A program made the position numbers and the translations under genes. From contig NC_014098.1 in the NCBI RefSeq assembly GCF_000092905.1, positions 2,418,001 through 2,482,000 on the forward strand: a stretch of 64,000 nt of DNA, in the 5' to 3' direction. The notes beneath the pieces are model-generated. The model was not told the DNA's origin, ran no database searches, and saw only the letters and a program-made list of their open reading frames with translations. Of the stretch, positions 1 to 64,000 are shown in pieces. Within the stretch, counting starts at the first letter, position 1, and each line of letters opens with the position of its first letter. Source of the stretch: Kyrpidia tusciae DSM 2912 (GTDB lineage: Bacteria > Bacillota > Bacilli > Kyrpidiales > Kyrpidiaceae).

Positions 1-78
1 CCCTGGCCCTGCGGCCATCTTTCACCGAAGCTCTGAGGCTCCTGGAAGTTCATCTCCGGGGAACCCCTACCTCCGAAT

Positions 79-1182
79 TCAGCGCGGCATGGGACCGGTA
101 TAAACAGACTGGGGGCGGATCAACCGGTTGTCTGCCGCCTGCTCCAGAACGTGGGCCGTCCAGCCCGCCATCCGGGAGAGAGAAAAGGTCGGAGTGTAGA
201 GTTCCTTGGGGAGCCCCACGGCCCGGAGCACGGCGGCCGCGTAGAATTCCACGTTTGTGTACAGCCGGCGGCCGGGTTTGTACTCTTCCAACAGCCGAAT
301 GGCCACATTTTCCACGTGCACGGCCAGATCCAACCACGGGTCATCCCCGGCCACCCGTTTGGCGACGATGGAGAGAGCCTCGGCCCGGGGATCCCGGGTT
401 TTATACACCCGATGTCCGAATCCCATCAAACGCTCCCCGCGCTCCAAAAGGCTGCGCAAGTACGGCTCCGCGTTTTCCTTGGTGCCGATGGCCGCCAATG
501 TCTCGTCCACTTCCGATGGCGCACCTCCGTGAAGTGGACCCTTCATGGTCCCGATGGCCGTGGTCACGGCGGAAGCCATGTCCGAACGGGTTGAAGTGGT
601 CACCCGGGCCGAAAAGGTCGAGGCATTCATGCCGTGCTCCGCCGTCAGCACCAGATAGGCGTCGAGGGCTGCAACGTGTGCCGGGTGGGGCTCCTTACCG
701 AAAAGCATGTACAGGTAATTGGCCGTGTGGCTGAGATCCTCCCGGGGCTCGACAGGCTGCCGACCGTTCAGGCGGCTATGCCGGTAGGTGATGATCGTCG
801 GGACTTTGGCTGTCAATTCCATCGCCTGCTCGACTGTCGGCGGCCATCCGTAGGATTCATTTCCCACGGCGGAAACGGCCGTGCGAAGCACGCTCATCAT
901 GTCCACCCCGGCGGGGATGGCGTCGATGATCGTCTTCAGATAATCGGGCAAAATCCGATATTGCGCCATTTTCGCGTGAAACTCCGCCAGCTCCGCGTCC
1001 GTCGGCAATTTTCCAAACCAAAGCAAGTACGCGACATGTTCATAGGTGTATTGAAGAGCCAGATCCTTGGCCCAATAGCCCCGATACACCAGATGCCCCC
1101 GTTCTCCGTCGACCAGAGCCAGTTCGGTGTCGGTCACCGTCACTCCCTCAAGCCCTTTGTGGATCGTCAACCCCTGGGTCAT
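79..1182 (-). CDS. citZ: Citrate synthase (CitZ type)
   Basis: Condenses acetyl-CoA and oxaloacetate to citrate, the entry to the TCA cycle. The 367-residue length fits the short Gram-positive citrate synthases. Family motifs are visible: the substrate-binding segment GMNASTFSARV, the HGGAPSEVDE loop, and FGHRVYKTRDPRA with its conserved His and Arg. I chose the ATG at 1182 rather than the in-frame GTG at 1191 because AAGGAG lies 10 nt before the ATG and directly abuts the GTG. A good promoter sits at 1238-1266. In Bacillus this gene heads citZ-icd-mdh; here icd-mdh lie about 28 kb away. The 2-methylcitrate synthase subfamily is close in sequence, so dual activity cannot be excluded. Confidence 0.93.
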   Translation of the reverse strand: MTQGLTIHKGLEGVTVTDTELALVDGERGHLVYRGYWAKDLALQYTYEHVAYLLWFGKLPTDAELAEFHAKMAQYRILPDYLKTIIDAIPAGVDMMSVLRTAVSAVGNESYGWPPTVEQAMELTAKVPTIITYRHSRLNGRQPVEPREDLSHTANYLYMLFGKEPHPAHVAALDAYLVLTAEHGMNASTFSARVTTSTRSDMASAVTTAIGTMKGPLHGGAPSEVDETLAAIGTKENAEPYLRSLLERGERLMGFGHRVYKTRDPRAEALSIVAKRVAGDDPWLDLAVHVENVAIRLLEEYKPGRRLYTNVEFYAAAVLRAVGLPKELYTPTFSLSRMAGWTAHVLEQAADNRLIRPQSVYTGPMPR

Positions 1183-1237
1183 GATGATCACTCTCCTTTT
1201 TCAAAAAAACACAAGATGTTCATTGATGTATAACACA

Positions 1238-1266
1238 ATTATAACAGGTTTTACGTCTGGCTCCAA
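1238..1266 (-). promoter_or_regulatory. Sigma-A-like promoter of citZ
   Basis: On the minus strand TTGGAG (1261-1266) and a perfect TATAAT (1238-1243) are separated by 17 bp. The site is about 56 bp upstream of the citZ ATG. No other minus-strand gene lies downstream within the window. Confidence 0.6.
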
Positions 1267-1332
1267 TACAGTAAGGACAAGCGCGCAGGCCTCATGTTAC
1301 AGCTGGGGAAGGAGATATAAGACACTTGGCGC

Positions 1333-1368
1333 GACAAGAAAGATTTCTACCAGGAAGATTTTCTTGTC
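1333..1368. repeat. 9-bp inverted repeat overlapping the pspA -35 region
   Basis: GACAAGAAA at 1333-1341 and TTTCTTGTC at 1360-1368 are perfect inverted copies 18 bp apart. The right arm overlaps the -35 hexamer of the pspA promoter (1364-1369). This looks like an operator for a dimeric regulator, though the regulator is not known. Confidence 0.5.
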
Positions 1369-1393
1369 TCGTGTCAGCCTTGCCAGGTATAAT
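1364..1393 (+). promoter_or_regulatory. Promoter of the pspA operon
   Basis: TTGTCT (1364-1369), an 18-bp spacer and a perfect TATAAT (1388-1393) lie about 70 bp upstream of the pspA ATG. The -35 element is covered by one arm of an inverted repeat, suggesting repression. Confidence 0.6.
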
Positions 1394-1462
1394 AATAGAA
1401 GTACGGGGCGGCGGTTTTCGCCGGTTTCCGACAATCTCCACAGAGGAGGAGAACAGCCGTTT

Positions 1463-2134
1463 ATGGGCCTGTTCAAACGATTGCGGGATATCAGTCTCGC
1501 CAACATTAACGCGATGCTCGATCGAGTGGAAGACCCGGTGAAATTGCTGGATCAGTACCTGCGGGATATGGAAGAAGATCTGCAGGATGCCGAAGAAGCG
1601 GTGGCCAAGGCCATCGCGGTGGAAAAGAAACTGAAGGCCCAATTCGAAGAAGCCCAGAGCCTCGCGGAGAAGCGAGCGAAACAGGCGGAAGAGGCGGTAC
1701 TGGCTGGAAACGACGATCTGGCCCGGCGGGCCCTGGCGGATAAACGGGAACAAGAAGCAAAGGCAAAGGACTTTCAGAACCAGTATCAAACGGCGAAAGC
1801 AAACGCCGATGCCCTCAGGGAAAAACTCGCCGAGATGAAAGAAGAGATTGGCAAGATGCGGAACAAACGGGACACCTTGGTGGCCCGGGCCCAAGCCGCA
1901 AAAGCTCAGAAAGAGATCAGCCAGGCCATGTCCGGCATCGGCAGCGACAGTGCGATGCGCGGTTTCCAGAGGATGGAGGACAAGGTTCTGCAACTGGAGG
2001 CCGAGGCGGAAGCCTCCGGGGAAGTGTATAAAAAAGAGCGCTCCCTGGACGATGAGTTCGATGAGTTGCGCCGTAATGCCGATGTCGAGGACGAGTTGGC
2101 AGCTCTGAAAGCGAAGTTAAACAAAGCGGAATGA
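1463..2134 (+). CDS. pspA: PspA/IM30 family membrane-stress protein
   Basis: A 223-residue protein of the PspA/IM30/Vipp1 family, peripheral membrane proteins related to ESCRT-III that protect or remodel the cytoplasmic membrane under stress. The N-terminus MGLFKRLRDISLANINAMLD is the family amphipathic helix, and the rest is almost entirely charged coiled coil (Glu/Lys/Ala-rich, roughly residues 25-215). The ATG at 1463 follows GAGGAGGAGAA and gives the canonical family start, whereas the open frame upstream has no family similarity. It is the first gene of a run with DUF350, DUF4178 and DUF4247 genes, but a terminator-like hairpin separates it from them. Confidence 0.9.
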   Translation: MGLFKRLRDISLANINAMLDRVEDPVKLLDQYLRDMEEDLQDAEEAVAKAIAVEKKLKAQFEEAQSLAEKRAKQAEEAVLAGNDDLARRALADKREQEAKAKDFQNQYQTAKANADALREKLAEMKEEIGKMRNKRDTLVARAQAAKAQKEISQAMSGIGSDSAMRGFQRMEDKVLQLEAEAEASGEVYKKERSLDDEFDELRRNADVEDELAALKAKLNKAE

Positions 2135-2173
2135 CCGTCCGCGGGGCGCAAGGCTACCCGGACCAGTGTCAGT

Positions 2174-2206
2174 AAAACGGGGAGATGGTCGTCTCCCCGT
2201 TTTGTT
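2174..2206 (+). terminator. Intrinsic terminator or attenuator after pspA
   Basis: AAAACGGGGAGA (2174-2185) and TCTCCCCGTTTT (2192-2203) form a strong stem with a 6-nt loop, followed by T-rich sequence. The next gene's ribosome binding site begins immediately after it. It probably lets pspA be transcribed in excess over the three downstream genes. Confidence 0.7.
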
Positions 2207-2224
2207 AAGGAGGGAACTGCCCCG

Positions 2225-2635
2225 TTGACGCTGACCATCCACCAGTTGTTGACAATGGGATTCTGGTTTGTGCTCTTCATTCTTCTCCTGGTTGTCCTCA
2301 TGGCGGTCGATGTGGCCCTGACGCGATACAACGATTTTGAATTGATCCGGCGGGGGCATACCGCCGTCGCTTTGCGGTTCGTGTTAAAACTTCTCGCCCA
2401 TGCGCTGATCATTTCCCGATCCATGATGATCAGCCAGGTCGTATGGGATGCGGCGGTGATCTCCGCCTACGCTTTCGTGCTGCTCTTGATCGTCCAGTGG
2501 CTATTTGACCTGGTGATGAAACGGGCCGCAGGGATCGACATGAGCAAAAACATTGCGGAGAACCATATGCCCAGCGCCTTATTGTCGGGATCCCTGCACG
2601 TGGTTGGCGCCGTGATCCTGATGGGATCGATGTAA
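2225..2635 (+). CDS. DUF350 family membrane protein
   Basis: A 136-residue integral membrane protein with about four hydrophobic segments (roughly residues 8-28, 42-60, 66-90 and 110-132), matching the DUF350/YjfL pattern. Its function is unknown. The start is TTG at 2225 preceded by AAGGAGG 11 nt upstream. It is followed after 13 nt by the DUF4178 gene. Families of this kind recur beside pspA-like and polyamine-related genes in other genomes (family knowledge, not checked here), which suggests a membrane or envelope role. Confidence 0.75.
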   Translation: MTLTIHQLLTMGFWFVLFILLLVVLMAVDVALTRYNDFELIRRGHTAVALRFVLKLLAHALIISRSMMISQVVWDAAVISAYAFVLLLIVQWLFDLVMKRAAGIDMSKNIAENHMPSALLSGSLHVVGAVILMGSM

Positions 2636-2648
2636 AGGAGGAACGACT

Positions 2649-3161
2649 ATGTCCGTATGGAAAAGGGTGGCCGACCTGATTCGCGCCCGGGACCCTCATC
2701 CTGCGGTGGTGCAAAAAACGTGGTTCACTTTAAGGCCCGGGGACGTTGTTCAGGTGGAACTGACCGAGTACATCGTCGAAGCCGCCGCCGCCTTTAACGC
2801 CATCCAGAGTATACACTATGTACTCCGGGACGGGCGCACGTACCGCCATTTGGTGATCGACCGGGGGGAAGGACTGGTTTTCCGCCTGTATGAAACCCTG
2901 GATGGCAGGCTGGACGACATTGGAGAGATCCCCGAGACGGTACATTTGGACGGAGTGGATTACCATCTCGAATCCCAGCAGGAATCCCCGGCCTGGGTGG
3001 ATGGCCCCATGCATCTGGTGCACGGGGACACCGTATATATTTGGAACCATCAAAGCGACGATCGTGGCCTGTTCCGGGTGGAATGGCAGAACGGAAAATA
3101 TTGGTTTGGGCTGGGGCGGTTTACCGAAGAATTTGACGCCAGGATCATTGCCGGCACATGA
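2649..3161 (+). CDS. DUF4178 domain protein
   Basis: A 170-residue soluble protein that looks like a single DUF4178 domain: a beta-rich fold with spaced motifs such as LRPGDVVQVE, YVLRDGRTYRHLVIDRG, a long YHLESQ segment and a terminal RVEWQNGKYWFGLG. There is no signal peptide or membrane segment. AAAGGAGG precedes the ATG. Its last four bases overlap the next gene (ATGA at 3158-3161), indicating translational coupling. The biochemical role is unknown; proximity to DUF350, DUF4247 and PspA suggests a shared envelope function. Confidence 0.7.
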   Translation: MSVWKRVADLIRARDPHPAVVQKTWFTLRPGDVVQVELTEYIVEAAAAFNAIQSIHYVLRDGRTYRHLVIDRGEGLVFRLYETLDGRLDDIGEIPETVHLDGVDYHLESQQESPAWVDGPMHLVHGDTVYIWNHQSDDRGLFRVEWQNGKYWFGLGRFTEEFDARIIAGT

Positions 3162-3919
3162 ACGGACGAAAGGTAAAGCGTCGATCTTTTCGTCTGCTTG
3201 CCCTTTTGGCCCTGGCGTTTTCCGTTCTTCTGGCCGGTTGCGGCCTCGACTCGTACATTGCGAAAAACTACCAGTTTCAGTCGGCGGCGGACCAAGGACA
3301 GGCATTACAAAAAGTTTATCGCGCGGCGAACAAATCGGTTCCCGAGGTGGCCAAGGAACTGGCGGCACAAGAAAAGCCCCAGGACATCTCCCCAGAATCC
3401 GCGAAAGAGATGTTTTTGGTTTACCCGGATCACCTGGTTCATCTCCAGCAGGACCCGGCCAAACCTCAGGACACGATCATCGAAATCGATGACAAGCAAT
3501 TTGTCAAAGATAACTATGATCCTTCGTTTTTGCAAGGATTTTTGCTTGCGTCGACTTTGGATCGGATTTTCGGCAGCGGCTGGCAGTTCGGAGGCGGGCA
3601 TTTCGGCCACTACCGGGGGTATGAGCGCACCCCGAATTATACGCCAAACCCGCCGACGGGGCCCCCGGCTGCAAAAAAGTCCTCTTTAGAAATTCCGAAA
3701 ACGGTGGGCGGTGCAGGAGTATTCACCCGGCGGTCAGATCAGCAGCCGACCCCCGGTCCTTCTGTCAATCCAACGACCCGACCGTCATCCGGATCTTCCA
3801 GTAAATCTCGGAGCGGATCCGGCTCGGGCGTGATCTCATCTGGATCCAAGCCATCGAAAGGGATTTCTTCTCCGCCCAAAGTTCGGTTCGGGGGTGGATC
3901 CTTTACACGAAGACGATAG
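3158..3919 (+). CDS. DUF4247-type lipoprotein
   Basis: A 253-residue predicted lipoprotein. A basic N-terminus (NGRKVKRRSFR) and hydrophobic core end in a lipobox LLAGC, giving a lipidated Cys near residue 27. The middle (about 30-150) is the conserved DUF4247-like part with the segment MFLVYPDHLVHLQQDP. The C-terminal third is low complexity, rich in Ser, Gly, Pro and Arg, and ends in GGGSFTRRR. It is coupled to the DUF4178 gene through an ATGA overlap. It is probably anchored on the outer face of the cytoplasmic membrane; its function is unknown. Confidence 0.72.
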   Translation: MNGRKVKRRSFRLLALLALAFSVLLAGCGLDSYIAKNYQFQSAADQGQALQKVYRAANKSVPEVAKELAAQEKPQDISPESAKEMFLVYPDHLVHLQQDPAKPQDTIIEIDDKQFVKDNYDPSFLQGFLLASTLDRIFGSGWQFGGGHFGHYRGYERTPNYTPNPPTGPPAAKKSSLEIPKTVGGAGVFTRRSDQQPTPGPSVNPTTRPSSGSSSKSRSGSGSGVISSGSKPSKGISSPPKVRFGGGSFTRRR

Positions 3920-3977
3920 GTTTGGCCGACGCCGGGATGAATCCCTTTGGCGCCGGTCCTTTGTTTACGGGCCAAGA

Positions 3978-4679
3978 TCAGCGGTCTTCGACTAATAAAG
4001 CGTATACCCGACCCGGGCCGTGCACTCCCACGGTCAATTCCATCTCGATATCCGCCGTCCGGCTGGGACCCGTGATAAAATTCAAAGACGCCGACAATCC
4101 CCGCTGCACGGCCTCCCGCATGATAACGGTCAAACCCGGAACCACCCGGGATGCCGGGACCAGGGCGAGATGGGCGGGGGGCAGAAGGCTCACGGCCCTG
4201 GGCGTATCCCCACCTGAGAGCAGCGCCAAGCTCCCCGGTTCCGCCGCCACCCAGTGAACCGTGGTCACTCCGAGATCCGCCCGGTCCACCTCCCGGATCG
4301 CTTCATCAGGGTTCGCCCCCGCCCTCCACACATAAACGGAAATTCCCACCGCCTGCAACGCGGGATCCAGTCCCAATTCATCAAGCAAGGGGTCGTTCCA
4401 CCGCACAACCCGGCCCACCCCCCACTTCCGGGCGATCTCCGCCACCCGTCCCGCCGCCTCCCGGGCCCTCACCACATCGGCCTCGCCCCCGACGGCCCGC
4501 CAATTGGCGAGAAACAGCTCCAGAGAATTCCCGGTCGCCCCGGGTGTGGGAAGCCCCCTCACCCCTTGCACAGGTTGTTCCGGCGGAGAGGTCTCCGCCC
4601 CCCGCCCCAGGGCACCCGCAACCCGGGCTAAAAACCGCAGTTCTTCTTCGGTCCGGCCGGGGGATCTCTCCTCACTCAT
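3978..4679 (-). CDS. lutC: Lactate utilization protein LutC (LUD domain)
   Basis: A 233-residue LUD-domain protein, third subunit of the LutABC complex that oxidises L-lactate to pyruvate. The segments TVHWVAAEPGSLAL and LNFITGPSRTADIEMELTVG are typical of the LUD fold. It is the last gene of lutA-lutB-lutC and overlaps lutB by 8 bp. The N-terminal about 60 residues are variable, as is usual for LutC. No terminator is obvious in the 58 bp between this stop and the convergent DUF4247 gene. Confidence 0.88.
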   Translation of the reverse strand: MSEERSPGRTEEELRFLARVAGALGRGAETSPPEQPVQGVRGLPTPGATGNSLELFLANWRAVGGEADVVRAREAAGRVAEIARKWGVGRVVRWNDPLLDELGLDPALQAVGISVYVWRAGANPDEAIREVDRADLGVTTVHWVAAEPGSLALLSGGDTPRAVSLLPPAHLALVPASRVVPGLTVIMREAVQRGLSASLNFITGPSRTADIEMELTVGVHGPGRVYALLVEDR

Positions 4680-6114
4680 GGTCGGCCCCTCCCCTCTGCC
4701 GGGCCTCAGCCGCCAGTCCCGGCCAGAGATCCCGAAACCGCTTCGGAGCCGCTGCGGGAAAATCCCGACCCGCCGTCCAACCCGCCAACCCCGGAAGCCG
4801 GGCGGAAAGATGCCGGTCTTTCACAAGTGGCCGCTGGAAAGTAACCGCCGTTTTTAATGCCCGACGATAGCGCCGGGGACTTGTGAAGGCCCGTTTATAC
4901 AAGCGGAAGGCCACTCGTTCCACCGGCGGGGTCTTCCCGGCGGCGACATAACGAACCCGGTGGCGGACCAACATATCGTGAAGCGGAATCTTGACCGGAC
5001 AAGCCTCGGCACAGGCCGCACACAGGGAGGATGCATAGGGCAAGTCCCCCCACCGATCCAGATCATCGGTCAAAAGCGGCGTGATCACGGCCCCGATGGG
5101 GCCCGGATACACCCATCCGTAGGCGTGCCCGCCGATTTGCCGGTACACCGGACATACGTTCAAACAGGCGCCGCATCGGATACATTGAAGTGCTTCGCGA
5201 AACTCCGGATCCCGGAGGATGCGGCTGCGCCCGTTGTCAAGGATGACCAGGTGGAACTCTTCTGGGCCGTCCACCTCCCCCTCCCGCCGGGGGCCGGTGA
5301 TCACCGTCACATAACTGGTCAGCTTCTGCCCGGTGCCGCTGCGAGGCAGCAAATTCATCATCACTTCGAGGTCTTCAAAAGTCGGCACCACCCGTTCCAT
5401 CCCCATCACCGCCACGTGAACCGGCGGCAGGGTGGTCACCATCCGTCCATTGCCCTCGTTCGTGAACAAGGCGACAGAACCGGTCTCCGCCACGGCAAAA
5501 TTACATCCCGTTATGCCGATATCCCCGTTCAAAAACTCCTCCCGCAACTTTTGACGGGCAAAATTGGTCAGCGTATCGGTATCATCCTCAATCGGCCGCC
5601 CGGCCACCTGGCTGAACAGTTCCGCGACATCTTTCCTGGTCTTATGTATGGCCGGTGCAATAATGTGAGATGGCGTTTCGTGAGCCAGTTGAATGATGTA
5701 CTCCCCCAGATCCGTCTCCACCGCCCGTACCCCGATCGCTTCCAAGGCCTTGTTGAGATGGATTTCTTCGGTCACCATCGACTTCGACTTAATCACCGAC
5801 CGGGCGTTCCGGGCCCGGGCGATCTCGACAATGACCTGAACCGCGTCCTCGGCCGTTTCGCACAGGTGAACTTTGCCCCCCAGGCTTTTCACCTGGTCGA
5901 TCAATTGGCCGAGATAATAGTCGAGATGAGCCAGCGCATGGGCGCGGATGGCCCGGCCCCGCTCCCTCCAGGCCTCCCAATCTCCGAGGGATCGCTGAGC
6001 CAAAGTTTTCCCGGCAAAAAACTTATCCGTGGTGATTTTGACCGCTTCGCGGAGAAAATCATTGTGCAGAGCTTCCGCCGCCCGCTCCTTCATGGTCGCC
6101 GATGGCACCGTCAT
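4672..6114 (-). CDS. lutB: Lactate utilization iron-sulfur protein LutB
   Basis: A 480-residue subunit of lactate oxidase LutABC. The N-terminal part (to about 290) is a LUD domain. It is followed by two cysteine clusters, CIRCGACLNVCPVY and CAACAEACPVKIP, which are [4Fe-4S] ferredoxin motifs, and a C-terminal LutB-specific region. Its ATG overlaps the lutA stop (ATGA), with GGAGGGAG upstream, so the subunits are translationally coupled. Lactate electrons presumably pass to the menaquinone pool. No lutR or lactate permease gene is adjacent. Confidence 0.93.
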   Translation of the reverse strand: MTVPSATMKERAAEALHNDFLREAVKITTDKFFAGKTLAQRSLGDWEAWRERGRAIRAHALAHLDYYLGQLIDQVKSLGGKVHLCETAEDAVQVIVEIARARNARSVIKSKSMVTEEIHLNKALEAIGVRAVETDLGEYIIQLAHETPSHIIAPAIHKTRKDVAELFSQVAGRPIEDDTDTLTNFARQKLREEFLNGDIGITGCNFAVAETGSVALFTNEGNGRMVTTLPPVHVAVMGMERVVPTFEDLEVMMNLLPRSGTGQKLTSYVTVITGPRREGEVDGPEEFHLVILDNGRSRILRDPEFREALQCIRCGACLNVCPVYRQIGGHAYGWVYPGPIGAVITPLLTDDLDRWGDLPYASSLCAACAEACPVKIPLHDMLVRHRVRYVAAGKTPPVERVAFRLYKRAFTSPRRYRRALKTAVTFQRPLVKDRHLSARLPGLAGWTAGRDFPAAAPKRFRDLWPGLAAEARQRGGADHE

Positions 6115-6836
6115 CGCACTCCCTCCTCTAACAGTTGTGCCAAATGCATGACCCGCACCGGGGACCCGATTCGGCGGAGGCGGCCCTCGATGTTCATGAG
6201 ACAGCCCATATCTGTGCCCACTACGAGGTCAGCTCCGGTTTCTTGAATGTGCCGGACCTTGTCCGAAACGATGGCCGTGGAAACATCCCCCATCTTGACC
6301 GAAAAAGTCCCCCCAAAGCCGCAGCACTCTTCGGCAAAAGGAAGCTCCACAAATTCGAGGTCTTTAACGCGGCGCAACAGGCGCACCGGGGCGTCGCCAA
6401 CCCCCATGAGTCGGGCGGCGTGACAAGAGGGATGGTACGTGACCCTGGCCGGATACCGGGCGCCCACGTCCTCCAACTCCAGGACCTCGATGATGAACTG
6501 GCTCAGTTCATAGACTTTTCCCCGCACCTCCCGGACCTGGGAGAGCCGGGTTGGATCTTCGGCAAATAACTCTTCGTACCCGTGAACCACCATGCCCCCG
6601 CAGGAGCCGGAGGGACTCACAATATAATCACTGGATGAAAACGCGTCTAACCATCCTTCGGCCACGGCCCGGGCCTCGGGATGGTATCCGGCATTAAAAG
6701 CAGGCTGGCCGCAACAGATTTGATTTTCCGGAAAATCCACGTCCACCCCGAGACGGCGCAACAGCCGGACGGTGCTCACACCGACCTCCGGAAACAGACT
6801 GTCCACTAAGCAGGTGACGAATAACGACACCCGCAC
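6111..6836 (-). CDS. lutA: Lactate utilization Fe-S oxidoreductase LutA
   Basis: A 241-residue protein with two CCG domains: ICCGQPAFN near residue 40, SCGG near residue 85, and CCGFGGTFSVK in the second half. These Cys-rich CCG motifs bind Fe-S clusters in GlcF/HdrB/LutA-type proteins. The start chosen is GTG at 6836, which gives MRVSLFVTCLVD, aligned with the usual family N-terminus; a GTG at 6845 would add three residues. It is the first gene of lutABC. The upstream 100 bp contain a TACAAT-like -10 near 6876 but no convincing -35. Confidence 0.92.
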   Translation of the reverse strand: MRVSLFVTCLVDSLFPEVGVSTVRLLRRLGVDVDFPENQICCGQPAFNAGYHPEARAVAEGWLDAFSSSDYIVSPSGSCGGMVVHGYEELFAEDPTRLSQVREVRGKVYELSQFIIEVLELEDVGARYPARVTYHPSCHAARLMGVGDAPVRLLRRVKDLEFVELPFAEECCGFGGTFSVKMGDVSTAIVSDKVRHIQETGADLVVGTDMGCLMNIEGRLRRIGSPVRVMHLAQLLEEGVR

Positions 6837-6942
6837 ATCCCCCACCCCCTGTCATCGACAAGGGTATTGTACCACAGTGGCCCAGTCAGAGAGTCGGCCA
6901 ACCCGGGAACCCGTCCATCACCGCAGCCAAAAGAAGCATTTC

Positions 6943-7788
6943 CTACCCCCGGGCCCCCATCCCCAGAGACCGCCGCCACGCCACCCGCCGGCCGGATACC
7001 AGAGACACCAGACCGTAGATGAGAGCCGCCGCCAGGACGATGGACGCCCCCGAGGCGACATTCAGATAGTAGGACGTGTAGAGCCCGACCAAGGCGCTGA
7101 CCAACGCCACCCCCACGGCAATGGCGGTCATCTGCGCCATACTGCGGGCCACCTGCCAGGCCGTGGCCGCCGGGATGACGAGAAGGGCCGTGACCAGGAT
7201 CACCCCCACCGTCTGCATGGCGGCCACCACCCCAATGCCGATCAGAGCTAAGAATGCGTTGTTCAGCCAGGTGGTCGGCAGTCCTGCCGCCCGGGCCCCC
7301 TCGGGGTCAAAGGATAAAAACACCATTCGCCGGTAAAACAGCAACATGAACCCCGCCACCAAAAACAAAACCGCCACGACGGCCACTAAATCCTGAGCAC
7401 GCAGGGCGAGGACATCGCCGAACAGATAAGCGGAAAGATCTGTCGTGTACCATTTGATCGTGCTGATCAACAACACCCCGAAGGCGAGAGACCCGGAAAA
7501 GACGATGCCTACCGCCGTGTCCATCCGCGTGCGCCGACGCCGGCCGATCCAAGCGATCAACAAAGCCAATCCGACGGTGTACACACTGCCAAACGCATAG
7601 AGATTCCACCCCAAGGCGTAGGCCAGGGCGAGGCCGCCCAGGGATCCATGAGCAAGACCTTCCCCGATAAAGGACATGCCCCGGAGCACCACAAAGACCC
7701 CGAGCAAGGCTGCCAACACGCCCACGGCCACAGACCCGACCAAGGCCCGCCACATAAAATCAAACTGAAAGGGCGCCAGAAGGAACAT
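6943..7788 (-). CDS. znuB: Metal ABC transporter permease (ZnuB type)
   Basis: A 281-residue inner-membrane permease of the ABC-3 family (zinc/manganese importers) with about eight hydrophobic segments. Typical motifs include LRGMSFIGEGLAHGSLGG and VGVILVTALLVIPAATA. The ATG at 7788 is preceded by AAGGGGGCGG and overlaps the end of znuC by 29 bp; the longer upstream frame is the shadow of znuC. It works with ZnuC (ATPase) and ZnuA (binding lipoprotein), and zinc is the likely substrate from the adjacent Zur-like regulator and boxes. Confidence 0.9.
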   Translation of the reverse strand: MFLLAPFQFDFMWRALVGSVAVGVLAALLGVFVVLRGMSFIGEGLAHGSLGGLALAYALGWNLYAFGSVYTVGLALLIAWIGRRRRTRMDTAVGIVFSGSLAFGVLLISTIKWYTTDLSAYLFGDVLALRAQDLVAVVAVLFLVAGFMLLFYRRMVFLSFDPEGARAAGLPTTWLNNAFLALIGIGVVAAMQTVGVILVTALLVIPAATAWQVARSMAQMTAIAVGVALVSALVGLYTSYYLNVASGASIVLAAALIYGLVSLVSGRRVAWRRSLGMGARG

Positions 7789-8545
7789 CGGCACCGCCCC
7801 CTTCCCTGCCCTCGGGCCGTTTCCCAACGGGAACACCGAAAGTCTCCGCCAAGATCCCTCGCTTTTGCACCTCATCAAAACTGCCCCGCCCGACCAGCCG
7901 CCGGTTGATGCACCACACCTGGTCAAACTGCCTGAGTCGGGCGGGTTCCAGATCATGAGTCACTTGAATGACGGCGGCCCCGCCCTTGCGAAGGCCATCC
8001 AGCAACTGTTCGATGACCTCCTGGGTCGGGGCGTCCAGACCAGTCACTGGCTCGTCCAGAAGCCACACCGGCGCATTCCGGATGAGGGCCCGGGCGATGA
8101 GCACCCTCTGGCGTTGCCCCCCGGACAGATTCCCGAACAACTCCTCTCGCCATTCCAGCATGTCTACAGCCTCAAGGGCCCGTTCCACCGCCGCCCGCTC
8201 TTTCGGACCCGGCTTTTTCAGCCAAAATCCCCGGCGCAGGAACCCCATCGCCGCCACGTCCCAGACGGTGACGGGCATGTCCAACCCCATGACCTGGGAC
8301 TGCGGGACATAGGCGGCACCGCTGGGTGGATGCCCGGGTGTCACCGACTGGCCGGCGACTTCCACATGGCCGATCACATGAGGAACCAAGCCCAACAGAA
8401 CTTTCAACAGCGTACTTTTCCCCGCGCCATTCGGCCCCACTACAGCAATGCGTTCCCCAGCCGCCGCCTCCGCCGCAACGTCCGTCAAGATGGGTTCCTG
8501 GCCGTACGCGGCATGTACATTTTCCAGCCGGACGATGGCACTCAT
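7760..8545 (-). CDS. znuC: Metal ABC transporter ATP-binding protein (ZnuC type)
   Basis: A 261-residue ABC ATPase. The Walker A GPNGAGKST, the signature LSGGQRQR and Walker B VWLLDEP are all present, followed by a switch His (QVTHDL). The ATG at 8545 has AAAGGGGGCG upstream. It lies between znuA and znuB in one minus-strand operon, energising uptake of zinc or manganese. Confidence 0.92.
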   Translation of the reverse strand: MSAIVRLENVHAAYGQEPILTDVAAEAAAGERIAVVGPNGAGKSTLLKVLLGLVPHVIGHVEVAGQSVTPGHPPSGAAYVPQSQVMGLDMPVTVWDVAAMGFLRRGFWLKKPGPKERAAVERALEAVDMLEWREELFGNLSGGQRQRVLIARALIRNAPVWLLDEPVTGLDAPTQEVIEQLLDGLRKGGAAVIQVTHDLEPARLRQFDQVWCINRRLVGRGSFDEVQKRGILAETFGVPVGKRPEGREGGGADVPSGALSV

Positions 8546-8559
8546 CGCGCCGCCCCCTT

Positions 8560-9501
8560 TCACGACGAAGACCCTTTCAAAGCGCTGACGATCGTCTGGA
8601 CATCAAATTTCATCATATCGATATACGTGGCCGTTCCCGGGCCGCCCACCGTATCATCCAACAAATTATCCACAAACCGTACCCCCGTATCCTCCGCAAG
8701 CCGGGAGATCAGCTTGGGATTAAAGCCAGCTTCCCCGAACACCGCCGGCACGTGGCGGTCCCGGACCGCCTGAACCACCTTCGCATAATCCTGGGGAGAA
8801 GGTTCCGCCCCGGACGAACCGGCGAGATACACCTGTTCCAATCCGTATTCTTTACAGAAATACGGCCACGCATCGTGGAACACGACCATCGTTCGCCGGT
8901 CCGCCGGGATCTGGGCGATCTCGGAGCGGATCCACTTATCGAGATCCTGAAGTTGACCGATGTAAGTTTGGGCCCGGTTCCGGTATTCTGCGGCCCCAGC
9001 CGGATCTACCTCGATCAGCGCGTCCCGGATCCTCTCCGTATACTTGACGGCGTAGTTCGGATCGAGCCACATGTGCGGATTCCCGGTCCCCCCTTCTCCC
9101 TGACCCAAAACCGGCAATCCGTCGGACAAGGTGACGATTTTCAGATCCGATCGCCCGCTGCTTTGAATCAGCTTCTGAATGTAAGTCTCCTCTCCGAGAC
9201 CGTTTGCCACAAACAACTTCGCCTGGGATATCGTCCGCACGTCAGCAGGGGTCGGGGAGTAATCGTGGGGATCGGCCCCCGGCGGCACCAATGCCGTCAC
9301 TTGGACCCGGTCGCCGCCCACCTGCCGAATCATGTCCGCGATGGGCGTAATGCTCGTGACCACCCCCAACGCCCCGGACGAAGCAGGCTTGCCCGCATCC
9401 CCGGTCTGTCCGGATGAGGATGGCCCCTGTCCGCATGCTGCGAGGAAAAGAGACAAAAGAACGATAGCGAAAACCGAAAATCGACGAATGCGTCCGCCCA
9501 T
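8560..9501 (-). CDS. znuA: Zinc/manganese-binding lipoprotein (ZnuA type)
   Basis: A 313-residue periplasmic-type solute-binding lipoprotein (cluster A-I family). The signal ends in the lipobox LAAC. Metal-ligand segments are PPGADPHDYSP (His), NPHMWLDP (His), VVFHDAWPYF (His) and VFGEAGFNP (Glu/Asp region). There is no long His-rich loop, so zinc versus manganese cannot be decided from this protein alone. The ATG at 9501 has GGAGGG upstream. It is the promoter-proximal gene of znuACB, under a promoter at 9549-9578 with Zur-like boxes on both sides. Confidence 0.9.
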   Translation of the reverse strand: MGGRIRRFSVFAIVLLSLFLAACGQGPSSSGQTGDAGKPASSGALGVVTSITPIADMIRQVGGDRVQVTALVPPGADPHDYSPTPADVRTISQAKLFVANGLGEETYIQKLIQSSGRSDLKIVTLSDGLPVLGQGEGGTGNPHMWLDPNYAVKYTERIRDALIEVDPAGAAEYRNRAQTYIGQLQDLDKWIRSEIAQIPADRRTMVVFHDAWPYFCKEYGLEQVYLAGSSGAEPSPQDYAKVVQAVRDRHVPAVFGEAGFNPKLISRLAEDTGVRFVDNLLDDTVGGPGTATYIDMMKFDVQTIVSALKGSSS

Positions 9502-9517
9502 AGCGCGCCCTCCTATT

Positions 9518-9532
9518 CCGTAATCGTTTCGA
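9518..9532. promoter_or_regulatory. Zur-like box in the znuA leader
   Basis: CCGTAATCGTTTCGA differs from the Bacillus Zur consensus TCGTAATnATTACGA at three positions and overlaps a palindrome with arms TAATCG/CGATTA. It lies just downstream of the znuA -10, where a bound repressor would block transcription. Confidence 0.5.
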
Positions 9533-9548
9533 TTATCGCCGTACACCG

Positions 9549-9578
9549 AGTATAATATGGGTGGGGAAAGACGGTCAA
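9549..9578 (-). promoter_or_regulatory. Promoter of znuACB
   Basis: On the minus strand TTGACC (9573-9578), an 18-bp spacer and TATACT (9549-9554). It lies about 48 bp upstream of the znuA ATG. Confidence 0.6.
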
Positions 9579-9597
9579 AAGCCCGGAGAGTCGTTTT

Positions 9598-9612
9598 TCG
9601 TAATCATTCCGA
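9598..9612. promoter_or_regulatory. Zur box between znuA and zur
   Basis: TCGTAATCATTCCGA matches the Bacillus Zur consensus TCGTAATnATTACGA at all but one position. It sits upstream of the znuA -35 and over the probable promoter region of the divergent regulator gene, so it may serve autoregulation. Confidence 0.6.
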
Positions 9613-9711
9613 TCTTGAACCTGTATAGAATCATTTTTTGACCGCATACGGCATCGGACGCCTCTCATCGGCCGGCAGAGTGGACAAAAGAGGGAAAGGA
9701 CGGGATCGGCC

Positions 9712-10134
9712 GTGCAAAGCCAAAGTTATTTGGACAAACTGCGAAAACAGGGATTGAAGTTGACCGGTCAACGCAAGATGATCCTGCAGATCCTTTTGAC
9801 CGAAAACCGGTACATGTCGGCGAAAGAACTGATCGATCAAGTGCAGGAACAGTATCCCCATATCAGCTACGACACCATTTATCGCAACCTGAGAATGCTC
9901 CGGGACGAGCACATGATTGAAGAATCGATGTTTGAAGACGGAAGTGCCAGGTTTCGAATCCGGTGCGCCGATCCCCATCATCACCATTTCATCTGCACCC
10001 GATGCGGAGCCACGATTCCCATCGAAGCCTGTCCGATGGAGTTGACGGTGCCCGCTCCCGAAGGCTTTCTCGTCCAAAGTCACCGCTTCGAAGTTTTTGG
10101 TGTATGTGGCCAGTGCCGAAGTGTAACGAAATAA
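9712..10134 (+). CDS. zur: Fur-family metalloregulator, probably Zur
   Basis: A 140-residue Fur-superfamily repressor. It has an N-terminal winged helix (recognition segment around SYDTIYRNLRML), a His cluster PHHHHF and two CxxC pairs (ICTRCG and GVCGQC) that hold the structural zinc. It begins with GTG at 9712, preceded by AAAGGA. Its placement divergent from znuACB, with a near-perfect Zur box between, argues for Zur; Fur and PerR share the fold and cannot be strictly excluded from sequence alone. Confidence 0.85.
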   Translation: MQSQSYLDKLRKQGLKLTGQRKMILQILLTENRYMSAKELIDQVQEQYPHISYDTIYRNLRMLRDEHMIEESMFEDGSARFRIRCADPHHHHFICTRCGATIPIEACPMELTVPAPEGFLVQSHRFEVFGVCGQCRSVTK

Positions 10135-10189
10135 AGGGTTGCTCCGTCTATATGTTCGGATAAACCTTTTGTGAAGAGGCGGGAAGTGC

Positions 10190-11002
10190 ATGCGGCTATG
10201 GTGGCGCAGCGAGCGGCAGCGAGGCATGGCGATGGCCGTCGTTTTAATGGCAAGCCTAACGGGATGTGGCCCAACGTCGTCGGCGGTCGATCCCCCTGGA
10301 CCGGCCGCCGATGCCCTTCAGGCGGAAAACGCCCGCCTTAAACAGCAAGTGGCCGAACTGCAAAAGAGGCTTTCGGTCCTTGAACCCGATTCGCCCGTTA
10401 CAAGGCCTCTTTCAGAGATCGATCGTGAAGTTGAGATTTTCACCGCCACCCACCCCACCGCACCCGTCGATCAAGTCCTGCGCCGAGGAGCACAGTTGCC
10501 CTTTGAAGCGGTGGTGACAAACACTCAGTGGCGGCGCCCGGGGTATTCCGGAGTTTGGCACAGCACTTATTTCGGTGGAAAATACAGCGGCGTGGAGGAG
10601 CTGGTGGAACTGGCGGCCCACCGCGCTTTTGTGTACGCCGGTGGGTTGGCGGCCTCCCAACAGCTGCTCTACGGGCTGGGCATCGTCACGACTCCCGAGA
10701 GCGATGCAACCCGGGGGAAAAACCTTCCCCTTCAAGATACCCGGGGAGACCACATCAGCCTTCTGATTCTCTACGGACAGGTTCAAAGCGTGACGCGGTT
10801 GGACAAGCAGGTGGTGGTCAAGGTAAAACCCACCGAGGCGGGCTTTCAGGAAGTGCGGCTGAATACCGTGGACGTCCTGGGCAAGACGGGAACTTCAGGG
10901 GGGGACTCGGGAACATCGACCCTGTTGTTCGAGTTCGTGACGCCGGAAGGCGATCCTTTGGATGCCTGTACGGCGGACTTGACGGAGTCAAAGCAAGGGT
11001 GA
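10190..11002 (+). CDS. Predicted lipoprotein with short coiled coil, unknown function
   Basis: A 270-residue protein that I do not recognise. The N-terminus carries Arg residues, a hydrophobic stretch AVVLMASL and a lipobox LTGC, then a short coiled coil (ALQAENARLKQQVAELQKRL). The remaining 200 residues are mixed alpha/beta without a motif known to me; they contain many aromatic Trp/Tyr residues. The ATG at 10190 follows GAGGCGGGAAG. It is co-directional with zur, 55 bp downstream, and may be co-transcribed. Confidence 0.6.
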   Translation: MRLWWRSERQRGMAMAVVLMASLTGCGPTSSAVDPPGPAADALQAENARLKQQVAELQKRLSVLEPDSPVTRPLSEIDREVEIFTATHPTAPVDQVLRRGAQLPFEAVVTNTQWRRPGYSGVWHSTYFGGKYSGVEELVELAAHRAFVYAGGLAASQQLLYGLGIVTTPESDATRGKNLPLQDTRGDHISLLILYGQVQSVTRLDKQVVVKVKPTEAGFQEVRLNTVDVLGKTGTSGGDSGTSTLLFEFVTPEGDPLDACTADLTESKQG

Positions 11003-11035
11003 GCAAAACGGGTTTGCCCATGAACCTCCGTCCAA

Positions 11036-11070
11036 CAAAAAACCTCCCCGCCCGGCCAGGCGAGGAGGTT
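11036..11070 (-). terminator. Intrinsic terminator of the zinc-ribbon gene
   Basis: On the minus strand AACCTCC...GGAGGTT forms a GC-rich hairpin (11041-11070), followed by a run of T residues (11036-11042 as A on the plus strand). The stem starts at the stop codon of the 42-residue gene. It may also stop plus-strand readthrough from the convergent lipoprotein gene. Confidence 0.7.
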
Positions 11071-11197
11071 AACTTCGATCCTGACTGCGCCCCTCATTGT
11101 CATCCAATCGGCGATGACAGTCGGGGCAGATATTGAACTCCCTTTCTACTTCATCTCCTTCATAAAATTCACCGCATTCCAAGCAAATGTACTGCAC
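11069..11197 (-). CDS. Small zinc-ribbon protein (42 aa)
   Basis: A 42-residue protein with two CxxC knuckles, CLECG and CPDCH, a rubredoxin-like or zinc-ribbon pattern binding one metal. It ends in a charged Asp/Glu/Arg tail. The GTG start at 11197 has an excellent ribosome binding site (AGGAGGTGATCCC). A promoter (11267-11295), a leader hairpin and a terminator frame it as a self-contained transcription unit. Candidate roles are a transcription or translation accessory zinc ribbon; nothing in the sequence fixes which. Confidence 0.75.
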   Translation of the reverse strand: MQYICLECGEFYEGDEVEREFNICPDCHRRLDDNEGRSQDRS

Positions 11198-11218
11198 GGG
11201 ATCACCTCCTGCTCTGTG

Positions 11219-11244
11219 CGTTCGTGTGGCCCACGAAACGAACG
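11219..11244 (-). promoter_or_regulatory. Hairpin in the leader of the zinc-ribbon gene
   Basis: CGTTCGT (11219-11225) and ACGAACG (11238-11244) are perfect inverted arms. They lie between promoter and ribosome binding site and are not followed by a T-run. This could stabilise the mRNA 5' end or bind a regulator. Confidence 0.45.
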
Positions 11245-11266
11245 AGCTTGAATTATTGTTATGCGT

Positions 11267-11295
11267 ATTATACCGCGGTTGTGCTCGACTGGCAA
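11267..11295 (-). promoter_or_regulatory. Promoter of the zinc-ribbon gene
   Basis: On the minus strand TTGCCA (11290-11295), a 17-bp spacer and a perfect TATAAT (11267-11272). This is among the best sigma-A-type matches in the window. Confidence 0.7.
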
Positions 11296-11315
11296 GAAAA
11301 AGGCCGGGCTCGGCC
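11296..11315 (-). terminator. Terminator of sodA
   Basis: GGCCG (11302-11306) and CGGCC (11311-11315) form a short GC stem with a tetraloop, followed on the minus strand by TTTTTC. It lies 43 bp after the sodA stop and directly upstream of the next gene's -35. Confidence 0.65.
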
Positions 11316-11358
11316 CCGTGCAGAACCGTTGCCCGGCAATAAGATTCGGTGATCGGGG

Positions 11359-11973
11359 TCAGGCTTTGGCCTCGGCGAACCGCTTTGCCACAGCGTCCCA
11401 ATTCACCACATTCCACCAAGCGGCGATGTATTCGGGCCGTTTGTTCTGATACTTGAGATAGTAGGCGTGCTCCCATACGTCCAGTCCCAGGATCGGATAA
11501 TCTCCGTCCATGTACGGGCTGTCCTGGTTCGGGGTGCTGGTGATCTCCAGCTTCCCGCCCGGTTTCATGACCAGCCAAGCCCAACCGCTGCCAAAACGGC
11601 CTGCCGCAGCTTTAGAAAACTGATCCTTGAAGGAATCGAAACTCCCAAAGGTGCTGTTGATCGCGTCCGCCAGGGCTCCGGTCGGCTGGCCGCCACCACC
11701 CGGTTTCATGATCTGCCAAAACATGCTATGATTCGCATGTCCGCCTCCGTTGTTCCGGACAGCGGTACGGATGTTTTCAGGAACACTGTTGATCCCGCGA
11801 AGCAGGTCCTCGATGCTCTTGGCTTCCAGGTCTGGGTGACCTTCCAGCGCTGCATTGAGGTTATTCACGTAGGTACCATGGTGGCGATCGTGGTGGATCT
11901 CCATGGTGAGGGCATCGATGTACGGCTCCAGGGCGTTGAAAGCATATGGCAGAGGCGGTAATTGATGTGCCAT
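11359..11973 (-). CDS. sodA: Superoxide dismutase (Mn/Fe)
   Basis: A 204-residue cytosolic Mn/Fe superoxide dismutase converting superoxide to peroxide and oxygen. The four metal ligands are visible: His27 in [11 protein letters not shown], His82 in [10 protein letters not shown], and Asp165 and His169 in DVWEHAYY. The GGHANHS context and the [11 protein letters not shown] segment favour the Mn type. GGAGGG precedes the ATG at 11973. A promoter lies at 12015-12044 and a terminator follows, so it is monocistronic. Confidence 0.96.
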
Positions 11974-12014
11974 TGGAATCCCTCCTATGTAAGCAGAATG
12001 AGTGGTACATCTTT

Positions 12015-12044
12015 ATCCTACACGATTTGCCGAAACAATGCCAA
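12015..12044 (-). promoter_or_regulatory. Promoter of sodA
   Basis: On the minus strand TTGGCA (12039-12044), an 18-bp spacer and TAGGAT (12015-12020). Confidence 0.5.
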
Positions 12045-12070
12045 ACCTCTCTGCTGCCGACAGAGAGCCT

Positions 12071-12090
12071 GGAGAGCCGATCGGCTCTCC
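12071..12090. repeat. Perfect 20-bp palindrome between sodA and a divergent gene
   Basis: The 20 bases from 12071 to 12090 are a perfect palindrome with arms GGAGAGCCGA/TCGGCTCTCC and no spacer. It lies between two divergent promoters. With no T-run and no loop it is a more likely protein-binding site than a terminator. Confidence 0.55.
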
Positions 12091-12106
12091 ACAGCGCCCG
12101 GTCCGA

Positions 12107-12135
12107 TTTCCGGACGCCGTGTTCAATGATACAAT
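12107..12135 (+). promoter_or_regulatory. Possible extended -10 promoter
   Basis: TGATACAAT gives an extended -10 (TACAAT at 12130-12135), with a weak TTTCCG -35 (12107-12112) 17 bp upstream. It would drive the spermidine-synthase-like gene. Confidence 0.4.
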
Positions 12136-12181
12136 TGATATTAAATAAGACATATTCGAAGTGGAGGATCTAACAAAATCG

Positions 12182-13735
12182 ATGAAGCCACATCCCTGGA
12201 TGTACGCTTTCGTGTTCGTCACCGGAGCCGCGGTCATGACTTTGGAGATGGCCGCTTCCCGTTTTGCTGCGCCATTTTTTGGCACATCCCAAATTGTATG
12301 GGCGAACATTATCGGTTTGATTATGATCGCATTGTCCCTGGGATATTGGTTGGGTGGCCGGCTGGCAGACCGCTATCCTCGGTGGCCGTTGTTATTTGCC
12401 TCCGTAGGGTTGGCGGGACTCCTGGCCTGTGCCATCCCCTGGACGGGCCCTTGGGTATTCCATCAACTCCAGGCTGGAATTACAGGAACGCCGATTCACA
12501 TGATTGTTTTTTCGTTTTTCGGCATCTTGATCATGTTTGCGCCCCCGGTGTTTCTCCTGGCTATGGTCAGTCCCTTTGTGCTGCGACTTTCGGGTAGAGA
12601 TGTGAGCGACCTGGGCAAGGTGTCCGGGGCTCTTTACGCATGGTCCACGGTGGGGAGTATCGCCGGAACTTTTGTCACCGCTTTCGTGTTGATCCCCCGC
12701 CTCGGTACTCACATGACCATTGTGCTCACCTCCGGCGCTCTGATCGTCTCCGCCGCGATGGGGCTCACCGCCGTGTCCCCCCGCCGCTGGTGGTGGTCGT
12801 GGTTATGGTTACTCGTTCCCTTGATGACCGCCTTGGGTGGTCCCCGGCCGGTCAAACCGGTTCAGGGACTTTTATTTGAAACAGAGACGGCGTATCAGTA
12901 CGTCCAAGTGGTGGCTCTCCCGGACGGATCGACGGCGCTCATTTACAACGAGGGCGGAGGGGTCCAGTCTTTGCGGCGTCCGGATGATGCCCTCGTGCCC
13001 CGAGATTATTACAGTTATATGACCCTCCTTCCATACTTGTCCGGAAATCCTTCTCCCGACCGCATGGAGGGGGCGGTCATCGGTGCAGCGGGCGGGACCA
13101 TTCTGCATCTCATCGACCACTACGACCGGGGCGCGTTCCCAGGACTCCGTCTGGAAGGGGTGGAGATCGACCCGGTGGTGGCGAAGCTCGGGCCGCGGTA
13201 TTTTGGCCTGAACCCCGCGCGAACGCCCATCCGGGTGGCGGATGGCCGGGCTTTTGTCACGGCTTCTCAGCACACTTGGGATTTTGTCGTGGTGGACGCA
13301 TACAGCCAGCAGATCTACATTCCGTTTCATCTGGCGACCAAGGAGTTTTTTTCCACCCTGGCCAATCACCTAACCCCCCGGGGCGTGATGGCCTTTAATG
13401 TAAACGCGGTCAGCCCAGATTCTCCTCTTCTTCTGTCCCTTTTGAAGACCGTTCAAGAGGTCTTTCCCCATTTTGTGGTGATTCGGGTGCCGGACAGTTA
13501 CAATTATCTTGTGATGGCCGGGCGCAGCCCCCTCCACACCGAGGCCGTTCGGGCCCTCGGGACGGGGCGATCCCCGGTATCGTCCATCGCCCGGGAAGCC
13601 TTGGCGCACCTGTGGACACCCACCCCGGAACAACTGAAGCGGGGAATGGTACTCACAGACGACCGGGCACCCGTGGAATATTTGACCGACTCGATGATTT
13701 GGGATGTGGCTGGCCGGGGGATCAGTCCGCAATAA
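12182..13735 (+). CDS. Membrane-anchored spermidine-synthase-like protein
   Basis: A 517-residue fusion. The N-terminal half (about 1-220) has six or seven hydrophobic segments. The C-terminal half is a Rossmann-type spermidine synthase-like domain with a SAM-binding glycine motif VIGAAGGTI (about 299-307), an acidic strand end GVEIDPVV and VVVDAYSQQIY near residue 375. This architecture is known as fused membrane/spermidine synthase; the true substrate of such fusions is uncertain and need not be a polyamine. I chose ATG 12182, although GGAGG is a rather long 14 nt away; the GTG at 12161 has no ribosome binding site. No AdoMet decarboxylase gene lies nearby. Confidence 0.75.
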   Translation: MKPHPWMYAFVFVTGAAVMTLEMAASRFAAPFFGTSQIVWANIIGLIMIALSLGYWLGGRLADRYPRWPLLFASVGLAGLLACAIPWTGPWVFHQLQAGITGTPIHMIVFSFFGILIMFAPPVFLLAMVSPFVLRLSGRDVSDLGKVSGALYAWSTVGSIAGTFVTAFVLIPRLGTHMTIVLTSGALIVSAAMGLTAVSPRRWWWSWLWLLVPLMTALGGPRPVKPVQGLLFETETAYQYVQVVALPDGSTALIYNEGGGVQSLRRPDDALVPRDYYSYMTLLPYLSGNPSPDRMEGAVIGAAGGTILHLIDHYDRGAFPGLRLEGVEIDPVVAKLGPRYFGLNPARTPIRVADGRAFVTASQHTWDFVVVDAYSQQIYIPFHLATKEFFSTLANHLTPRGVMAFNVNAVSPDSPLLLSLLKTVQEVFPHFVVIRVPDSYNYLVMAGRSPLHTEAVRALGTGRSPVSSIAREALAHLWTPTPEQLKRGMVLTDDRAPVEYLTDSMIWDVAGRGISPQ

Positions 13736-13799
13736 GCCCTTGATGATGTAATGGCGGATCGATAGGTGGAAGGCAGTTTGTTGGGGGAGATGATCGGAA

Positions 13800-15326
13800 A
13801 TGAAACAGACCAATCGGAAATGGGTCACCGTGTGTCTGATGGCCGCGATGTTTCTGTCCGCGATGGAGGCCACTATCGTGGCCACGGCTATGCCCACCAT
13901 CGTTGGAAACCTGGGCGGGTTTTCTCAATTCACTTGGGTTTTCTCGATTTTCTTACTCACCCAGGCCGCATCGATTCCGATTTACGGAAAGCTCGCCGAC
14001 CTTTACGGGAGAAAACCGGTATTTGCCGTCGGGACGGGGTTATTCGTCATTGGCTCGGCGCTGTGCGGTTTGGCGGACTCCATGCCTACACTTATTGCCT
14101 TTCGAGCTCTGCAGGGATTGGGGGCAGGTGCCGTACAGCCCATCGCAACGACGATTATCGGAGATCTGTACCCCGGGCCGGAGCGGGCGAAGGTTCAGGG
14201 GCTTTTGAGCAGCATGTGGGCCATCGCAGCTATTGTGGGCCCGGCGCTGGGAGGTCTGTTGGTCCAGACCATCGGATGGCCGTGGATTTTTGAACTCAAC
14301 GTCCCCCTCGGGATTCTGACGATCATCGGAATCGCTCTGTTTCTGCACGAGAAGGTCGAACGCCGGGGCCATCAGATCGATTATCTTGGGGCAATCACCC
14401 TGCTGATCGGCATCAGCGCCCTGCTGACGGCGCTCCTTCAAGGGGGTGTAGCCTGGCCTTGGACTTCTGGCAAGATCCTGGGACTGTTCGCCATCTCCGC
14501 CCTGTGTCTGGCTTTGTTCATATGGATTGAGACCAAGGCCCAAGAACCGATGCTCTCGCTGCCTTTGTTGCGCCGCCCGGTCATCGCCGCAGCCAACATC
14601 GCCGCGGTGATCACCGGCGGCATCACCCTGGGCGCTTCGTCCTTTTTGCCGACCTTCGCCCAAGGAGTACTTGGCACCTCGGCCATCGTCGCCGGGGGAA
14701 CAATCGTGACGGTGTCCATTGGCTGGCCGGTGGCCTCGACGCTGTCCGGAAAACTGATTTGGCGCTGGGGATACCGGGCCTTGGAAGTGGCGGGCCTGTT
14801 GTTCTGCACCTTAGGGGCAATTTTGTATCTGACCATCTCGCCATCGACTCCCCCGTGGCACATGGCCGCCTTTAGCCTCGTTCTCGGGGTCGGGTTAGGC
14901 CTGGCTTCCACGACCCAAATTGTGGCCATTCAGACCAGTGTGCCCTGGCAACAACGGGGAATTGCCACGGGGGCCAACATGTTCGCGCGAATTCTCGGCA
15001 GCACCTTGGGGGTCGCGGTGATGGGAACGGTGGTGAACGCCGGTCTGAGCCGAGCGTTGTCGGCCACGCCCATCGCCCGGAAATACGAAACGGCGGACCC
15101 GATTTCGGTAACCAATCTTTTGCTCGACCCCGTGCGCCGGGCGGGGTTGCCACCCGCTGATTTGCGGGTTCTGAGCGACGCCCTGGCCCACAGCATCCAC
15201 TCGACCTTTTGGGTGCTCCTCGTCGCGGGGATTCTGGGGACTCTCATCGCCTTCGGCATGCCGGGCGGGGTGTCTCAGTCCGCGGAGTCCGGGGAACAGC
15301 CGGAAACTGGCCATAAATCAGGATGA
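13800..15326 (+). CDS. MFS drug exporter, DHA2 (14-TM) family
   Basis: A 508-residue major facilitator of the EmrB/QacA type, probably 14 transmembrane helices, exporting hydrophobic drugs in exchange for protons. Family motifs include the first-helix MEATIVATAMPTIVGNLGG, motif A GKLADLYGRKPVF and motif C-like GPALGGLL. GGGGGAGATGATC precedes the ATG. It follows the spermidine-synthase-like gene by 64 bp on the same strand. No TetR or MarR regulator is adjacent, so its inducer is unknown. Confidence 0.88.
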   Translation: MKQTNRKWVTVCLMAAMFLSAMEATIVATAMPTIVGNLGGFSQFTWVFSIFLLTQAASIPIYGKLADLYGRKPVFAVGTGLFVIGSALCGLADSMPTLIAFRALQGLGAGAVQPIATTIIGDLYPGPERAKVQGLLSSMWAIAAIVGPALGGLLVQTIGWPWIFELNVPLGILTIIGIALFLHEKVERRGHQIDYLGAITLLIGISALLTALLQGGVAWPWTSGKILGLFAISALCLALFIWIETKAQEPMLSLPLLRRPVIAAANIAAVITGGITLGASSFLPTFAQGVLGTSAIVAGGTIVTVSIGWPVASTLSGKLIWRWGYRALEVAGLLFCTLGAILYLTISPSTPPWHMAAFSLVLGVGLGLASTTQIVAIQTSVPWQQRGIATGANMFARILGSTLGVAVMGTVVNAGLSRALSATPIARKYETADPISVTNLLLDPVRRAGLPPADLRVLSDALAHSIHSTFWVLLVAGILGTLIAFGMPGGVSQSAESGEQPETGHKSG

Positions 15327-15390
15327 AGCGGCGGCCATCGGGCCTGTTTCCTATCATTCCCATTCCCTGCGTGCGAAACGCAATTTATTA

Positions 15391-15399
15391 TGCTATCAT
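15391..15399 (+). promoter_or_regulatory. Extended -10 element upstream of the sigma factor gene
   Basis: TGCTATCAT is an extended -10 (TATCAT at 15394-15399). Just upstream, TGCGT (15368-15372) and ACGCA (15378-15382) form a small inverted repeat containing GCGAAAC, which could also be part of an ECF-type autoregulated promoter. Confidence 0.35.
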
Positions 15400-15456
15400 G
15401 AGGAAGGTATTGAGACTCGCAGGACATTCGTTGCGGTAAAGTGGGGTCGATGGCCC

Positions 15457-16041
15457 GTGCACGTATGGAACCGGTTGTTTGGATCCCACGATGACGAGCA
15501 GCAAGTTTTCGAGGAACTGTGGGACAAGATGTACCGCCACGCATACATGGTCGTCCGGGACACTCATCTCGCCCAAGACGTGGTTCAAGAAGCGTGGATT
15601 AAGATCTGGCGTCAGATCAAAACCCTTCGGGAACCGGACCGTTTAGGGGCGTGGGCCACAAAAATTGTTCATCACACGGCAATCGACCTGGTGCGCCGCC
15701 GACAACGATGGAACGAAATTTCATCGGAAGACGTCTATGAAGTAGAGGGAACGGAAGAAAGTACGAGAACAGAAGGACCTGAGGAAGTGTTCTTCCAGAG
15801 AGTGGACACCGATGAGTTAGTTCGGGCGCTGAACCAGCTCTCGGACGATCATCGCGTCGTACTGGTGATGCGATTTTATTACGATTACAAGTACGATGAA
15901 ATGGCGGATATGCTCCAGGTTCCCGTCGGCGTTGTGAAATCCCGGCTGCATCGGGCGAAGAACGCCTTAAAGCAGATTTTGGAACACGACCGGTCGTCGT
16001 TGTCGGTGCGGGAGGTGAGTGTGACTGATGAACGACTTTGA
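15457..16041 (+). CDS. ECF-type RNA polymerase sigma factor
   Basis: A 194-residue group 4 sigma factor. Region 2 (about 18-85) contains AQDVVQEAWIKIWRQI, and region 4 (about 130-180) contains the helix-turn-helix YDEMADMLQVPVGVVKSRLH. An acidic linker separates them. The start is GTG at 15457 with only a weak upstream GTGGGG. The downstream gene overlaps by 14 bp and encodes a membrane protein of the anti-sigma type, so the pair probably senses an envelope signal. Target promoters are unknown. Confidence 0.88.
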   Translation: MHVWNRLFGSHDDEQQVFEELWDKMYRHAYMVVRDTHLAQDVVQEAWIKIWRQIKTLREPDRLGAWATKIVHHTAIDLVRRRQRWNEISSEDVYEVEGTEESTRTEGPEEVFFQRVDTDELVRALNQLSDDHRVVLVMRFYYDYKYDEMADMLQVPVGVVKSRLHRAKNALKQILEHDRSSLSVREVSVTDERL

Positions 16042-17035
16042 AAAGGAGATCCGCCGCGCCTTCGATCGCATGTTCAACGAGATTGAGGTTCCACCCGCCG
16101 AGCCCATCGTTGGGCGAATCGAGCGCAAGCAACAACAACAAAAGACAAAACGGTACATCGTCACCGGCCTCTCCGCTGCCGCGGCGGCCGGCCTCATCGC
16201 GATGGTGTCGGTGCCCCACTGGGACGGGATGTTTCGGAACCCGTCGGTGGCCTACGATGCACATCCGGGGAATACACCCGCGCCGGTCACACCGCACCCA
16301 ACAAAACCGGGGGGCACGCCGGAAACTTCGGGCCTTGGAAAGTCATCTCCGGAAAAGGCCGGGGTTTCTCAACAAGGAGCGGGGGATGCCCCCGGTGGGT
16401 CTCCGGAACACCGGGTGGGGGACAGTGGTTCGGCTAGCCAGGGAGCTTTAGCCATGGGAGGTGCCAGGGGGTCTTTATCAACCGGCAATCCAGGCGCTTC
16501 GGAGCCTCCGTCAAAGGGAGGTCAGCCATCCGCCGCGAATGAGGAACCGGCCCCTTCTTCACAAGGGAAGCCCCCAGAGCCTGGTTCGGGTTCGGTGGCC
16601 GGAGTCAATCAACAAGACAAAAGCCGGATTGTGCTCCCAAGCGCCCGGGCCATCTTGTGGACGCCCTATCAACCGTCGTTCATCCCGGCGGGGTATGAAC
16701 CGGTGGTGGAGTTCGCTTCGGCCGAGGCCGCTTCGAATGGAGGAAAATCCTCGGGAGTGCGGTGGACCTATCAAGGCCCGGGGGATGCGATTCTAATCAT
16801 TGTCCAACAACCCCTGGGGCCTAACGCCTCTTCGCCGCTGCCGATTTCGCCGTATCCCCAGGAGCAGACGACCGTACATGGACAAGCAGCGGTTTTCCAG
16901 CGGGGAAGCGATAATCTGTTGCATCTCATCTGGGTGGAAAACGAAACGCGGTTTGACATTGCCACCAACACCGATAAGCAAACGTTGCTTCAAGTGGCGA
17001 CGGGGTTGGCCCCGACGGCCCCGCAAAAACCTTGA
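16028..17035 (+). CDS. Probable membrane anti-sigma factor with DUF4367-like domain
   Basis: A 335-residue protein with a short N-terminal cytoplasmic part (1-41), one transmembrane segment (about 42-62), a long Pro/Gly/Ser/Thr-rich linker (about 75-200) and a folded C-terminal domain (about 205-332) resembling DUF4367. This arrangement suits an anti-sigma factor that binds the upstream ECF sigma inside and senses an outside signal. GGAGGTGA lies before the ATG, inside the sigma gene, so translation is coupled. No classical zinc anti-sigma HxxxCxxC motif is present. Confidence 0.72.
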   Translation: MNDFEKEIRRAFDRMFNEIEVPPAEPIVGRIERKQQQQKTKRYIVTGLSAAAAAGLIAMVSVPHWDGMFRNPSVAYDAHPGNTPAPVTPHPTKPGGTPETSGLGKSSPEKAGVSQQGAGDAPGGSPEHRVGDSGSASQGALAMGGARGSLSTGNPGASEPPSKGGQPSAANEEPAPSSQGKPPEPGSGSVAGVNQQDKSRIVLPSARAILWTPYQPSFIPAGYEPVVEFASAEAASNGGKSSGVRWTYQGPGDAILIIVQQPLGPNASSPLPISPYPQEQTTVHGQAAVFQRGSDNLLHLIWVENETRFDIATNTDKQTLLQVATGLAPTAPQKP

Positions 17036-17051
17036 CAATCTGTCGATCAAC

Positions 17052-17079
17052 AACCGCACCTCTGAGCGTGCGGTTTTTT
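17052..17079 (+). terminator. Terminator of the sigma/anti-sigma operon
   Basis: AACCGCAC (17052-17059) and GTGCGGTT (17068-17075) form an 8-bp stem followed by TTTTT. It lies 16 bp after the anti-sigma stop codon. Confidence 0.85.
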
Positions 17080-17111
17080 ATCTTTTATGTGAGTTTTCGT
17101 AACACAACCCC

Positions 17112-17140
17112 TTGTCCTGGATGACTTCCCTGCATAGAAT
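17112..17140 (+). promoter_or_regulatory. Promoter of the chemoreceptor-like gene
   Basis: TTGTCC (17112-17117), a 17-bp spacer and TAGAAT (17135-17140). It resembles sigma-A rather than the sigma-D promoters typical of motility genes. Confidence 0.6.
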
Positions 17141-17160
17141 GTAAAGTATGATACATTACA
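17140..17160. repeat. 21-bp near-perfect palindrome at a transcription start
   Basis: The arms TGTAAAGTAT (17140-17149) and ATACATTACA (17151-17160) are inverted copies with one mismatch around a central G. It begins at the last base of the -10 and covers the expected +1, an ideal repressor operator. Confidence 0.6.
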
Positions 17161-17184
17161 GATGCGGGGTAAGGAGGAGCCGCC

Positions 17185-18591
17185 ATGTGGAAAAGGGGCC
17201 GACGGGAACAAAGAGAAGACCTGAACTCAGACCGCGTGGAAAAGCTTCGGGATTTCGTGTACGCATCCCGGGTAGCGGCGGACCGCCTTGCCGCCGTGGT
17301 CAGACAAGTGGACGCCTGCACGGAAGATCTGCATCGAATCGCCGAGAACACGTCGAACTTACAAGCCGCTATCCATTCCCAAGGCCAGGCGGCTTTAGCG
17401 GACCTTCAGAAAACGGCGGTAGCGACCCAAGAAGTATCCGCCGCTGCAGATTCCATCACGACTTCCGTGAATCATATTCGCCAGCAAAGTGAAGCCACCC
17501 ATCAACGGCTGGAAGAAGTGGTCTCTTCTTTATCCATCGTCGAGAGGGCGATGGAAGATGTAACAGCGAAAGTCGGAGAAATCCGCTCCCATATCCAAGG
17601 TTTTGCTCACCAGGCCGGACAGATTCAAGAAATCCACCAGATCATCCAGAAAACAGTCTCCCAAACGACACTCCTCGCGTTGAACGCCGGGATCGAGGCC
17701 GCCCGAGCGGCTGACCACGGAAAGGGATTCGCTGTGGTAGCCGCTGAAATCAGGAAGCTCGCTGAGCAAGGTCGGACAGCCCTCACCCGCTCATCGGACA
17801 TTCTCGTTGAATTGGAAAGTGACATGCAGGCCATGCTCCAGGCTGCCGAGTCCGGGGAAATGGCGGTTAAAGATGGGGTGGACCAAGTCACCAGGGTCAT
17901 CAAACGGATCGTCTCCCTCGCAGATCCCTTCTCCCAGGTGAACCGCTGGTCCATCGCCACCTCCGAAGCAAGCCGCCGCCAGTCCGCATTGACCGCGCAA
18001 ACCAACCGTCAAACCGCCCAGGCCGCCTCGGCCATCGAAGGAGTCATTGCAGATGTGGGCACTATTCTTCACGATATGAACCAACAGGGTCGTCATATTG
18101 AGGCACTCCGCATTCTGGGAAACCACCTGCGAGAAACCTCGAATGACCTGATCCGGGCTTTTGACGCCATCGCCGGGTGGGTGCAAAACAATCCACTGGC
18201 CATTGATACGCACCGGCTAACCGCCTGCCGAGACTTACTCATCAGCCTGAGCCGAGAACCGGAAATCAAAGAAATGAAGCCGGAGTTCCACCGGCGCCGC
18301 TTACAAGTATTCCTCCACGAACAACCGGATTTTGAAGCGATTTGGTCGAACAGCCCGGACGGATCGTTTGTGTTCTCCGAACCTCCGGCCGGCCTCGTCA
18401 ACGCCAAGGAGAGGCAGTGGTGGATCCAGGCCATGGGCGGCAACGTCTATATATCAGAACCATATGTATCCGCCATTAGCCATCGGCCTACCATTACCAT
18501 CGCCGTCCCCATCTACGGGGAATTGGGGAACATCATCGGATGCTTGGGGGCCGACCTGGACCTGAGGGAAAAACCGGCCACTCGACAATGA
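17185..18591 (+). CDS. Soluble methyl-accepting chemotaxis-type protein with C-terminal PDC sensor
   Basis: A 468-residue protein without transmembrane segments. The N-terminal two thirds is an MCP signalling coiled coil with the conserved hairpin tip around [20 protein letters not shown] (about 168-187), followed by [12 protein letters not shown]. The C-terminal about 120 residues look like a PDC/dCache-type sensor module ([19 protein letters not shown]). The order is reversed relative to classical receptors, where the sensor precedes the signalling domain. GGAGGAG precedes the ATG. No che or flagellar gene is near, and the gene ends 4 bp from the convergent glucokinase gene. Confidence 0.82.
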
Positions 18592-18595
18592 CCCT

Positions 18596-19546
18596 TCAGC
18601 TCGTCGCTTCGCCGGGCCCTATAAAAGATTGCCAAGCGAGCTTCGCCGCCCCCAGGACACCGGCATCATCTCCCAAAAAAGCCGAGGATAACCGGCAATG
18701 TCTCGCCACCCGAGGCAGCACCCACCGCCGAAAGGCTTCGTCAAGGGGGGTGAACCACAGATCCCCAGCTCTGGCCACCCCTCCCCCCACCACAATCACA
18801 TCGGGACTCAACAAATTGGCGGCGGCAGCCAGTCCTCTCCCCAACCAGAAGGTGGCCTCCCGGATCACTTCGGCGGCCCGCCCATCCCCCTGCCGAACCA
18901 AAGTAAAAAGGTCTTCCACCACAAGACCGCCCGAAGGGCCCTTTAAACCTCGGCGTCGTCCCTCACGAACCAGCGCCGTGGCCGAAGCCAGGGTCTCCAA
19001 ACATCCGCGACTTCCGCAGGTACACGGCTCGCCGTCCGGTTTCATGGGCAAATGGCCGATCTCACCGGCCATAGCCAGGGCCCCTCGGTACACCTTCCCC
19101 TCCCACGCGATACCGCCCCCGATCCCGGTGCCGATCGTCACGCACAGGACGGAGGCAGCCCCTTTCCCAGCCCCGATCCACGTCTCTCCCAAGGCCGCGG
19201 CGTTGGCGTCATTGTCCAGGACAACCGGTTTGCCCAGTTCCCGTTCCATCAACTCCCGAATCGGCACTTTCTTCCAGTGCAAATTCACCGCTTCCTCCAT
19301 CCATCCGTTCTCTAAATCGAGAAAAGCCGGCCAAGCTGCGCCAACGCCGACCACATCCCTCCATTCGACCCCGGCTTGGACCGCCAGGTCCCTCACTTCT
19401 CTCCCTAGCCTCCGCAACACCCAATCAGGCCCCCGCCCGGCCTCGGTTGGCCACTGCCCACGAGCCACAACCGTCCCATCCCAGAACACGAGTCCCGCCT
19501 TAATTCGGGTCCCGCCCACATCGATCCCCGCCACGACCCTTTCCAC
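18596..19546 (-). CDS. glcK: ROK-family glucokinase
   Basis: A 316-residue ROK kinase phosphorylating glucose to glucose-6-phosphate. The phosphate motif GIDVGGTRIKAG at the start, the ATP segment VTIGTGIGGGI, the catalytic VLDNDANAAALGE and the zinc cluster GHLP...CTCGSRGCLE are all present. The GTG start has GGAGGG upstream. It is the distal gene of the minus-strand run mutM-coaE-slt-ubiD-glcK, with 59 bp to the UbiD gene. Other ROK hexose kinases share these motifs, but length and motif fit GlcK best. Confidence 0.88.
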   Translation of the reverse strand: MERVVAGIDVGGTRIKAGLVFWDGTVVARGQWPTEAGRGPDWVLRRLGREVRDLAVQAGVEWRDVVGVGAAWPAFLDLENGWMEEAVNLHWKKVPIRELMERELGKPVVLDNDANAAALGETWIGAGKGAASVLCVTIGTGIGGGIAWEGKVYRGALAMAGEIGHLPMKPDGEPCTCGSRGCLETLASATALVREGRRRGLKGPSGGLVVEDLFTLVRQGDGRAAEVIREATFWLGRGLAAAANLLSPDVIVVGGGVARAGDLWFTPLDEAFRRWVLPRVARHCRLSSAFLGDDAGVLGAAKLAWQSFIGPGEATS

Positions 19547-19605
19547 CGCCGGCTCCCTCCCCTCCGTCGTTCACAAGGCGCCCGGCTTGATGTCAACCGA
19601 TTGTC

Positions 19606-21366
19606 CTACCGCCGAACCGCCGCCGCCACCATCCGTCCCCATTCTCGGTCGACCTTTTGGGCCACTTCGGGATCCGGTTCCACCTCTCCCGGATAGCCCG
19701 GCTTCATGCGCGCATCGATGACCAAGGGAAACTGGTACGCCGGCCGGTGTCTTCCCGGTCGCGTTCGGGCATACAAATCCCGGGCCGGGTCAAACCGGGT
19801 GAACCACGTCCATAACCCCGTCGTCCCATCCCGTATTTCTTTGACGTCGTCCACCAGAACCACCACCGGCCAATCGGCCAACTCTTTCTCCAGTGCCACC
19901 TTGCTCCCGAGAGTCGGATTTTGTTCGAAGGATTCCACCTCAATGAAGATTACACCGGGAAGAAAAACCGTTGCACCTCCGAAATATGAGGGCAGAGTAC
20001 CAGGGAGGGATGTGGGCAGAGCTCGGCGAGGTTTTCCCGTGCCAATCCAGAGCGATTTACTGCCGTGATTCAGGCGTCCCCCGGTATAATCCAAGGTATC
20101 CATCGGCGTATCCGGAATTACGTAAAGATCTTTGGCCGGATCCAGCCGCTCCAGCACCGCCTGGAATACTTGGCGATAATCCCGGACATCCACCGCCTGA
20201 TCGGTCAAAAACAAGCATTTTGTCAACGAGAGTTGTCCTTCGCCGAGAATCCGGAAACCGTGAACCAATGCTTCTCCCTCGTAACTATCCCGCACAACAG
20301 CGGCACACAAGGGGTGAAATCCCGTCTCCGCAAAAGTCCAGAGATCCTTGACGCCGGGCATCGCCAGCGGAAATAAAGGAGCCAACAGCCGCTGCAAAAA
20401 CTCGCCGAGAAAATAATCTTCTTGTTTGGGTTTTCCCACCACTGTCGCCGGAAACAAGGCGTCCCGGCGGTGCAAAACCGCCTCGACCTGAAACACCGGG
20501 AAGGGATGAGCCAAGGAATAATATCCATAATGATCGCCAAAGGGCCCCTCTAGCCGCCGAACCCCGGCCGGCACCCGGCCAATCAGGGCAAACTCCGCCT
20601 CGGCGATCAAGGGGTGGTCCCACCCCGCCCATCGCCCCACGGGGATCTTGTCCCCCAGAATCAACGAGGCGAGCAAAAGTTCCGGCACAACTTCGGGTAA
20701 AGGGGCCACCGCGGCAGCCGTCAGGGCCGGAGGACCTCCCAGGAATACCGTCACAGGCAAAGCCTCACCCCGGGACTCGGCCACATGGTGATGAAAGCCC
20801 CCACCCTTGTGGATCTGCCAGTGCATACCTGCCGTGTCATCATCGAAAATCTGAACCCGGTACATCCCCAGGTTGTGCCGCCCGGTATCCGGGTGCTCCG
20901 TATACACCAAAGGTTGCGTGAGAAAGGGACCGCCGTCCTCGGGCCAACAGGTCAGGGCCGGCAACTTCCTGAGCCCGGGCGGGGAGTTCACCACTTGGGC
21001 CACGGGAAGGTCTCGGGATCGCCTGACTCCTGCCCGGGCCACCTCCTTCAGCAGTCCACGGCGCCCCCACAATGCGCTCCACCGCGGGGGGAGCAATTCT
21101 TCCGCCGCCGAGGCCATCTCGCGAACAAGCCGCTCCGGCCGGCCACCAAACGCAAGTTCCACCCTCCGGGCTGTCCCGAAAAGGTTTGTTACCAGAGGAA
21201 AGGGACTGCCTTTGACGCGATGAAAATACAATGCCCGCCCTCCCTGGGCGATCACTTGGCGGTGGATCTCCGCCGCCTCGAGGTAGGGATCCACCGGCTC
21301 CTCAATCTCAAGCAGTTCGCCCTCCCGGCGAAGAACTTCTAGAAACTCCCGCAAATTCCGGTGCAC
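19606..21366 (-). CDS. UbiD-family decarboxylase
   Basis: A 586-residue member of the prenylated-FMN-dependent UbiD family, which decarboxylates aromatic or polyprenylated hydroxybenzoate-type acids. The conserved first half includes NLGMYRVQIFDDDTAGMHWQ and HHHVAESRGEALPV, and GPFGDHYGYYS marks the active-site region. GTG at 21366 has GGAGGGGG upstream. In Firmicutes with the futalosine route, long UbiD proteins of this size act in menaquinone synthesis; no mqn gene and no UbiX flavin prenyltransferase lie in the window, so this assignment is tentative. Confidence 0.85.
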   Translation of the reverse strand: MHRNLREFLEVLRREGELLEIEEPVDPYLEAAEIHRQVIAQGGRALYFHRVKGSPFPLVTNLFGTARRVELAFGGRPERLVREMASAAEELLPPRWSALWGRRGLLKEVARAGVRRSRDLPVAQVVNSPPGLRKLPALTCWPEDGGPFLTQPLVYTEHPDTGRHNLGMYRVQIFDDDTAGMHWQIHKGGGFHHHVAESRGEALPVTVFLGGPPALTAAAVAPLPEVVPELLLASLILGDKIPVGRWAGWDHPLIAEAEFALIGRVPAGVRRLEGPFGDHYGYYSLAHPFPVFQVEAVLHRRDALFPATVVGKPKQEDYFLGEFLQRLLAPLFPLAMPGVKDLWTFAETGFHPLCAAVVRDSYEGEALVHGFRILGEGQLSLTKCLFLTDQAVDVRDYRQVFQAVLERLDPAKDLYVIPDTPMDTLDYTGGRLNHGSKSLWIGTGKPRRALPTSLPGTLPSYFGGATVFLPGVIFIEVESFEQNPTLGSKVALEKELADWPVVVLVDDVKEIRDGTTGLWTWFTRFDPARDLYARTRPGRHRPAYQFPLVIDARMKPGYPGEVEPDPEVAQKVDREWGRMVAAAVRR

Positions 21367-21413
21367 CCCGGATCCCCCTCCAACTTTCGACTCGGCCGCA
21401 GCGACCGGCGGCG

Positions 21414-21980
21414 TCAGTAAATCTCTTTATACCGGTCAAACATGAAAAACACGCGCTGCACAAAATGTCTCGTTTCTCCCACCGGGATCCGATCCGCCCC
21501 GTCCAGGGTACCGTCCCATTTACCCGCCTGAAGCCATTCCTGAACCCGGTTTGGTCCCGCATTGTAAGCCGCCACCGCCGCAACTTCATTCCCCTGAAAG
21601 CGGTGGATCAGGTAGTTTAAATACCATGTCCCCATAGCCAGACTCACTTTCGGGTTTTTCAGATCATCCGGGGAAACCCGAGGAGCCCCTGGCTGTTGGA
21701 CGATCCATCTGGCCGTGTCGGGCATCAGTTGCATCAGCCCCACCGCGCCCACCTTCGACACCCGATCTTCAGCAAAAGAACTTTCGACCCGGGCCACGGC
21801 TGCCACCAACAGCGGATCGAGATCATATTGGCTGGCCTCGGCGCGGATGTCGTCATAGTAATACAGAGGGTACATCCACCGGGCCACCCACTTGGTTTGC
21901 ATGATCGCAAAAACAGTGATGAGCAGCACCAGCAAAAGCACCATCCACCATCGGCGACGCCCGGAAAAAGCTCCCTTCAT
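21414..21980 (-). CDS. Membrane-anchored lytic transglycosylase (SLT domain)
   Basis: A 188-residue protein with an N-terminal membrane anchor (about 10-28) and an SLT lysozyme-like domain. The catalytic Glu lies in ARVESSF, followed by VGLMQLMPDTARW and AVAAYNAGPNRVQEW, the hallmarks of family 1 transglycosylases that cleave peptidoglycan. The ATG at 21980 overlaps the coaE stop (ATGA), so I prefer it to the longer frame starting at 22040. Similar genes sit beside coaE in Bacillales (ytcJ-like neighbourhoods vary). Confidence 0.88.
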   Translation of the reverse strand: MKGAFSGRRRWWMVLLLVLLITVFAIMQTKWVARWMYPLYYYDDIRAEASQYDLDPLLVAAVARVESSFAEDRVSKVGAVGLMQLMPDTARWIVQQPGAPRVSPDDLKNPKVSLAMGTWYLNYLIHRFQGNEVAAVAAYNAGPNRVQEWLQAGKWDGTLDGADRIPVGETRHFVQRVFFMFDRYKEIY

Positions 21981-22585
21981 GCGCCCGTCCGCCGATCGCA
22001 CAACGCCTGCCACACCCTTTCTACCTGCTGCCTCGTCCAAGCCAAGTCACCGCTATTGTCGATCACATAATCGGCATACCGTCGTTTCTCGTCCAAAGGC
22101 ATCTGAGAGCGAATCCGTGCCATCGCTTCTTCCGCGGAGAGCCCATTGCGGGACATGAGACGGCGCAATTGGACTTTTTCGGGAACCCATACCAAGATGC
22201 ACACATCCACCTGTTCGACCAACCCGCCCTCAATAAGCAGCGGCACGTCCCATAACACCACCGCCCTCGGGTCGCCCTCCAAGATTTCCCCAGTCAATTC
22301 CGCCATCCGGGCCCGCACCCGGGGATGGACGATGGCATTCAGCTTCGCCAACTGATCCGACCGCCCGAACACCCGGGCTCCGAGCTTCTTCCGATCCAAT
22401 TGGCCGTCAGCCTGGAGAATATCCTTTCCAAAGGCAGCCGTCAACTCTTCCAGACCTTCGGTTCCCGGTTCCACCACCTCCCGGGCCACCTGATCCGCAT
22501 CCACCAGGCGCGCTCCCAGCGCCACAAACATTCTCGACACTGTACTTTTGCCACTGGCGATCCCGCCCGTCAAGCCCGCAATCAC
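21977..22585 (-). CDS. coaE: Dephospho-CoA kinase
   Basis: A 202-residue P-loop kinase that phosphorylates dephospho-CoA in the last step of CoA synthesis. The P-loop GLTGGIASGKST, the segment VDADQVAREVV and VLWDVPLLIEGG are family signatures. The GTG start overlaps the mutM stop (GTGA), and the gene's own stop overlaps the transglycosylase start. The mutM-coaE pairing is conserved in Bacillales. Confidence 0.94.
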   Translation of the reverse strand: MIAGLTGGIASGKSTVSRMFVALGARLVDADQVAREVVEPGTEGLEELTAAFGKDILQADGQLDRKKLGARVFGRSDQLAKLNAIVHPRVRARMAELTGEILEGDPRAVVLWDVPLLIEGGLVEQVDVCILVWVPEKVQLRRLMSRNGLSAEEAMARIRSQMPLDEKRRYADYVIDNSGDLAWTRQQVERVWQALCDRRTGA

Positions 22586-23484
22586 GCGCCCATCCCCCTT
22601 GGTGCCGGTTTATCACCACCCCGGGCTTCTGCCTCCCGTCCCGTCCCATCCGCTTCAATCCCGCCCTCAGGCTGGCAGACGGGGCAAATATGCGTGCCCC
22701 GCCCGGCCACCACCCTCCGCTCAATGGAATGGCCGCATACCCGGCAGGGCTGCCCGGTCCGCCCGTACACGAACAGGTGCTCTTGCATCAACCCCGGCCT
22801 GCCGTCGCTGCGCACGTAGGAGCGCACCGTTGCCCCGCCCGCCACCAGGGCCTCCTGAAGCAAGGCGCGCATCTGGGCGAGCAATCTTTCGGCTTCGGCC
22901 GGGGTCAACGACCGTCCCGGGCGTTCCGGATGAATACCCGTCCGAAACAACACTTCGTCCACATAGATATTTCCGAGCCCCGCGATCACTCTCTGATTGA
23001 GCAGAAGCCCCTTGATGCGCCCCTTTCCGGACAGGCGCCGCCGCAAAACCTCCGGAGTCAGCTGCGGATCGAAGGGTTCGGGACCCAGGGAAGCAATGGG
23101 TGGAAACACTTCCCACTGCCGGCGCTCCACCGCGTCCATCGTCCCGAATTTGCGAACATCCCGGTAGCGAAGATCCTTGCCGTCCTCCAGATGAAAAATG
23201 ACCCGGGTGTACTCATCCACCGGCGTTTTGGCCTCCACCAGTCGATACCGCCCCTCCATCCGAAGGTGCGAAATCAGCGTCCACCTCAGCCCATGAAACA
23301 ATAAATACTTTCCCCGCCGGCCGATCTCCTGCCAGGTCTCTCCGGCAAGGCGGGCGGCAAATTCCTCCGGATCCGCCGGTGTGCGGATCGTGCGCTCGCA
23401 CAACACCGTCACGCCGGCGATTCGACTCCCCTCCAAAACAGCCAGTTCTCGCCGAATCTGCTCCACCTCGGGCCATTCCGGCAT
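22582..23484 (-). CDS. mutM: Formamidopyrimidine-DNA glycosylase (Fpg/MutM)
   Basis: A 300-residue DNA repair glycosylase/AP lyase removing 8-oxoguanine and formamidopyrimidines. The start MPEWPEVE places Pro2 and Glu3, the catalytic residues, after Met removal; the usual Leu4 is Trp here. The C-terminal zinc finger has CRVCG and CPVCQ. I chose ATG 23484 (GGGAGGG 8 nt upstream) because it produces the required N-terminus. It is the first gene of a five-gene minus-strand operon. Confidence 0.94.
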   Translation of the reverse strand: MPEWPEVEQIRRELAVLEGSRIAGVTVLCERTIRTPADPEEFAARLAGETWQEIGRRGKYLLFHGLRWTLISHLRMEGRYRLVEAKTPVDEYTRVIFHLEDGKDLRYRDVRKFGTMDAVERRQWEVFPPIASLGPEPFDPQLTPEVLRRRLSGKGRIKGLLLNQRVIAGLGNIYVDEVLFRTGIHPERPGRSLTPAEAERLLAQMRALLQEALVAGGATVRSYVRSDGRPGLMQEHLFVYGRTGQPCRVCGHSIERRVVAGRGTHICPVCQPEGGIEADGTGREAEARGGDKPAPRGMGA

Positions 23485-23628
23485 CCAGTTTGCCCTCCCG
23501 TTCACAAAACTGTACCAAAACCGTCATGTCCCATTCCTCCGTACTTTGCGGATCCGTTGTACCATCAAAAGAGGGACTTTAAACGGCAGTCCGATATCGC
23601 CGTATCCTTCGGCAAGGAGTGAGACGTT

Positions 23629-24174
23629 TTGGAGAAAAACGATCAGCAACACATGGCGAAGCCCGAAGGGAAAAACGAACTTACCCGCCGCCAATTCTTG
23701 AGTTACGCCCTCGGCGGCACCGGGGCGTTTATGGCCGCCGCCATCGGTGCGCCGTTGTTGACTTTCGGTCTGGCGCCCCTCAAGACCTCCGGTTCTTCCA
23801 ACATGGTAGGCACCGGGCACAAGGTCAGCGAATTTAACGGCCAAGACCCCAAACTTATCTCTTTTAACCTCCACGTCAACGACGGGTGGAACTCCAAGGA
23901 CGTCCAGAAGCAAGCGTACGTGATTCAACAAGGCGACAAGCTGCTGGTGATGTCTCCGATTTGCACCCACCTGGGCTGCCTGGTCAGCAAGGCGCCTCCC
24001 CAATGGAGCCAGGGCGGCAAGTGGTATTTTCACTGCCCCTGCCACAACAGCTTGTTCGACAAGTACGGCGTTCAAAGCCCGGACTCTCCGGCGACCCGGC
24101 CCCTGGATCTCTACACGTATGACGTCCGCAACGGTGAACTGTTCGTGTCCGGCCAAATGATGAAACGGGGTTAA
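23629..24174 (+). CDS. Tat-type Rieske [2Fe-2S] protein
   Basis: A 181-residue Rieske protein. The N-terminus carries a twin-arginine motif (LTRRQFLSYALGG) followed by a hydrophobic anchor, so it is exported folded through Tat. The cluster ligands are CTHLGC and CPCHNS. The TTG start at 23629 has AAGGAGTG upstream. It resembles QcrA of menaquinol:cytochrome c reductases, but no cytochrome b or c gene is adjacent, and it stands alone between minus-strand mutM and polA. Its redox partner is unknown. Confidence 0.85.
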   Translation: MEKNDQQHMAKPEGKNELTRRQFLSYALGGTGAFMAAAIGAPLLTFGLAPLKTSGSSNMVGTGHKVSEFNGQDPKLISFNLHVNDGWNSKDVQKQAYVIQQGDKLLVMSPICTHLGCLVSKAPPQWSQGGKWYFHCPCHNSLFDKYGVQSPDSPATRPLDLYTYDVRNGELFVSGQMMKRG

Positions 24175-24178
24175 GATG

Positions 24179-24206
24179 CCGGGACCGCAAGGTCCCGGGT
24201 TTTCCT
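24179..24206 (+). terminator. Terminator of the Rieske gene
   Basis: CCGGGACC (24179-24186), loop GCAA, GGTCCCGG (24191-24198), then GTTTTCCTT. It lies 4 bp after the stop codon. Confidence 0.85.
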
Positions 24207-24245
24207 TGTCCTGTACGGTATCTGTCCAGGCGTTCTTCGCCGCGG

Positions 24246-26927
24246 TCACTTTGCCTCATACCAGTTGTCTCCCGCGTGAATGTCCACTTTGAGAGGGACA
24301 TCCAGCGACACCGCCGATTCCATGGCTTGTTTCACCATATCCTGGAGGGCCCCAACCTCCTCCGGAGGCACTTCAAACACGAGCTCATCGTGGACTTGCA
24401 ACAACATCTTCGCGCGAAAATCCCCTTCGGTCAGCCGCCGGTCCACCTCCACCATCGCCCGCTTAATGATATCCGCGGCACTTCCCTGGATCGGGGTGTT
24501 CATCGCCGTCCGTTCGGCAAAGCTTCGCAGGTTATAGTTCGAGGAGTGGATATCCGGCAGGTACCTGCGGCGACCCAACAAGGTCGTCACAAAACCGTTC
24601 TTCCGGGCGGCGGCCACCGTTTCTTCCATGTAGGATTTCACCCGGGGAAATTTGGCAAAATACCGGGCGATGAATTCCGCCGCTTCTTTCCGAGGGATAC
24701 CTAAATTCTGGGACAACCCGTAGTCACTGATCCCATACACGATTCCAAAATTCACCGCCTTCGCCTGGCGGCGCATCCCGGGAGTGACCTGTTCCTGAGG
24801 CACTTCGAAGACCTCGGCGGCCGTCCTGGCGTGGATGTCCAAATCATCCCGAAAAGCCTGGACAAGGGCCGGATCCTTCGAAAAGTGAGCCAACACCCTC
24901 AACTCGATCTGGGAGTAATCAGCAGATACAATTTTCCATCCCGACTCGGAGGGTATGAAGGCCTGGCGTAAACGCCTGCCCTCCTCGACGCGAACGGGGA
25001 TGTTCTGGAGGTTTGGATCGGTGCTGGACAGCCGCCCGGTGGCGGTGACCGCCTGTTGAAAGCAGGTGTGGATCTTGCCGGTCTCCGGTCGGATGACTTT
25101 GAGCAGGCCTTCGATATAAGTGGACTGCAGCTTGATCAACTGGCGCCAATCCAAGATCCTCTGGACAATTTCGTGATACGGGGCGAGCTTTTCGAGGACA
25201 TCCGCCCCGGTGGAATACCCCGTCTTCGTCTTTTTCTGCGGCGGAAGCCCAAGTTTATCAAAAAGAATCTCCGCCAGTTGCTTCGGGCTGTTTAAGTTAA
25301 AGGTCGTCCCGGCCAGTTTATAAATTTCCTCTTCTAACCGGGCGATCTCGGTGGAAAAGGTCTCACCCAGACTCCGAAGACGAGTCGCATCCACCCGCAC
25401 GCCGGTCCGCTCCATCTTCGCGAGAACAAAACTGAGCGGCAGTTCTAAATTGTGATAGAGCGGCCACAATCCCCGGATCTCTAGGTCCCGTTTCAACGCT
25501 GGGTAGACCCCGGCCAAAGCGGCCGCGTAAAGGGCCCACCATCTTTGTCGCTCTTCGCCCTGGGGAGACCCCCGGCCTTCAAGAGGCGGAACCGATACGC
25601 CGAGATAGCGTTCGAACACTTCGGTTAAGTCCGGGTGACCATCCTGGGGGTTGATGAGGTAAGCCGCCAAAAGCACATCAAAGGCGTCCCCGGGCAGAGT
25701 GAAGCCCAGCCGGTCAGCCAGCACTTTCCACGACTTGATATCGTAAAGGACGGTCAGCCCCGGCTCCCTGAGCATCTGGGTCAATCCCTCGGCCCAGCTG
25801 CTGTCCTCTCCACAAAGCAGGTATCGGACCCGCTCCCCCTCCGCCACTCCGACCCCCCGGGGGGTGCCGAATTGGTACCCGCCTTCCAGATCAAGAAACA
25901 GGCCCCGGACACCCACCCGCCCGGTTGTAGGAGCGTCCCCCCACTCTTCAATCTGAACCCGCCCGGGGTCCAAGGTTCCGCCCACACCCACCCCGGCTCC
26001 CAGGGCGCGATCTGGCGTCCCTTCTGCCCCGTCCGCGTCCTCTGGGAACACTTCGCCGATTCGCTCCAGAAGAGATCGAAACCCCAGCTTTTGAAGGGCC
26101 GTTCGCACCTCCCGGGCCGGGGCGGGCACCCAGCGCAGATCCTCCCACCGGCGCTCCAGGGGCACCTCCCGATGAATCCGGGCCAGGCGCTTGGACAAAA
26201 ACGCTTGATCTCGATGTTCGGCCAAGCGCCCCTGTAACTTCCCGGACACCTCGTTCAGGTGTTGATAGACCCCCTCCACATTCCCGTAGGCCTGCAACAG
26301 TTTCGCCGCCGTCCGCTCACCGACACCTGGCACCCCAGGGATATTGTCCGAAGTATCCCCCATCAGACCCTTCAGGTCGACGATCTGCTCCGGGCGAAGT
26401 CCGAACCGCTTTTCCACATCGGCGGGTTGGTAGCGCTCCACCTCTCGGATCCCTCGACGGGTTAAAACGGCAGTGACGTGGGAAGAGACCAGTTGCAGCA
26501 AATCTTTGTCCCCGGTGAGGACCACCACTTGAACCCCGTCCGCCTCCGCCTCCCGGCTCATCGTTCCGATCAGGTCGTCCGCTTCGTACCCTTCCGCCTC
26601 CAGCACGGGAATGCCCATGGCCCCGAGCATCTCCCGGGCCATGGGAAACTGCTCGGACAACTCATCCGGGGTCTTCTCCCGGGTGCCTTTGTAATCTGCG
26701 TAGAACTCGTGCCGGAATGTCTCCTTGCCGACGTCGAAAGCCACCGCCACGTGGGTGGGCCGCTCTTCCTGCAACAGCCGGAGTAACATCATCGCAAAAC
26801 CGTACACGGCGTTGGTATGTTTCCCTTCGGCGTTGGAAAGGAGAGGGAGGGCAAAAAAAGCTCGGTACAAAATGCTATTCCCGTCGATCAGTAAAAGTTT
26901 CGCACCAGATTCCGGCAACAGGGTCAC
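24246..26927 (-). CDS. polA: DNA polymerase I
   Basis: An 893-residue family A polymerase for gap filling and primer removal. The N-terminal 5' nuclease (about 1-290) has LLIDGNSILYRAFF and the helix-hairpin-helix LKGLMGDTSDNIPGVPGVGE. The middle 3'-5' exonuclease-like domain seems inactive: the last motif with Tyr and Asp is missing (LYAAALAGVYPAL). Polymerase motifs are SADYSQIELRVLAHFS (A), RRQAKAVNFGIVYG (B) and LLQVHDELVFEV (C). The start is GTG at 26927; a TTG three codons later is also possible. An inactive proofreading domain is normal for Bacillus-type PolA. Confidence 0.95.
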   Translation of the reverse strand: MTLLPESGAKLLLIDGNSILYRAFFALPLLSNAEGKHTNAVYGFAMMLLRLLQEERPTHVAVAFDVGKETFRHEFYADYKGTREKTPDELSEQFPMAREMLGAMGIPVLEAEGYEADDLIGTMSREAEADGVQVVVLTGDKDLLQLVSSHVTAVLTRRGIREVERYQPADVEKRFGLRPEQIVDLKGLMGDTSDNIPGVPGVGERTAAKLLQAYGNVEGVYQHLNEVSGKLQGRLAEHRDQAFLSKRLARIHREVPLERRWEDLRWVPAPAREVRTALQKLGFRSLLERIGEVFPEDADGAEGTPDRALGAGVGVGGTLDPGRVQIEEWGDAPTTGRVGVRGLFLDLEGGYQFGTPRGVGVAEGERVRYLLCGEDSSWAEGLTQMLREPGLTVLYDIKSWKVLADRLGFTLPGDAFDVLLAAYLINPQDGHPDLTEVFERYLGVSVPPLEGRGSPQGEERQRWWALYAAALAGVYPALKRDLEIRGLWPLYHNLELPLSFVLAKMERTGVRVDATRLRSLGETFSTEIARLEEEIYKLAGTTFNLNSPKQLAEILFDKLGLPPQKKTKTGYSTGADVLEKLAPYHEIVQRILDWRQLIKLQSTYIEGLLKVIRPETGKIHTCFQQAVTATGRLSSTDPNLQNIPVRVEEGRRLRQAFIPSESGWKIVSADYSQIELRVLAHFSKDPALVQAFRDDLDIHARTAAEVFEVPQEQVTPGMRRQAKAVNFGIVYGISDYGLSQNLGIPRKEAAEFIARYFAKFPRVKSYMEETVAAARKNGFVTTLLGRRRYLPDIHSSNYNLRSFAERTAMNTPIQGSAADIIKRAMVEVDRRLTEGDFRAKMLLQVHDELVFEVPPEEVGALQDMVKQAMESAVSLDVPLKVDIHAGDNWYEAK

Positions 26928-26950
26928 CTCATTCCGATCTTGACGAACCT

Positions 26951-26959
26951 ATTCTACCA
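26951..26959 (-). promoter_or_regulatory. Extended -10 promoter element of polA
   Basis: On the minus strand TGGTAGAAT gives an extended -10 24 bp before the polA start. There is no good -35. Confidence 0.35.
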
Positions 26960-27001
26960 CATCGAAACGGCGTTCGCCCCGGTCCTGGGCTCCTCGTTGG
27001 G

Positions 27002-28675
27002 TTATGGACGCTTTTCCACATAGGCTTGTTTCAGATCCCAGTCCAGCCCCACCGGGGGATACACGATATGTTTCACAAAAGGTTTCTGCAACCACACCCG
27101 TTCGCGAAAAAAGAGCGGGGCTACGGGCATGTCCTGAAACAGAATCCGCTCGGCCTGTTCCAGCTCCTCGGCCCGGCCTGCGGGATCTGTCGAGGCCTCA
27201 GCCGCGGCGATGAGGCGATCGTAGTCCGGGTTGTGATAATGAACGAGATTATCCGGGCTATCACTCACCCAAAGTTTGAGAAATGCCGAAGCGTCGTTAT
27301 AATCCGCCCCCCAACCGGCCACGGCGACTTGATAATCCCCGGTTCTCTGTCGATGCAACCGCTCGGCCGCAGGCACTTCATCGATCCGCACATCAATCCC
27401 CAACTTTGTCTTCCACTGGTCCCGCAACCACTTGGCCGCCGCCACCGAGGGCGCAGAGTTGTCGGAGAGAAAGGTAAGCGGGGGCAGAGCGTTCAGATGC
27501 AACTCCTGAAGACCGTTGCGAAGGAGCGCCCGGGCCGCATCCGGACGATTGTCCACAAAAAGGTCGCCGTTTTCCTGCCGGAAAGATTTTGTACGTCCGG
27601 GAATCGACGGGGGGACCAGGCCGTAGGCCGGCTCTGCCGCTCCGCTCCACAAGCGACGCACGTAATCCCTGCGGTCCAGGGCGTAGGACAACGCCAACCG
27701 GATGTTTTTGTTGGCAAAAGCCTGGTATCGCTCCGGATTGAACACTAGGAAAAATACACTGTCTTCAGGTACCGCCACCGGGTCCGGCTTCCCTTTCCAC
27801 CGGTCGAGCCACGATCCCGCCACTCCGGTTTGATCGAGTCCCCCGGTTTCGTACAGAGAGATTCGCTGCCCGAGTTCTTTCACGATCTTAAAGGTCACTG
27901 AGGTCAAGTGGACATGCCGGGCATCCCAGTACGTCGGATTTTTGGCCAGTGTGACCTGGCGGTCGCGGTCCCAGGAAGACATCCGGAACGGTCCGATGAA
28001 CACCATCTTCCCGGGGCCTGTCCCGAACTCCTTTCTGTATTTTTCTACAACATCTTTGCGCACGGGATAAAGGGCGGGTTCAGCCGTGAGTGAGGGAAAA
28101 TACGGTGTGGGCCGAGTGGTCTTTACCTCGAGGGTGCGGTCATCCAGGGTTTTCACCGCCACCTGGTCGGCCCCGCCTTTGCCCTCGGCGTAGGCCTTGG
28201 CCCCTTGGACCGGATACAACAGTCTGGCCCAGGGCGAATGGGTCGCCGGGTCCAAAACCCGCAACCAAGCGTAGCGAAAATCCTCGGCCCGAAGGGGCAC
28301 ACCGTCGCTCCACGCAGCGCGCCGCAGGTGAAACACAAACCGCGTGTGATCCGGCGAAACCTCCACCCGCTCCGCCAACCCGGGGTCGAGAGTGCCCCCT
28401 TGCCCCTGACGCATGAGTCCTTCTTCCACCGCCCCCAACAAATCCATCGCCCACTGGTCGCCGGTGGACCCGGGATCCAAGGGCGCCGGCTCGTCCCCCA
28501 GCCACATCACGAGCTTCTGATCCGGATCGGGTGGTGTTCCCAAGTGCCAGCTCCAGAGCCCGGCTCCGGTCCCTCCAATGGCCGCCAGACCCGCCAAGGT
28601 GACGAGCCATCCTTTTCCCCACCTTTGAACCCCTATCGACCACCATCGCCGCAGATTCGGCCAAAAATTTCCCAT
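27002..28675 (-). CDS. Oligopeptide ABC transporter binding protein (OppA/SBP5 family), membrane-anchored
   Basis: A 557-residue extracellular solute-binding protein family 5. Recognisable parts are LVMWLGDEPAPLDPGSTGD near the mature N-terminus, WSDGVPLRAEDFRYAWLRVLDP and a C-terminal VAPLFFRERVWL. The N-terminus has a hydrophobic segment (about 24-40) but no lipobox cysteine, so it may be held by an uncleaved anchor. The ATG at 28675 follows GGGGGTGG. No permease or ATPase gene is adjacent, so it is an orphan binding protein or serves a distant transporter. Confidence 0.82.
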   Translation of the reverse strand: MGNFWPNLRRWWSIGVQRWGKGWLVTLAGLAAIGGTGAGLWSWHLGTPPDPDQKLVMWLGDEPAPLDPGSTGDQWAMDLLGAVEEGLMRQGQGGTLDPGLAERVEVSPDHTRFVFHLRRAAWSDGVPLRAEDFRYAWLRVLDPATHSPWARLLYPVQGAKAYAEGKGGADQVAVKTLDDRTLEVKTTRPTPYFPSLTAEPALYPVRKDVVEKYRKEFGTGPGKMVFIGPFRMSSWDRDRQVTLAKNPTYWDARHVHLTSVTFKIVKELGQRISLYETGGLDQTGVAGSWLDRWKGKPDPVAVPEDSVFFLVFNPERYQAFANKNIRLALSYALDRRDYVRRLWSGAAEPAYGLVPPSIPGRTKSFRQENGDLFVDNRPDAARALLRNGLQELHLNALPPLTFLSDNSAPSVAAAKWLRDQWKTKLGIDVRIDEVPAAERLHRQRTGDYQVAVAGWGADYNDASAFLKLWVSDSPDNLVHYHNPDYDRLIAAAEASTDPAGRAEELEQAERILFQDMPVAPLFFRERVWLQKPFVKHIVYPPVGLDWDLKQAYVEKRP

Positions 28676-28745
28676 AACCGCCACCCCCGTGGACAAGATT
28701 CCTCGTCCCATATGTATGACGGGGGGAGACGAGCCATGAGCCATA

Positions 28746-28770
28746 GAAAAAACCGCCGGAATCCCGGCGG
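28746..28770 (-). terminator. Terminator of icd-mdh
   Basis: On the minus strand CCGCCGG, loop GATT, CCGGCGG (28753-28770) followed by TTTTTT. It lies 39 bp after the mdh stop. Confidence 0.85.
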
Positions 28771-28809
28771 CGGCACCACCGTGCAAACAGGGGGACATCG
28801 GAAAACCAT

Positions 28810-31072
<2,263 letters not shown>

Positions 31073-31129
31073 GCAGCAATCCCTCCCTCGACAACTGACT
31101 CCCCTGCGTCCTCCAGCCGTGTTGACGGC

Positions 31130-31151
31130 AAAAAAGCCGGCGCAAGGCCGG
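31130..31151 (-). terminator. Terminator between pyk and icd, possibly an attenuator
   Basis: On the minus strand CCGGC, loop CTTGC, GCCGG then CTTTTTT. It follows pyk by about 115 bp and also lies downstream of a promoter-like element (31182-31211), inside the icd leader. It could end the pyk operon, attenuate icd-mdh, or both. Confidence 0.55.
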
Positions 31152-31181
31152 ACGACAGCGCGGAAGCACAAAACCATTCTC

Positions 31182-31211
31182 ATGATAGCACAGGGAGAAT
31201 CGCTGCAACAA
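31182..31211 (-). promoter_or_regulatory. Putative promoter of icd-mdh
   Basis: On the minus strand TTGTTG (31206-31211), an 18-bp spacer and TATCAT (31182-31187) with an upstream TGC (extended -10). Confidence 0.45.
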
Positions 31212-31266
31212 CTTTTCTTCTCATCTATTGAACCTCGGTTTCATAGCTCGAAACGAAACCTCGGAC

Positions 31267-33009
31267 TTACAAAACTCTCGCCCGGCCGCGATAGATCAAA
31301 CCGAGTTCGGCATCCACCGTCACCACTTCGCCATCCCGGAGCGTTTCGGTCGCTCGCTCCACCCCCACCACCACCGGGATACCCAAGGACAACCCCACCA
31401 CTGCGGCGTGAGAGGTCAGACCCCCTTCCTCGGCAATGATGGCCGCCGCCCTCTCCAGGGCGCTCATAAGGTCCGCATCGGTGGCCACCGTCACCACCAC
31501 ATCTCCGGCCCTCACCCGGGCGGCATCCTCCACCCGCCGCACCACCACCGCCCGCCCGGTGACCGCTCCTCGGCCAATCCCCTGCCCACGGGCTGCCACG
31601 TCGCCGATGGTATGTACTTTTAGCAGATTGGTGGTTCCCGGCTGACCCACGGGGACGCCGGCGGTGATCACCACGAGATCTCCGTGTTTCACAATTCCCG
31701 TTTCCAGGGCGGCATCAATGGCGACTTCCAACATTTCGTCGGTACTTTTCGTCGTCCGGGCCACCGTGGGGTATACGCCCCAGCACAGCGCCAAGCGCCG
31801 GGCGACGTCCTCCCGGGGAGTCACCGCCACGATCGGACACCGGGGACGGTATTTCGATACCCGGCGGGCCGTGAGTCCCGACTGGGTGGATGTCAGGACT
31901 GCCGCCGCCTTGAGGTCGTCCGCCAACGCGGCAACGGCATAACTGATGGCATCGGTAACCGTTCCCTGGGGTTTGTGGACTTCGGTCCTTCGAAACGCCC
32001 ACAAGGCCTCTTCGGCCCGCTCGGCGATTCGGGCCATGGTCTTCACCGATTCCACTGGATATTTGCCCGCGGCGGTCTCGCCGGAGAGCATAATCGCATC
32101 GGTGCCGTCAAAAATCGCGTTGGCGACGTCACTGGCTTCAGCCCGGGTGGGCCGGGGATTGCGCTGCATCGAATCCAGCATCTGGGTGGCCGTGATCACA
32201 GGCTTGCCCGCCCGGTTACACAATTCAATCATCCGCTTTTGCCACAGGGGCACCTCTTCCGTGGCAATTTCCACCCCCAAGTCTCCCCGGGCCACCATAA
32301 GACCGTCCGAGACCCCCAAGATCTCTTCCAAGGCGTCGAGGGCTTCCTGGGCCTCGATTTTTGCAATGATGTCCATGTGGACCCCGGCTTCTTCAAGCAG
32401 ACGGCGGATCTCCAATACATCCCCGGCCTTTCGCACGAAAGAGGCGGCGATCATGTCCACCCCCTGGGCAATGCCGAAACGGATATCGGCCACATCTTTC
32501 TCGGTCACCCCGGGCAGCCGAAGTTTCACCCCTGGGGCGTTAATCCCTTTATGATCTCGGAGAATCCCGCCGTTGGTCACCCGGCAGCGGATCTCTCCAC
32601 CATGCACTTCGATCACTTTCAATCCGATCAGCCCATCGTCGATGCGAATGACCGACCCCGGGGAAACGTCCTCGGGGAGGCCGGCATAGCTGACAGAGAT
32701 CCGCTCGGCCGTCCCCTCCACCGATTCGGTGGTGAGGATCAGCTCGGCCCCGTCCTTGAGCTCCACTTGTCCCCCCCGTATCCGACCGGTGCGGATTTTC
32801 GGGCCTTTGATGTCCAACATCAAGGCCACGCGTTTGCCGATTTTGGCCGATGCCTCCCGGATGCGGGCAATCCTCAAGGCGTGTTCTTCGTGGGTGCCAT
32901 GGGAAAAATTCAGTCGGGCCACATCGAGGCCCGCCTCGATCAAAGCTTCGAGCACTTCGGGCGACTCACTGGCTGGGCCGACGGTGCAGACGATCTTTGT
33001 GCGACGCAC
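31267..33009 (-). CDS. pyk: Pyruvate kinase with C-terminal phosphohistidine domain
   Basis: A 580-residue pyruvate kinase, PEP + ADP to pyruvate + ATP. N-terminal [13 protein letters not shown], the catalytic segment [13 protein letters not shown] and the substrate region [17 protein letters not shown] are standard. The extra C-terminal PEP-utiliser-like domain (about 475-580) with [11 protein letters not shown], including the equivalent of a phospho-His, is typical of Bacillus/Geobacillus enzymes. GTG at 33009 follows AAGGAGGG. It is 12 bp downstream of pfkA, the last gene of the putative small protein-accD-accA-pfkA-pyk operon. Confidence 0.96.
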
Positions 33010-33021
33010 AGAAAACCCTCC

Positions 33022-34068
<1,047 letters not shown>

Positions 34069-35025
34069 TCATCCTTCCTCGAATCTCCCCATCGCCCGGA
34101 ACCGGTCATATCGCCGACGGACCAACTCGTCCCCGGGCACGTCGGTCAACTCGTTCAAGCCCCGGATGATGGCGGCCTTGACCCGTTCCACCATCATAGG
34201 AGGATCTTTGTGCGCTCCCCCCAAGGGCTCTTCAATCACGTCGTCGATCACGCCGAGCCGCAGTAAATCCTGGGCTGTAATGCGCATTGACTCGGCGGCC
34301 CTCGGCGCCTGACCGGCATCTTTCCACAACAGAGCCGCCGCCCCTTCCACAGAGATCACCGAGTAGACGGCGTGTTCCAACATGTACACCCGGTCCCCCA
34401 TGCCTAGAGCCAAGGCGCCGCCGCTCCCTCCTTCCCCGGTGACCACGCACAAAAGCGGAGTAGAAAGGGTTGCCATCTCAATCAAGTTATCCGCGATGGC
34501 CATCCCGATCCCCCGCTCCTCAGAGGTGATCCCGGGATAAGCCCCGCTGGTGTCAATAAAACACAGGATGGGCCGATGAAACCGCTCGGCTTCTTTCATC
34601 AGGCGCAGAGCCTTCCGAAAGCCTTCGGGATGGGGCATGCCGAAATTTCTCGCGAGATTCTCCTTGGTGTCCCGCCCCCGCTGGTGCCCCACCACCGTCA
34701 CCGGCCGCCCTTGCAATAACCCGATTCCGCCCACTATCGCCTGATCGTCCCCGAACAGGCGATCGCCATGGAGTTCCAAAAACGCATCAAGACAACCGTG
34801 GATATAATCCAGGGTTGTCGGTCGATCCGGGTGGCGGGCGATCTGGACCTTCTGATATGGCGTCAGATGACCGTAGATCTCCTCGGCCAGTTGCTTCGCC
34901 CGTTCCTCAAGCCGAGTGACTTCCTCGCCCAAATCGATCTGCTGAGTTTCGGTGAAACACTTGAGCTCTTCGATCTTTCGCTCCAACTCCAACAGGGGCT
35001 TCTCAAAGGGCAACTCGCCCGCCAT
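34069..35025 (-). CDS. accA: Acetyl-CoA carboxylase carboxyltransferase alpha subunit
   Basis: A 318-residue alpha subunit of the carboxyltransferase that passes the carboxyl from biotin to acetyl-CoA for malonyl-CoA synthesis. Typical segments are [36 protein letters not shown]-like [16 protein letters not shown] and [13 protein letters not shown]. The ATG at 35025 has GGAGGGGG upstream and lies inside accD (23-bp overlap), so the two subunits are translationally coupled. Confidence 0.96.
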
Positions 35026-35893
35026 GGCGCGCCCCCTCCCCGTGAATGCGAAGGATCAACGAGAGCTCCGCACGTAAATCTTTCCGATGGACAATGCGGT
35101 CAATCATGCCATGCTTCAAAAGAAATTCCGCCGTCTGAAAATCATCTGGAAGTTTCTGGTGAATCGTCTGTTCAATAATACGCCGCCCCGCGAAACCGAT
35201 CAGCGCTCCGGGTTCAGCGAGAATGATGTCTCCCTGACTGGCAAAACTCGCCGTCACCCCGCCCGTGGTGGGATGGGTCATCACCGATATGTACAAGACC
35301 CCGGCCTCCCGAAGCCGGGCAAAGGCGGCGGAAGTTTTGGCCATCTGCATGAGCGACAAAATTCCTTCTTGCATCCGGGCGCCCCCCGATGCCGCAAACA
35401 AAACCACCGGCCGACGAGCCTCCCTGGCCCGTTCGGCGGCTCGGGTGATCTTCTCCCCCACCACCGAGCCCATGCTCCCCATCATGAACCGGGAATCCAT
35501 GGCCACGAAGACCACCGGCATCCCGTCGATCGTTCCCTCCCCCGTCACCACCGCCTCCCGCAATCCGGTGGCCTCCCGGGCTTTTGCGATCTTCTCGGGA
35601 TAGCCGGGGAATCCGAGGGGATCCACCGTGGCCAGATCGGCGTCGTATTCAAAAAAACGGCCCTCGTCGAGGGTGATCTCAATCCGCTCGGCAGCCGAGA
35701 GCGGAAAATGATAACCGCACCGGGGGCATGTCTTGACATGCTTTTCCAATTCCTTGGCCAACAATATATCGCCGCAACCCTTGCACTTGTTCATCAGCCC
35801 CTCGGGGATCGCCTCCCGGCGCTCCTCCGGAGCCGTGACCGGAGGGGTGAGGGTCGCGTACCGCGGTTTTTTCTGAAACCAATCCTTTAGCAC
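35003..35893 (-). CDS. accD: Acetyl-CoA carboxylase carboxyltransferase beta subunit
   Basis: A 296-residue beta subunit with the N-terminal zinc ribbon [16 protein letters not shown] followed by CPRCGYHFP (about 38-61) and a crotonase-like domain with [18 protein letters not shown] and [13 protein letters not shown]. It starts with GTG at 35893, preceded by AGGGGTG. The zinc ribbon is implicated in RNA/DNA binding in E. coli AccD. It is 18 bp downstream of the small protein gene. Confidence 0.95.
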
Positions 35894-35911
35894 AATGTCA
35901 CCCCTGGCCCC

Positions 35912-36109
35912 CTATGGGTGAGAAGAGTGGAGGATGTCGCTCAGCACATCCCGCACCTCGTCAAGTTCACTCTCCGGCACCAGAATCTCGTACTGCTGTT
36001 TGGAGACGCTGGTGGGCCGCACCTTGGCCAAAAACCCTTCGGTCTCCAGCCTCAATCGGATCGATTCCGCCACCTTCTCGCTCGGTGCGATATAGATGAC
36101 CGTCCACAT
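35912..36109 (-). CDS. Small protein, DUF2007-like
   Basis: A 65-residue protein with an alpha/beta pattern (MWTVIYIAPSEKVAESIRL, then YEILVPESELDEVRDVL) resembling the DUF2007 putative signal-transducing or ferredoxin-like fold. The ATG at 36109 with AAGGGG upstream is preferred to a longer frame. It is the first gene behind the promoter at 36157-36185 and precedes accD by 18 bp, so it probably heads the accDA-pfkA-pyk operon. Its position suggests an unexplored link to fatty-acid or glycolytic control; its function is unknown. Confidence 0.7.
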   Translation of the reverse strand: MWTVIYIAPSEKVAESIRLRLETEGFLAKVRPTSVSKQQYEILVPESELDEVRDVLSDILHSSHP

Positions 36110-36156
36110 GACGATACCCCTTCCCGCCATCGGGAATACAATCCAAGTTTGAGGTC

Positions 36157-36185
36157 ATGATACCACAGGCCCCCCGGGCCTGCAA
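36157..36185 (-). promoter_or_regulatory. Promoter with a palindromic spacer, upstream of the accDA-pfkA-pyk operon
   Basis: On the minus strand TTGCAG (36180-36185), a 17-bp spacer and TATCAT (36157-36162). Inverted arms CAGGCCC (36166-36172) and GGGCCTG (36176-36182) fill most of the spacer and reach into the -35. Confidence 0.6.
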
Positions 36186-36216
36186 CCGCCGTGAGCCCCC
36201 GGGAGCCCAGGAACCG

Positions 36217-37446
36217 TCAAGGAATTCCAGCCATTCGCCGGGTTCGCTCGGCGATCTCTTCCGGATCCCGGGACAGGCCCGCCACCCCGGTCTCAATGGC
36301 CGCTTTGGCCACCGCTTTGGCCACCGCCGGCGCCACCCGCGGGTCAAAGGGCCGGGGGATCACCGAACGGGGCCCGAGTTCATCGTCGCTCACCAACCGG
36401 GCGATGGCATCGGCCGCCGCTTGTTTCATCGCCTCGTTGATCTCCCTCGCCCGGACATCCAGGGCACCGCGGAACACGCCGGGAAACGCCAGGACATTGT
36501 TGACCTGGTTCGGAAAATCGGACCGCCCCGTCCCCACCACCGCCGCCCCGGCCGCGTAGGCATCCTCCGGCCAGATTTCCGGATTCGGGTTCGCCATGGC
36601 CAAAATAATGGGATCCTTCGCCATCGTCCGCACCATCTCCGGAGTCAGCGCCCCCTCGGTGGATACGCCGATAAACACATCCGCCCCCCGCACCGCTTCA
36701 GCCAAATCTCCCTGAATCCCGGAAGGGTTGGTGATCTTCGCAATCTCTTCTTTGACCGCATTCATCCGCTCCCTGCGCCCAGGATAAATGGCGCCCATGC
36801 GATCACACAGGACCACTTCTTGGACGCCCCTGGACCGCAACAGTTTGACGATGGCCACCCCGGCCGCTCCTGCGCCGTTGACCACCACCCGGATCTGGTG
36901 CATGTCCTTCCCCACCACTCGAAGGGCATTGAGCACCGCCGCCAGGGTCACAATCGCGGTCCCGTGTTGGTCGTCATGAAAAATCGGAATATTAACTTCT
37001 TGCCGCAATCGCTCTTCGATGGCGAAACACTCCGGCGCCGCGATGTCTTCCAGGTTTACCCCGCCGAAGGACGGCGTCAGCCGTTTCACCGTCTCCACGA
37101 CCTCGTCCACGTCCGATGTATCCAGACAGATCGGCACGGCGTCGACCCCGGCGAAGGTCTTGAACAGCACCGCCTTCCCCTCCATCACTGGCAGCGCCGC
37201 AAGCGGACCGATGTCCCCGAGGCCCAGCACAGCTGTCCCGTTGCTCACCACCGCCACCAGGTTCCCCCGGTTGGTGTACTCGTATACCGCCTCGGGCCGC
37301 ACCTGGATCTCCTTGCACGGTTCCGCGACGCCCGGAGAATACGCCAGGCTCAGATCCCGGGTCGTCTTTAACGCCACCTTCGAAACCACCGCCAGCTTCC
37401 CATGATGATCCCGGTGCAGTTTTAGCGCGTCCTCTCGCAGCGCCAT
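36217..37446 (-). CDS. NAD(P)-dependent malic enzyme
   Basis: A 409-residue malic enzyme decarboxylating malate to pyruvate. Motifs include SLAYSPGVAEPCKEI, LGLGDIGPLAALPVMEGKA, the metal-binding IPIFHDDQHGTA and the Rossmann VNGAGAAGVAIV. It matches the Bacillus YtsJ type in size and position, next to accD and dnaE. The ATG at 37446 follows GGGAGGACC; the upstream open frame is noncoding. A promoter with perfect TATAAT lies at 37498-37526. NADP preference is likely for YtsJ-like enzymes but not proven here. Confidence 0.94.
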   Translation of the reverse strand: MALREDALKLHRDHHGKLAVVSKVALKTTRDLSLAYSPGVAEPCKEIQVRPEAVYEYTNRGNLVAVVSNGTAVLGLGDIGPLAALPVMEGKAVLFKTFAGVDAVPICLDTSDVDEVVETVKRLTPSFGGVNLEDIAAPECFAIEERLRQEVNIPIFHDDQHGTAIVTLAAVLNALRVVGKDMHQIRVVVNGAGAAGVAIVKLLRSRGVQEVVLCDRMGAIYPGRRERMNAVKEEIAKITNPSGIQGDLAEAVRGADVFIGVSTEGALTPEMVRTMAKDPIILAMANPNPEIWPEDAYAAGAAVVGTGRSDFPNQVNNVLAFPGVFRGALDVRAREINEAMKQAAADAIARLVSDDELGPRSVIPRPFDPRVAPAVAKAVAKAAIETGVAGLSRDPEEIAERTRRMAGIP

Positions 37447-37497
37447 CCGTGGTCCTCCCTTTCTTAGCCGCCATCGGAAAAATAGCTTATTGTTCGC

Positions 37498-37526
37498 ATT
37501 ATACCAAATTGGGATCACCCGGTCAT
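37498..37526 (-). promoter_or_regulatory. Promoter of malic enzyme gene
   Basis: On the minus strand ATGACC (37521-37526), a 17-bp spacer and TATAAT (37498-37503). The -35 overlaps an inverted repeat with arms TCACCCG (37515-37521) and CGGGTGA (37544-37550). Confidence 0.6.
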
Positions 37527-37550
37527 GCATTTTTTGTGAAGATCGGGTGA
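37515..37550. repeat. 7-bp inverted repeat over the malic enzyme promoter
   Basis: TCACCCG at 37515-37521 and CGGGTGA at 37544-37550 are perfect inverted copies. One arm covers spacer and -35 of the promoter; the other lies about 20 bp upstream. No T-run follows, so an operator is more likely than a terminator. Confidence 0.4.
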
Positions 37551-37561
37551 AGCATCGCCGT

Positions 37562-38056
37562 CTATTGGACCGACCCGGATTCCCAATAATCCGCAGGAGC
37601 CTTATCGTGGGCGATTCGCGCCGAGGCCGCCGCCGCCAACCCGGCCACCAGATCATCGAGAAACGTATGAATCGCCGGGCCCTTTTCGTTTAATTTCGCC
37701 AGAATGCCCGTTTTCTCTTTGTCGAGATACCCGAAGCTGGTCAAGCCGATCGACCCGTAAACGTTGGTAATGGCCAATGCCATAATCTCATCCACGCCGT
37801 ACAGGGGCTCATCTCTTTCCATAATCGACTGCAAAGGCTCCGGCAGCAGCTTTTTCTCCGCCAATTCGTCCAAAGCAATTCCCGTATAGAGGGCGTGCTG
37901 CACCTCCCGCTTCTCCAACACCGTGAGCACACTTTCCACGCACTCTTCCAAGGTCAACTTGGGGTGAAATGGTTTTTGAAGCATGAACACGATCTCGGCG
38001 ATATCTTGGATCTGTACCCCCCGCCGAGCCAACAACTCCACCATTGAAGGCGCCAT
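37562..38056 (-). CDS. Phosphatidylglycerophosphatase A family protein (YutG type)
   Basis: A 164-residue protein of the PgpA/YutG family. The segments DIAEIVFMLQKPF, ALYTGIALDELAEKKLLPEP, NVYGSIGLTSFGYLDKEK and a C-terminal HTFLDDLVAGLAAAASAR match the family; no clear transmembrane helix is needed for the YutG subgroup. The ATG at 38056 follows GGGAGGAGG. It is 18 bp downstream of dnaE, so probably co-transcribed. Enzymatic activity of YutG-type proteins is not settled. Confidence 0.85.
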   Translation of the reverse strand: MAPSMVELLARRGVQIQDIAEIVFMLQKPFHPKLTLEECVESVLTVLEKREVQHALYTGIALDELAEKKLLPEPLQSIMERDEPLYGVDEIMALAITNVYGSIGLTSFGYLDKEKTGILAKLNEKGPAIHTFLDDLVAGLAAAASARIAHDKAPADYWESGSVQ

Positions 38057-38074
38057 GAACGCCCCTCCTCCCAA

Positions 38075-41050
38075 CTAGGTCAAATGATACACGATGGAAC
38101 CTTCCCCCAGCAACGCTTCCACGTCCGATGTCAGTCCGGGACCGGGTTGCACCCGCCACCTGTCTCCGAGCTCCCGGACGTCCCGGCTGGAACGAACCAG
38201 GCGAACCCTCCAGTTCCCGGGGTGCCGGGCCAACACCTGCCCCAGTTGCTTCAGCATCTCCGGCCCACCCCGCTTCACTCGGATGTAGACCCGGGCTCCG
38301 GTGAACGTCAAGCCCATCAACTCTTTTTCATGCCGAATTTTTTCCTGTTCATTCTCCGAACTCGCCCGGCGTCCGGGGCTCTCCTCGCCAAAAAACGTCA
38401 ACTGGGCACCGCCCCCGCCCCAGTGACTCTCCCGCTCTAAGCGGCCGAGCAATTCATCCCGGTTCTCACCCAGTTCATCGAAAGCACCGGCTCGAATCAG
38501 GGCCTCCACCGTCCGTCGATGGCACGCCCGGTGATCCACCCGGGACAGGAAATCCCCCAAAGAGCGAAATGTCCCCGCCCTCCGGGCGCCCAGCACCGCC
38601 TGGACCGCAGCTTGGCCCACATGTTTAATCGCTCCCAAGGCAAAACGGATCTTGCCATCTTCACTCACCGTAAATCCCGCCCCGCTGGTTTGCACCGAAG
38701 GGGGCAATACCTCGATGCCCCGCTGAAAAGCCTCTTCCACGTATTGGGCCACCTTATCGGCCGAAGCCATGGCAGCGGACAGCAGGGATGCGAAAAACTC
38801 CGCGGGGTAGTGCGCCTTGAGATACGCGGTTCGCCAGGATAACACAGCGTATGCAACCGCGTGGGAGCGGTTGAACCCATAATCGGCAAAGCGCACGATG
38901 AGGTCGTACAGTTCCTCGGCCAAATCCCTGGGATGTCCCTGCCTAAGGCATCCGGCCACAAAGGCCGCGCGCTGTTGTTCTAAAACCTCTCTTTTCTTCT
39001 TGCCCACCGCCCGGCGGAGAACATCGGCCTGGCCGAGCGTGAATCCCGCCATCCGCGAGGCGATCTGCATGATCTGCTCCTGATACACCACAATTCCGTA
39101 GGTATCTCGGAGAATCGGTTCCAAATCCGGGTGGGGATAGTGGACCGGCACCCGACCGTGCTTGGCGTCGATGTATCGGCTGATATTTTCCATCGGCCCC
39201 GGGCGGTACAAGGAGATCACCGCCACGATGTCTTCAAAACAGTTCGGCTGCAAGTCCCGCAAAACATGTTTTACCCCGGAAGACTCGAGCTGAAAACACC
39301 CGTCCGTATCGCCCCGGCCCAGAAGTTCATAGGTTTTCGGATCGGTGTACTCCTCGTCGATTTCCACAGCATGCCCCAGGCGCTCCCCCGCCAACTGCCG
39401 GGTGTGCTCGATAATCGACAGGGTGCGCAGCCCCAGGAAATCCATTTTCAATAACCCCACGGCTTCAAGGGAAGCCATGTCGTACTGGGTAATCAACCCT
39501 CCCTCCGGGGTGCGCTGCACCGGGACGACATCGGTCAAAGCCGAAGGGGCAATCACCACCCCGGCGGCATGGGTCGACGTGTGACGGGGCAACCCTTCCA
39601 GCCCCTTGGCCACCGTGAGCAATGTCCGAACCTGCTCATTCTCATCCATCAACGCCCGAAGTCGGGGTTCCTCCACCAAAGCTTGGTCCAACGTGATCCC
39701 CAGGGAAGCCGGCACAAGTTTGGCCACCCGGTCCACCAAAGCCGGCGGGAGACCGGTCACCCGACCGGCGTCCCGAATGGCCGCCCGGGCCGCCATGGTT
39801 CCGAAAGTAATAATCTGGGCAACCCGGTCGTGGCCGTATTTTTGGGCCACGTACTCAATGACTTCAAAACGGCGCTCATCTTCAAAGTCGATGTCAATAT
39901 CGGGCATGCTCACCCGCTCCGGGTTCAAGAAGCGCTCGAACAACAGGTGGTGGCGCACGGGATCCACCCCGGTAATCCCCAGGGCGTACGCCACCAGGCT
40001 TCCCGCTGCCGATCCCCGCCCGGGTCCCGTGGCAATGCCGTTTTCCCGACTGTACCGAATAAAATCCCACACGATCAGAAAATAGCTCGCAAATCCCATC
40101 CGGGCGATGACGCTGAGCTCGTGCTCCAATCGGTCCTTATACGAGGGAGGCACGGGATCGCCCACCCGCTGTCGAAGGCCCTCCTGGCATAACCGCCGTA
40201 GGTACCCATCCGGGCTCTCCCCTTCGGGCACGTCAAAAGAAGGCAGCAACACCCGCCCCAGAGGCAACTCCACCCGGCACCGCTCTGCAATCTCCAAAGC
40301 GGCGTTCACGGCCTGGGGGAGGTGAGCGAACCTTGCCCGCATCTCGGCGGAAGAGGCAAACCACCGGGGAGAAGGGGAGGGCGGCGGGGCGCCGTCATCC
40401 CCTTGCCGGAGGGCTTGCACCACCCGGGCCAAGGGCGCGTCCTCGGGGTCGATGTAATGCACGTCGGCCGTGGCGACCGGCAGGAGTCCATACTCTTCCC
40501 CGAGAGAAACCAACCGGTAGTGGCTCAAACGCCCCCTTTCACTTCCGTCGTCCTGCACTTCCAGCCACGCCCGGTTTGGCCCGAACACTTCGACAAACCG
40601 CCGCAGCCAGTCCCGGGCCCTCTCCGTGTCCCCCCGGGCCAAGGCCGCATCCACCGGGCCTTCTGCGCCGCCGGAAAGCAAAAACAGGCCGGGGGCGTGC
40701 GCTGTCACCGCCTCCCAGGACACCCCCAACTCCGGTCCGTCATGGGCCAGGCTCACCAGGCGAATCAGCCCTCGAAAACCCTTCTCCGACTCGGCCAAAA
40801 GAACCACGGCCGGCGGATCCCCTCTGGACGGCCTCTGAACGCTTTCTTCCACCAGGGGAATCTGGGCTCCCAGGATCGGCCGGATCCCCGCCTCCTTGGC
40901 CAATCGAACGAACCGAATCGCCGCGTACAAATTCGCCCAATCGGTGATGGCAACCCCGGGCATCCCGTCTGCCACGGCCCGTTGGATCAAGGCTTCCGGG
41001 CGGCACACGCCCCGAAGCAAAGAATACGCGCTATGAACATGAAGATGCAC
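38075..41050 (-). CDS. dnaE: DNA polymerase III alpha subunit DnaE, apparently without OB-fold
   Basis: A 991-residue family C replicative polymerase. The PHP domain begins with HLHVHSAYSLL. The palm acidic motif is SMPDIDIDFED, with GPGRGSAAGSLVAY nearby, and ATHAAGVVI-like THAAGVVIAPS is also present. HhH and finger regions follow. Near residue 915 the usual KELLG sequence is followed almost at once by the C-terminal module RVYIRVKRGG, so the OB-fold of about 100-130 residues seems missing. I start at GTG 41050 (AAGAAGG 7 nt upstream): a longer frame to 41116 would begin inside the ytoI terminator and lacks a ribosome binding site. Confidence 0.9.
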   Translation of the reverse strand: MHLHVHSAYSLLRGVCRPEALIQRAVADGMPGVAITDWANLYAAIRFVRLAKEAGIRPILGAQIPLVEESVQRPSRGDPPAVVLLAESEKGFRGLIRLVSLAHDGPELGVSWEAVTAHAPGLFLLSGGAEGPVDAALARGDTERARDWLRRFVEVFGPNRAWLEVQDDGSERGRLSHYRLVSLGEEYGLLPVATADVHYIDPEDAPLARVVQALRQGDDGAPPPSPSPRWFASSAEMRARFAHLPQAVNAALEIAERCRVELPLGRVLLPSFDVPEGESPDGYLRRLCQEGLRQRVGDPVPPSYKDRLEHELSVIARMGFASYFLIVWDFIRYSRENGIATGPGRGSAAGSLVAYALGITGVDPVRHHLLFERFLNPERVSMPDIDIDFEDERRFEVIEYVAQKYGHDRVAQIITFGTMAARAAIRDAGRVTGLPPALVDRVAKLVPASLGITLDQALVEEPRLRALMDENEQVRTLLTVAKGLEGLPRHTSTHAAGVVIAPSALTDVVPVQRTPEGGLITQYDMASLEAVGLLKMDFLGLRTLSIIEHTRQLAGERLGHAVEIDEEYTDPKTYELLGRGDTDGCFQLESSGVKHVLRDLQPNCFEDIVAVISLYRPGPMENISRYIDAKHGRVPVHYPHPDLEPILRDTYGIVVYQEQIMQIASRMAGFTLGQADVLRRAVGKKKREVLEQQRAAFVAGCLRQGHPRDLAEELYDLIVRFADYGFNRSHAVAYAVLSWRTAYLKAHYPAEFFASLLSAAMASADKVAQYVEEAFQRGIEVLPPSVQTSGAGFTVSEDGKIRFALGAIKHVGQAAVQAVLGARRAGTFRSLGDFLSRVDHRACHRRTVEALIRAGAFDELGENRDELLGRLERESHWGGGGAQLTFFGEESPGRRASSENEQEKIRHEKELMGLTFTGARVYIRVKRGGPEMLKQLGQVLARHPGNWRVRLVRSSRDVRELGDRWRVQPGPGLTSDVEALLGEGSIVYHLT

Positions 41051-41098
41051 AAAGGTGCCTTCTTGATCCGTATCCCGACACCTCCAAGTCTCGAGGAC

Positions 41099-41127
41099 AA
41101 AAAAAGGCCGCCTCACCCACCGACGGC
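41099..41127 (-). terminator. Terminator of ytoI
   Basis: On the minus strand GCCGTC, a 9-nt loop and GGCGGC form a stem with one G-T pair (41107-41127), then CTTTTTTT. It separates ytoI from dnaE. Confidence 0.65.
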
Positions 41128-41136
41128 GCCCCCGCG

Positions 41137-42444
41137 TTACCGTTCCAGCACCTGGGCGGTAAACAAGGCCTTTCCGACCAATTCCCCATTATGATAGAGC
41201 TCTACGTCGGCTTTGCCAAATTTCCGGCCCATGTCAATCGCCGCGGCCTTCACCGACAAGGTACTGTCAATCTGAATCGGTTTGAGGAAATAAATGGAGA
41301 CGTTCTCGACCACCATGTCCGAGTGCCGGGTACGGCGGATGGCACTGGACCCGGCTTCGGCGATGAGGGTCATCAATACTCCCGTGGACACGCCGCCGAG
41401 CCGGTTGCTCATCTGGGGGGTAATATCCCCGACCAACCATACGGTGCGATCAGGGCCTTTTTCTTCTTTAAATTGGCTGAGGATGATATCCTCGATGGTC
41501 TGGCCGACCTGGGGCTGCTTTTGCATGTACTGCAACGCCTTGATAACATCTTGACGGCTGATCACTCCCATCAGCCGGCGATTTTCAACGACGGGCAACA
41601 ACTCGATACCTTCCCACACCATGATATGGGCCGCCGAGGCCACCGACGTCTTCGGTGTCACCGTGATGGGATTCTTCGACATCAGCCGTTCCACCGGCGC
41701 TTCGTCTGGCTCCCCGGTCACGTCCTTGGACGTGAGCATTCCCACGACCCGCAACTGCGGGTCCACCACCGGAAATCGGCTGTGCCCGGTCAGATTCACC
41801 AAAGCGCGATAGTCCCCGGCCCGGGCGGACAGGGAGATGCTGACCGGCTTGGTATCCCCGATCAGATCTTCCACCAGGACGATCTCTTTTTTGATCAGCC
41901 GGTCATAAATGGCGCGATTGATCAACGTCGCAATGGTAAAGGTATCATAGGCCGAAGAGATCAGCGGCAATTCCCGCCGATCCGCCAGCTCCTTCACCTC
42001 TTCGTTGGTATCGAATCCCCCGGTAATCAACACCGCCGCCCCATGCTCCAGGGAAGCCCGGTGCGCCTCTTCTCGGTTGCCGACGATGAGCAGGCAATCC
42101 TTGTCGATATAGCGCAGCATCGCGTCGATCTCCATGGCGCCAATGACAAACTTCGTCAGCGTTTTGTGCAGCCCACTGCGGCCCGCGAGGACCGTACCAT
42201 CCACGATATTGACCACTTCCGCAAAGGTCAAGCGCTCAATGTTCTTCTTTTGCTGCTTTTCGATCCGAACCGTGCCCACCCGCTCGATGGTGCTGACGAT
42301 CCCCCGCATCTCCGCCTCTTTGATCGCCCGATAGGCCGTTCCTTCACTGACGTCCATCATCTTGGCAATCTGCCGGACGGAGATCTTACTTCCCACGGCT
42401 AAATCCTCAATATGTTGTAAAATGAGTTCATGTTTGGTCGCCAT
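41137..42444 (-). CDS. ytoI: DRTGG/CBS/hotdog regulatory protein (YtoI family)
   Basis: A 435-residue multidomain protein. In order: a winged HTH (about 1-60, KISVRQIAKMMDVSEGTAYRAI), a DRTGG domain (about 70-185), two CBS domains (about 190-310, LMSKNPITVTPKTS and VVENRRLMGVISRQDVIKAL) and a C-terminal thioesterase-like hotdog domain (about 325-435). CBS pairs bind adenine nucleotides such as c-di-AMP or ATP. The ATG at 42444 follows GGAGGCGGG. In B. subtilis ytoI lies near dnaE and ytkL, as here. Its biochemical role is unknown. Confidence 0.9.
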   Translation of the reverse strand: MATKHELILQHIEDLAVGSKISVRQIAKMMDVSEGTAYRAIKEAEMRGIVSTIERVGTVRIEKQQKKNIERLTFAEVVNIVDGTVLAGRSGLHKTLTKFVIGAMEIDAMLRYIDKDCLLIVGNREEAHRASLEHGAAVLITGGFDTNEEVKELADRRELPLISSAYDTFTIATLINRAIYDRLIKKEIVLVEDLIGDTKPVSISLSARAGDYRALVNLTGHSRFPVVDPQLRVVGMLTSKDVTGEPDEAPVERLMSKNPITVTPKTSVASAAHIMVWEGIELLPVVENRRLMGVISRQDVIKALQYMQKQPQVGQTIEDIILSQFKEEKGPDRTVWLVGDITPQMSNRLGGVSTGVLMTLIAEAGSSAIRRTRHSDMVVENVSIYFLKPIQIDSTLSVKAAAIDMGRKFGKADVELYHNGELVGKALFTAQVLER

Positions 42445-42477
42445 AACCCGCCTCCGTGACCGGCGATTTCTAAGCGT

Positions 42478-42483
42478 ATTATA
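42478..42483 (-). promoter_or_regulatory. -10 element of ytoI
   Basis: A perfect TATAAT on the minus strand, 33 bp upstream of the ytoI ATG. The -35 is poor, so activator help is possible. Confidence 0.4.
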
Positions 42484-42557
42484 CTGTGAAACGGGCGTTG
42501 CTGACCAGTATGGAGGATGAACACAACAACCCCCAACAGGGAAAGGAGACGACAAAG

Positions 42558-43007
42558 GTGGAAGTTTCTCTAGAAATCATCGTCCGCTCGACGGAGATCG
42601 ATGTAAATGGGCATGTCAACAATGCCAAATATCTCGAGTATATGGAGTGGGGGCGGGAGGAATGGTACGAACGGGCCGATCTTCCCTACGACCGATTTTT
42701 GGCCATGGGTATCCAAACGGTAACGGTGAACATCAACATTAACTATCGCCGGGAATGTCGTCAAGGCGACCACCTGACAATTTGGACCAAACCATTGCGA
42801 CGGGGACGGACGAGCTTCGTCCTGAAGCAGGAGATCCTCAATGAACGGGGAGAAGTGGCAGCCGATGCCGAAGTCACCAGCGTGTGCATGGATGTCGCCA
42901 CCCGGCGATCCCGCCCGCTTCCCGACGAACTCGCCCGATATTTTCCTACATATAATCCCGATGAATCTTGCGGGGGTCTTCAGGATCCCGCCGGGAAAGC
43001 TGAATGA
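42558..43007 (+). CDS. Acyl-CoA thioesterase, 4HBT hotdog family
   Basis: A 149-residue hotdog-fold thioesterase hydrolysing acyl- or hydroxybenzoyl-CoA type thioesters. The active-site motif IDVNGHVNNAKYLEYMEWGRE with catalytic Asp and Asn follows the YbgC/FcbC pattern. GTG at 42558 has AAGGAG 9 nt upstream, whereas the earlier GTG at 42486 has none. It is divergent from ytoI, which itself ends in a hotdog domain. The 3' end overlaps the convergent small membrane gene by 62 bp. The natural substrate is unknown. Confidence 0.85.
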   Translation: MEVSLEIIVRSTEIDVNGHVNNAKYLEYMEWGREEWYERADLPYDRFLAMGIQTVTVNININYRRECRQGDHLTIWTKPLRRGRTSFVLKQEILNERGEVAADAEVTSVCMDVATRRSRPLPDELARYFPTYNPDESCGGLQDPAGKAE

Positions 43008-43251
43008 CCTGGCGGGACGCCGCCCGACGAACGGCCAAGGGCACTCGGTCCGGCGCCCTTCGCTCCCGGTCCACCTCCATCAATCGGTACAAAAAACTGC
43101 CCAAGGCCAAAAGGGCAAGGGCCATCCACGCCGCGGCAAAGGTGGCCGCCCGGGGGGACTCCGGCTGGGGCAGCCGGGGCAGACCGTAGATCAAAAGTAC
43201 CCCTGCACAGACCAGACCGACAAAGGTCCAAAAGAAGGTTTTCGGCCGCAC
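42946..43251 (-). CDS. Small two-TM membrane protein, unknown
   Basis: A 101-residue protein with two hydrophobic segments (about 5-22 and 34-53), then a basic cytoplasmic tail rich in Arg and Asp. It begins with GTG at 43251, with AAAGGAGGGG upstream, a strong sign that it is real. Its last 62 bp overlap the convergent thioesterase gene. The location recalls B. subtilis ytpI (beside ytoI), but the sequence does not look like YtpI, which has three membrane segments. Function unknown. Confidence 0.6.
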   Translation of the reverse strand: MRPKTFFWTFVGLVCAGVLLIYGLPRLPQPESPRAATFAAAWMALALLALGSFLYRLMEVDRERRAPDRVPLAVRRAASRQVIQLSRRDPEDPRKIHRDYM

Positions 43252-43445
43252 GTTGACCCCTCCTTTTGGTACAAGGCTATGCACGCGCCCAATGCGATAT
43301 GCGCAAAGCCATGGGGCCGCTCGGGGCACCGCCGGCGGATGCGGCCGATGGGGCGGGTGAAGTGAAGGCCGCATAGAGGGGCCTCGCCGCGGCCACAATA
43401 ACGCTGGGCAAACGCCCAACCTTACGCCGAAGGGGGCGCAGACAC

Positions 43446-43694
43446 GTGCACGTTCTCGAGAACTTTGATCAGTGGAAGAACTTCCTCGGCGACCGGGTTG
43501 ATCAGGCGCAGTCGGCCGGGATGAGCACCGAGCAGATCCAAAAGATCGCTTATCGCATGGGAGACTACCTGGCTCAGCATGTGGATCCCAAAAACAAACA
43601 GGAGCGCCTTCTGCAGGAGATGTGGAAAGTGAGTTCCGAGCAGGACCAACAGGCGCTTGCCCGGATCATGGTCAACTTGGTCAACCAAAGCTGA
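43446..43694 (+). CDS. DUF3243 family protein
   Basis: An 82-residue all-helical cytosolic protein (HVLENFDQWKNFLGDRVDQA, then a KIAYRMGDYLAQHVDPKN core) matching DUF3243, common in sporulating Bacillales. The GTG at 43446 follows GAAGGGGGCG. It stands alone with its own terminator. Function unknown. Confidence 0.8.
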   Translation: MHVLENFDQWKNFLGDRVDQAQSAGMSTEQIQKIAYRMGDYLAQHVDPKNKQERLLQEMWKVSSEQDQQALARIMVNLVNQS

Positions 43695-43717
43695 CGCGCA
43701 TGACCAAGAGGTTGAAC

Positions 43718-43748
43718 GGCCCTTCACCACGGGGTGAAGGGCCTTTTT
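43718..43748 (+). terminator. Terminator of the DUF3243 gene
   Basis: GGCCCTTCACC (43718-43728), loop ACGG, GGTGAAGGGCC (43733-43743), then TTTTT. Confidence 0.9.
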
Positions 43749-43784
43749 CCAGATCTCGGGCCTGACCGCTCTTTACACCTGCCG

Positions 43785-44468
43785 TTAGATTTCGAGACTG
43801 CCTTCCACCTCGAGCACCTGGCAGGTAAACCCTTTCCCTCGCACCGCCGAGGCAAAGGCTCCCACATCCTGGGCGATCAGGGGGAAAGTATTGTAATGCA
43901 TGGGGATCACCGTCCGGGGTCGGAGCAGTTCCACAGCGTACAGTGCGTCTTCGGGGCCCATTGTAAAATTGTCGCCAATGGGCAAGGCCGCCGCGTCGAT
44001 GGCGTGGCGATCCCCGATCAGCTTCATATCTCCGAACAGCGCCGTATCCCCGGCGTGATAAAACGTTTTTCCGCCCATCGTCACCAAATAACCGCAAGGG
44101 TTGCCGCCTTCGTGCATGCCATCTTCGTCTTCGATGCCAGCCCCGTGAAACGCCAGAGTCAGCTTCACTTTTCCAAAGTCGAACTGGTGGGATCCGCCCA
44201 AATGCATCCCGTGAACTTGAGCGCCTTTCTTTGCGCAATACGCCGCCAGTTCAAAGGGAGCGATGATCGGGACATTCAACCGTTTCGCGATGGCGATGGC
44301 GTCCCCGAGATGATCCCCGTGTCCGTGGGTCAACAGCACCGCATCGACCTGTACATCTTCAGGCTTGATCTTGCTGACCGGGCTGCCGGAAAGGAATGGG
44401 TCGATGATCACCCGCTTTCCGCCGGCCTCCACCTCAAAACACGCATGCCCGTGATAGACCAGTTTCAT
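43785..44468 (-). CDS. ytkL: Metallo-beta-lactamase-fold hydrolase, UPF0173 (YtkL)
   Basis: A 227-residue member of the UPF0173 metal-dependent hydrolase family. The metal site is HGHGDHLGD, with further ligands in YHAGDTALF and VIPMHYNTFP. The ATG at 44468 follows GAGGGGTGATC. It keeps the ytoI-ytkL neighbourhood of B. subtilis. The physiological substrate of the family is unknown. Confidence 0.92.
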   Translation of the reverse strand: MKLVYHGHACFEVEAGGKRVIIDPFLSGSPVSKIKPEDVQVDAVLLTHGHGDHLGDAIAIAKRLNVPIIAPFELAAYCAKKGAQVHGMHLGGSHQFDFGKVKLTLAFHGAGIEDEDGMHEGGNPCGYLVTMGGKTFYHAGDTALFGDMKLIGDRHAIDAAALPIGDNFTMGPEDALYAVELLRPRTVIPMHYNTFPLIAQDVGAFASAVRGKGFTCQVLEVEGSLEI

Positions 44469-44558
44469 CGGATCACCCCTCTTGGCCCGCCGACTTGACC
44501 CAGCCGGCGGATATATGTAGGCGGGATTCGAGACCCTTCTTCATTATAACGCGATTTT

Positions 44559-46100
44559 TTAAAGAAGTCCCATCGCCCGCGCCACCATCACCGCCATGTC
44601 GCCCCGGGTTAAGGGTTGATCTGGATGAAACAAACCGTCCGGAAAACCGGCGACAATCCCTTTCGCTCGGAGGGCCGCTACGGAGCCCTCGGCCCAGGAT
44701 CCCTTCAGGTCGGGAAACCCGCTTCCACCGGAGGCGGATAGCCCCAGAGTCTTGGCGATCATGGCCGCGCCCTCCGCCCGGGTCACCGCTCGATCCGGTT
44801 CAAACCTCCCGTCCCCAACGCCGTGGACCCAGCCCGCCGCCTGAGCTCTGCCGATCACCTCATAGGCCCAGTGGCCCCGGGGAACATCTGAAAACCCCGC
44901 GAACCGCACCGGGACCGGGCGCAGAGCGTTGACCAACATGGCTGTGGCTTCCGCTCGGCTCACCGCGCGGGTCGGATGGAACAAGCCGTCCGAATCACCG
45001 TGAACCCAACCTTTTTCCCATAATTTTAGAATCGCAGGCTCAGCACCGATATTGAAAATATCGGGAAATGGCCCTCCGCTCATGGCGCGCCTGAAAATCC
45101 CCCATACCGAAGGGTCTTCTTGACCCAAGCTCCAAGCAAATCCCCCTCTGAGGCCGTATTTCGCCACCAAAGACAATTTGGCAGCGATGGTCGTTCGATT
45201 GTCGTAATAAATGTCCACCCGCCCTGCACCGGAGGAATACCCGTAATGCATGGTTTTCTGCACCGGATCGTAATTGGGTTCGCCCCCGATCTGGGAGACC
45301 AACCGGGAGATGGCAGGATAAGAAATCGAATCACCGCCCCAGCCATTCACCCACCGCCTGCCGTAAACGGGAACTCCGAGCAGGAATTTTTCCCTGGGAA
45401 TCTGGGACAACATGTATCGGATCGACTGTTCCACCCAGGGATCACCGGCTACGGGCCCCGGGGGATCGCCCTGAACCCTCTCGTCGTAGGTCATGACGGT
45501 GATGTAGTCACACAAAGCGGCAAGCGCCTGGTTGTCATAGGCTGCAACCCATCCGGACTGAACCGGCCCCTGAATGGCCGGCACCGCTGCCGCCAATTGT
45601 TTTGACGGGGGGAGATCGTTGCGAAGAGCCTGAACAAAGGCTGTCAAGGCCCCCCTGTCTCCAACGGTCAGATTCTCCAGATCCACGATGACCCCATCCA
45701 GGTTCCGCCCGCTCACAATCCCGGCGATTTGTGCCGCCAGGGCGGGCCCATTCTCCAAAGCTCTTCGCCCGGCTTCCCGGTTCCAATCGTTGCCGATAAA
45801 AGGCACCATTTCAAGTCCGCGATCATGGGCCGCTTGCACCAGCCCATCGTCCACGTAATTCGCCAGACTTCCGTCCGGTTGAATTTGAAAAAAATCCGGA
45901 GACACCACATCCGCGTTTCCGGCGATCCGGTCCAGAAGCCCCAGTCGCGCTTCTCGACTAAAGCCCGACAGATACACGAGAGACACGGGGCTGCCGAGGC
46001 CCGCCGAAGCCGGAGTCCCAACACCGACTGCGAAAATCGCCTCGACGGCAAGCACCACTGCCGCCACCGCCGGAGCGATGCGCCTCACCTTCCCCCTCAC
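44559..46100 (-). CDS. Secreted family 18 glycosidase with three SLH domains
   Basis: A 513-residue exported protein. The signal peptide (about 1-33) ends near TPASA. Residues 38-340 are a GH18-type barrel with the motif DGVIVDLENL; the catalytic Glu142 is kept, but the second Asp of the classical DxxDxDxE is Ile, as in spore-cortex enzymes of the YaaH/SleL type. Other barrel features are YITVMTYDE and LGVPVYGRRW. The C-terminus has three SLH domains (about 346-392, 404-451, 462-513) anchoring it to cell-wall polymers. GTG at 46100 follows GGGGGGTGAG. It probably trims peptidoglycan or related glycans. Confidence 0.85.
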   Translation of the reverse strand: MRGKVRRIAPAVAAVVLAVEAIFAVGVGTPASAGLGSPVSLVYLSGFSREARLGLLDRIAGNADVVSPDFFQIQPDGSLANYVDDGLVQAAHDRGLEMVPFIGNDWNREAGRRALENGPALAAQIAGIVSGRNLDGVIVDLENLTVGDRGALTAFVQALRNDLPPSKQLAAAVPAIQGPVQSGWVAAYDNQALAALCDYITVMTYDERVQGDPPGPVAGDPWVEQSIRYMLSQIPREKFLLGVPVYGRRWVNGWGGDSISYPAISRLVSQIGGEPNYDPVQKTMHYGYSSGAGRVDIYYDNRTTIAAKLSLVAKYGLRGGFAWSLGQEDPSVWGIFRRAMSGGPFPDIFNIGAEPAILKLWEKGWVHGDSDGLFHPTRAVSRAEATAMLVNALRPVPVRFAGFSDVPRGHWAYEVIGRAQAAGWVHGVGDGRFEPDRAVTRAEGAAMIAKTLGLSASGGSGFPDLKGSWAEGSVAALRAKGIVAGFPDGLFHPDQPLTRGDMAVMVARAMGLL

Positions 46101-46228
46101 ATTCTCTCACCCCCCGACTCTTTCATCCTATCAGGGTGAGAGACTGCTAGCGTCAGGAGCTGAGTGGGCGGCCGCCCATAATTTTTATGGTAATCCGGAA
46201 AATCCCATGCGATGTCCGGCCGTTTCGA

Positions 46229-47407
46229 TCATCCGAGGGTGGCCACCGCTGCCTGAGCAAGACCTACGAGGCCGCCCAGCACCGCCCCCATCCACGTGAT
46301 CATCGCCAGTTCCTTCCGGGCCACATCCAGGATGAGCCGCTCCAGTTCGGGGAGGGGAAATCGATTCACCTGCTCTTCAACAATTCGCGCCAGAGGGACG
46401 CGGCGCCACAGGTGGGGAAGGAGGATATCCACGCGTGTCAAAATCCAGGTGCGCAACCGGGGTTCCCAGCGATCGCGCCTCTTTTCAACCCACCGCCACA
46501 CCTCGCCCAGCTGGGCTTCCACCCACTCTCGATCGGCCAACTGCTCACAGACCACTTCCTGGATCAAAAGGGGAGCCGCGCCACCCGGCCGCTGTTCCAA
46601 GAGGCCCGCAACGCCCGGCAACAATTCCTTCTTGAACCAGCCCTCCACCGTACCGGCGGTGCCCGGGGCCGTCAGCCAATCCCGCAAAGCCCGAAGCAAC
46701 TCCTCGGCCACCCGATCCTCGGCACCCAGGGCGCCGGCCAAACGGCCGAGCCACCCTTGGTGCTGCAACCAGCGCTGGATTTCCTCTCCAACCGCCCGGC
46801 GCACCCTCAGTTCCTGGGTGGCAGCCGCGGCGAACTCGAGACCCCGGCCGATGAGTTCCCGGATCAGCTCCGCCCCTTCTACACTGTCCGCCAGCCCCCG
46901 GACAAGGCCGGGGACAAAGCGGGCGAATAAATCCCGGGAAACCCCGCCCCGTTCCACACCCGGGAGCAAGGCTTGTCCCGTTTCCGATTCCTCCGGGGCG
47001 CCCCGATGGCCGAAGGATCGGCACCCCTCGGACCAATCCGCGACCTCATTCGCCAGTCGGGCCAGCCCCTCCGCCTCCACCCACGCGGCCAGGTGATCCA
47101 GCGCCTCGCGAAACGCACCTTCCATATCCATCGTCCGCAAGGCCTTTTGCACGCTGTGCGCCGGAAGAAGATATTCTTGGACAATCTCGCCCACCCGATG
47201 GGCGATCTCCCCCCGACGCCGGGGAATCAATCCGGGAGTCATCGGCACCCGCCATCTTCCGATTCGCCACGGGTGCCACGGACGAAACAACATTGCAATC
47301 GCCAAACCATTGGTCACCAGACCGATAAACGCCCCGGTGACCACCGACAAGACCACTTGGAAAAGGTGCAATGGGCTCCACTCCGCATTCCTGAGTTCAT
47401 TCGTCAA
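46229..47407 (-). CDS. DUF445 family membrane protein (YheB-like)
   Basis: A 392-residue DUF445 protein. The N-terminal membrane segment is VVTGAFIGLVTNGLAIAMLFRP, followed by the family motif MTPGLIPRRRGEIAHRVG, a long amphipathic helical middle and a terminal hydrophobic helix MGAVLGGLVGLAQAAVATLG. The start is uncertain: TTG at 47407 overlaps the stop of the upstream ThDP enzyme (TTGA) and fits coupling; no ATG or GTG is better placed. Function of DUF445 is unknown. Confidence 0.78.
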   Translation of the reverse strand: MTNELRNAEWSPLHLFQVVLSVVTGAFIGLVTNGLAIAMLFRPWHPWRIGRWRVPMTPGLIPRRRGEIAHRVGEIVQEYLLPAHSVQKALRTMDMEGAFREALDHLAAWVEAEGLARLANEVADWSEGCRSFGHRGAPEESETGQALLPGVERGGVSRDLFARFVPGLVRGLADSVEGAELIRELIGRGLEFAAAATQELRVRRAVGEEIQRWLQHQGWLGRLAGALGAEDRVAEELLRALRDWLTAPGTAGTVEGWFKKELLPGVAGLLEQRPGGAAPLLIQEVVCEQLADREWVEAQLGEVWRWVEKRRDRWEPRLRTWILTRVDILLPHLWRRVPLARIVEEQVNRFPLPELERLILDVARKELAMITWMGAVLGGLVGLAQAAVATLG

Positions 47408-49125
47408 TACGTGTCCACCGGACTGTCGTCCACTTCCCACAACTGGCGATCCCGTAAGGGAAAGGCCCGCCAGAGATTGGCCGGGAGATCTTGCCACGCC
47501 ACTTTTTGATACGCAAAACCGAAGGCACCGGCCAGTTGTTCCATGTTTGGGCCGGGCAGTTCCACATGGGCCGTGCGCCCATAGGCCTTGCGCTGATTAT
47601 CCCTGACGGAGCCGTAAGCCCGGTTATTGAAGACCACCACCAGGAGGGGAACGTTTTCCTGAACGGCGGTGGCCAACTCCGGGAGCGTGAACATCAAACT
47701 CCCGTCACCGGTGAGGGCTACCGCCTGCCCCGCGCCGCCGAGCGCCGCCCCTACTGCCGCGGGTACGGCGAAGCCCAGGGAGCAATACTGCATCGGGTAG
47801 AGAAACCCGCCCGGGTTTAACACCGGCAGGTACCTGGCCATGGCGATACCCACCAGACAACTGTCTACGGCCAGCACGGCGTTGATAGGGAGGGCGTGGC
47901 GCACGGCCCGAAGCCAGAGATCAAACTCCGGGGCCACTCGCTCGGCCTCCGCGGCGGCCGCGGTCCGGGCCAGATGGGCGCGGTGAGCTTGGGCGCCGTC
48001 CCGCGCCCCGGCTTCCTCCCAGGGCGAGTTTTCGAGCAGGCTCCGGAGCACGGCATCGAGCGGGCCCGCCACCACCGCGGACACCGCAGCATCCGGTCGC
48101 ACCGCCCGGGGATCGGGGGTAATCAGCACCGTTTCCGCTCTGGGCCTTTGCTCCCGGTGCCAGTCCCGCAGGGACCAACGGGTCCCGATGGCCAGGATCC
48201 CGTCGCAGCCGGCGAGAAGCTTCTCAACCCCCGGAATCCAGGTGGTACCCGCGAACCACGGATCACTTCCGGAGATGACCCCTTTTGCCGCAACGGTGGT
48301 CAAAGCCGGTACCCCCCATCGGCTGACCAATTCCCGACAGAGAGAGGCAACGGATGCGGCCTCGGGACCCACCACCACCGCCGGGCGCTTCCAAGAGCGG
48401 ATTTTCCCTTCCAGAAGTCCCAGCCAAGGGGACGGGTTCCCGTCGCCCGCGAAATAGACGGGCCAGGGCAACGAAGGCTCTCCTTCGCGATTGCCGCGGG
48501 ACAGCGGATCGGGTCCGGCACTCCCCGTCGCAGACGGAAGATCGGGATCAGGCGAGACGCCGGCCCGAGGTACACCGGTCTCCTCAACCTCCCCGGCCGG
48601 CGGGGTGATTTCGGAGACGTCCGCATCCAGCAAATCATAAGGAATATCGATATACAGCGGCGCAGCACGCCCGACAAATCGCGTGTCGAGGACCTCTTGC
48701 ATCATTCGGGCGGCCTCCTCGGGACGGGGCACCGTGAGGGAGAACTTCACTAACCCTTCGACCAGAGCACTCTGGTCGGGCAACTCGTGAAGAGCTCCCC
48801 GGCCTTGCCCCACGTCTCGGGAGCGCGGCAAAGTGGCCACGACGATCATCCCCGAAGAGCCCCCCTCGGCTTCGGCAATGCCGGTCAACGCATTGGTCAG
48901 CCCGGGGCCCGTGATCGGGAGCACCAGGGCGTATTTGCCCGTGGTCCGATAGTACCCGTCTGCCATGTACGCCGCGCCCAGTTCGTGCCGGGCGATTACC
49001 GTGCGGATCCTCCCATCCCTTTTCAATGCATCGAAGAGCGCCATGTTGTGGACACCGGGAATCCCGAAGGCGATCTCGATTCCCGCCGCAGCCCATTGTT
49101 CGACCCATAGATCCGCAACCCGCAT
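47404..49125 (-). CDS. ThDP-dependent enzyme, acetolactate synthase-like
   Basis: A 573-residue thiamine diphosphate enzyme of the acetolactate synthase/benzoylformate decarboxylase superfamily. Glu48 in [16 protein letters not shown] activates the cofactor, and the ThDP-Mg motif is [22 protein letters not shown] Pro/Gly-rich insert (about 190-225) links the first and second domains. The ATG at 49125 follows GAGAGGGATG. There is no ilvN partner and no ilv gene nearby, so biosynthetic acetolactate synthesis is unlikely; the substrate is unknown. Confidence 0.82.
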
Positions 49126-49160
49126 CGGCCATCCCTCTCTTCTATGACTATTCATCTCAT

Positions 49161-49614
49161 CTATCGCTCCTGCACCACAATCCTCCCCGGCCACCGCCAG
49201 CCCACCTTGGCCAAATTCAGCAGGCCGATCAGTTCCCCCGGTCGACAGGGCTCCGGCCGTTCGACACATCCCGCCCAGGCTGCCAAGCGCCCGATCACCG
49301 CCTCCGGCTTCACCCCGCTACGGCGCAACTCCCGCAAGGCCAGCGCCCCGTGCCGCTTGGAAAGACGCCGGCCCGCCGAGTCCACCAGCAGGGGGACATG
49401 GGCGTACCGGGGCACTGGAAGGCCCAGGGTCTCGAACAGATCCCGCTGGATCGGGATCCAAATCCTCCACCCGCAGAACCCAACTCCCTCCGGACCCGCG
49501 AACCTGCAGCCAACTGAGCAGGGCCACCCAGGCGTGGCCCAGGTGCAGAAAACCTGTCGGGCTCGGGGCAAATCGGCCCCGGATCCCCTCCGCCATCACC
49601 GCGCTCATCTCCAT
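49161..49614 (-). pseudogene. gluQ: Decayed glutamyl-Q tRNA(Asp) synthetase gene
   Basis: Two pieces in different frames together resemble a truncated GluQ/GluRS-like catalytic domain. The first (from ATG 49614) encodes [19 protein letters not shown], the HIGH-type ATP motif, and VLRVEDLDP. Then the frame shifts and most of the middle is missing. The second encodes [20 protein letters not shown], which holds the KMSKS-equivalent, and a C-terminal helix region. An intact gene is about 900 bp; only about 450 bp remain. It lies upstream of pckA on the opposite strand. Confidence 0.8.
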
Positions 49615-49683
49615 CCACGGGCAAATAGGGTGTTACATTTTGCCGAATTCACATGTCACTTATATCAAGATCCGGGAAAAGTA

Positions 49684-49712
49684 TTGCGTCCCAATCCCCA
49701 CCTCGGTACAAT
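49684..49712 (+). promoter_or_regulatory. Promoter of pckA
   Basis: TTGCGT (49684-49689), a 17-bp spacer and TACAAT (49707-49712), about 34 bp before the pckA ATG. Confidence 0.65.
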
Positions 49713-49746
49713 AAGAACAACATTTGGTTCCGGGAAAGGATGCGCT

Positions 49747-51330
49747 ATGAAAACGGATACGCTGGAAAAGAATCTCCTTCGCCTGGCCCAAGGTCCGGGG
49801 GCACAACACCAGCTTGCCGTGCCCCAACTGATCGAGGCGGCCCTGCGCAACGGGGAGGCCGTCCTCACCGCTTCCGGCGCCTTGGCGGCAACCACCGGGA
49901 AATATACCGGGCGTTCCCCCAAAGACAAGTTTATCGTAAGAGAGCCGGGCAGTGAAACCCACATCCACTGGGGCACTGTCAACCAGCCCTTCGATCGCAA
50001 CCGTTTTGAGGAGTTGGTCGATCGGGTGACCGATTATTTGACCGACAAAAACCGGTATGTGTTCGACGGATTCGCGGGCGCGGACCCGCGCTATCGCCTG
50101 CCCATTCGGGTAATCACCGAGCGGGCGTGGCACAACCTGTTCGCTCACCAGCTGTTTATTCGCCCTTCCGGCGAGGAACTCAGTGGACATCAACCGGAGT
50201 TCACCGTAATTTCCGCTCCGGGCTATCAAGCGGAACCCGAGCGGGATGGCACTCGCTCCGAGGCGGCCATCATCATTAGTTTTGAACACCGGCTGGTCCT
50301 CATCTGTGGCACCGAGTACGCCGGCGAGATCAAAAAGTCGATTTTTACCGTGATGAATTATCTCTTGCCCCGCCGGGGTGTCCTGTCCATGCACTGCTCG
50401 GCCAACGTCGGTAAAGGCGGGGACACGGCGCTCTTTTTTGGCCTTTCGGGCACGGGGAAAACCACCCTGTCCGCCGATCCGGAGAGAGAGTTGATCGGAG
50501 ACGACGAACACGGCTGGTCCGAGGACGGCGTGTTCAACATCGAGGGCGGTTGTTACGCCAAATGCATCGACTTGTCCAGGGAGTTGGAGCCCCAGATCTG
50601 GAGAGCGATCCGGTACGGTGCAGTGTTGGAGAACGTGATCCTCGATCCCGCCACCCGGGAGGAGTTGTACGATCGGCGGGATCTCACCGAGAACACCCGG
50701 GCCGCCTATCCAGTGGAGCATATCGCCAACGCCCGGATCCCGGGTACCGCAGGTCACCCGCAAACGGTGATTTTTCTCACTGCCGACGCCTACGGGGTTC
50801 TGCCCCCCATTTCCCGCTTGAACCGGGAACAGGCGATGTTTCATTTTTTATCCGGCTACACAAGCAAATTGGCCGGAACCGAACGCGGAGTCACTGAACC
50901 GGAAGCCACCTTCTCCACTTGTTTCGGCGCCCCCTTCCTGCCCCTGCGCCCCTCGGTGTACGCCGAGATGTTGGGGCAGAAAATCGACCGGCACGGGGTG
51001 CGGGTGTTCTTAGTCAACACCGGTTGGACCGGTGGACCCTACGGGGTGGGAACCCGCATGAAACTCGCCTACACCCGGGCCATGGTGCGGGCGGCACTTT
51101 CGGGGTCTTTGGACCGGGTGGAATACATCCGCGAACCCTATTTTGGCCTGTCGGTGCCCAAAACTTGCCCGGATGTACCACCGGAGGTGCTATTGCCGAA
51201 AAATACCTGGGCAGACCCCGAGGCCTACGACGCCAAAGCCCGGGAGCTCGCCCGACATTTCCGGGAGAACATCCGCAAGATGGCCGGGGTACCGGCCGCA
51301 GTCCTCGCCGCCGCACCTCCCATCGAATAG
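49747..51330 (+). CDS. pckA: Phosphoenolpyruvate carboxykinase (ATP)
   Basis: A 527-residue ATP-type PEP carboxykinase, the gluconeogenic step from oxaloacetate. The substrate segment [10 protein letters not shown], the P-loop [14 protein letters not shown] and the metal-binding [21 protein letters not shown] are present, as is [12 protein letters not shown]. The ATG at 49747 with AAAGGA upstream follows a good promoter; the open frame extends to 49144 but that part is the antisense of the gluQ remnant. A strong terminator follows. It fits growth on lactate together with LutABC. Confidence 0.96.
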
Positions 51331-51377
51331 GGGGCTATTGGCAAGGATATGTTGCCCAGGTTTGTGCATTGTTGGAC

Positions 51378-51421
51378 AAAAAACGCGCCGCTGGCTTTAT
51401 GAAAAAGGGCGGCGCGTTTTT
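51378..51421. terminator. Bidirectional terminator between pckA and the btu operon
   Basis: AAAAAACGCGCCGC (51378-51391) and GCGGCGCGTTTTT (51409-51421) form a long GC stem with T-runs on both strands. The left arm and loop also encode the end of the small minus-strand gene. Confidence 0.88.
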
Positions 51422-51639
51422 CCATGTTTAAACCGGATGCTCCTCGCTTTTTCGTTGGTCCGCTCCCACACCCACCCTTTGGCCTCCCATTCGGCGATGG
51501 TTTGTCGAATCGCCTCCTCAGACCACTGATCCGGGGCCAAATACACCACCTTGCCGCGGATGTGGTTGGTCCAAATATACCCCCCGATGAAAAGGACCGT
51601 CAGGCCGAGAAAGACGGATAGAAGGATCACGAACTGCAT
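51397..51639 (-). CDS. Small single-TM membrane protein, unknown
   Basis: An 80-residue protein with one N-terminal membrane segment (about 2-22, FVILLSVFLGLTVLFIGGY) and a charged cytoplasmic part with two Trp-rich stretches (WSEEAIRQTIAEWEAKGWVW). AAAGGAACGG precedes the ATG. It overlaps the btuD end by 13 bp and is the last gene of the B12 uptake operon. Its last codons are read from the terminator stem. Function unknown. Confidence 0.6.
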   Translation of the reverse strand: MQFVILLSVFLGLTVLFIGGYIWTNHIRGKVVYLAPDQWSEEAIRQTIAEWEAKGWVWERTNEKARSIRFKHGKTRRPFS

Positions 51640-52550
51640 GACATCCGTTCCTTTCTATTGCCGCCGGGCATCGGGTCCGGCGTCCCCGCCCATTGGGCTC
51701 CGCCGCGTCCGCCCGCACCGCCCCATCCCGCCGCATCCAAAACACTCCCGGGCGGAGCCGGAAGTACGATCTGCGGCACCCCCGCATCCGGGTGACGCAG
51801 GACCCGGGGGCGAATGCCGTACACCGACTCGATGTGATCTTCGGTCAGCACCTCCGCCGGCGATCCGTAGGCTTCGGTGGTCCCACCCTTTAACAACAAG
51901 GTCCTGTGGGCATAGAGCGCGGCAAGATTCAGATCATGGAGCACGACAATCACCGCCGGCCTGCTGCCTTCCCTTCCCCGCCCCGCCGTGCCCCCGCACA
52001 CGAGGTTTAAAATCTGCGTCTGGCGGCCAATATCGAGAAAAGTGGTGGGCTCGTCCAGGATGAGCACGTCGGGCTCCTGGGCCAACACCATCGCCAGGGC
52101 CACGATCTGCCGTTGGCCGCCACTCAGATGATCAACGGGCCACCCGGCGAGATCATTCAGCCCGGTTTCCCACAAAACTCGTTCCACCACCCGCCGGTCG
52201 CGGTTCGTTTCGCCGCGCCACGACCTCACGTGGGGGTGGCGCCCCATCATGACCGTATCGTACACCGAAAACCCGCCGGCCACCAGGGGGGTCTGGGGTA
52301 ATACGGCCATCCGCCGGGCCAACTGCCGTCTGGAATACGAAGATACGGGCACCCCGTCCAGGCTCACCCGGCCGCGATCCGGGGGCTCTATCCCCGTCAC
52401 CAGGCGGACCAAGGTGCTCTTGCCCGCACCATTGGGCCCGATGATCGCCAGGACCGTCCCCGGGGTCACGGAAAACGAAACATCCCGGAGAACCTCCCGG
52501 TCTCCGTAGGATTTACAAAGCCCGACCGCTTCTAATTTCGCCCCGTCCAT
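51627..52550 (-). CDS. btuD: B12 (or siderophore) ABC transporter ATPase, BtuD type
   Basis: A 307-residue ABC ATPase of the FecE/BtuD class. Walker A is GPNGAGKST, signature LSGGQRQIV, Walker B VLILDEPTTFLD. A C-terminal extension of about 40 residues is rich in Gly/Pro/Ala and unusual. The ATG at 52550 follows AAGGGGGCG. It is the third gene of btuFCD; the upstream riboswitch argues for cobalamin rather than iron-siderophore uptake. Confidence 0.9.
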   Translation of the reverse strand: MDGAKLEAVGLCKSYGDREVLRDVSFSVTPGTVLAIIGPNGAGKSTLVRLVTGIEPPDRGRVSLDGVPVSSYSRRQLARRMAVLPQTPLVAGGFSVYDTVMMGRHPHVRSWRGETNRDRRVVERVLWETGLNDLAGWPVDHLSGGQRQIVALAMVLAQEPDVLILDEPTTFLDIGRQTQILNLVCGGTAGRGREGSRPAVIVVLHDLNLAALYAHRTLLLKGGTTEAYGSPAEVLTEDHIESVYGIRPRVLRHPDAGVPQIVLPAPPGSVLDAAGWGGAGGRGGAQWAGTPDPMPGGNRKERMSCSS

Positions 52551-52600
52551 CTCGCGCCCCCTTCTCCGCACCCCAATTCGCCCACCCCGCCGACCCCTCG

Positions 52601-53629
52601 CTACCGCCCCTGCCGGTGAAGCAGGTAGGCAAAAAACGGCGCCCCGCAAAAAGCGGTGATCGCCCCGATGGGGATCTCCTGCCCGGGAACCACGGTGCGG
52701 GCGACGTTATCCGCCCAGAGTAGAAATACGCCGCCCCCCAGGGCAGACAGCGGCACCAAAGTGCGGTGGTCCGGTCCAGCCAGGATGCGAAGCACATGGG
52801 GGACCACCAAGCCCACAAACCCGATGATCCCGGCCACGGACACCGCCGCCGCCGTCATGAGGGAGGCCGCCCCCAAAATCACCAGCCGGACGGCCCCCAC
52901 GTCCACCCCGAGGTGTGCCGCCTCCTCTTCCCCCAAAGTCAGGACGTTCAGGTTTCGCGCCTCCCACCAAACCACCGTCAACCCCAGGGCCGTAGCGGGA
53001 ACTAAACTCCAGATCAGCCGGGGATCCCGATTGGCCAGGCTTCCCAACAGCCACAGCATCACATTGGGCAGTCGGTTCGATGCGGCCACCATCAACACGG
53101 TGAGGATGGCTCCAAAAAAAGACTGGACCACCACTCCGGCGAGAATCAGCGTATTGTTCCGAGGACCCGGCCCCCGGATCGAGCCCAGCCAAAACACCGC
53201 CGCCAACCCGGCAAGACCGCCGACAAAAGCCAGCCCCGGCACGGCGAACAGACCGTACAGCCCCACCTGTCCCCCGAACAGAATGCCCGCCACCGCCCCC
53301 AGGGCCGCCCCGGAAGACACGCCGAGGACAAAGGGGTCCGCCAGGGGGTTGCGCAACACCCCTTGATAAGCCGCGCCCGCGGCCCCGAGGGCCGCTCCGA
53401 CCAAAAGGGCGAGAACCGCCCGGGGGAAGCGGATCTCCCACACCACCGCCTGAATCCAGCCCCCGGCAGCCTCCGGGGCTTGGGCACCCGGTCCCGCCAG
53501 CACCGCCCGCCAGAGACTGCCCAGATCCAGGGCGGTCGGTCCGATGGCCACACTGACGGCCAGGGACAACAGGGCGGCGGCCAACCAGGCCCCGACCCCT
53601 ATCCATGACCGACGACGATCCCTTCTCAT
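52601..53629 (-). CDS. btuC: B12 ABC transporter permease, BtuC type (FecCD family)
   Basis: A 342-residue permease with about ten membrane segments of the FecCD/BtuC family. Signatures are RNPLADPFVLGVSSGAALGA, LANRDP, FVGLVVPHVLR and PIGAITAFCGAPFFAYLL. The ATG at 53629 has no strong ribosome binding site and lies 9 bp after the btuF stop, so it is probably translated by coupling. Confidence 0.92.
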   Translation of the reverse strand: MRRDRRRSWIGVGAWLAAALLSLAVSVAIGPTALDLGSLWRAVLAGPGAQAPEAAGGWIQAVVWEIRFPRAVLALLVGAALGAAGAAYQGVLRNPLADPFVLGVSSGAALGAVAGILFGGQVGLYGLFAVPGLAFVGGLAGLAAVFWLGSIRGPGPRNNTLILAGVVVQSFFGAILTVLMVAASNRLPNVMLWLLGSLANRDPRLIWSLVPATALGLTVVWWEARNLNVLTLGEEEAAHLGVDVGAVRLVILGAASLMTAAAVSVAGIIGFVGLVVPHVLRILAGPDHRTLVPLSALGGGVFLLWADNVARTVVPGQEIPIGAITAFCGAPFFAYLLHRQGR

Positions 53630-53638
53630 GGCTGCGGC

Positions 53639-54610
53639 TCAGGGTTGGAACAACTGCGGATAGAAGAGCTTGGCCAGGGTTTCCGCCCCGTCGACGATCC
53701 GGGGGCCCGGACGACTGACCAAGTCCGAGTCGACGGAATACACCCGGTTATTGCGCACGGCGTCCACGACTTGCCACCCGGGCCGCTGTTTCGGCTTGTC
53801 CACGGCATCGGGCACGTAATACCCGTAGGTCACCACGATCACCTGGGGATTTTTTTGGATCAGCACTTCGGCGTTCATCGGCTTCCACCCGTTTAGATCC
53901 GACGCCACGTTGATGCCCCCGGCCAGGCGGATCAACTCGTCCATAAACGTGTGGTTCCCCGCCGTATACAATTGGTTCGGATCGGCCTCCACGTACACCC
54001 GCACCCGTTTGTCCGGGGGGATTGGCGACACTTTGGCCGCAATGGCCGAAGCTTTGGCCTTCATTTGATTGACCAGGACCGCGGCCTGGGGCGTCCGGTT
54101 CGTGATCTCGCCCAGCGCCTCAATGGTCCGATACACCGCCTCCAGACTTTGAGGGTCATACACCACGGCGGTCAGCCCGGCGTTTCTCACCGCCTGAACC
54201 ATGGTCTCGTTGTGAGAACCGAGCACCACCAGGTCCGGGTGAAGGGCCACCAGCCGCTCGATGGGCGGGTTCAATCCGTCCAGGACCGCTTCCACTTTCT
54301 TTTGAACCCCCGGAGGATAGTTATCCCACGTCGTGACGCCCGCCACCCTCCCCTCCAGACCCAGGGCAAACAGGATCTCCGTGTGACTGGGAATCAAAGA
54401 GACGATCCGCCGGGGTTCCCGGGCAATGGTCACCGATGTCCCGCTGTCATCTTTGATCGTGAGCGGATAGTGGGTGACTGCCGGCGGACTCGCCCCTCCC
54501 TGGGGCGACGCGGAAGGAGCCGCCCCAGTTCCGCAGGAAGAAAGAATCAAGATCACCGCGAAAAGAATGAAGACCGTCCAGAGCTTTCGCTTCCCATCCG
54601 TTCGGACCAT
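53639..54610 (-). CDS. btuF: B12-binding lipoprotein, BtuF type
   Basis: A 323-residue substrate-binding lipoprotein. The lipobox is LSSC. Family features: PRRIVSLIPSHTEILFALGL, LVALHPDLVVLGS, a central rigid helix and WKPMNAEVLIQKNPQVIVVT. The ATG at 54610 follows GGGAGGC. It is the first gene of the operon controlled by a cobalamin riboswitch and terminator. Confidence 0.92.
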   Translation of the reverse strand: MVRTDGKRKLWTVFILFAVILILSSCGTGAAPSASPQGGASPPAVTHYPLTIKDDSGTSVTIAREPRRIVSLIPSHTEILFALGLEGRVAGVTTWDNYPPGVQKKVEAVLDGLNPPIERLVALHPDLVVLGSHNETMVQAVRNAGLTAVVYDPQSLEAVYRTIEALGEITNRTPQAAVLVNQMKAKASAIAAKVSPIPPDKRVRVYVEADPNQLYTAGNHTFMDELIRLAGGINVASDLNGWKPMNAEVLIQKNPQVIVVTYGYYVPDAVDKPKQRPGWQVVDAVRNNRVYSVDSDLVSRPGPRIVDGAETLAKLFYPQLFQP

Positions 54611-54731
54611 GTCCGAGCCTCCCTCATCTGCCAATGTGCCTTCTCCTCCGGGGGAGGGGCCGGGGAAAGGCCGTCTCCTAAGCCTGGTCGCGGGATATGC
54701 CCGGCGGGCTCTTGACTCATTCCCGAAGCCC

Positions 54732-54757
54732 AAAAAGAAAACCCGGCGTTCGCCGGG
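54732..54757 (-). terminator. Terminator of the B12 riboswitch expression platform
   Basis: On the minus strand CCCGGCG, loop AA, CGCCGGG (54742-54757), then TTTTCTTTTT. It lies about 90 bp after the aptamer and 120 bp before btuF, as expected for cobalamin-dependent termination. Confidence 0.85.
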
Positions 54758-54845
54758 GGGATGCTCCTCGCACGGCAGGGTTTCCACGTCCGTACCCTTG
54801 CCGCCTCTTCCCCGGCCTTTCCGCGAAGGCCCCTCGGGAGTTCGA

Positions 54846-55012
54846 CCGGGTAGGTCTCCTGGCTTCCGGGTCTTCGCGCGCTTTCGCCTTCCCCGCGATG
54901 GGCGAGTGGCATCTTGAAAACGCACTCTCCGGTTACAGTGGCGGGACCGCCCGGGATTCTCACCCGGTTCCCCGTTACGCCCCGAAGGGCACCCGGCCTG
55001 TCTCCGTTGTAA
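54846..55012 (-). promoter_or_regulatory. Cobalamin riboswitch
   Basis: On the minus strand the classic features occur in order: GGTGCCC near the 5' side, GGGTGAGAATCCC, the conserved GCCACTG (54936-54942) and AAGCCAGGAGACCTACC at the 3' side (B12 box). It controls btuFCD: high B12 should favour the downstream terminator. The boundaries are approximate. Confidence 0.93.
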
Positions 55013-55033
55013 AATGCATGAATCCGCATCCCC

Positions 55034-55062
55034 AGTATAACGACTCCCGCCTTGCCCGGCAA
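55034..55062 (-). promoter_or_regulatory. Promoter of the riboswitch/btuFCD unit
   Basis: On the minus strand TTGCCG (55057-55062), a 17-bp spacer and TATACT (55034-55039). Confidence 0.6.
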
Positions 55063-55076
55063 GCCGGGCTCTTTCT

Positions 55077-55090
55077 CAAACGACCGTTTG
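55077..55090. repeat. Inverted repeat upstream of the acyl-CoA dehydrogenase gene
   Basis: CAAACG (55077-55082) and CGTTTG (55085-55090) are perfect arms with 2-bp spacing, just upstream of a TATACT element (55096-55101). It is a possible operator for a fatty-acid-responsive regulator. Confidence 0.4.
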
Positions 55091-55158
55091 GATGATATAC
55101 TCAACATAGCCCTCGGCTTCGAAGAACCCGTCCATAAACCAGAAAGGAGAGCCACGCC

Positions 55159-56304
55159 ATGCATCCATTTACCCGCGAGCACGATGAATTGCGCAGTGCC
55201 ATTCGGCAATTCCTGCAGAAAGAGATCGCCCCCCACGTCGAGGAGTGGGAGCGGGCGGAGCAGGTGCCCCGGACCGTGCTGCGCAAGATGGGCGAACTCG
55301 GCTATTTTGGCTTGAATATTGCAGAAGAGTATGGAGGAGGTGGGGAAAATCCCTTGGCAGAAGCGGTGCTGCATGAAGAACTCGGCCGGCTCAACGCCTC
55401 GGGATTCGCGGGCACCGTGGGCGTCCACATCGGCATCGCCATGCGCCCGGTCTATCGCTTCGGCACCGAAGAACAAAAACAAGCCTACGTGGTCCCCGGG
55501 GTTCAAGGAGAAAAAATCGGGGCCCTGGCCATCACCGAACCCGGGGCGGGATCGGATGTGGCGGCCATCCGGACCAAAGCGGTGCGGGAGGGCGACGGTT
55601 ACGTCCTTTCCGGAAACAAAATCTTCATCACCAACGGGGTCTATGCGGATTTTTACGTGGTGGCGGCAAAAACCAATCCCGAGGCCGGGCACCGGGGAGT
55701 ATCGTTGTTCATCGTCGACCGGGACGCACCGGGGTTTCACGTTCAGCGTAAATTGGAGAAGGTCGGCCATCACGCCTCCGATACCGCGGAGCTGTTTTTC
55801 GACGACTGCCGCATTCCCGCCGACCGGCTGCTCGGGGAAGAAAATCGAGGATTCTACCTGGTGATGCAAAATTTTCAATGGGAACGCCTGATGATCGCTC
55901 TGCAGACCTTGGGCACCGCCCAGGCGGCCTTAGATATGGCCGTGGAGTACGCGAAAACCCGTCAGCAGTTCGGCGGCCCCCTCACCCAGTTCCAGGTCAT
56001 TCGCCACCGGCTGGTGGACATGGCGGTGGAAGTGGAAAAGGCCCGCCAACTGACCTACCACGCCTTGGATCTGTACGCCCGGGGGATCGACGCCGTCGCA
56101 GAAACCTCCATGGCCAAGCTCACCGCCACGGAAACGGCCTGCAAAGTTGCAGACGAAGCGCTGCAGATTCACGGGGGATACGGGTATATGAACGAATATC
56201 CGATCCAGCGGGCCTGGCGGGACATGCGGGTCACCCGGATCTACGGCGGGACGAGCGAAATCATGAAAGAGATTATCGCCAAACGGATGGGACTCCTCCC
56301 CTAA
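55159..56304 (+). CDS. Acyl-CoA dehydrogenase (LCAD-like)
   Basis: A 381-residue FAD enzyme introducing a trans-2 double bond into acyl-CoA. Signature motifs are GALAITEPGAGSDVA and the C-terminal IYGGTSEIMKE. The position that carries the catalytic Glu in medium/short-chain enzymes is Gly here; instead FQWERLMIA has a Glu on the helix used by long-chain and isovaleryl-CoA dehydrogenases. The ATG follows AAAGGAG. It is divergent from the B12 operon and stands alone, without etfAB. Confidence 0.92.
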   Translation: MHPFTREHDELRSAIRQFLQKEIAPHVEEWERAEQVPRTVLRKMGELGYFGLNIAEEYGGGGENPLAEAVLHEELGRLNASGFAGTVGVHIGIAMRPVYRFGTEEQKQAYVVPGVQGEKIGALAITEPGAGSDVAAIRTKAVREGDGYVLSGNKIFITNGVYADFYVVAAKTNPEAGHRGVSLFIVDRDAPGFHVQRKLEKVGHHASDTAELFFDDCRIPADRLLGEENRGFYLVMQNFQWERLMIALQTLGTAQAALDMAVEYAKTRQQFGGPLTQFQVIRHRLVDMAVEVEKARQLTYHALDLYARGIDAVAETSMAKLTATETACKVADEALQIHGGYGYMNEYPIQRAWRDMRVTRIYGGTSEIMKEIIAKRMGLLP

Positions 56305-56316
56305 AAGCAGCAGAGA

Positions 56317-56358
56317 GGGGGATGTGACCAAACCCTCAACGGTAGTCACGGATCCCCC
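56317..56358. other. Long imperfect hairpin at convergent gene ends
   Basis: GGGGGATGTGAC (56317-56328) can pair with GTCAC (56345-56349) and ATCCCCC (56352-56358), with a 2-nt bulge. It has no T-run. It lies between the acyl-CoA dehydrogenase stop and the recD2 end and could act as a weak bidirectional terminator. Confidence 0.35.
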
Positions 56359-58571
56359 GGATCTGCCCCTCGCCCCCTGCTGTATACTTGAATCTTCTCG
56401 GTCAGCCGGGTGTTGCGCAACACCGGCCGGGTGTTGCGCACCGCCAGGCCCAGGGCCCGGGGCATGCCGATCAACCCACAGAGCTTCTTTGCCCGGGTGA
56501 TCCCCGTGTAAAGCAGGTTTCGGTACAGCAAAATGTAATGGCTCGTGGTCATGGGGATCAGCACCACGGGATATTCGCCGCCCTGGCTTTTGTGAATCGT
56601 AATGGCATAGGCGTGGCGCACCTGATCCCACTCGTCCCGCTCGTATTCGTGAAGGGCGTCGCCGAATCGAATCAGCAGCACCCCTTCCTCGGGGTCCACG
56701 TCTTCGATCAGGCCGATTTCGCCGTTAAACACCTCTTTCTCATAATCGTTGCGCATCTGTATCACTTTGTCGCCCACCCGCCAGGCCCGCTCGCCCTTGC
56801 GACCGAAGGGGATTTCCTTTTTGCCCCTTTGCCGGGGGTTCATCAGCTGCTGCAGTCGAATGTTCAACGCCTCGGTGCCAAGCTCCCCCTTTTTGGTGGG
56901 ACTCAGCACCTGGATATCGGCGGGCGAGTAACCCTCCGCCAGGAGATTTTGCACCGCCTGCTCCAGACGAACGGCGATGGCCCCATTCGTTTCAGCCGTC
57001 GTGGCCCCGGATACCTCGACAAACCAAAAGTCCCCGCCCTGGCGGGGCAACTCCCCTTGGAGCACCCGGTGGGCATTGACCACGATGTTGCTCTCCCTGG
57101 CCTGTCGGAAAATCACATCGAGCCGGACGCTGGGCACTCCGGCCTGAATCAGGTCGTGCAACACATGTCCCGGACCCACCGACGGCAACTGGTCCACATC
57201 CCCGACCAGAATCACCCCGGCGTCCCCGGCGGCCCGGACCAATTTGTCCGCCAGCAGGATATCCATCATCGACGTCTCATCGACGATAATCAGATCATAC
57301 GGGAGGGGATTCTCCTCGTCAAACTGGGCGATTCCTTCCACCCGCATGCCTAAGAGCCGGTGCACCGTGGCAGCCGGAAATCCCGAGACTTCTTCCAGCC
57401 TTCGGGCGGCCCGGCCCGTGGGCGCCGCCATGCCCACCTTGGTCTGGGGGTTCAATTGTTGCCGGCACCACAGGATCGCCCGAACCGTCGTGGTCTTTCC
57501 GGTCCCCGGCCCGCCGGTCAGAATCAAGAGAGGACTGGCCATGGCCGTTCGAACCGCTTCCCGCTGGGTGAGCGACAGGGTCACCCCGGACTCCCGCTCG
57601 TAGGACTGGATCAAATCATCCAGCCCGGCCGACTGCAGAGCGGCCACCCGGAGCCGGTCCGCCGCCCACCGGGCCACCTGTTCCTCGGCTTCCCACAAAG
57701 ACGCCAGATAGACCCGATCCTCTTCTTGCCGGATTTGCCCCTCCCGCGCCAAGGTCCCGGCGGCTCCCTCGAACCGATCGGCCTCCCACGGCTCACCGTC
57801 CATGCCGGCCAGCATCTCCGCCGTTTTCGCCAGCCAAAAGGCCCGGTCTAACCAACAGTGGCCTTCGGTGGTTGAGCCCGCCAGGGTATGCAACAGCGCA
57901 CTTTGAAGGCGAAACGGACTGTCGGTCGAGATGCCCAACCTCCGGGCGACCCCGTCCGCCTGGCCAAACCCGATGCCGGCCACCCCCGCCAAAAGATACG
58001 GATTACGCCGGATATCCTCGAGGCACCCTTCCCCCAACACCCGGTATACCCGCATGGCGGCACCCGGGCTAATGCCCAGGGCCATCAATTGCCCCAGCAC
58101 CTTCTGGACCCCGTGATGCGCCCGAACCTGCTTAACGATCGACTGCGCCTTCTCCGGCGACAACCCTTGAATCCCCGCCAAGGCTGCCTCCCCGTGATCG
58201 AGGATCGCGCCCACCGCCCCGGGGCCGAGGGCGGCGACAATCCTTCGGGCCAATCGCCTGCCCACCCCCTCCAGCCGCCGGAACAACTGGATGGCCACCT
58301 CTCGGTCGGTGGGCAGCGGTTTATTCCATCCCGTAACCTGAAGTTGCCGGCCGTAGCGCGGATGCTCCGCCCAGTGACCCGTCACTTCCAGGGCCTCCCC
58401 TTCGCCTTGGGAAAAATATACATGCCCCGTACAACTGATCACGCCCTCGGAGGTTTTCAGGCGGAACACGGCAAATCCCGTCTCTTCATTTCGGAAGACC
58501 ACCCGCTCCACCGTACCGGAAGCGGTCACCTCCTCGGCTTCCGGGCGGGCCAATCGATCCTCTCCGTTCAA
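56346..58571 (-). CDS. recD2: RecD2-type ATP-dependent DNA helicase
   Basis: A 741-residue superfamily 1B helicase. The N-terminal RecD2 region with OB-like start (SGTVERVVFRNEETGFAVFRL) and HhH repeats precedes the motor. Walker A is GGPGTGKTTT, motif II VDETSMMD, and later motifs GDVDQLPSVGPG, MRNDYEKEVFNGEIG and YAITIHKSQGGEYPVVLIP. The start is TTG at 58571, overlapping the stop of the upstream gene (TTGA), with AGGAGG 10 nt before. RecD2 acts in DNA repair and replication-fork handling outside RecBCD. Confidence 0.92.
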   Translation of the reverse strand: MNGEDRLARPEAEEVTASGTVERVVFRNEETGFAVFRLKTSEGVISCTGHVYFSQGEGEALEVTGHWAEHPRYGRQLQVTGWNKPLPTDREVAIQLFRRLEGVGRRLARRIVAALGPGAVGAILDHGEAALAGIQGLSPEKAQSIVKQVRAHHGVQKVLGQLMALGISPGAAMRVYRVLGEGCLEDIRRNPYLLAGVAGIGFGQADGVARRLGISTDSPFRLQSALLHTLAGSTTEGHCWLDRAFWLAKTAEMLAGMDGEPWEADRFEGAAGTLAREGQIRQEEDRVYLASLWEAEEQVARWAADRLRVAALQSAGLDDLIQSYERESGVTLSLTQREAVRTAMASPLLILTGGPGTGKTTTVRAILWCRQQLNPQTKVGMAAPTGRAARRLEEVSGFPAATVHRLLGMRVEGIAQFDEENPLPYDLIIVDETSMMDILLADKLVRAAGDAGVILVGDVDQLPSVGPGHVLHDLIQAGVPSVRLDVIFRQARESNIVVNAHRVLQGELPRQGGDFWFVEVSGATTAETNGAIAVRLEQAVQNLLAEGYSPADIQVLSPTKKGELGTEALNIRLQQLMNPRQRGKKEIPFGRKGERAWRVGDKVIQMRNDYEKEVFNGEIGLIEDVDPEEGVLLIRFGDALHEYERDEWDQVRHAYAITIHKSQGGEYPVVLIPMTTSHYILLYRNLLYTGITRAKKLCGLIGMPRALGLAVRNTRPVLRNTRLTEKIQVYSRGRGADPGDP

Positions 58572-59383
58572 CCGACCAGCGCCTCCTGAATGCGCCGCAA
58601 TTTGTCCACATCTTTCTCATAGGCGATGAGGACCCCGTCCGCATAGGCCGCCCCCACCCGGGCCGCCTTCTCCAGCTTCGCCTCCTCGACGCCGAGACCG
58701 TAGAGTTCCAGATACCACGGGTGCCCCCCGAGCCGATCCCGGAATCCCTGGGCCAGGACCTCCAGCCAGTACGTCGTCGTGTAGGCCAGATCATAGATGG
58801 GCACCACAAACACGTCCACCCACTGCTTCATCCGGTCCACGTCGATGCCGAATCGCCTCTCCAGATGCCCGGGATAAGGATCGGGAAACAGCGTAAAATA
58901 CAGCGTCCCGGCCACCGACGACCGCGCCCGGGCGACAAAATCCGCTAACCTAGCCATCCGATAGGTCTCCAGGTCCAGGCCGGCTTTCCGGCGTCCGGCC
59001 TCGCAGGCCGCGCACTGACAGTAACCCTCCCGGGCAAAGGTCACATCGTCCAGCCGAAAGCCCTCTGGACCCGACTGCGCCGCCGCATCCCTCACCCACT
59101 CCAGGGCCAGGGTCTCCACTTCGGGCCGGCTCGGACAGAGGCAGTCCCAGTCAAAATATGGCTGGTCTCTCGTCGCCCGCTGTCCTCCGGGACCCACCTG
59201 GACCCACTCGGGATGCGCTTTTGCCACCCGATTGTCGGCAAAACAACTCACCATAGGAATCGATCCCGCCACCGGCTCCCGGTGAGCCCCGCCGACGTCT
59301 TTGACTTCCCAGAAAGCCGGCCGGAACTGGCCGACGTGATCCGCATACCGGGTGACCACCCCGAACACCTTTTGATTCCCCAT
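58568..59383 (-). CDS. TIM-barrel protein of unknown function coupled to recD2
   Basis: A 271-residue cytosolic protein that I cannot assign firmly. It looks like a glycosidase-type barrel: motifs PEWVQVGPGGQRATRDQP, FDWDCLCPSRPEVETLALEW, GFRLDDVTFAREGYCQCAACEAG and WVDVFVVPIYDLAYTTTYW. A CxCxxC-like cysteine cluster (CQCAAC) sits in the middle. The arrangement resembles predicted glycosyl hydrolase-like proteins. GGAGGTGCGAGA precedes the ATG. Its stop overlaps the recD2 start, which suggests coordinated production. Confidence 0.6.
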   Translation of the reverse strand: MGNQKVFGVVTRYADHVGQFRPAFWEVKDVGGAHREPVAGSIPMVSCFADNRVAKAHPEWVQVGPGGQRATRDQPYFDWDCLCPSRPEVETLALEWVRDAAAQSGPEGFRLDDVTFAREGYCQCAACEAGRRKAGLDLETYRMARLADFVARARSSVAGTLYFTLFPDPYPGHLERRFGIDVDRMKQWVDVFVVPIYDLAYTTTYWLEVLAQGFRDRLGGHPWYLELYGLGVEEAKLEKAARVGAAYADGVLIAYEKDVDKLRRIQEALVG

Positions 59384-59463
59384 TCTCGCACCTCCGCTCC
59401 GTCCCGCACCGGGCGGGATCTTTCCCCTTCTCCCGCCCCGGCGATCAGTGCGGTTTCCCGGCC

Positions 59464-61266
59464 TCAGGACCCGGCAAAACTTTTTTCCAACTCGGCCACC
59501 GTTTCCTCAAACACCTGCAGCGCCTGGCGCACCGGTTCCGGGGATCTCATATCCACCCCGGCCTTCGCCAACACCTCCAGGGGATAGTCGGAACTGCCGG
59601 CGGACAGGAAGTCGAGATAGCGCCGGACGGCCGGCTCCCCTTCCTCCAGAATTCGCCTGGACAGGGCCGTGGCCGCCGAAAAGCCCGTGGCGTATTTGTA
59701 CACGTAAAAAGCCGTGTAAAAGTGCGGAATCCGGGCCCATTCCCAGGCAATCTGTTCATCGATCACCGCTTCGGCCCCGTAGTAGGTTTCGTTCAGCCGA
59801 CGATACGTGTCGCACATCCAATGTGAAGTCAGGGCGTGGCCCGCTTCCACCGCCTCATGGGTGAGCTTTTCGAACTCCGCAAACATCACCTGGCGAAACA
59901 CCGTGGTGCGGAATTGCTCGAGGTGGTGGTTCAACAAATACCTCCGCATCGCCTCATCCGGGGTATTTTTTAAGAGATGATGCAGCAGCAACGATTCGTT
60001 GCAGGTCGATGCAACTTCGGCGACAAAGATGGAGTACCCGCCGTACACGTACGGTTGATGCGCATACGTATAATGGCTGTGCATCGCGTGGCCCATTTCG
60101 TGGGCGAGGGTGAACACGTTGTCGATGTTCGGCTGCCAATTCAACAACACGTAAGGATGGGTGCCGTACGCCCCCCATGAATAGGCGCCCCCTCGCTTGC
60201 CCCGGTTCTCGTGAACATCGATCCAGCGAGAGGCGAAAGCATCCCGCATCACGCCGAGGTACTCCTCCCCCATGGGCGCAAGCCCTTCCAACACCGTCTT
60301 TTTCGCCTCGTCGAAGGAGACCTCCCGGTGGATCTCGGGCACGAGGGGCACATACAGATCGTACATGTGTAAATCATTTAGGCCCAGCACTTTTTTGCGC
60401 AAGCGCAGGTATCGGTGAAGGGCCGGCAAAAACTCGTGCACGGCGGCGATGAGGCTGTCGTACACCTCCACCGGGACCCGGTCGTCGTCCAGAGCCGCTT
60501 CCAGGGAAGAACTGTATTTCCTCACCCGGGCGTAAAAGACATCTTTTTTGACACTGGCGTGATACGTCGCTGACAGGGTGTTCAGACGTTCTTTGTACGC
60601 CGCATAAAAAGCGGTAAAGGCGTCTTGCCGCACCCGGCGGTCCTGGCTCTCCAGGAACTGACTGTAGCGGCCCTTGGTCAATTCCACCTCCCGGCCATGC
60701 TCGTCCCGGATCGTCGGCAGACGCAGGTCCGCGTCGTCCACCATACTGAAAATCGTCGTCGGGCCCTGGGCGATTTCGCTGACCTGAGCGAGAATGGCCT
60801 CTTCTGCCGCTGAGAGCACATGGGGCTTTCGCCGGAGAATATCGTCCAGTTTGTGTCGATACAGGGCCAAATCCGAGTGACTGTCGATGTAGCCCTGCAC
60901 GACCCCGGCGTCCCCGGCGAGAATCTCGGGCACGACAAAGGAGAAGGCCCCGGCCAGGCGGGCGGCGAGCCCCTGGGCCCGGTCAGCCAAGGCGAGATAT
61001 GTACTGTTGGTGGTATCCTCGTCTTTGCGCATATGGGAATAGGCATAAAGCCTTTCCAACTTGAGGGACAGATCGTCTTCCAGGCGAAGAACGGCGAGGA
61101 GGGTCTCCGCCGATTCCAAGACCCGCCCGCGAAAGGCCTCCACTTCCCCCAAGCGGCTCTGCACATCCTGAAACTCCCGCTCCCAGGCCTGATCATCGGG
61201 ATACAGATCTTCCAGTTTCCACGTATCCTCCACCGGAATTTCCGCCCGTGACCGCACTGTCGTCAT
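59464..61266 (-). CDS. pepF: Oligoendopeptidase F
   Basis: A 600-residue M3 metallopeptidase cleaving oligopeptides of about 7-17 residues in the cytosol. The zinc motif HEMGH is at 389-393, with the third ligand probably Glu417 in FVAEVASTCNE. EDTWKLEDLYPDDQAWE at the start and HEAVEAGHALTSHWM-like segments are typical. I chose ATG 61266, with GGGAGGG upstream, over a longer frame reaching 61473. Confidence 0.95.
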   Translation of the reverse strand: MTTVRSRAEIPVEDTWKLEDLYPDDQAWEREFQDVQSRLGEVEAFRGRVLESAETLLAVLRLEDDLSLKLERLYAYSHMRKDEDTTNSTYLALADRAQGLAARLAGAFSFVVPEILAGDAGVVQGYIDSHSDLALYRHKLDDILRRKPHVLSAAEEAILAQVSEIAQGPTTIFSMVDDADLRLPTIRDEHGREVELTKGRYSQFLESQDRRVRQDAFTAFYAAYKERLNTLSATYHASVKKDVFYARVRKYSSSLEAALDDDRVPVEVYDSLIAAVHEFLPALHRYLRLRKKVLGLNDLHMYDLYVPLVPEIHREVSFDEAKKTVLEGLAPMGEEYLGVMRDAFASRWIDVHENRGKRGGAYSWGAYGTHPYVLLNWQPNIDNVFTLAHEMGHAMHSHYTYAHQPYVYGGYSIFVAEVASTCNESLLLHHLLKNTPDEAMRRYLLNHHLEQFRTTVFRQVMFAEFEKLTHEAVEAGHALTSHWMCDTYRRLNETYYGAEAVIDEQIAWEWARIPHFYTAFYVYKYATGFSAATALSRRILEEGEPAVRRYLDFLSAGSSDYPLEVLAKAGVDMRSPEPVRQALQVFEETVAELEKSFAGS

Positions 61267-61354
61267 TCGGATCCCTCCCGTCGATTTTGCCAAACCTTTC
61301 TTTTCGGCCGACACCTCTAGTGTAACGCCGGAGCGGGGATGAATGCGGAAGCCG

Positions 61355-62218
61355 TCAAGGCTTGGGGCCCCGACCCACCGGGCGGCCGGGGTCCGCGCAC
61401 CACTCGCTCCAACTGCCCACATACACCCGGGCACCGGAGATCCCGGCGATTTCCAGAGCCAACAGGTTGGCACAGGCGGTTACCCCAGAACCGCAATAGA
61501 CGATAAGTTCCCGCTCTCCAGTGACGCCGGAGAACCGGCGGCGCTGCTCCTCGGGACGTTTCCACCGCCCGTCCTCGTCGACGCCGTCTTTCCAGTAGAT
61601 GTTGACAGCCCCGGGGATATGACCGCCCACCGGATCAATGGTCTCCTGTTCCCCAGTGTACCGCTCGGGCGCCCGGGAGTCGATCAAGAGGGCCCCAGGG
61701 GCTTGCCCAGACACCACCCGGGACACGTACTCGGCGTCCACCATCATCTCCGGTCGCACCCGGGGGACGAAATTCGCCGGGGCTGGCGTCGGAATCTCCA
61801 GGGTAACCGGATACCCCGCCTTTTGCCACTCCGCATAGCCGCCATCCAACACCCGAACCTGCTCATGACCAAGGTAGCGAAGCGTCCACCACAACCGGGC
61901 CGCGAATTCACCGGTTTGGTCGTCGTAGGCCACAACTACAGTCCCGGAGCCGATCCCCGCCTCGCTGAACACCCGGGCCAGCCGGTCCGGGTCCGCCAAT
62001 GGGTGGCGCCCACCCTGTCCTTTCGGTCCGCACAGATCGCGCTCCAGGTGAAGGTACACCGCACCAGGAATGTGCCCCTCGCGATACCGCGCCTCCCCGG
62101 CGTCCGGCTCGTTCAACGTAAACCGGCAGTCCATCACCGCCACATCCGGGCTTCCGATCCGCTCTTTTAGCCACTGGACGCTCACCAGCGGCCCGTCTTT
62201 CGCAGACCCTGTGCTCAT
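61355..62218 (-). CDS. sseA: 3-mercaptopyruvate/thiosulfate sulfurtransferase
   Basis: A 287-residue tandem rhodanese. The N-terminal domain is inactive (no Cys in the loop) and the C-terminal domain has Cys242 in CGSGVTACA; the CGSGVT loop is more like 3-mercaptopyruvate sulfurtransferase than classical rhodanese. HIPGAVYLHLE and HIPGAVNIYW are the paired family motifs. The ATG at 62218 follows GGAGGGGGG. Confidence 0.92.
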   Translation of the reverse strand: MSTGSAKDGPLVSVQWLKERIGSPDVAVMDCRFTLNEPDAGEARYREGHIPGAVYLHLERDLCGPKGQGGRHPLADPDRLARVFSEAGIGSGTVVVAYDDQTGEFAARLWWTLRYLGHEQVRVLDGGYAEWQKAGYPVTLEIPTPAPANFVPRVRPEMMVDAEYVSRVVSGQAPGALLIDSRAPERYTGEQETIDPVGGHIPGAVNIYWKDGVDEDGRWKRPEEQRRRFSGVTGERELIVYCGSGVTACANLLALEIAGISGARVYVGSWSEWCADPGRPVGRGPKP

Positions 62219-62269
62219 CCGACATCCCCCCTCCTTCAGATTGTCGGCCCAAGGCCGAGGTCAGCGGCG

Positions 62270-62416
62270 TCAAGGTTCCTCCAAGCGTTCGGGCGGCAAG
62301 GTGTGATCCAGGGCGGCCATCATCCCGGCGGCGTACTCCCGGGCAGATTCCTTGGCCGCCCGGACCCCATCCCCCCACTCCTCCATCGGTCGCGCCAAGG
62401 ACTCCACGAGCGCCAA
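62270..62416 (-). CDS. Possible 48-residue ORF in the sseA upstream region
   Basis: The 343 bp between sseA and the 4-TM gene hold one short minus-strand frame from TTG 62416. It encodes a charged helical peptide (MEEWGDGVRAAKESAREY). There is no good ribosome binding site, so it may be a remnant or noncoding. Nothing else is visible there apart from a possible TACAAT -10 for the 4-TM gene near 62528. Confidence 0.2.
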   Translation of the reverse strand: MALVESLARPMEEWGDGVRAAKESAREYAAGMMAALDHTLPPERLEEP

Positions 62417-62561
62417 ATCTCATTCAAATGACGTCACGACTTGTGCCACATCGGTCCCTCCATGACAAATCCCGCACAACTGCGATCTTTTTCATTCTAC
62501 CACGGGACGATAGGTGTGAGAATCCGATACAATGGAAGAATAAGTATCCGGAGGGTTGCCC

Positions 62562-62984
62562 ATGACGGCTTTTTATATCATTCTCGCCTTTCATCTGGCT
62601 GCGGTAGCGGTGAAATTGGGAGTGTTGCTCTATGTGCCCCGCCTCAAAGAGGTGGGCCAGGTTCGGGCGTTTCTATCCACCTATCGCCGACTGGACTGGA
62701 TCACCGACTGGGTACTATGGCTGACCGGGGCGGGATTTTTCCTCGTCACATCCTGGCGCTATCTGCTTCAGCTCTGGCTGCTCGTCTCCATGCTGATCTA
62801 CATGATCATTTTTATCCTCATCAAAGTCGTGGTGGTGGGCGGGATGAAAAAGGTCGCCGCCACCAAGAAGTTGCACGCTTATGAGGAAGTCAGCAAGCTC
62901 CGTTTTGAAAATGTCTGCACCATTGTGTCGGTGGTGGGACTTTTGGGAATCATCGCCTACCTGATGGTGACCAAGCCCTTTTGA
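62562..62984 (+). CDS. Four-TM membrane protein, unknown
   Basis: A 140-residue protein with four hydrophobic segments (about 3-25, 45-64, 69-92, 117-136). His11 in the first segment and a loop with Arg/Tyr might suit cofactor binding, recalling small CopD/DUF2269-like four-helix membrane proteins; this is weak. The ATG at 62562 has GGAGGG 6 nt upstream. It lies about 107 bp before the type III PKS gene on the same strand. Confidence 0.65.
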   Translation: MTAFYIILAFHLAAVAVKLGVLLYVPRLKEVGQVRAFLSTYRRLDWITDWVLWLTGAGFFLVTSWRYLLQLWLLVSMLIYMIIFILIKVVVVGGMKKVAATKKLHAYEEVSKLRFENVCTIVSVVGLLGIIAYLMVTKPF

Positions 62985-63091
62985 TCCCGGGCCATACCGA
63001 GCTCCCTGCGGTCGGTGCATGAAACGATACCCGGAGGGGGATCCTCACGGAGACGGGTTTCGTTTTCGCCAGACAGAGAGGAGAGGTGACC

Positions 63092-64000
63092 GTGCCCTTT
63101 CTCGTCCACATCGCCACCACAACACCCCCTCATCGGTACAGCCAAGAGGAAGTCCGGACGATGTCCAGGGAATTGTTTCGGACGAGCTTCCGGGACATCG
63201 ACCGCCTGCTCCGCACCTTCGATACCGCGGGTATCGAGTGGCGGCATTTTTGTCGGCCGGCGGAATGGTATATCCAGGGCCGCCCCTTTTCCGCCCGCAA
63301 CGCCGTGTATCAGGAGGAAGCTGTCGCCTTGGGGACGGAGGCGGCCCGGACATGCTTGACCCAAACCGGCGTCGACCCCCGGGCGATCACCGACCTGTGG
63401 TGGGTCTCCTCTACGGGCCTGGCCACGCCGAGTCCGGATATGCGGATCGCCCAGCGCCTTGGCTTGTCCGGGAAAATCAGGCGCACGCCGATCTGGGGGC
63501 TGGGATGCGCCGGGGGCGCCGTGGGACTGAGCCGGGGTCTGGCCAGCGCCGCCGCCGATCCCGATGCCCACGTCTTGGTCGTGGTCGTGGAACTGTGCAG
63601 CCTGACCTTTTTGGCGAGAGACCAGCGAAAAAGCAATCTCATCGCCACGGTGTTGTTTGCCGACGGAGCGGGCGCGGCATTGATCCTGGGAGATCGGGCC
63701 TATGAGCGGTGGAGCAAAAGGGTCCAAGAGCGTGCGGGGTCGTCCGGAGCATGGGAATGGAAGGGCTCCCACAGCATCCACTGGCCGGATACCGAAGATA
63801 TGATGGGTTGGGAGGTGGGGGACGACGGGTGGCGGGTCGTGTTCTCCCGGGACATCCCGGAATTCCTTCGTCGGCAAAAACGGGAACACTTTGCCCCGGC
63901 TGAAGAAACAATCGACCACTGGGTGGTACACCCGGGTGGGGCGAAGGTTTTGGCCGCCTATGAAGAGGTGCTTGGCTTGAACCAGGAGAGCCTGGAGTCT
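63092..64000 (+). CDS. Type III polyketide synthase (5' part, cut by window end)
   Basis: An open frame of 303 codons running off the right edge. The protein has the chalcone/stilbene synthase (PhlD/BpsA-like) signature: Cys139 in GLGCAGGAVGLSRGL is the nucleophile, His280 in WVVHPGGAKVL is the second catalytic residue, and the third (Asn) lies beyond the window. The N-terminal HIATTTPPHRYSQEEV is typical. GTG at 63092 follows GGAGAGGTGACC. Such bacterial enzymes make alkylpyrones or resorcinols from acyl-CoA and malonyl-CoA. A methyltransferase partner may follow outside the window. Confidence 0.85.
   Translation, partial: MPFLVHIATTTPPHRYSQEEVRTMSRELFRTSFRDIDRLLRTFDTAGIEWRHFCRPAEWYIQGRPFSARNAVYQEEAVALGTEAARTCLTQTGVDPRAITDLWWVSSTGLATPSPDMRIAQRLGLSGKIRRTPIWGLGCAGGAVGLSRGLASAAADPDAHVLVVVVELCSLTFLARDQRKSNLIATVLFADGAGAALILGDRAYERWSKRVQERAGSSGAWEWKGSHSIHWPDTEDMMGWEVGDDGWRVVFSRDIPEFLRRQKREHFAPAEETIDHWVVHPGGAKVLAAYEEVLGLNQESLES

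Follow-up and report, generated by a model that had tools for sequence, protein, structure and literature searches.

A conserved 42-codon gene with its own promoter and terminator signals in Kyrpidia tusciae represents an uncatalogued family of putative zinc-ribbon microproteins in Bacilli

A 42-codon open reading frame (ORF), located with all its expression signals at positions 11036-11295 of the 64-kb window (the whole stretch of 64,000 nt analyzed here) on the minus strand of the 3,384,766-bp Kyrpidia tusciae chromosome, is almost certainly a genuine protein-coding gene. Its deduced product is a putative zinc ribbon with two CxxC pairs and, judged from its sequence relatives, represents an uncatalogued family within a known kind of protein, the single-domain zinc-ribbon microprotein. 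As the best explanation, held with about even confidence, the gene would encode such a microprotein working as a standalone adaptor or regulator.

Structure of the transcription unit

The following features, all on the minus strand, were identified at the locus:

11359-11973, minus strand: Fe/Mn superoxide dismutase gene sodA, the upstream neighbour, in the same place in genomes G003 and G002
11300-11317, minus strand: terminator-like site 3' of sodA, its T-run abutting the -35 box
11290-11295, minus strand: -35 box TTGCCA, identical in G003 and TTGCTC in G002
11267-11272, minus strand: -10 box TATAAT, 17-nt spacer from the -35 box, invariant in all three Kyrpidia genomes
11219-11244, minus strand: leader inverted repeat with 7-bp arms (CGTTCGT at 11244-11238, ACGAACG at 11225-11219)
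11198-11210, minus strand: ribosome binding site AGGAGGTGATCCC, directly 5' of GTG 11197
11069-11197, minus strand: 42-codon ORF with GTG start and TAA stop, putative two-CxxC zinc ribbon
11041-11070, minus strand: intrinsic terminator, 13-bp stem and T-run, the stem starting inside the stop codon

The earlier note had described this locus as a self-contained transcription unit for a two-CxxC protein, with a near-consensus promoter, a strong ribosome site and a terminator beginning at the stop codon. Each of these elements was found, and the promoter and terminator signals, together with the kept reading frame, support such a unit. The codons occupy 11197-11072, followed by the stop at 11071-11069, and place the CxxC pairs at residues 5-8 and 24-27. 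The promoter agrees with the sigma-A consensus at 11 of 12 positions and is one of two sites with at least 11 matches on both strands of the window; TATAAT is followed by a leader of about 63 nt, and GGGAGGTG of the ribosome site is retained in G002. The terminator hairpin folds with a z-score of -5.1 (none of 200 shuffles as good) and is retained, by folding of G003 and G002, in all three Kyrpidia genomes; strict scans of G002 detected neither promoter nor terminator. At the sequence level the small gene carries sigma-A-type promoter signals and terminator signals of its own, which enclose about 220 nt. At 11295-11300 the T-run of the terminator-like hairpin of sodA passes directly into this promoter's -35 box, a tight junction between the two units. 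The earlier note also supposed that the gene may be highly expressed and that automated gene finding might miss it; the published K. tusciae annotation is stated to have been made with Prodigal and GenePRIMP.

The leader hairpin was part of the same earlier description, and its perfect 7-bp arms, separated by 12 nt, are indeed present, with a fold better than all but one of 200 shuffles (z -2.7). Its role as a designed part of the unit found no such backing: 7-bp repeats are not rare, occurring in 31 of 1000 leader shuffles and 144 times in the window, in G003 the arms persist while the stability of the fold (z -0.46) does not exceed that of shuffled sequence, and in G002 the arms are missing. 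A conserved regulatory element was therefore rejected, and the hairpin is, by comparison of these leaders, apparently a feature of one lineage. The repeat pattern occurs a single time in the genome and hence marks no shared operator.

Conservation within Kyrpidia

The ORF is retained in all three Kyrpidia genomes (G000, G003 and G002), and the proteins of the two other genomes share 95 and 76% identity with the window copy. Between the window and G003, dN is 0.02 and dS 0.20; between the window and the farther relative G002, 17.8 synonymous differences per 22.3 sites stand against 15.2 replacements per 103.7 sites (dN 0.16, dS saturated). The check that the earlier note had proposed, conservation of the frame in relatives, hence came out in favour of the gene: synonymous changes far exceed replacements, and the frame is under purifying selection. 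The start codons are GTG, GTG and, in G002, ATG. A longer version of the frame, starting at TTG 11584 and encoding 171 aa, was rejected because it would run through sodA, because GTG 11197 has a ribosome site and because G002 has ATG at that codon. The sole other genus of the family sampled, represented by a 79% complete genome (G001), yielded no member by profile search; its single weak match was a ribbon within a long frame, a sirtuin by eye.

The sodA gene lies upstream in all three Kyrpidia genomes and beside family members in none of the other long loci. On the other side, a 270-aa lipoprotein-like ORF (10190-11002, plus strand), convergent with the small gene, is kept in G003 and G002 and has no Pfam or NCBIfam match above cut-off. 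Farther along, within 6943-10134, a Fur-family regulator gene assigned by Pfam match (9712-10134, plus strand) is divergent from a minus-strand set of binding lipoprotein, ATPase and permease genes, by eye a zinc-type ABC uptake operon.

A family of short standalone ribbons in Bacilli

A first profile, built from the three Kyrpidia proteins, picked up short ORFs in other Bacilli. Several weak matches of the class-wide search (A1) proved to be AccD or other ribbons, or unconvincing frames, and were dropped. The resulting alignment (A2) contains 22 rows, excluding locus L057, where the start could not be placed, and has seven invariant columns, C5, C8, G14, D15, N22, C24 and C27, three of which are not cysteines. 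The motif reads C-L-x-C-x5-G-D-x6-N-x-C-x2-C in the Kyrpidia ORF and C-[LI]-x-C-x(4,6)-G-D-x(5,7)-N-x-C-x2-C, within a short standalone ORF, for the family, a description that the window copy fits. All 32 places examined carry the family pattern, most of them having been found with profiles that include it. When the Kyrpidia profile was compared with the set from which the Kyrpidia proteins had been removed, the probability was 98.7% (E 2e-16).

Of the 398 Bacilli genomes (145 genera) searched with the A2 profile at E 0.001, 25 genomes from 10 genera have a member, a count that is not an independent sample, as the profile was built from members in the same genomes; in a phylum-wide draw of 299 genomes the profile recovered the window's own genome only. 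A member is carried by all seven genomes of bacterial family f36, and genome G037 holds five copies (L045, L046, L047 and two further places), two distant ones having equal scores. A match in Gynurincola (L010) spanned no more than 11 residues and was discarded as a chance similarity.

No model in Pfam, NCBIfam or PHROG covers the ribbon family convincingly. In Pfam the window protein comes closest to DUF7564 (PF24445), with 21 bits where the cut-off is 32.2, and the scores for Zn_ribbon_8 (PF09723; 13.4 vs 34.4 bits), FmdB (TIGR02605; 11.1 vs 31.3 bits) and the AccD zinc ribbon (PF17848; 16.6 vs 24.5 bits) also fell below their cut-offs. PADLOC gave no match below E 0.047, and narrow literature searches (Kyrpidia tusciae with zinc ribbon; Kyrpidia spormannii) returned no description of the protein.

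Promoters and neighbours of the chromosomal relatives

Many relatives in other Bacilli have TATAAT together with AAGGAGG-like sites upstream. Among the 16 chromosomal members with about 12 kb of sequence and no prophage-like surroundings, representing five families and leaving the window copy out, 14 have TATAAT within 120 nt upstream; the corresponding figures are 10 of 131 for the remaining long ORFs of these loci and 2.9% for random windows (Fisher p 1.5e-11, a value that overstates the case because the hexamer was chosen after viewing the upstream sequences and the loci are related). A strict hairpin-plus-T scan placed a terminator-like site 3' of 10 of the 32 members.

The neighbours of these genes vary by family. 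In f36, a convergent gene for a 139-aa CxxC protein adjoins the ribbon gene in all seven genomes, and the divergent gene is ComM/YifB-like by eye. A CDP-alcohol phosphatidyltransferase-type gene lies downstream in all four loci read in f12 (one tested by search). In f27 the upstream gene encodes a PH-domain-like protein (one tested by search), and two of the three loci have a gene for a DUF2621-like protein immediately downstream (one tested by search). Since the neighbours change from family to family while the short unit stays, the gene appears to be a free-standing unit rather than an operon partner.

The 139-aa protein (CCG...CPTC; L038:5458-5877, L046:6230-6631 and G000:C1:1492370-1492777) has no Pfam match above cut-off. 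Its gene also adjoins one of the ribbon copies of G037 and is unlinked to the ribbon gene in Kyrpidia. It is present in 164 of the 398 Bacilli genomes, comprising 23 of the 25 with a ribbon gene and 141 of the 373 others. A functional partnership is a lead suggested by this distribution, and shared ancestry alone could explain the co-occurrence.

Prophage-like copies

Copies in prophage-like surroundings, which are devoid of a convincing promoter, were found in G037, G149, G094, G116 and G127, beside recU-type, methyltransferase or late-activator-type genes. In G037 one of the copies shares 4 nt with a recU-type resolvase gene and has a gene for a phage-type DNA methyltransferase as a neighbour. 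In all five prophage-like loci whose flank is long enough (L043, L047, L048, L056 and L057), a phrog_248/phrog_36-type activator is encoded downstream on the same strand, at distances from 69 nt to about 3.5 kb; L085 and L086, with too short a flank, were left out of this count. Small ORFs near the late activator are common in phages, and the proximity of ribbon and activator may be incidental.

These copies are what recommends the best placed of the alternatives, in which the chromosomal genes would descend from a phage ribbon targeting a host machine and would have been retained to control superinfection or for some host function. We consider this origin unlikely: the chromosomal copies have their own promoters, their position next to the gene for the 139-aa protein is constant in all seven f36 genomes, no member was found in phage records, and the pattern matched 22 stretches of viral contigs, none of which was confirmed. 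Plasmid records likewise contained no relatives of note.

Zinc-ribbon likeness

The two CxxC knuckles of the window protein are about 15 residues apart, as in zinc ribbons. An AlphaFold2 model (mean pLDDT 78, pTM 0.50) contains two short strands and two helices; no match stands out in Foldseek (best E 1.4) or VIA-align (best Z 3.2, rmsd 2.9, 39 aligned), the weak, non-significant structural matches being to XPA, YacG, ribosomal proteins, Fur and PerR. Sequence search of the PDB gave two matches, one of 10 residues at E 0.58 and one of 14 residues at E 0.93. The cysteine spacing, the model and the kind of weak structural matches agree with a zinc ribbon, and the protein probably binds zinc. The motif does not make this certain, since two-CxxC microproteins do not always do so: of 14 examined in Haloferax volcanii, 9 were zinc-binding (PMC6562870). 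The Haloferax one-domain C(P)XCG zinc-finger microproteins resemble the Kyrpidia protein in having fewer than 70 residues, two CxxC pairs, a single putative zinc domain and a standalone nature, and differ in being archaeal, in their C(P)xCG motif and in having mutants with growth, biofilm and swarming phenotypes (PMC6562870, PMC11241148).

Were zinc itself the business of the protein, it could serve as a zinc buffer or zinc-status protein holding or passing on the metal, a reading for which the nearby Fur-family gene (9712-10134) and the adjacent binding-lipoprotein/ATPase/permease set, zinc-uptake-like by eye, may be cited. However, one zinc per 42 residues makes poor storage, the neighbours read outside Kyrpidia are other genes, the invariance of G, D and N suggests that the protein has to do more than hold metal, and the promoter-proximal inverted repeat, occurring once in the genome, offers no shared operator; the odds therefore appear to be well against it, slightly more so than against a phage origin.

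Comparison with known small ribbons

Next after its own family, the Kyrpidia profile matched the AccD ribbon, a domain of the acetyl-CoA carboxylase beta subunit, with 97% hhalign probability (93% in a second comparison), and both share the CxxC-x15-CxxC spacing and an N-x-x-CPxC-like second knuckle. They differ in that the Kyrpidia ribbon is the whole protein and has the G-D motif. YacG, a gyrase inhibitor (PDB 4tma), is likewise a small protein, one that regulates by binding a machine; its structural likeness is weak (Z 2.5, rmsd 6.2, 41 aligned; Foldseek E 1.6), it was not among the PDB sequence matches, and nothing in these comparisons indicates kinship.

Gin/CsfB (PF10764) is an anti-sigma factor and, like the ribbon protein, a small protein of Bacilli whose two CxxC pairs are separated by about 15 residues. 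That the ribbon is an anti-sigma factor of this kind was considered in view of the similar spacing, of the 71% probability of the 22-row profile against Gin over 26 columns and of the absence of any Gin match from the three Kyrpidia genomes. Of all 41 genomes searched, 24 gave such a match, and according to its description K. tusciae forms spores. The Kyrpidia profile, however, reached 47% against Gin, over 12 columns that are out of register, compared with 97 and 93% for the AccD controls, G037 and G014 carry both families, and the E-G-I and F-I-C-x-x-C-E features and longer C-terminal half of Gin are absent from the ribbon family. Membership was rejected, PF10764 being absent from G000 at E 0.01 and from the matches of the protein up to E 1, and an anti-sigma function of the Gin kind is very improbable. 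Least probable of all, with a very small chance, is an incidental ORF in a unit that makes a small RNA, which the mere 220 nt enclosed by promoter and terminator might suggest and against which stand the codon-level purifying selection, the protein family across Bacilli and an Rfam search in which the unit gave nothing at E 1. A single sub-threshold Rfam match, to a microRNA, fell outside the unit and was discarded.

Discussion

The preferred reading remains that of a real gene for a single-domain zinc-ribbon microprotein with a standalone role. The four cysteines would bind a single Zn(II) within a ribbon some 30 residues long, behind which would come a polar, variable tail, and the protein would be made independently of its neighbours. 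The invariant G-D and N beyond the cysteines, the changing neighbours and the phage-like copies speak for a ribbon that attaches to another macromolecule as its partner, and it may well be, with roughly equal weight on either side, that it acts as adaptor or regulator by binding one such partner. A part of the transcription machinery would be the most plausible candidate, because the prophage-like copies sit in a gene cluster that runs up to a transcription activator of the late type; that the protein acts in transcription is nonetheless a guess from the phage context and rather unlikely to be right. More doubtful still is the specific proposal that the family binds RNA polymerase, a sigma factor or the late activator, as a single-zinc clamp of the phage early-late switch kept by hosts as a constitutive regulator.

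Single-domain zinc microproteins are little studied, as stated for archaea (PMC11241148). A tiny ORF noticed by eye has here become a testable protein family with a fixed motif to mutate, found in 10 of the 145 Bacilli genera sampled. Having no model in Pfam, NCBIfam or PHROGs, the family merits an annotation model even if it should prove a minor player, and its sharing between chromosomes and prophages is of a kind that often marks a protein touching a central machine.

Follow-up and report, generated by a model that had tools for sequence, protein, structure and literature searches.

DnaE polymerases of the DnaE3 group are described in the main text of a 2013 survey as always being paired with PolC, and 60% of them have the full PHP-Pol3-HhH-OB-CTD layout, in which the OB-fold follows the clamp-binding motif and is typical but not obligatory (PMC3919608). 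The same text already includes a PHP-Pol3-HhH-CTD layout without the OB-fold, treats retention of the OB-fold and the C-terminal domain (CTD) as nonconserved, suggests that these domains may not be critical for DnaE3, and describes S. acidophilus as resembling K. tusciae and A. acidocaldarius in its combination of polymerases and in their domain architecture (PMC3919608). Bacillus subtilis DnaE is distributive, abolition of its clamp-binding motif is viable, and its SSB site is not known (PMC12309361); the protein binds ssDNA in vitro (PMC5627055) and, according to the survey text, requires the SSB tail in order to be retained at forks (PMC3919608). In the DNA-bound E. coli replicase, cryo-EM places the OB-fold as a bridge between the fingers, the thumb, and the exonuclease, touching the clamp and lying about 40 Å from the ssDNA template (PMC4703070). 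We found no experiment on any OB-less DnaE3 in the literature. Here, we describe the DnaE of Kyrpidia tusciae DSM 2912, a heat-loving bacterium, which is encoded within a 64,000-nucleotide stretch of contig NC_014098.1 (positions 2,418,001 to 2,482,000), referred to here as the window.

Results

The layout of the window gene and its product is given in Table 1; an alternative in-frame GTG start lies upstream at position 41116. A Pfam scan of the protein found no OB family and nothing after residue 867. The same scan is able to detect an OB-fold, since it recovered the family PF01336 in the DnaE2 protein of K. tusciae. HMMs for the OB-fold and the CTD were then built from segments of OB-bearing Bacilli DnaEs, with 31 OB domains in the OB model. 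This model gave no match in K. tusciae DnaE and at most -0.1 bits across 33 OB-less DnaEs, whereas intact OB-bearing Bacilli DnaEs scored 66 to 141 bits, a range that leaves out one partial sequence that was cut at a contig end and scored below zero. The CTD model, in turn, matched residues 920 to 988 with a domain i-Evalue of 3e-12.

Table 1. Features of the K. tusciae dnaE gene and its product (positions in the window)
Feature	Position	Strand	Residues	Remarks
dnaE (DnaE3-type Pol III alpha)	38075..41050	-	991 aa	GTG start at 41050
PHP domain	40550..41047	-	2-167	Pfam
Polymerase domain (DNA_pol3_alpha)	39431..40204	-	283-540	Pfam
Fingers domain	38939..39424	-	543-704	Pfam
HhH domain (HHH_6)	38450..38719	-	778-867	Pfam
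QLTFF, clamp-binding-type motif	38390..38404	-	883-887	In disordered linker 878-896; consensus from PMC3919608
HEKELMG block	38312..38332	-	907-913	Counterpart of the KELLG helix preceding the OB-fold in relatives
Junction LTFTG-A / RVYIRV	38291..38302	-	917-920	OB-fold and leading helices missing
CTD	38078..38293	-	920-991	CTD HMM, 39.5 bits; predicted structure

Structure prediction gave the same picture. The AlphaFold model (mean pLDDT, 89.1; pTM, 0.82; pLDDT below 50 only at residues 878 to 896) contains no barrel, and the helix at residues 901 to 912 runs directly into the CTD, for which a β-α-β-β-α-β order is predicted (E920-924, H930-941, E944-954, E957-960, H971-981, and E986-989). In a control homologue (L008) predicted in the same way, the equivalent helix (residues 923 to 934) is followed by two more helices, a β-barrel (residues 969 to 1046), and then the CTD. 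The segment absent at the K. tusciae junction, comprising the OB-fold and its leading helices, measures about 110 to 130 residues in relatives. A Foldseek search with the K. tusciae model returned Pol III alpha structures at the top (2hpi, 3e0d, 4iqj, 7pu7, and 5fkv), followed by PolC and PHP proteins. The 991-residue protein thus has no OB-fold anywhere in the chain, its CTD is kept, and the loss is in frame. The initial annotation, which was made from the sequence alone, had proposed exactly such an in-frame loss with a retained CTD, and Pfam, the two HMMs, and the AlphaFold model agree with it. Its coordinates, protein length, KELMG block, and 72-residue terminal module (R920-T991) were all correct; the alignment and structure prediction that it had called for confirmed the junction, and an OB-fold elsewhere in the chain was excluded by HMM and fold.

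In other respects, the protein resembles its homologues. The catalytic-type aspartates 384, 386, and 537 are invariant among the 33 OB-less and 32 OB-bearing DnaEs compared. Among the nine metal positions of the PHP domain, ITDH is changed to ITDW (Trp38; window positions 40937 to 40942, residues 37 and 38) in all four Kyrpidiaceae DnaEs, and His2 and His4, which were also compared, are both kept. Judged from these residues, the PHP site appears to be degenerate, as is usual for DnaE3. In most DnaEs of the family referred to below as f7, a threonine or serine replaces the histidine of ITDH.

The dnaE gene has an SpxR-like CBS-HotDog gene on one side; on the other lie a CobZ/PgpA-like gene and, next to that, a malic-enzyme gene. 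B. subtilis dnaE is also flanked by a CBS-HotDog gene and a malic-enzyme gene, and because these neighbours are common to both, the two loci look orthologous. In other Bacilli families, the best-matching DnaE is mostly 45 to 56% identical to K. tusciae DnaE, and within its own family identity reaches 97%, compared with 40% to the DnaE2 of its own genome. With PolC also encoded in the genome (C1:1544553-1548461) and a closer relationship to the main Bacilli DnaE than to DnaE2, sequence comparison identifies the product of 38075-41050 as an ordinary DnaE3. An assignment as DnaE2/ImuC was considered and rejected, as the protein has a CTD, its neighbours are SpxR-like and CobZ/PgpA-like genes, and DnaE2 sits elsewhere. 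The latter (L002; C1:1009401-1012466; 1,022 residues) has an OB-fold and no CTD. Its region (C1:1008354-1013963) also holds a Y-family-like open reading frame and one of 136 amino acids, and this neighbourhood matches the iPolY/ImuB-C/DnaE2 operon described for K. tusciae (PMC6511836).

The OB-less junction is common to four genomes, namely, those of K. tusciae, Kyrpidia EA-1 (97% identical), another Kyrpidia species (G002; 77%), and a member of another genus (G003; 70%), and it reads TG/SG-ARVYIR in all four. For the whole gene, a comparison of K. tusciae with EA-1 gives a dN of 0.0137 and a dS of 0.109, and for the CTD the values are 0.019 and 0.109, respectively; the gene is under purifying selection.

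The wider distribution was followed in three samples: 400 genomes from the class, 59 from the order to which G009 belongs, and 61 from the phylum. Two families concern us most, f1 and f7, which we take to be the Kyrpidiaceae and an Alicyclobacillaceae-like family (large and with many genera), respectively, both family names being inferred, in the case of f7 from its size, number of genera, and kinship. In f7, the DnaE3 lacks the OB-fold and has the CTD in every readable case (n = 39; 29 plus 10 genomes, by sequence and HMM), with one genome (G400) scored by alignment only. In contrast, the family f48, which shares an order with f7, keeps the OB-fold, as checked by HMM for seven further sequences and for L183. 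The last of these (genome G334) has an OB-fold (79 bits) and no CTD, an opposite truncation in a family that otherwise keeps both domains. An OB-fold is also present in the representatives compared from about 25 further Bacilli families, and the short DnaEs of the phylum sample have an OB-fold and no CTD, the reverse of the Kyrpidia form. When contigs were scanned with the full DnaE sequence, the DnaEs recovered came from other groups and were either OB-bearing or cut off; none was from a record named as Kyrpidia or Alicyclobacillus. The initial annotation had treated the loss as a peculiarity of one gene, but it is a family-wide trait, and its architecture had been described before.

The two OB-less families differ around the junction. 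The Kyrpidiaceae keep the clamp motif (QLTFF, QLALF, or QLGLF) and the KELMG helix, whereas the f7 proteins (L025, L028, and L190-L214) are mostly without the clamp motif as well as the OB-fold, and their KELMG helix is mostly gone. No clamp motif was recognizable in 20 of 29 f7 sequences, and 6 of the 29 have only ALDLF. One f7 genome (G200) has a third DnaE-like match besides DnaE3 and DnaE2 (C7:80905-82434; 43% over query residues 191 to 701, in a frame of 1,172 amino acids).

In trees of the DnaE core, f1, f7, and f48 fall close together without resolution among them, and f1 plus f7 as one clade received AU p values of 0.86 and 0.70. With PolC, the AU p values were 0.031 for f1 plus f7, 0.057 for f7 plus f48, and 0.72 for f1 plus f48. 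However, PolC is not a clean marker, because the PolC of the f7 genome G388 (L231) groups with those of families f14 and f28 (support, 99), away from the other f7 PolCs; this placement suggests that the polC gene of G388 was transferred or replaced.

Discussion

The change seen in the window gene affects a single stretch and preserves the reading frame, as would be expected of a deletion introduced by sequencing or assembly into this one genome record. We give this explanation next to no credence. The same architecture is present in four separately assembled genomes, EA-1 among them, and in a whole second family, f7. The K. tusciae genome (3,384,766 bp in one contig) was itself finished at 30.7x from Sanger and 454 reads (PMC3236038). 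Since the junction recurs in relatives at 70 to 97% identity, it is not an artefact, and the four genomes rule out the sequencing error that the initial annotation had named as grounds for its own refutation. It is also very improbable that the OB-fold was replaced or was moved, either elsewhere in the chain or to a separate protein acting in trans. The genome does encode another DnaE-type OB-fold, at the C terminus of DnaE2, but HMM and fold reveal none within the 991 residues, and a profile search of five genomes (K. tusciae, EA-1, G003, and two from f7) for a free-standing DnaE-type OB-fold found only that of DnaE2, the remaining matches having E values of 0.1 to 0.5. Moreover, the complete OB-less genomes G124, G190, G209, and G272 have no DnaE2 that could supply one. 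These same four genomes, all from f7, bear on the idea that DnaE was stripped down in adaptation to a DnaE2 mutasome that takes over lesion bypass. In the class sample, DnaE2 of the L002 type (>50% identity) is confined to the two OB-less families and f48, and the main text of the 2013 survey counts three genomes with PolC, DnaE3, and DnaE2, with a footnote that relates K. tusciae, A. acidocaldarius, and S. acidophilus (PMC3919608). However, three f48 genomes (G343, G418, and G419) combine DnaE2 with a long DnaE3, the OB-fold being confirmed by HMM in G343, and at least the four f7 genomes above are OB-less without DnaE2. The loss of the OB-fold hence does not track DnaE2, and we regard such an adaptation as unlikely.

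Whether the OB-fold was lost once or twice is a closer question. A single loss in the common ancestor of the Kyrpidiaceae and Alicyclobacillaceae agrees with the DnaE core, which does not reject an f1-plus-f7 clade, and we hold it to be possible, at appreciably less than an even chance. Against it, PolC mildly disfavours this clade, genome taxonomy joins f7 with the OB-bearing f48 in one order and leaves Kyrpidia outside, and the junctions are unlike, the clamp motif and KELMG helix being present in Kyrpidia and mostly missing from f7. On account of the taxonomy and the differing junctions, we consider two losses likelier than one. It thus seems somewhat probable that two independent excisions, each with its own boundaries, removed the OB-fold from the replicative DnaE3, one in the Kyrpidiaceae and the other in the Alicyclobacillaceae, and that the CTD survived in both cases.

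Taken together, the window gene is very probably an ordinary, vertically inherited replicative dnaE of the DnaE3 type that, in an ancestor of the Kyrpidiaceae, underwent an in-frame loss of the OB-fold together with the helices leading into it; a separate loss probably took place in the Alicyclobacillaceae. Its product would do the usual job of a DnaE3, that is, extend RNA primers briefly and then hand over to PolC. The likeliest reading is that of an ordinary primer-extending DnaE3 that can now do without an accessory module contacting the clamp: the extra clamp contact that the OB-fold gives in a DnaE1 replicase may be dispensed with here, as DnaE3 would act distributively. Contact with the replisome could be made through the clamp motif QLTFF, the CTD, the polymerase core, and SSB, which in K. 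tusciae retains the acidic tail EDDLPF. In E. coli alpha, the CTD is the tau-binding domain; any part that it plays in DnaE3 is less certain, since B. subtilis DnaE needs the SSB tail to stay at forks (PMC3919608). The initial annotation had assumed that the OB-fold handles ssDNA and lagging-strand synthesis and that its loss would alter the role of DnaE next to PolC, a view that is unsupported as stated (PMC4703070, PMC3919608, PMC12309361).

The observation is true, the gene is ordinary, and the architecture has already been described, so that the finding itself is essentially known. To this, the present analysis adds a map of the trait across each family, the junction sequences, evidence that excludes an artefact as well as any recognizable replacement in trans, and the finding that the loss is not linked to DnaE2. 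Fixation across whole families provides a clean natural experiment, with an OB-less, CTD-bearing DnaE3 beside a related family that keeps the OB-fold, and a natural OB-less DnaE3 spares sole reliance on engineered truncations. If two independent excisions did occur, they would show that the OB-fold is a module that can be separated from DnaE3 and dispensed with in replisomes that contain PolC, and they would speak against its being the only site at which DnaE3 binds SSB.

The OB-less form of the 2013 survey, the dataset of which includes K. tusciae, has the same PHP-Pol3-HhH-CTD architecture and belongs to the same polymerase group as the protein described here (PMC3919608). The main text of that survey leaves the carriers of the excised-OB form unnamed and is without its family-wide extent and junctions, both of which are mapped here (PMC3919608). 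K. tusciae DnaE departs from the typical DnaE3 layout in the absence of the OB-fold, while the typical but optional CTD is present and its membership in DnaE3 is unaffected. The CTD-less DnaEs of Tenericutes and several other Bacillota are likewise shortened at the C-terminal end, to a total of about 1,000 to 1,070 amino acids, but those surveyed (e.g., L282-L285) keep the OB-fold and lose the CTD, whereas in K. tusciae DnaE the reverse is seen. DnaE2 (ImuC) of K. tusciae, a paralogous C-family polymerase, also differs from DnaE in having kept the OB-fold and in lacking the CTD. Finally, B. subtilis DnaE, also a DnaE3, has the core domains, the CTD, and a PolC partner in common with K. tusciae DnaE, but it has an OB-fold and the clamp motif QMGLF, whereas the K. 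tusciae protein has the motif QLTFF and no OB-fold.
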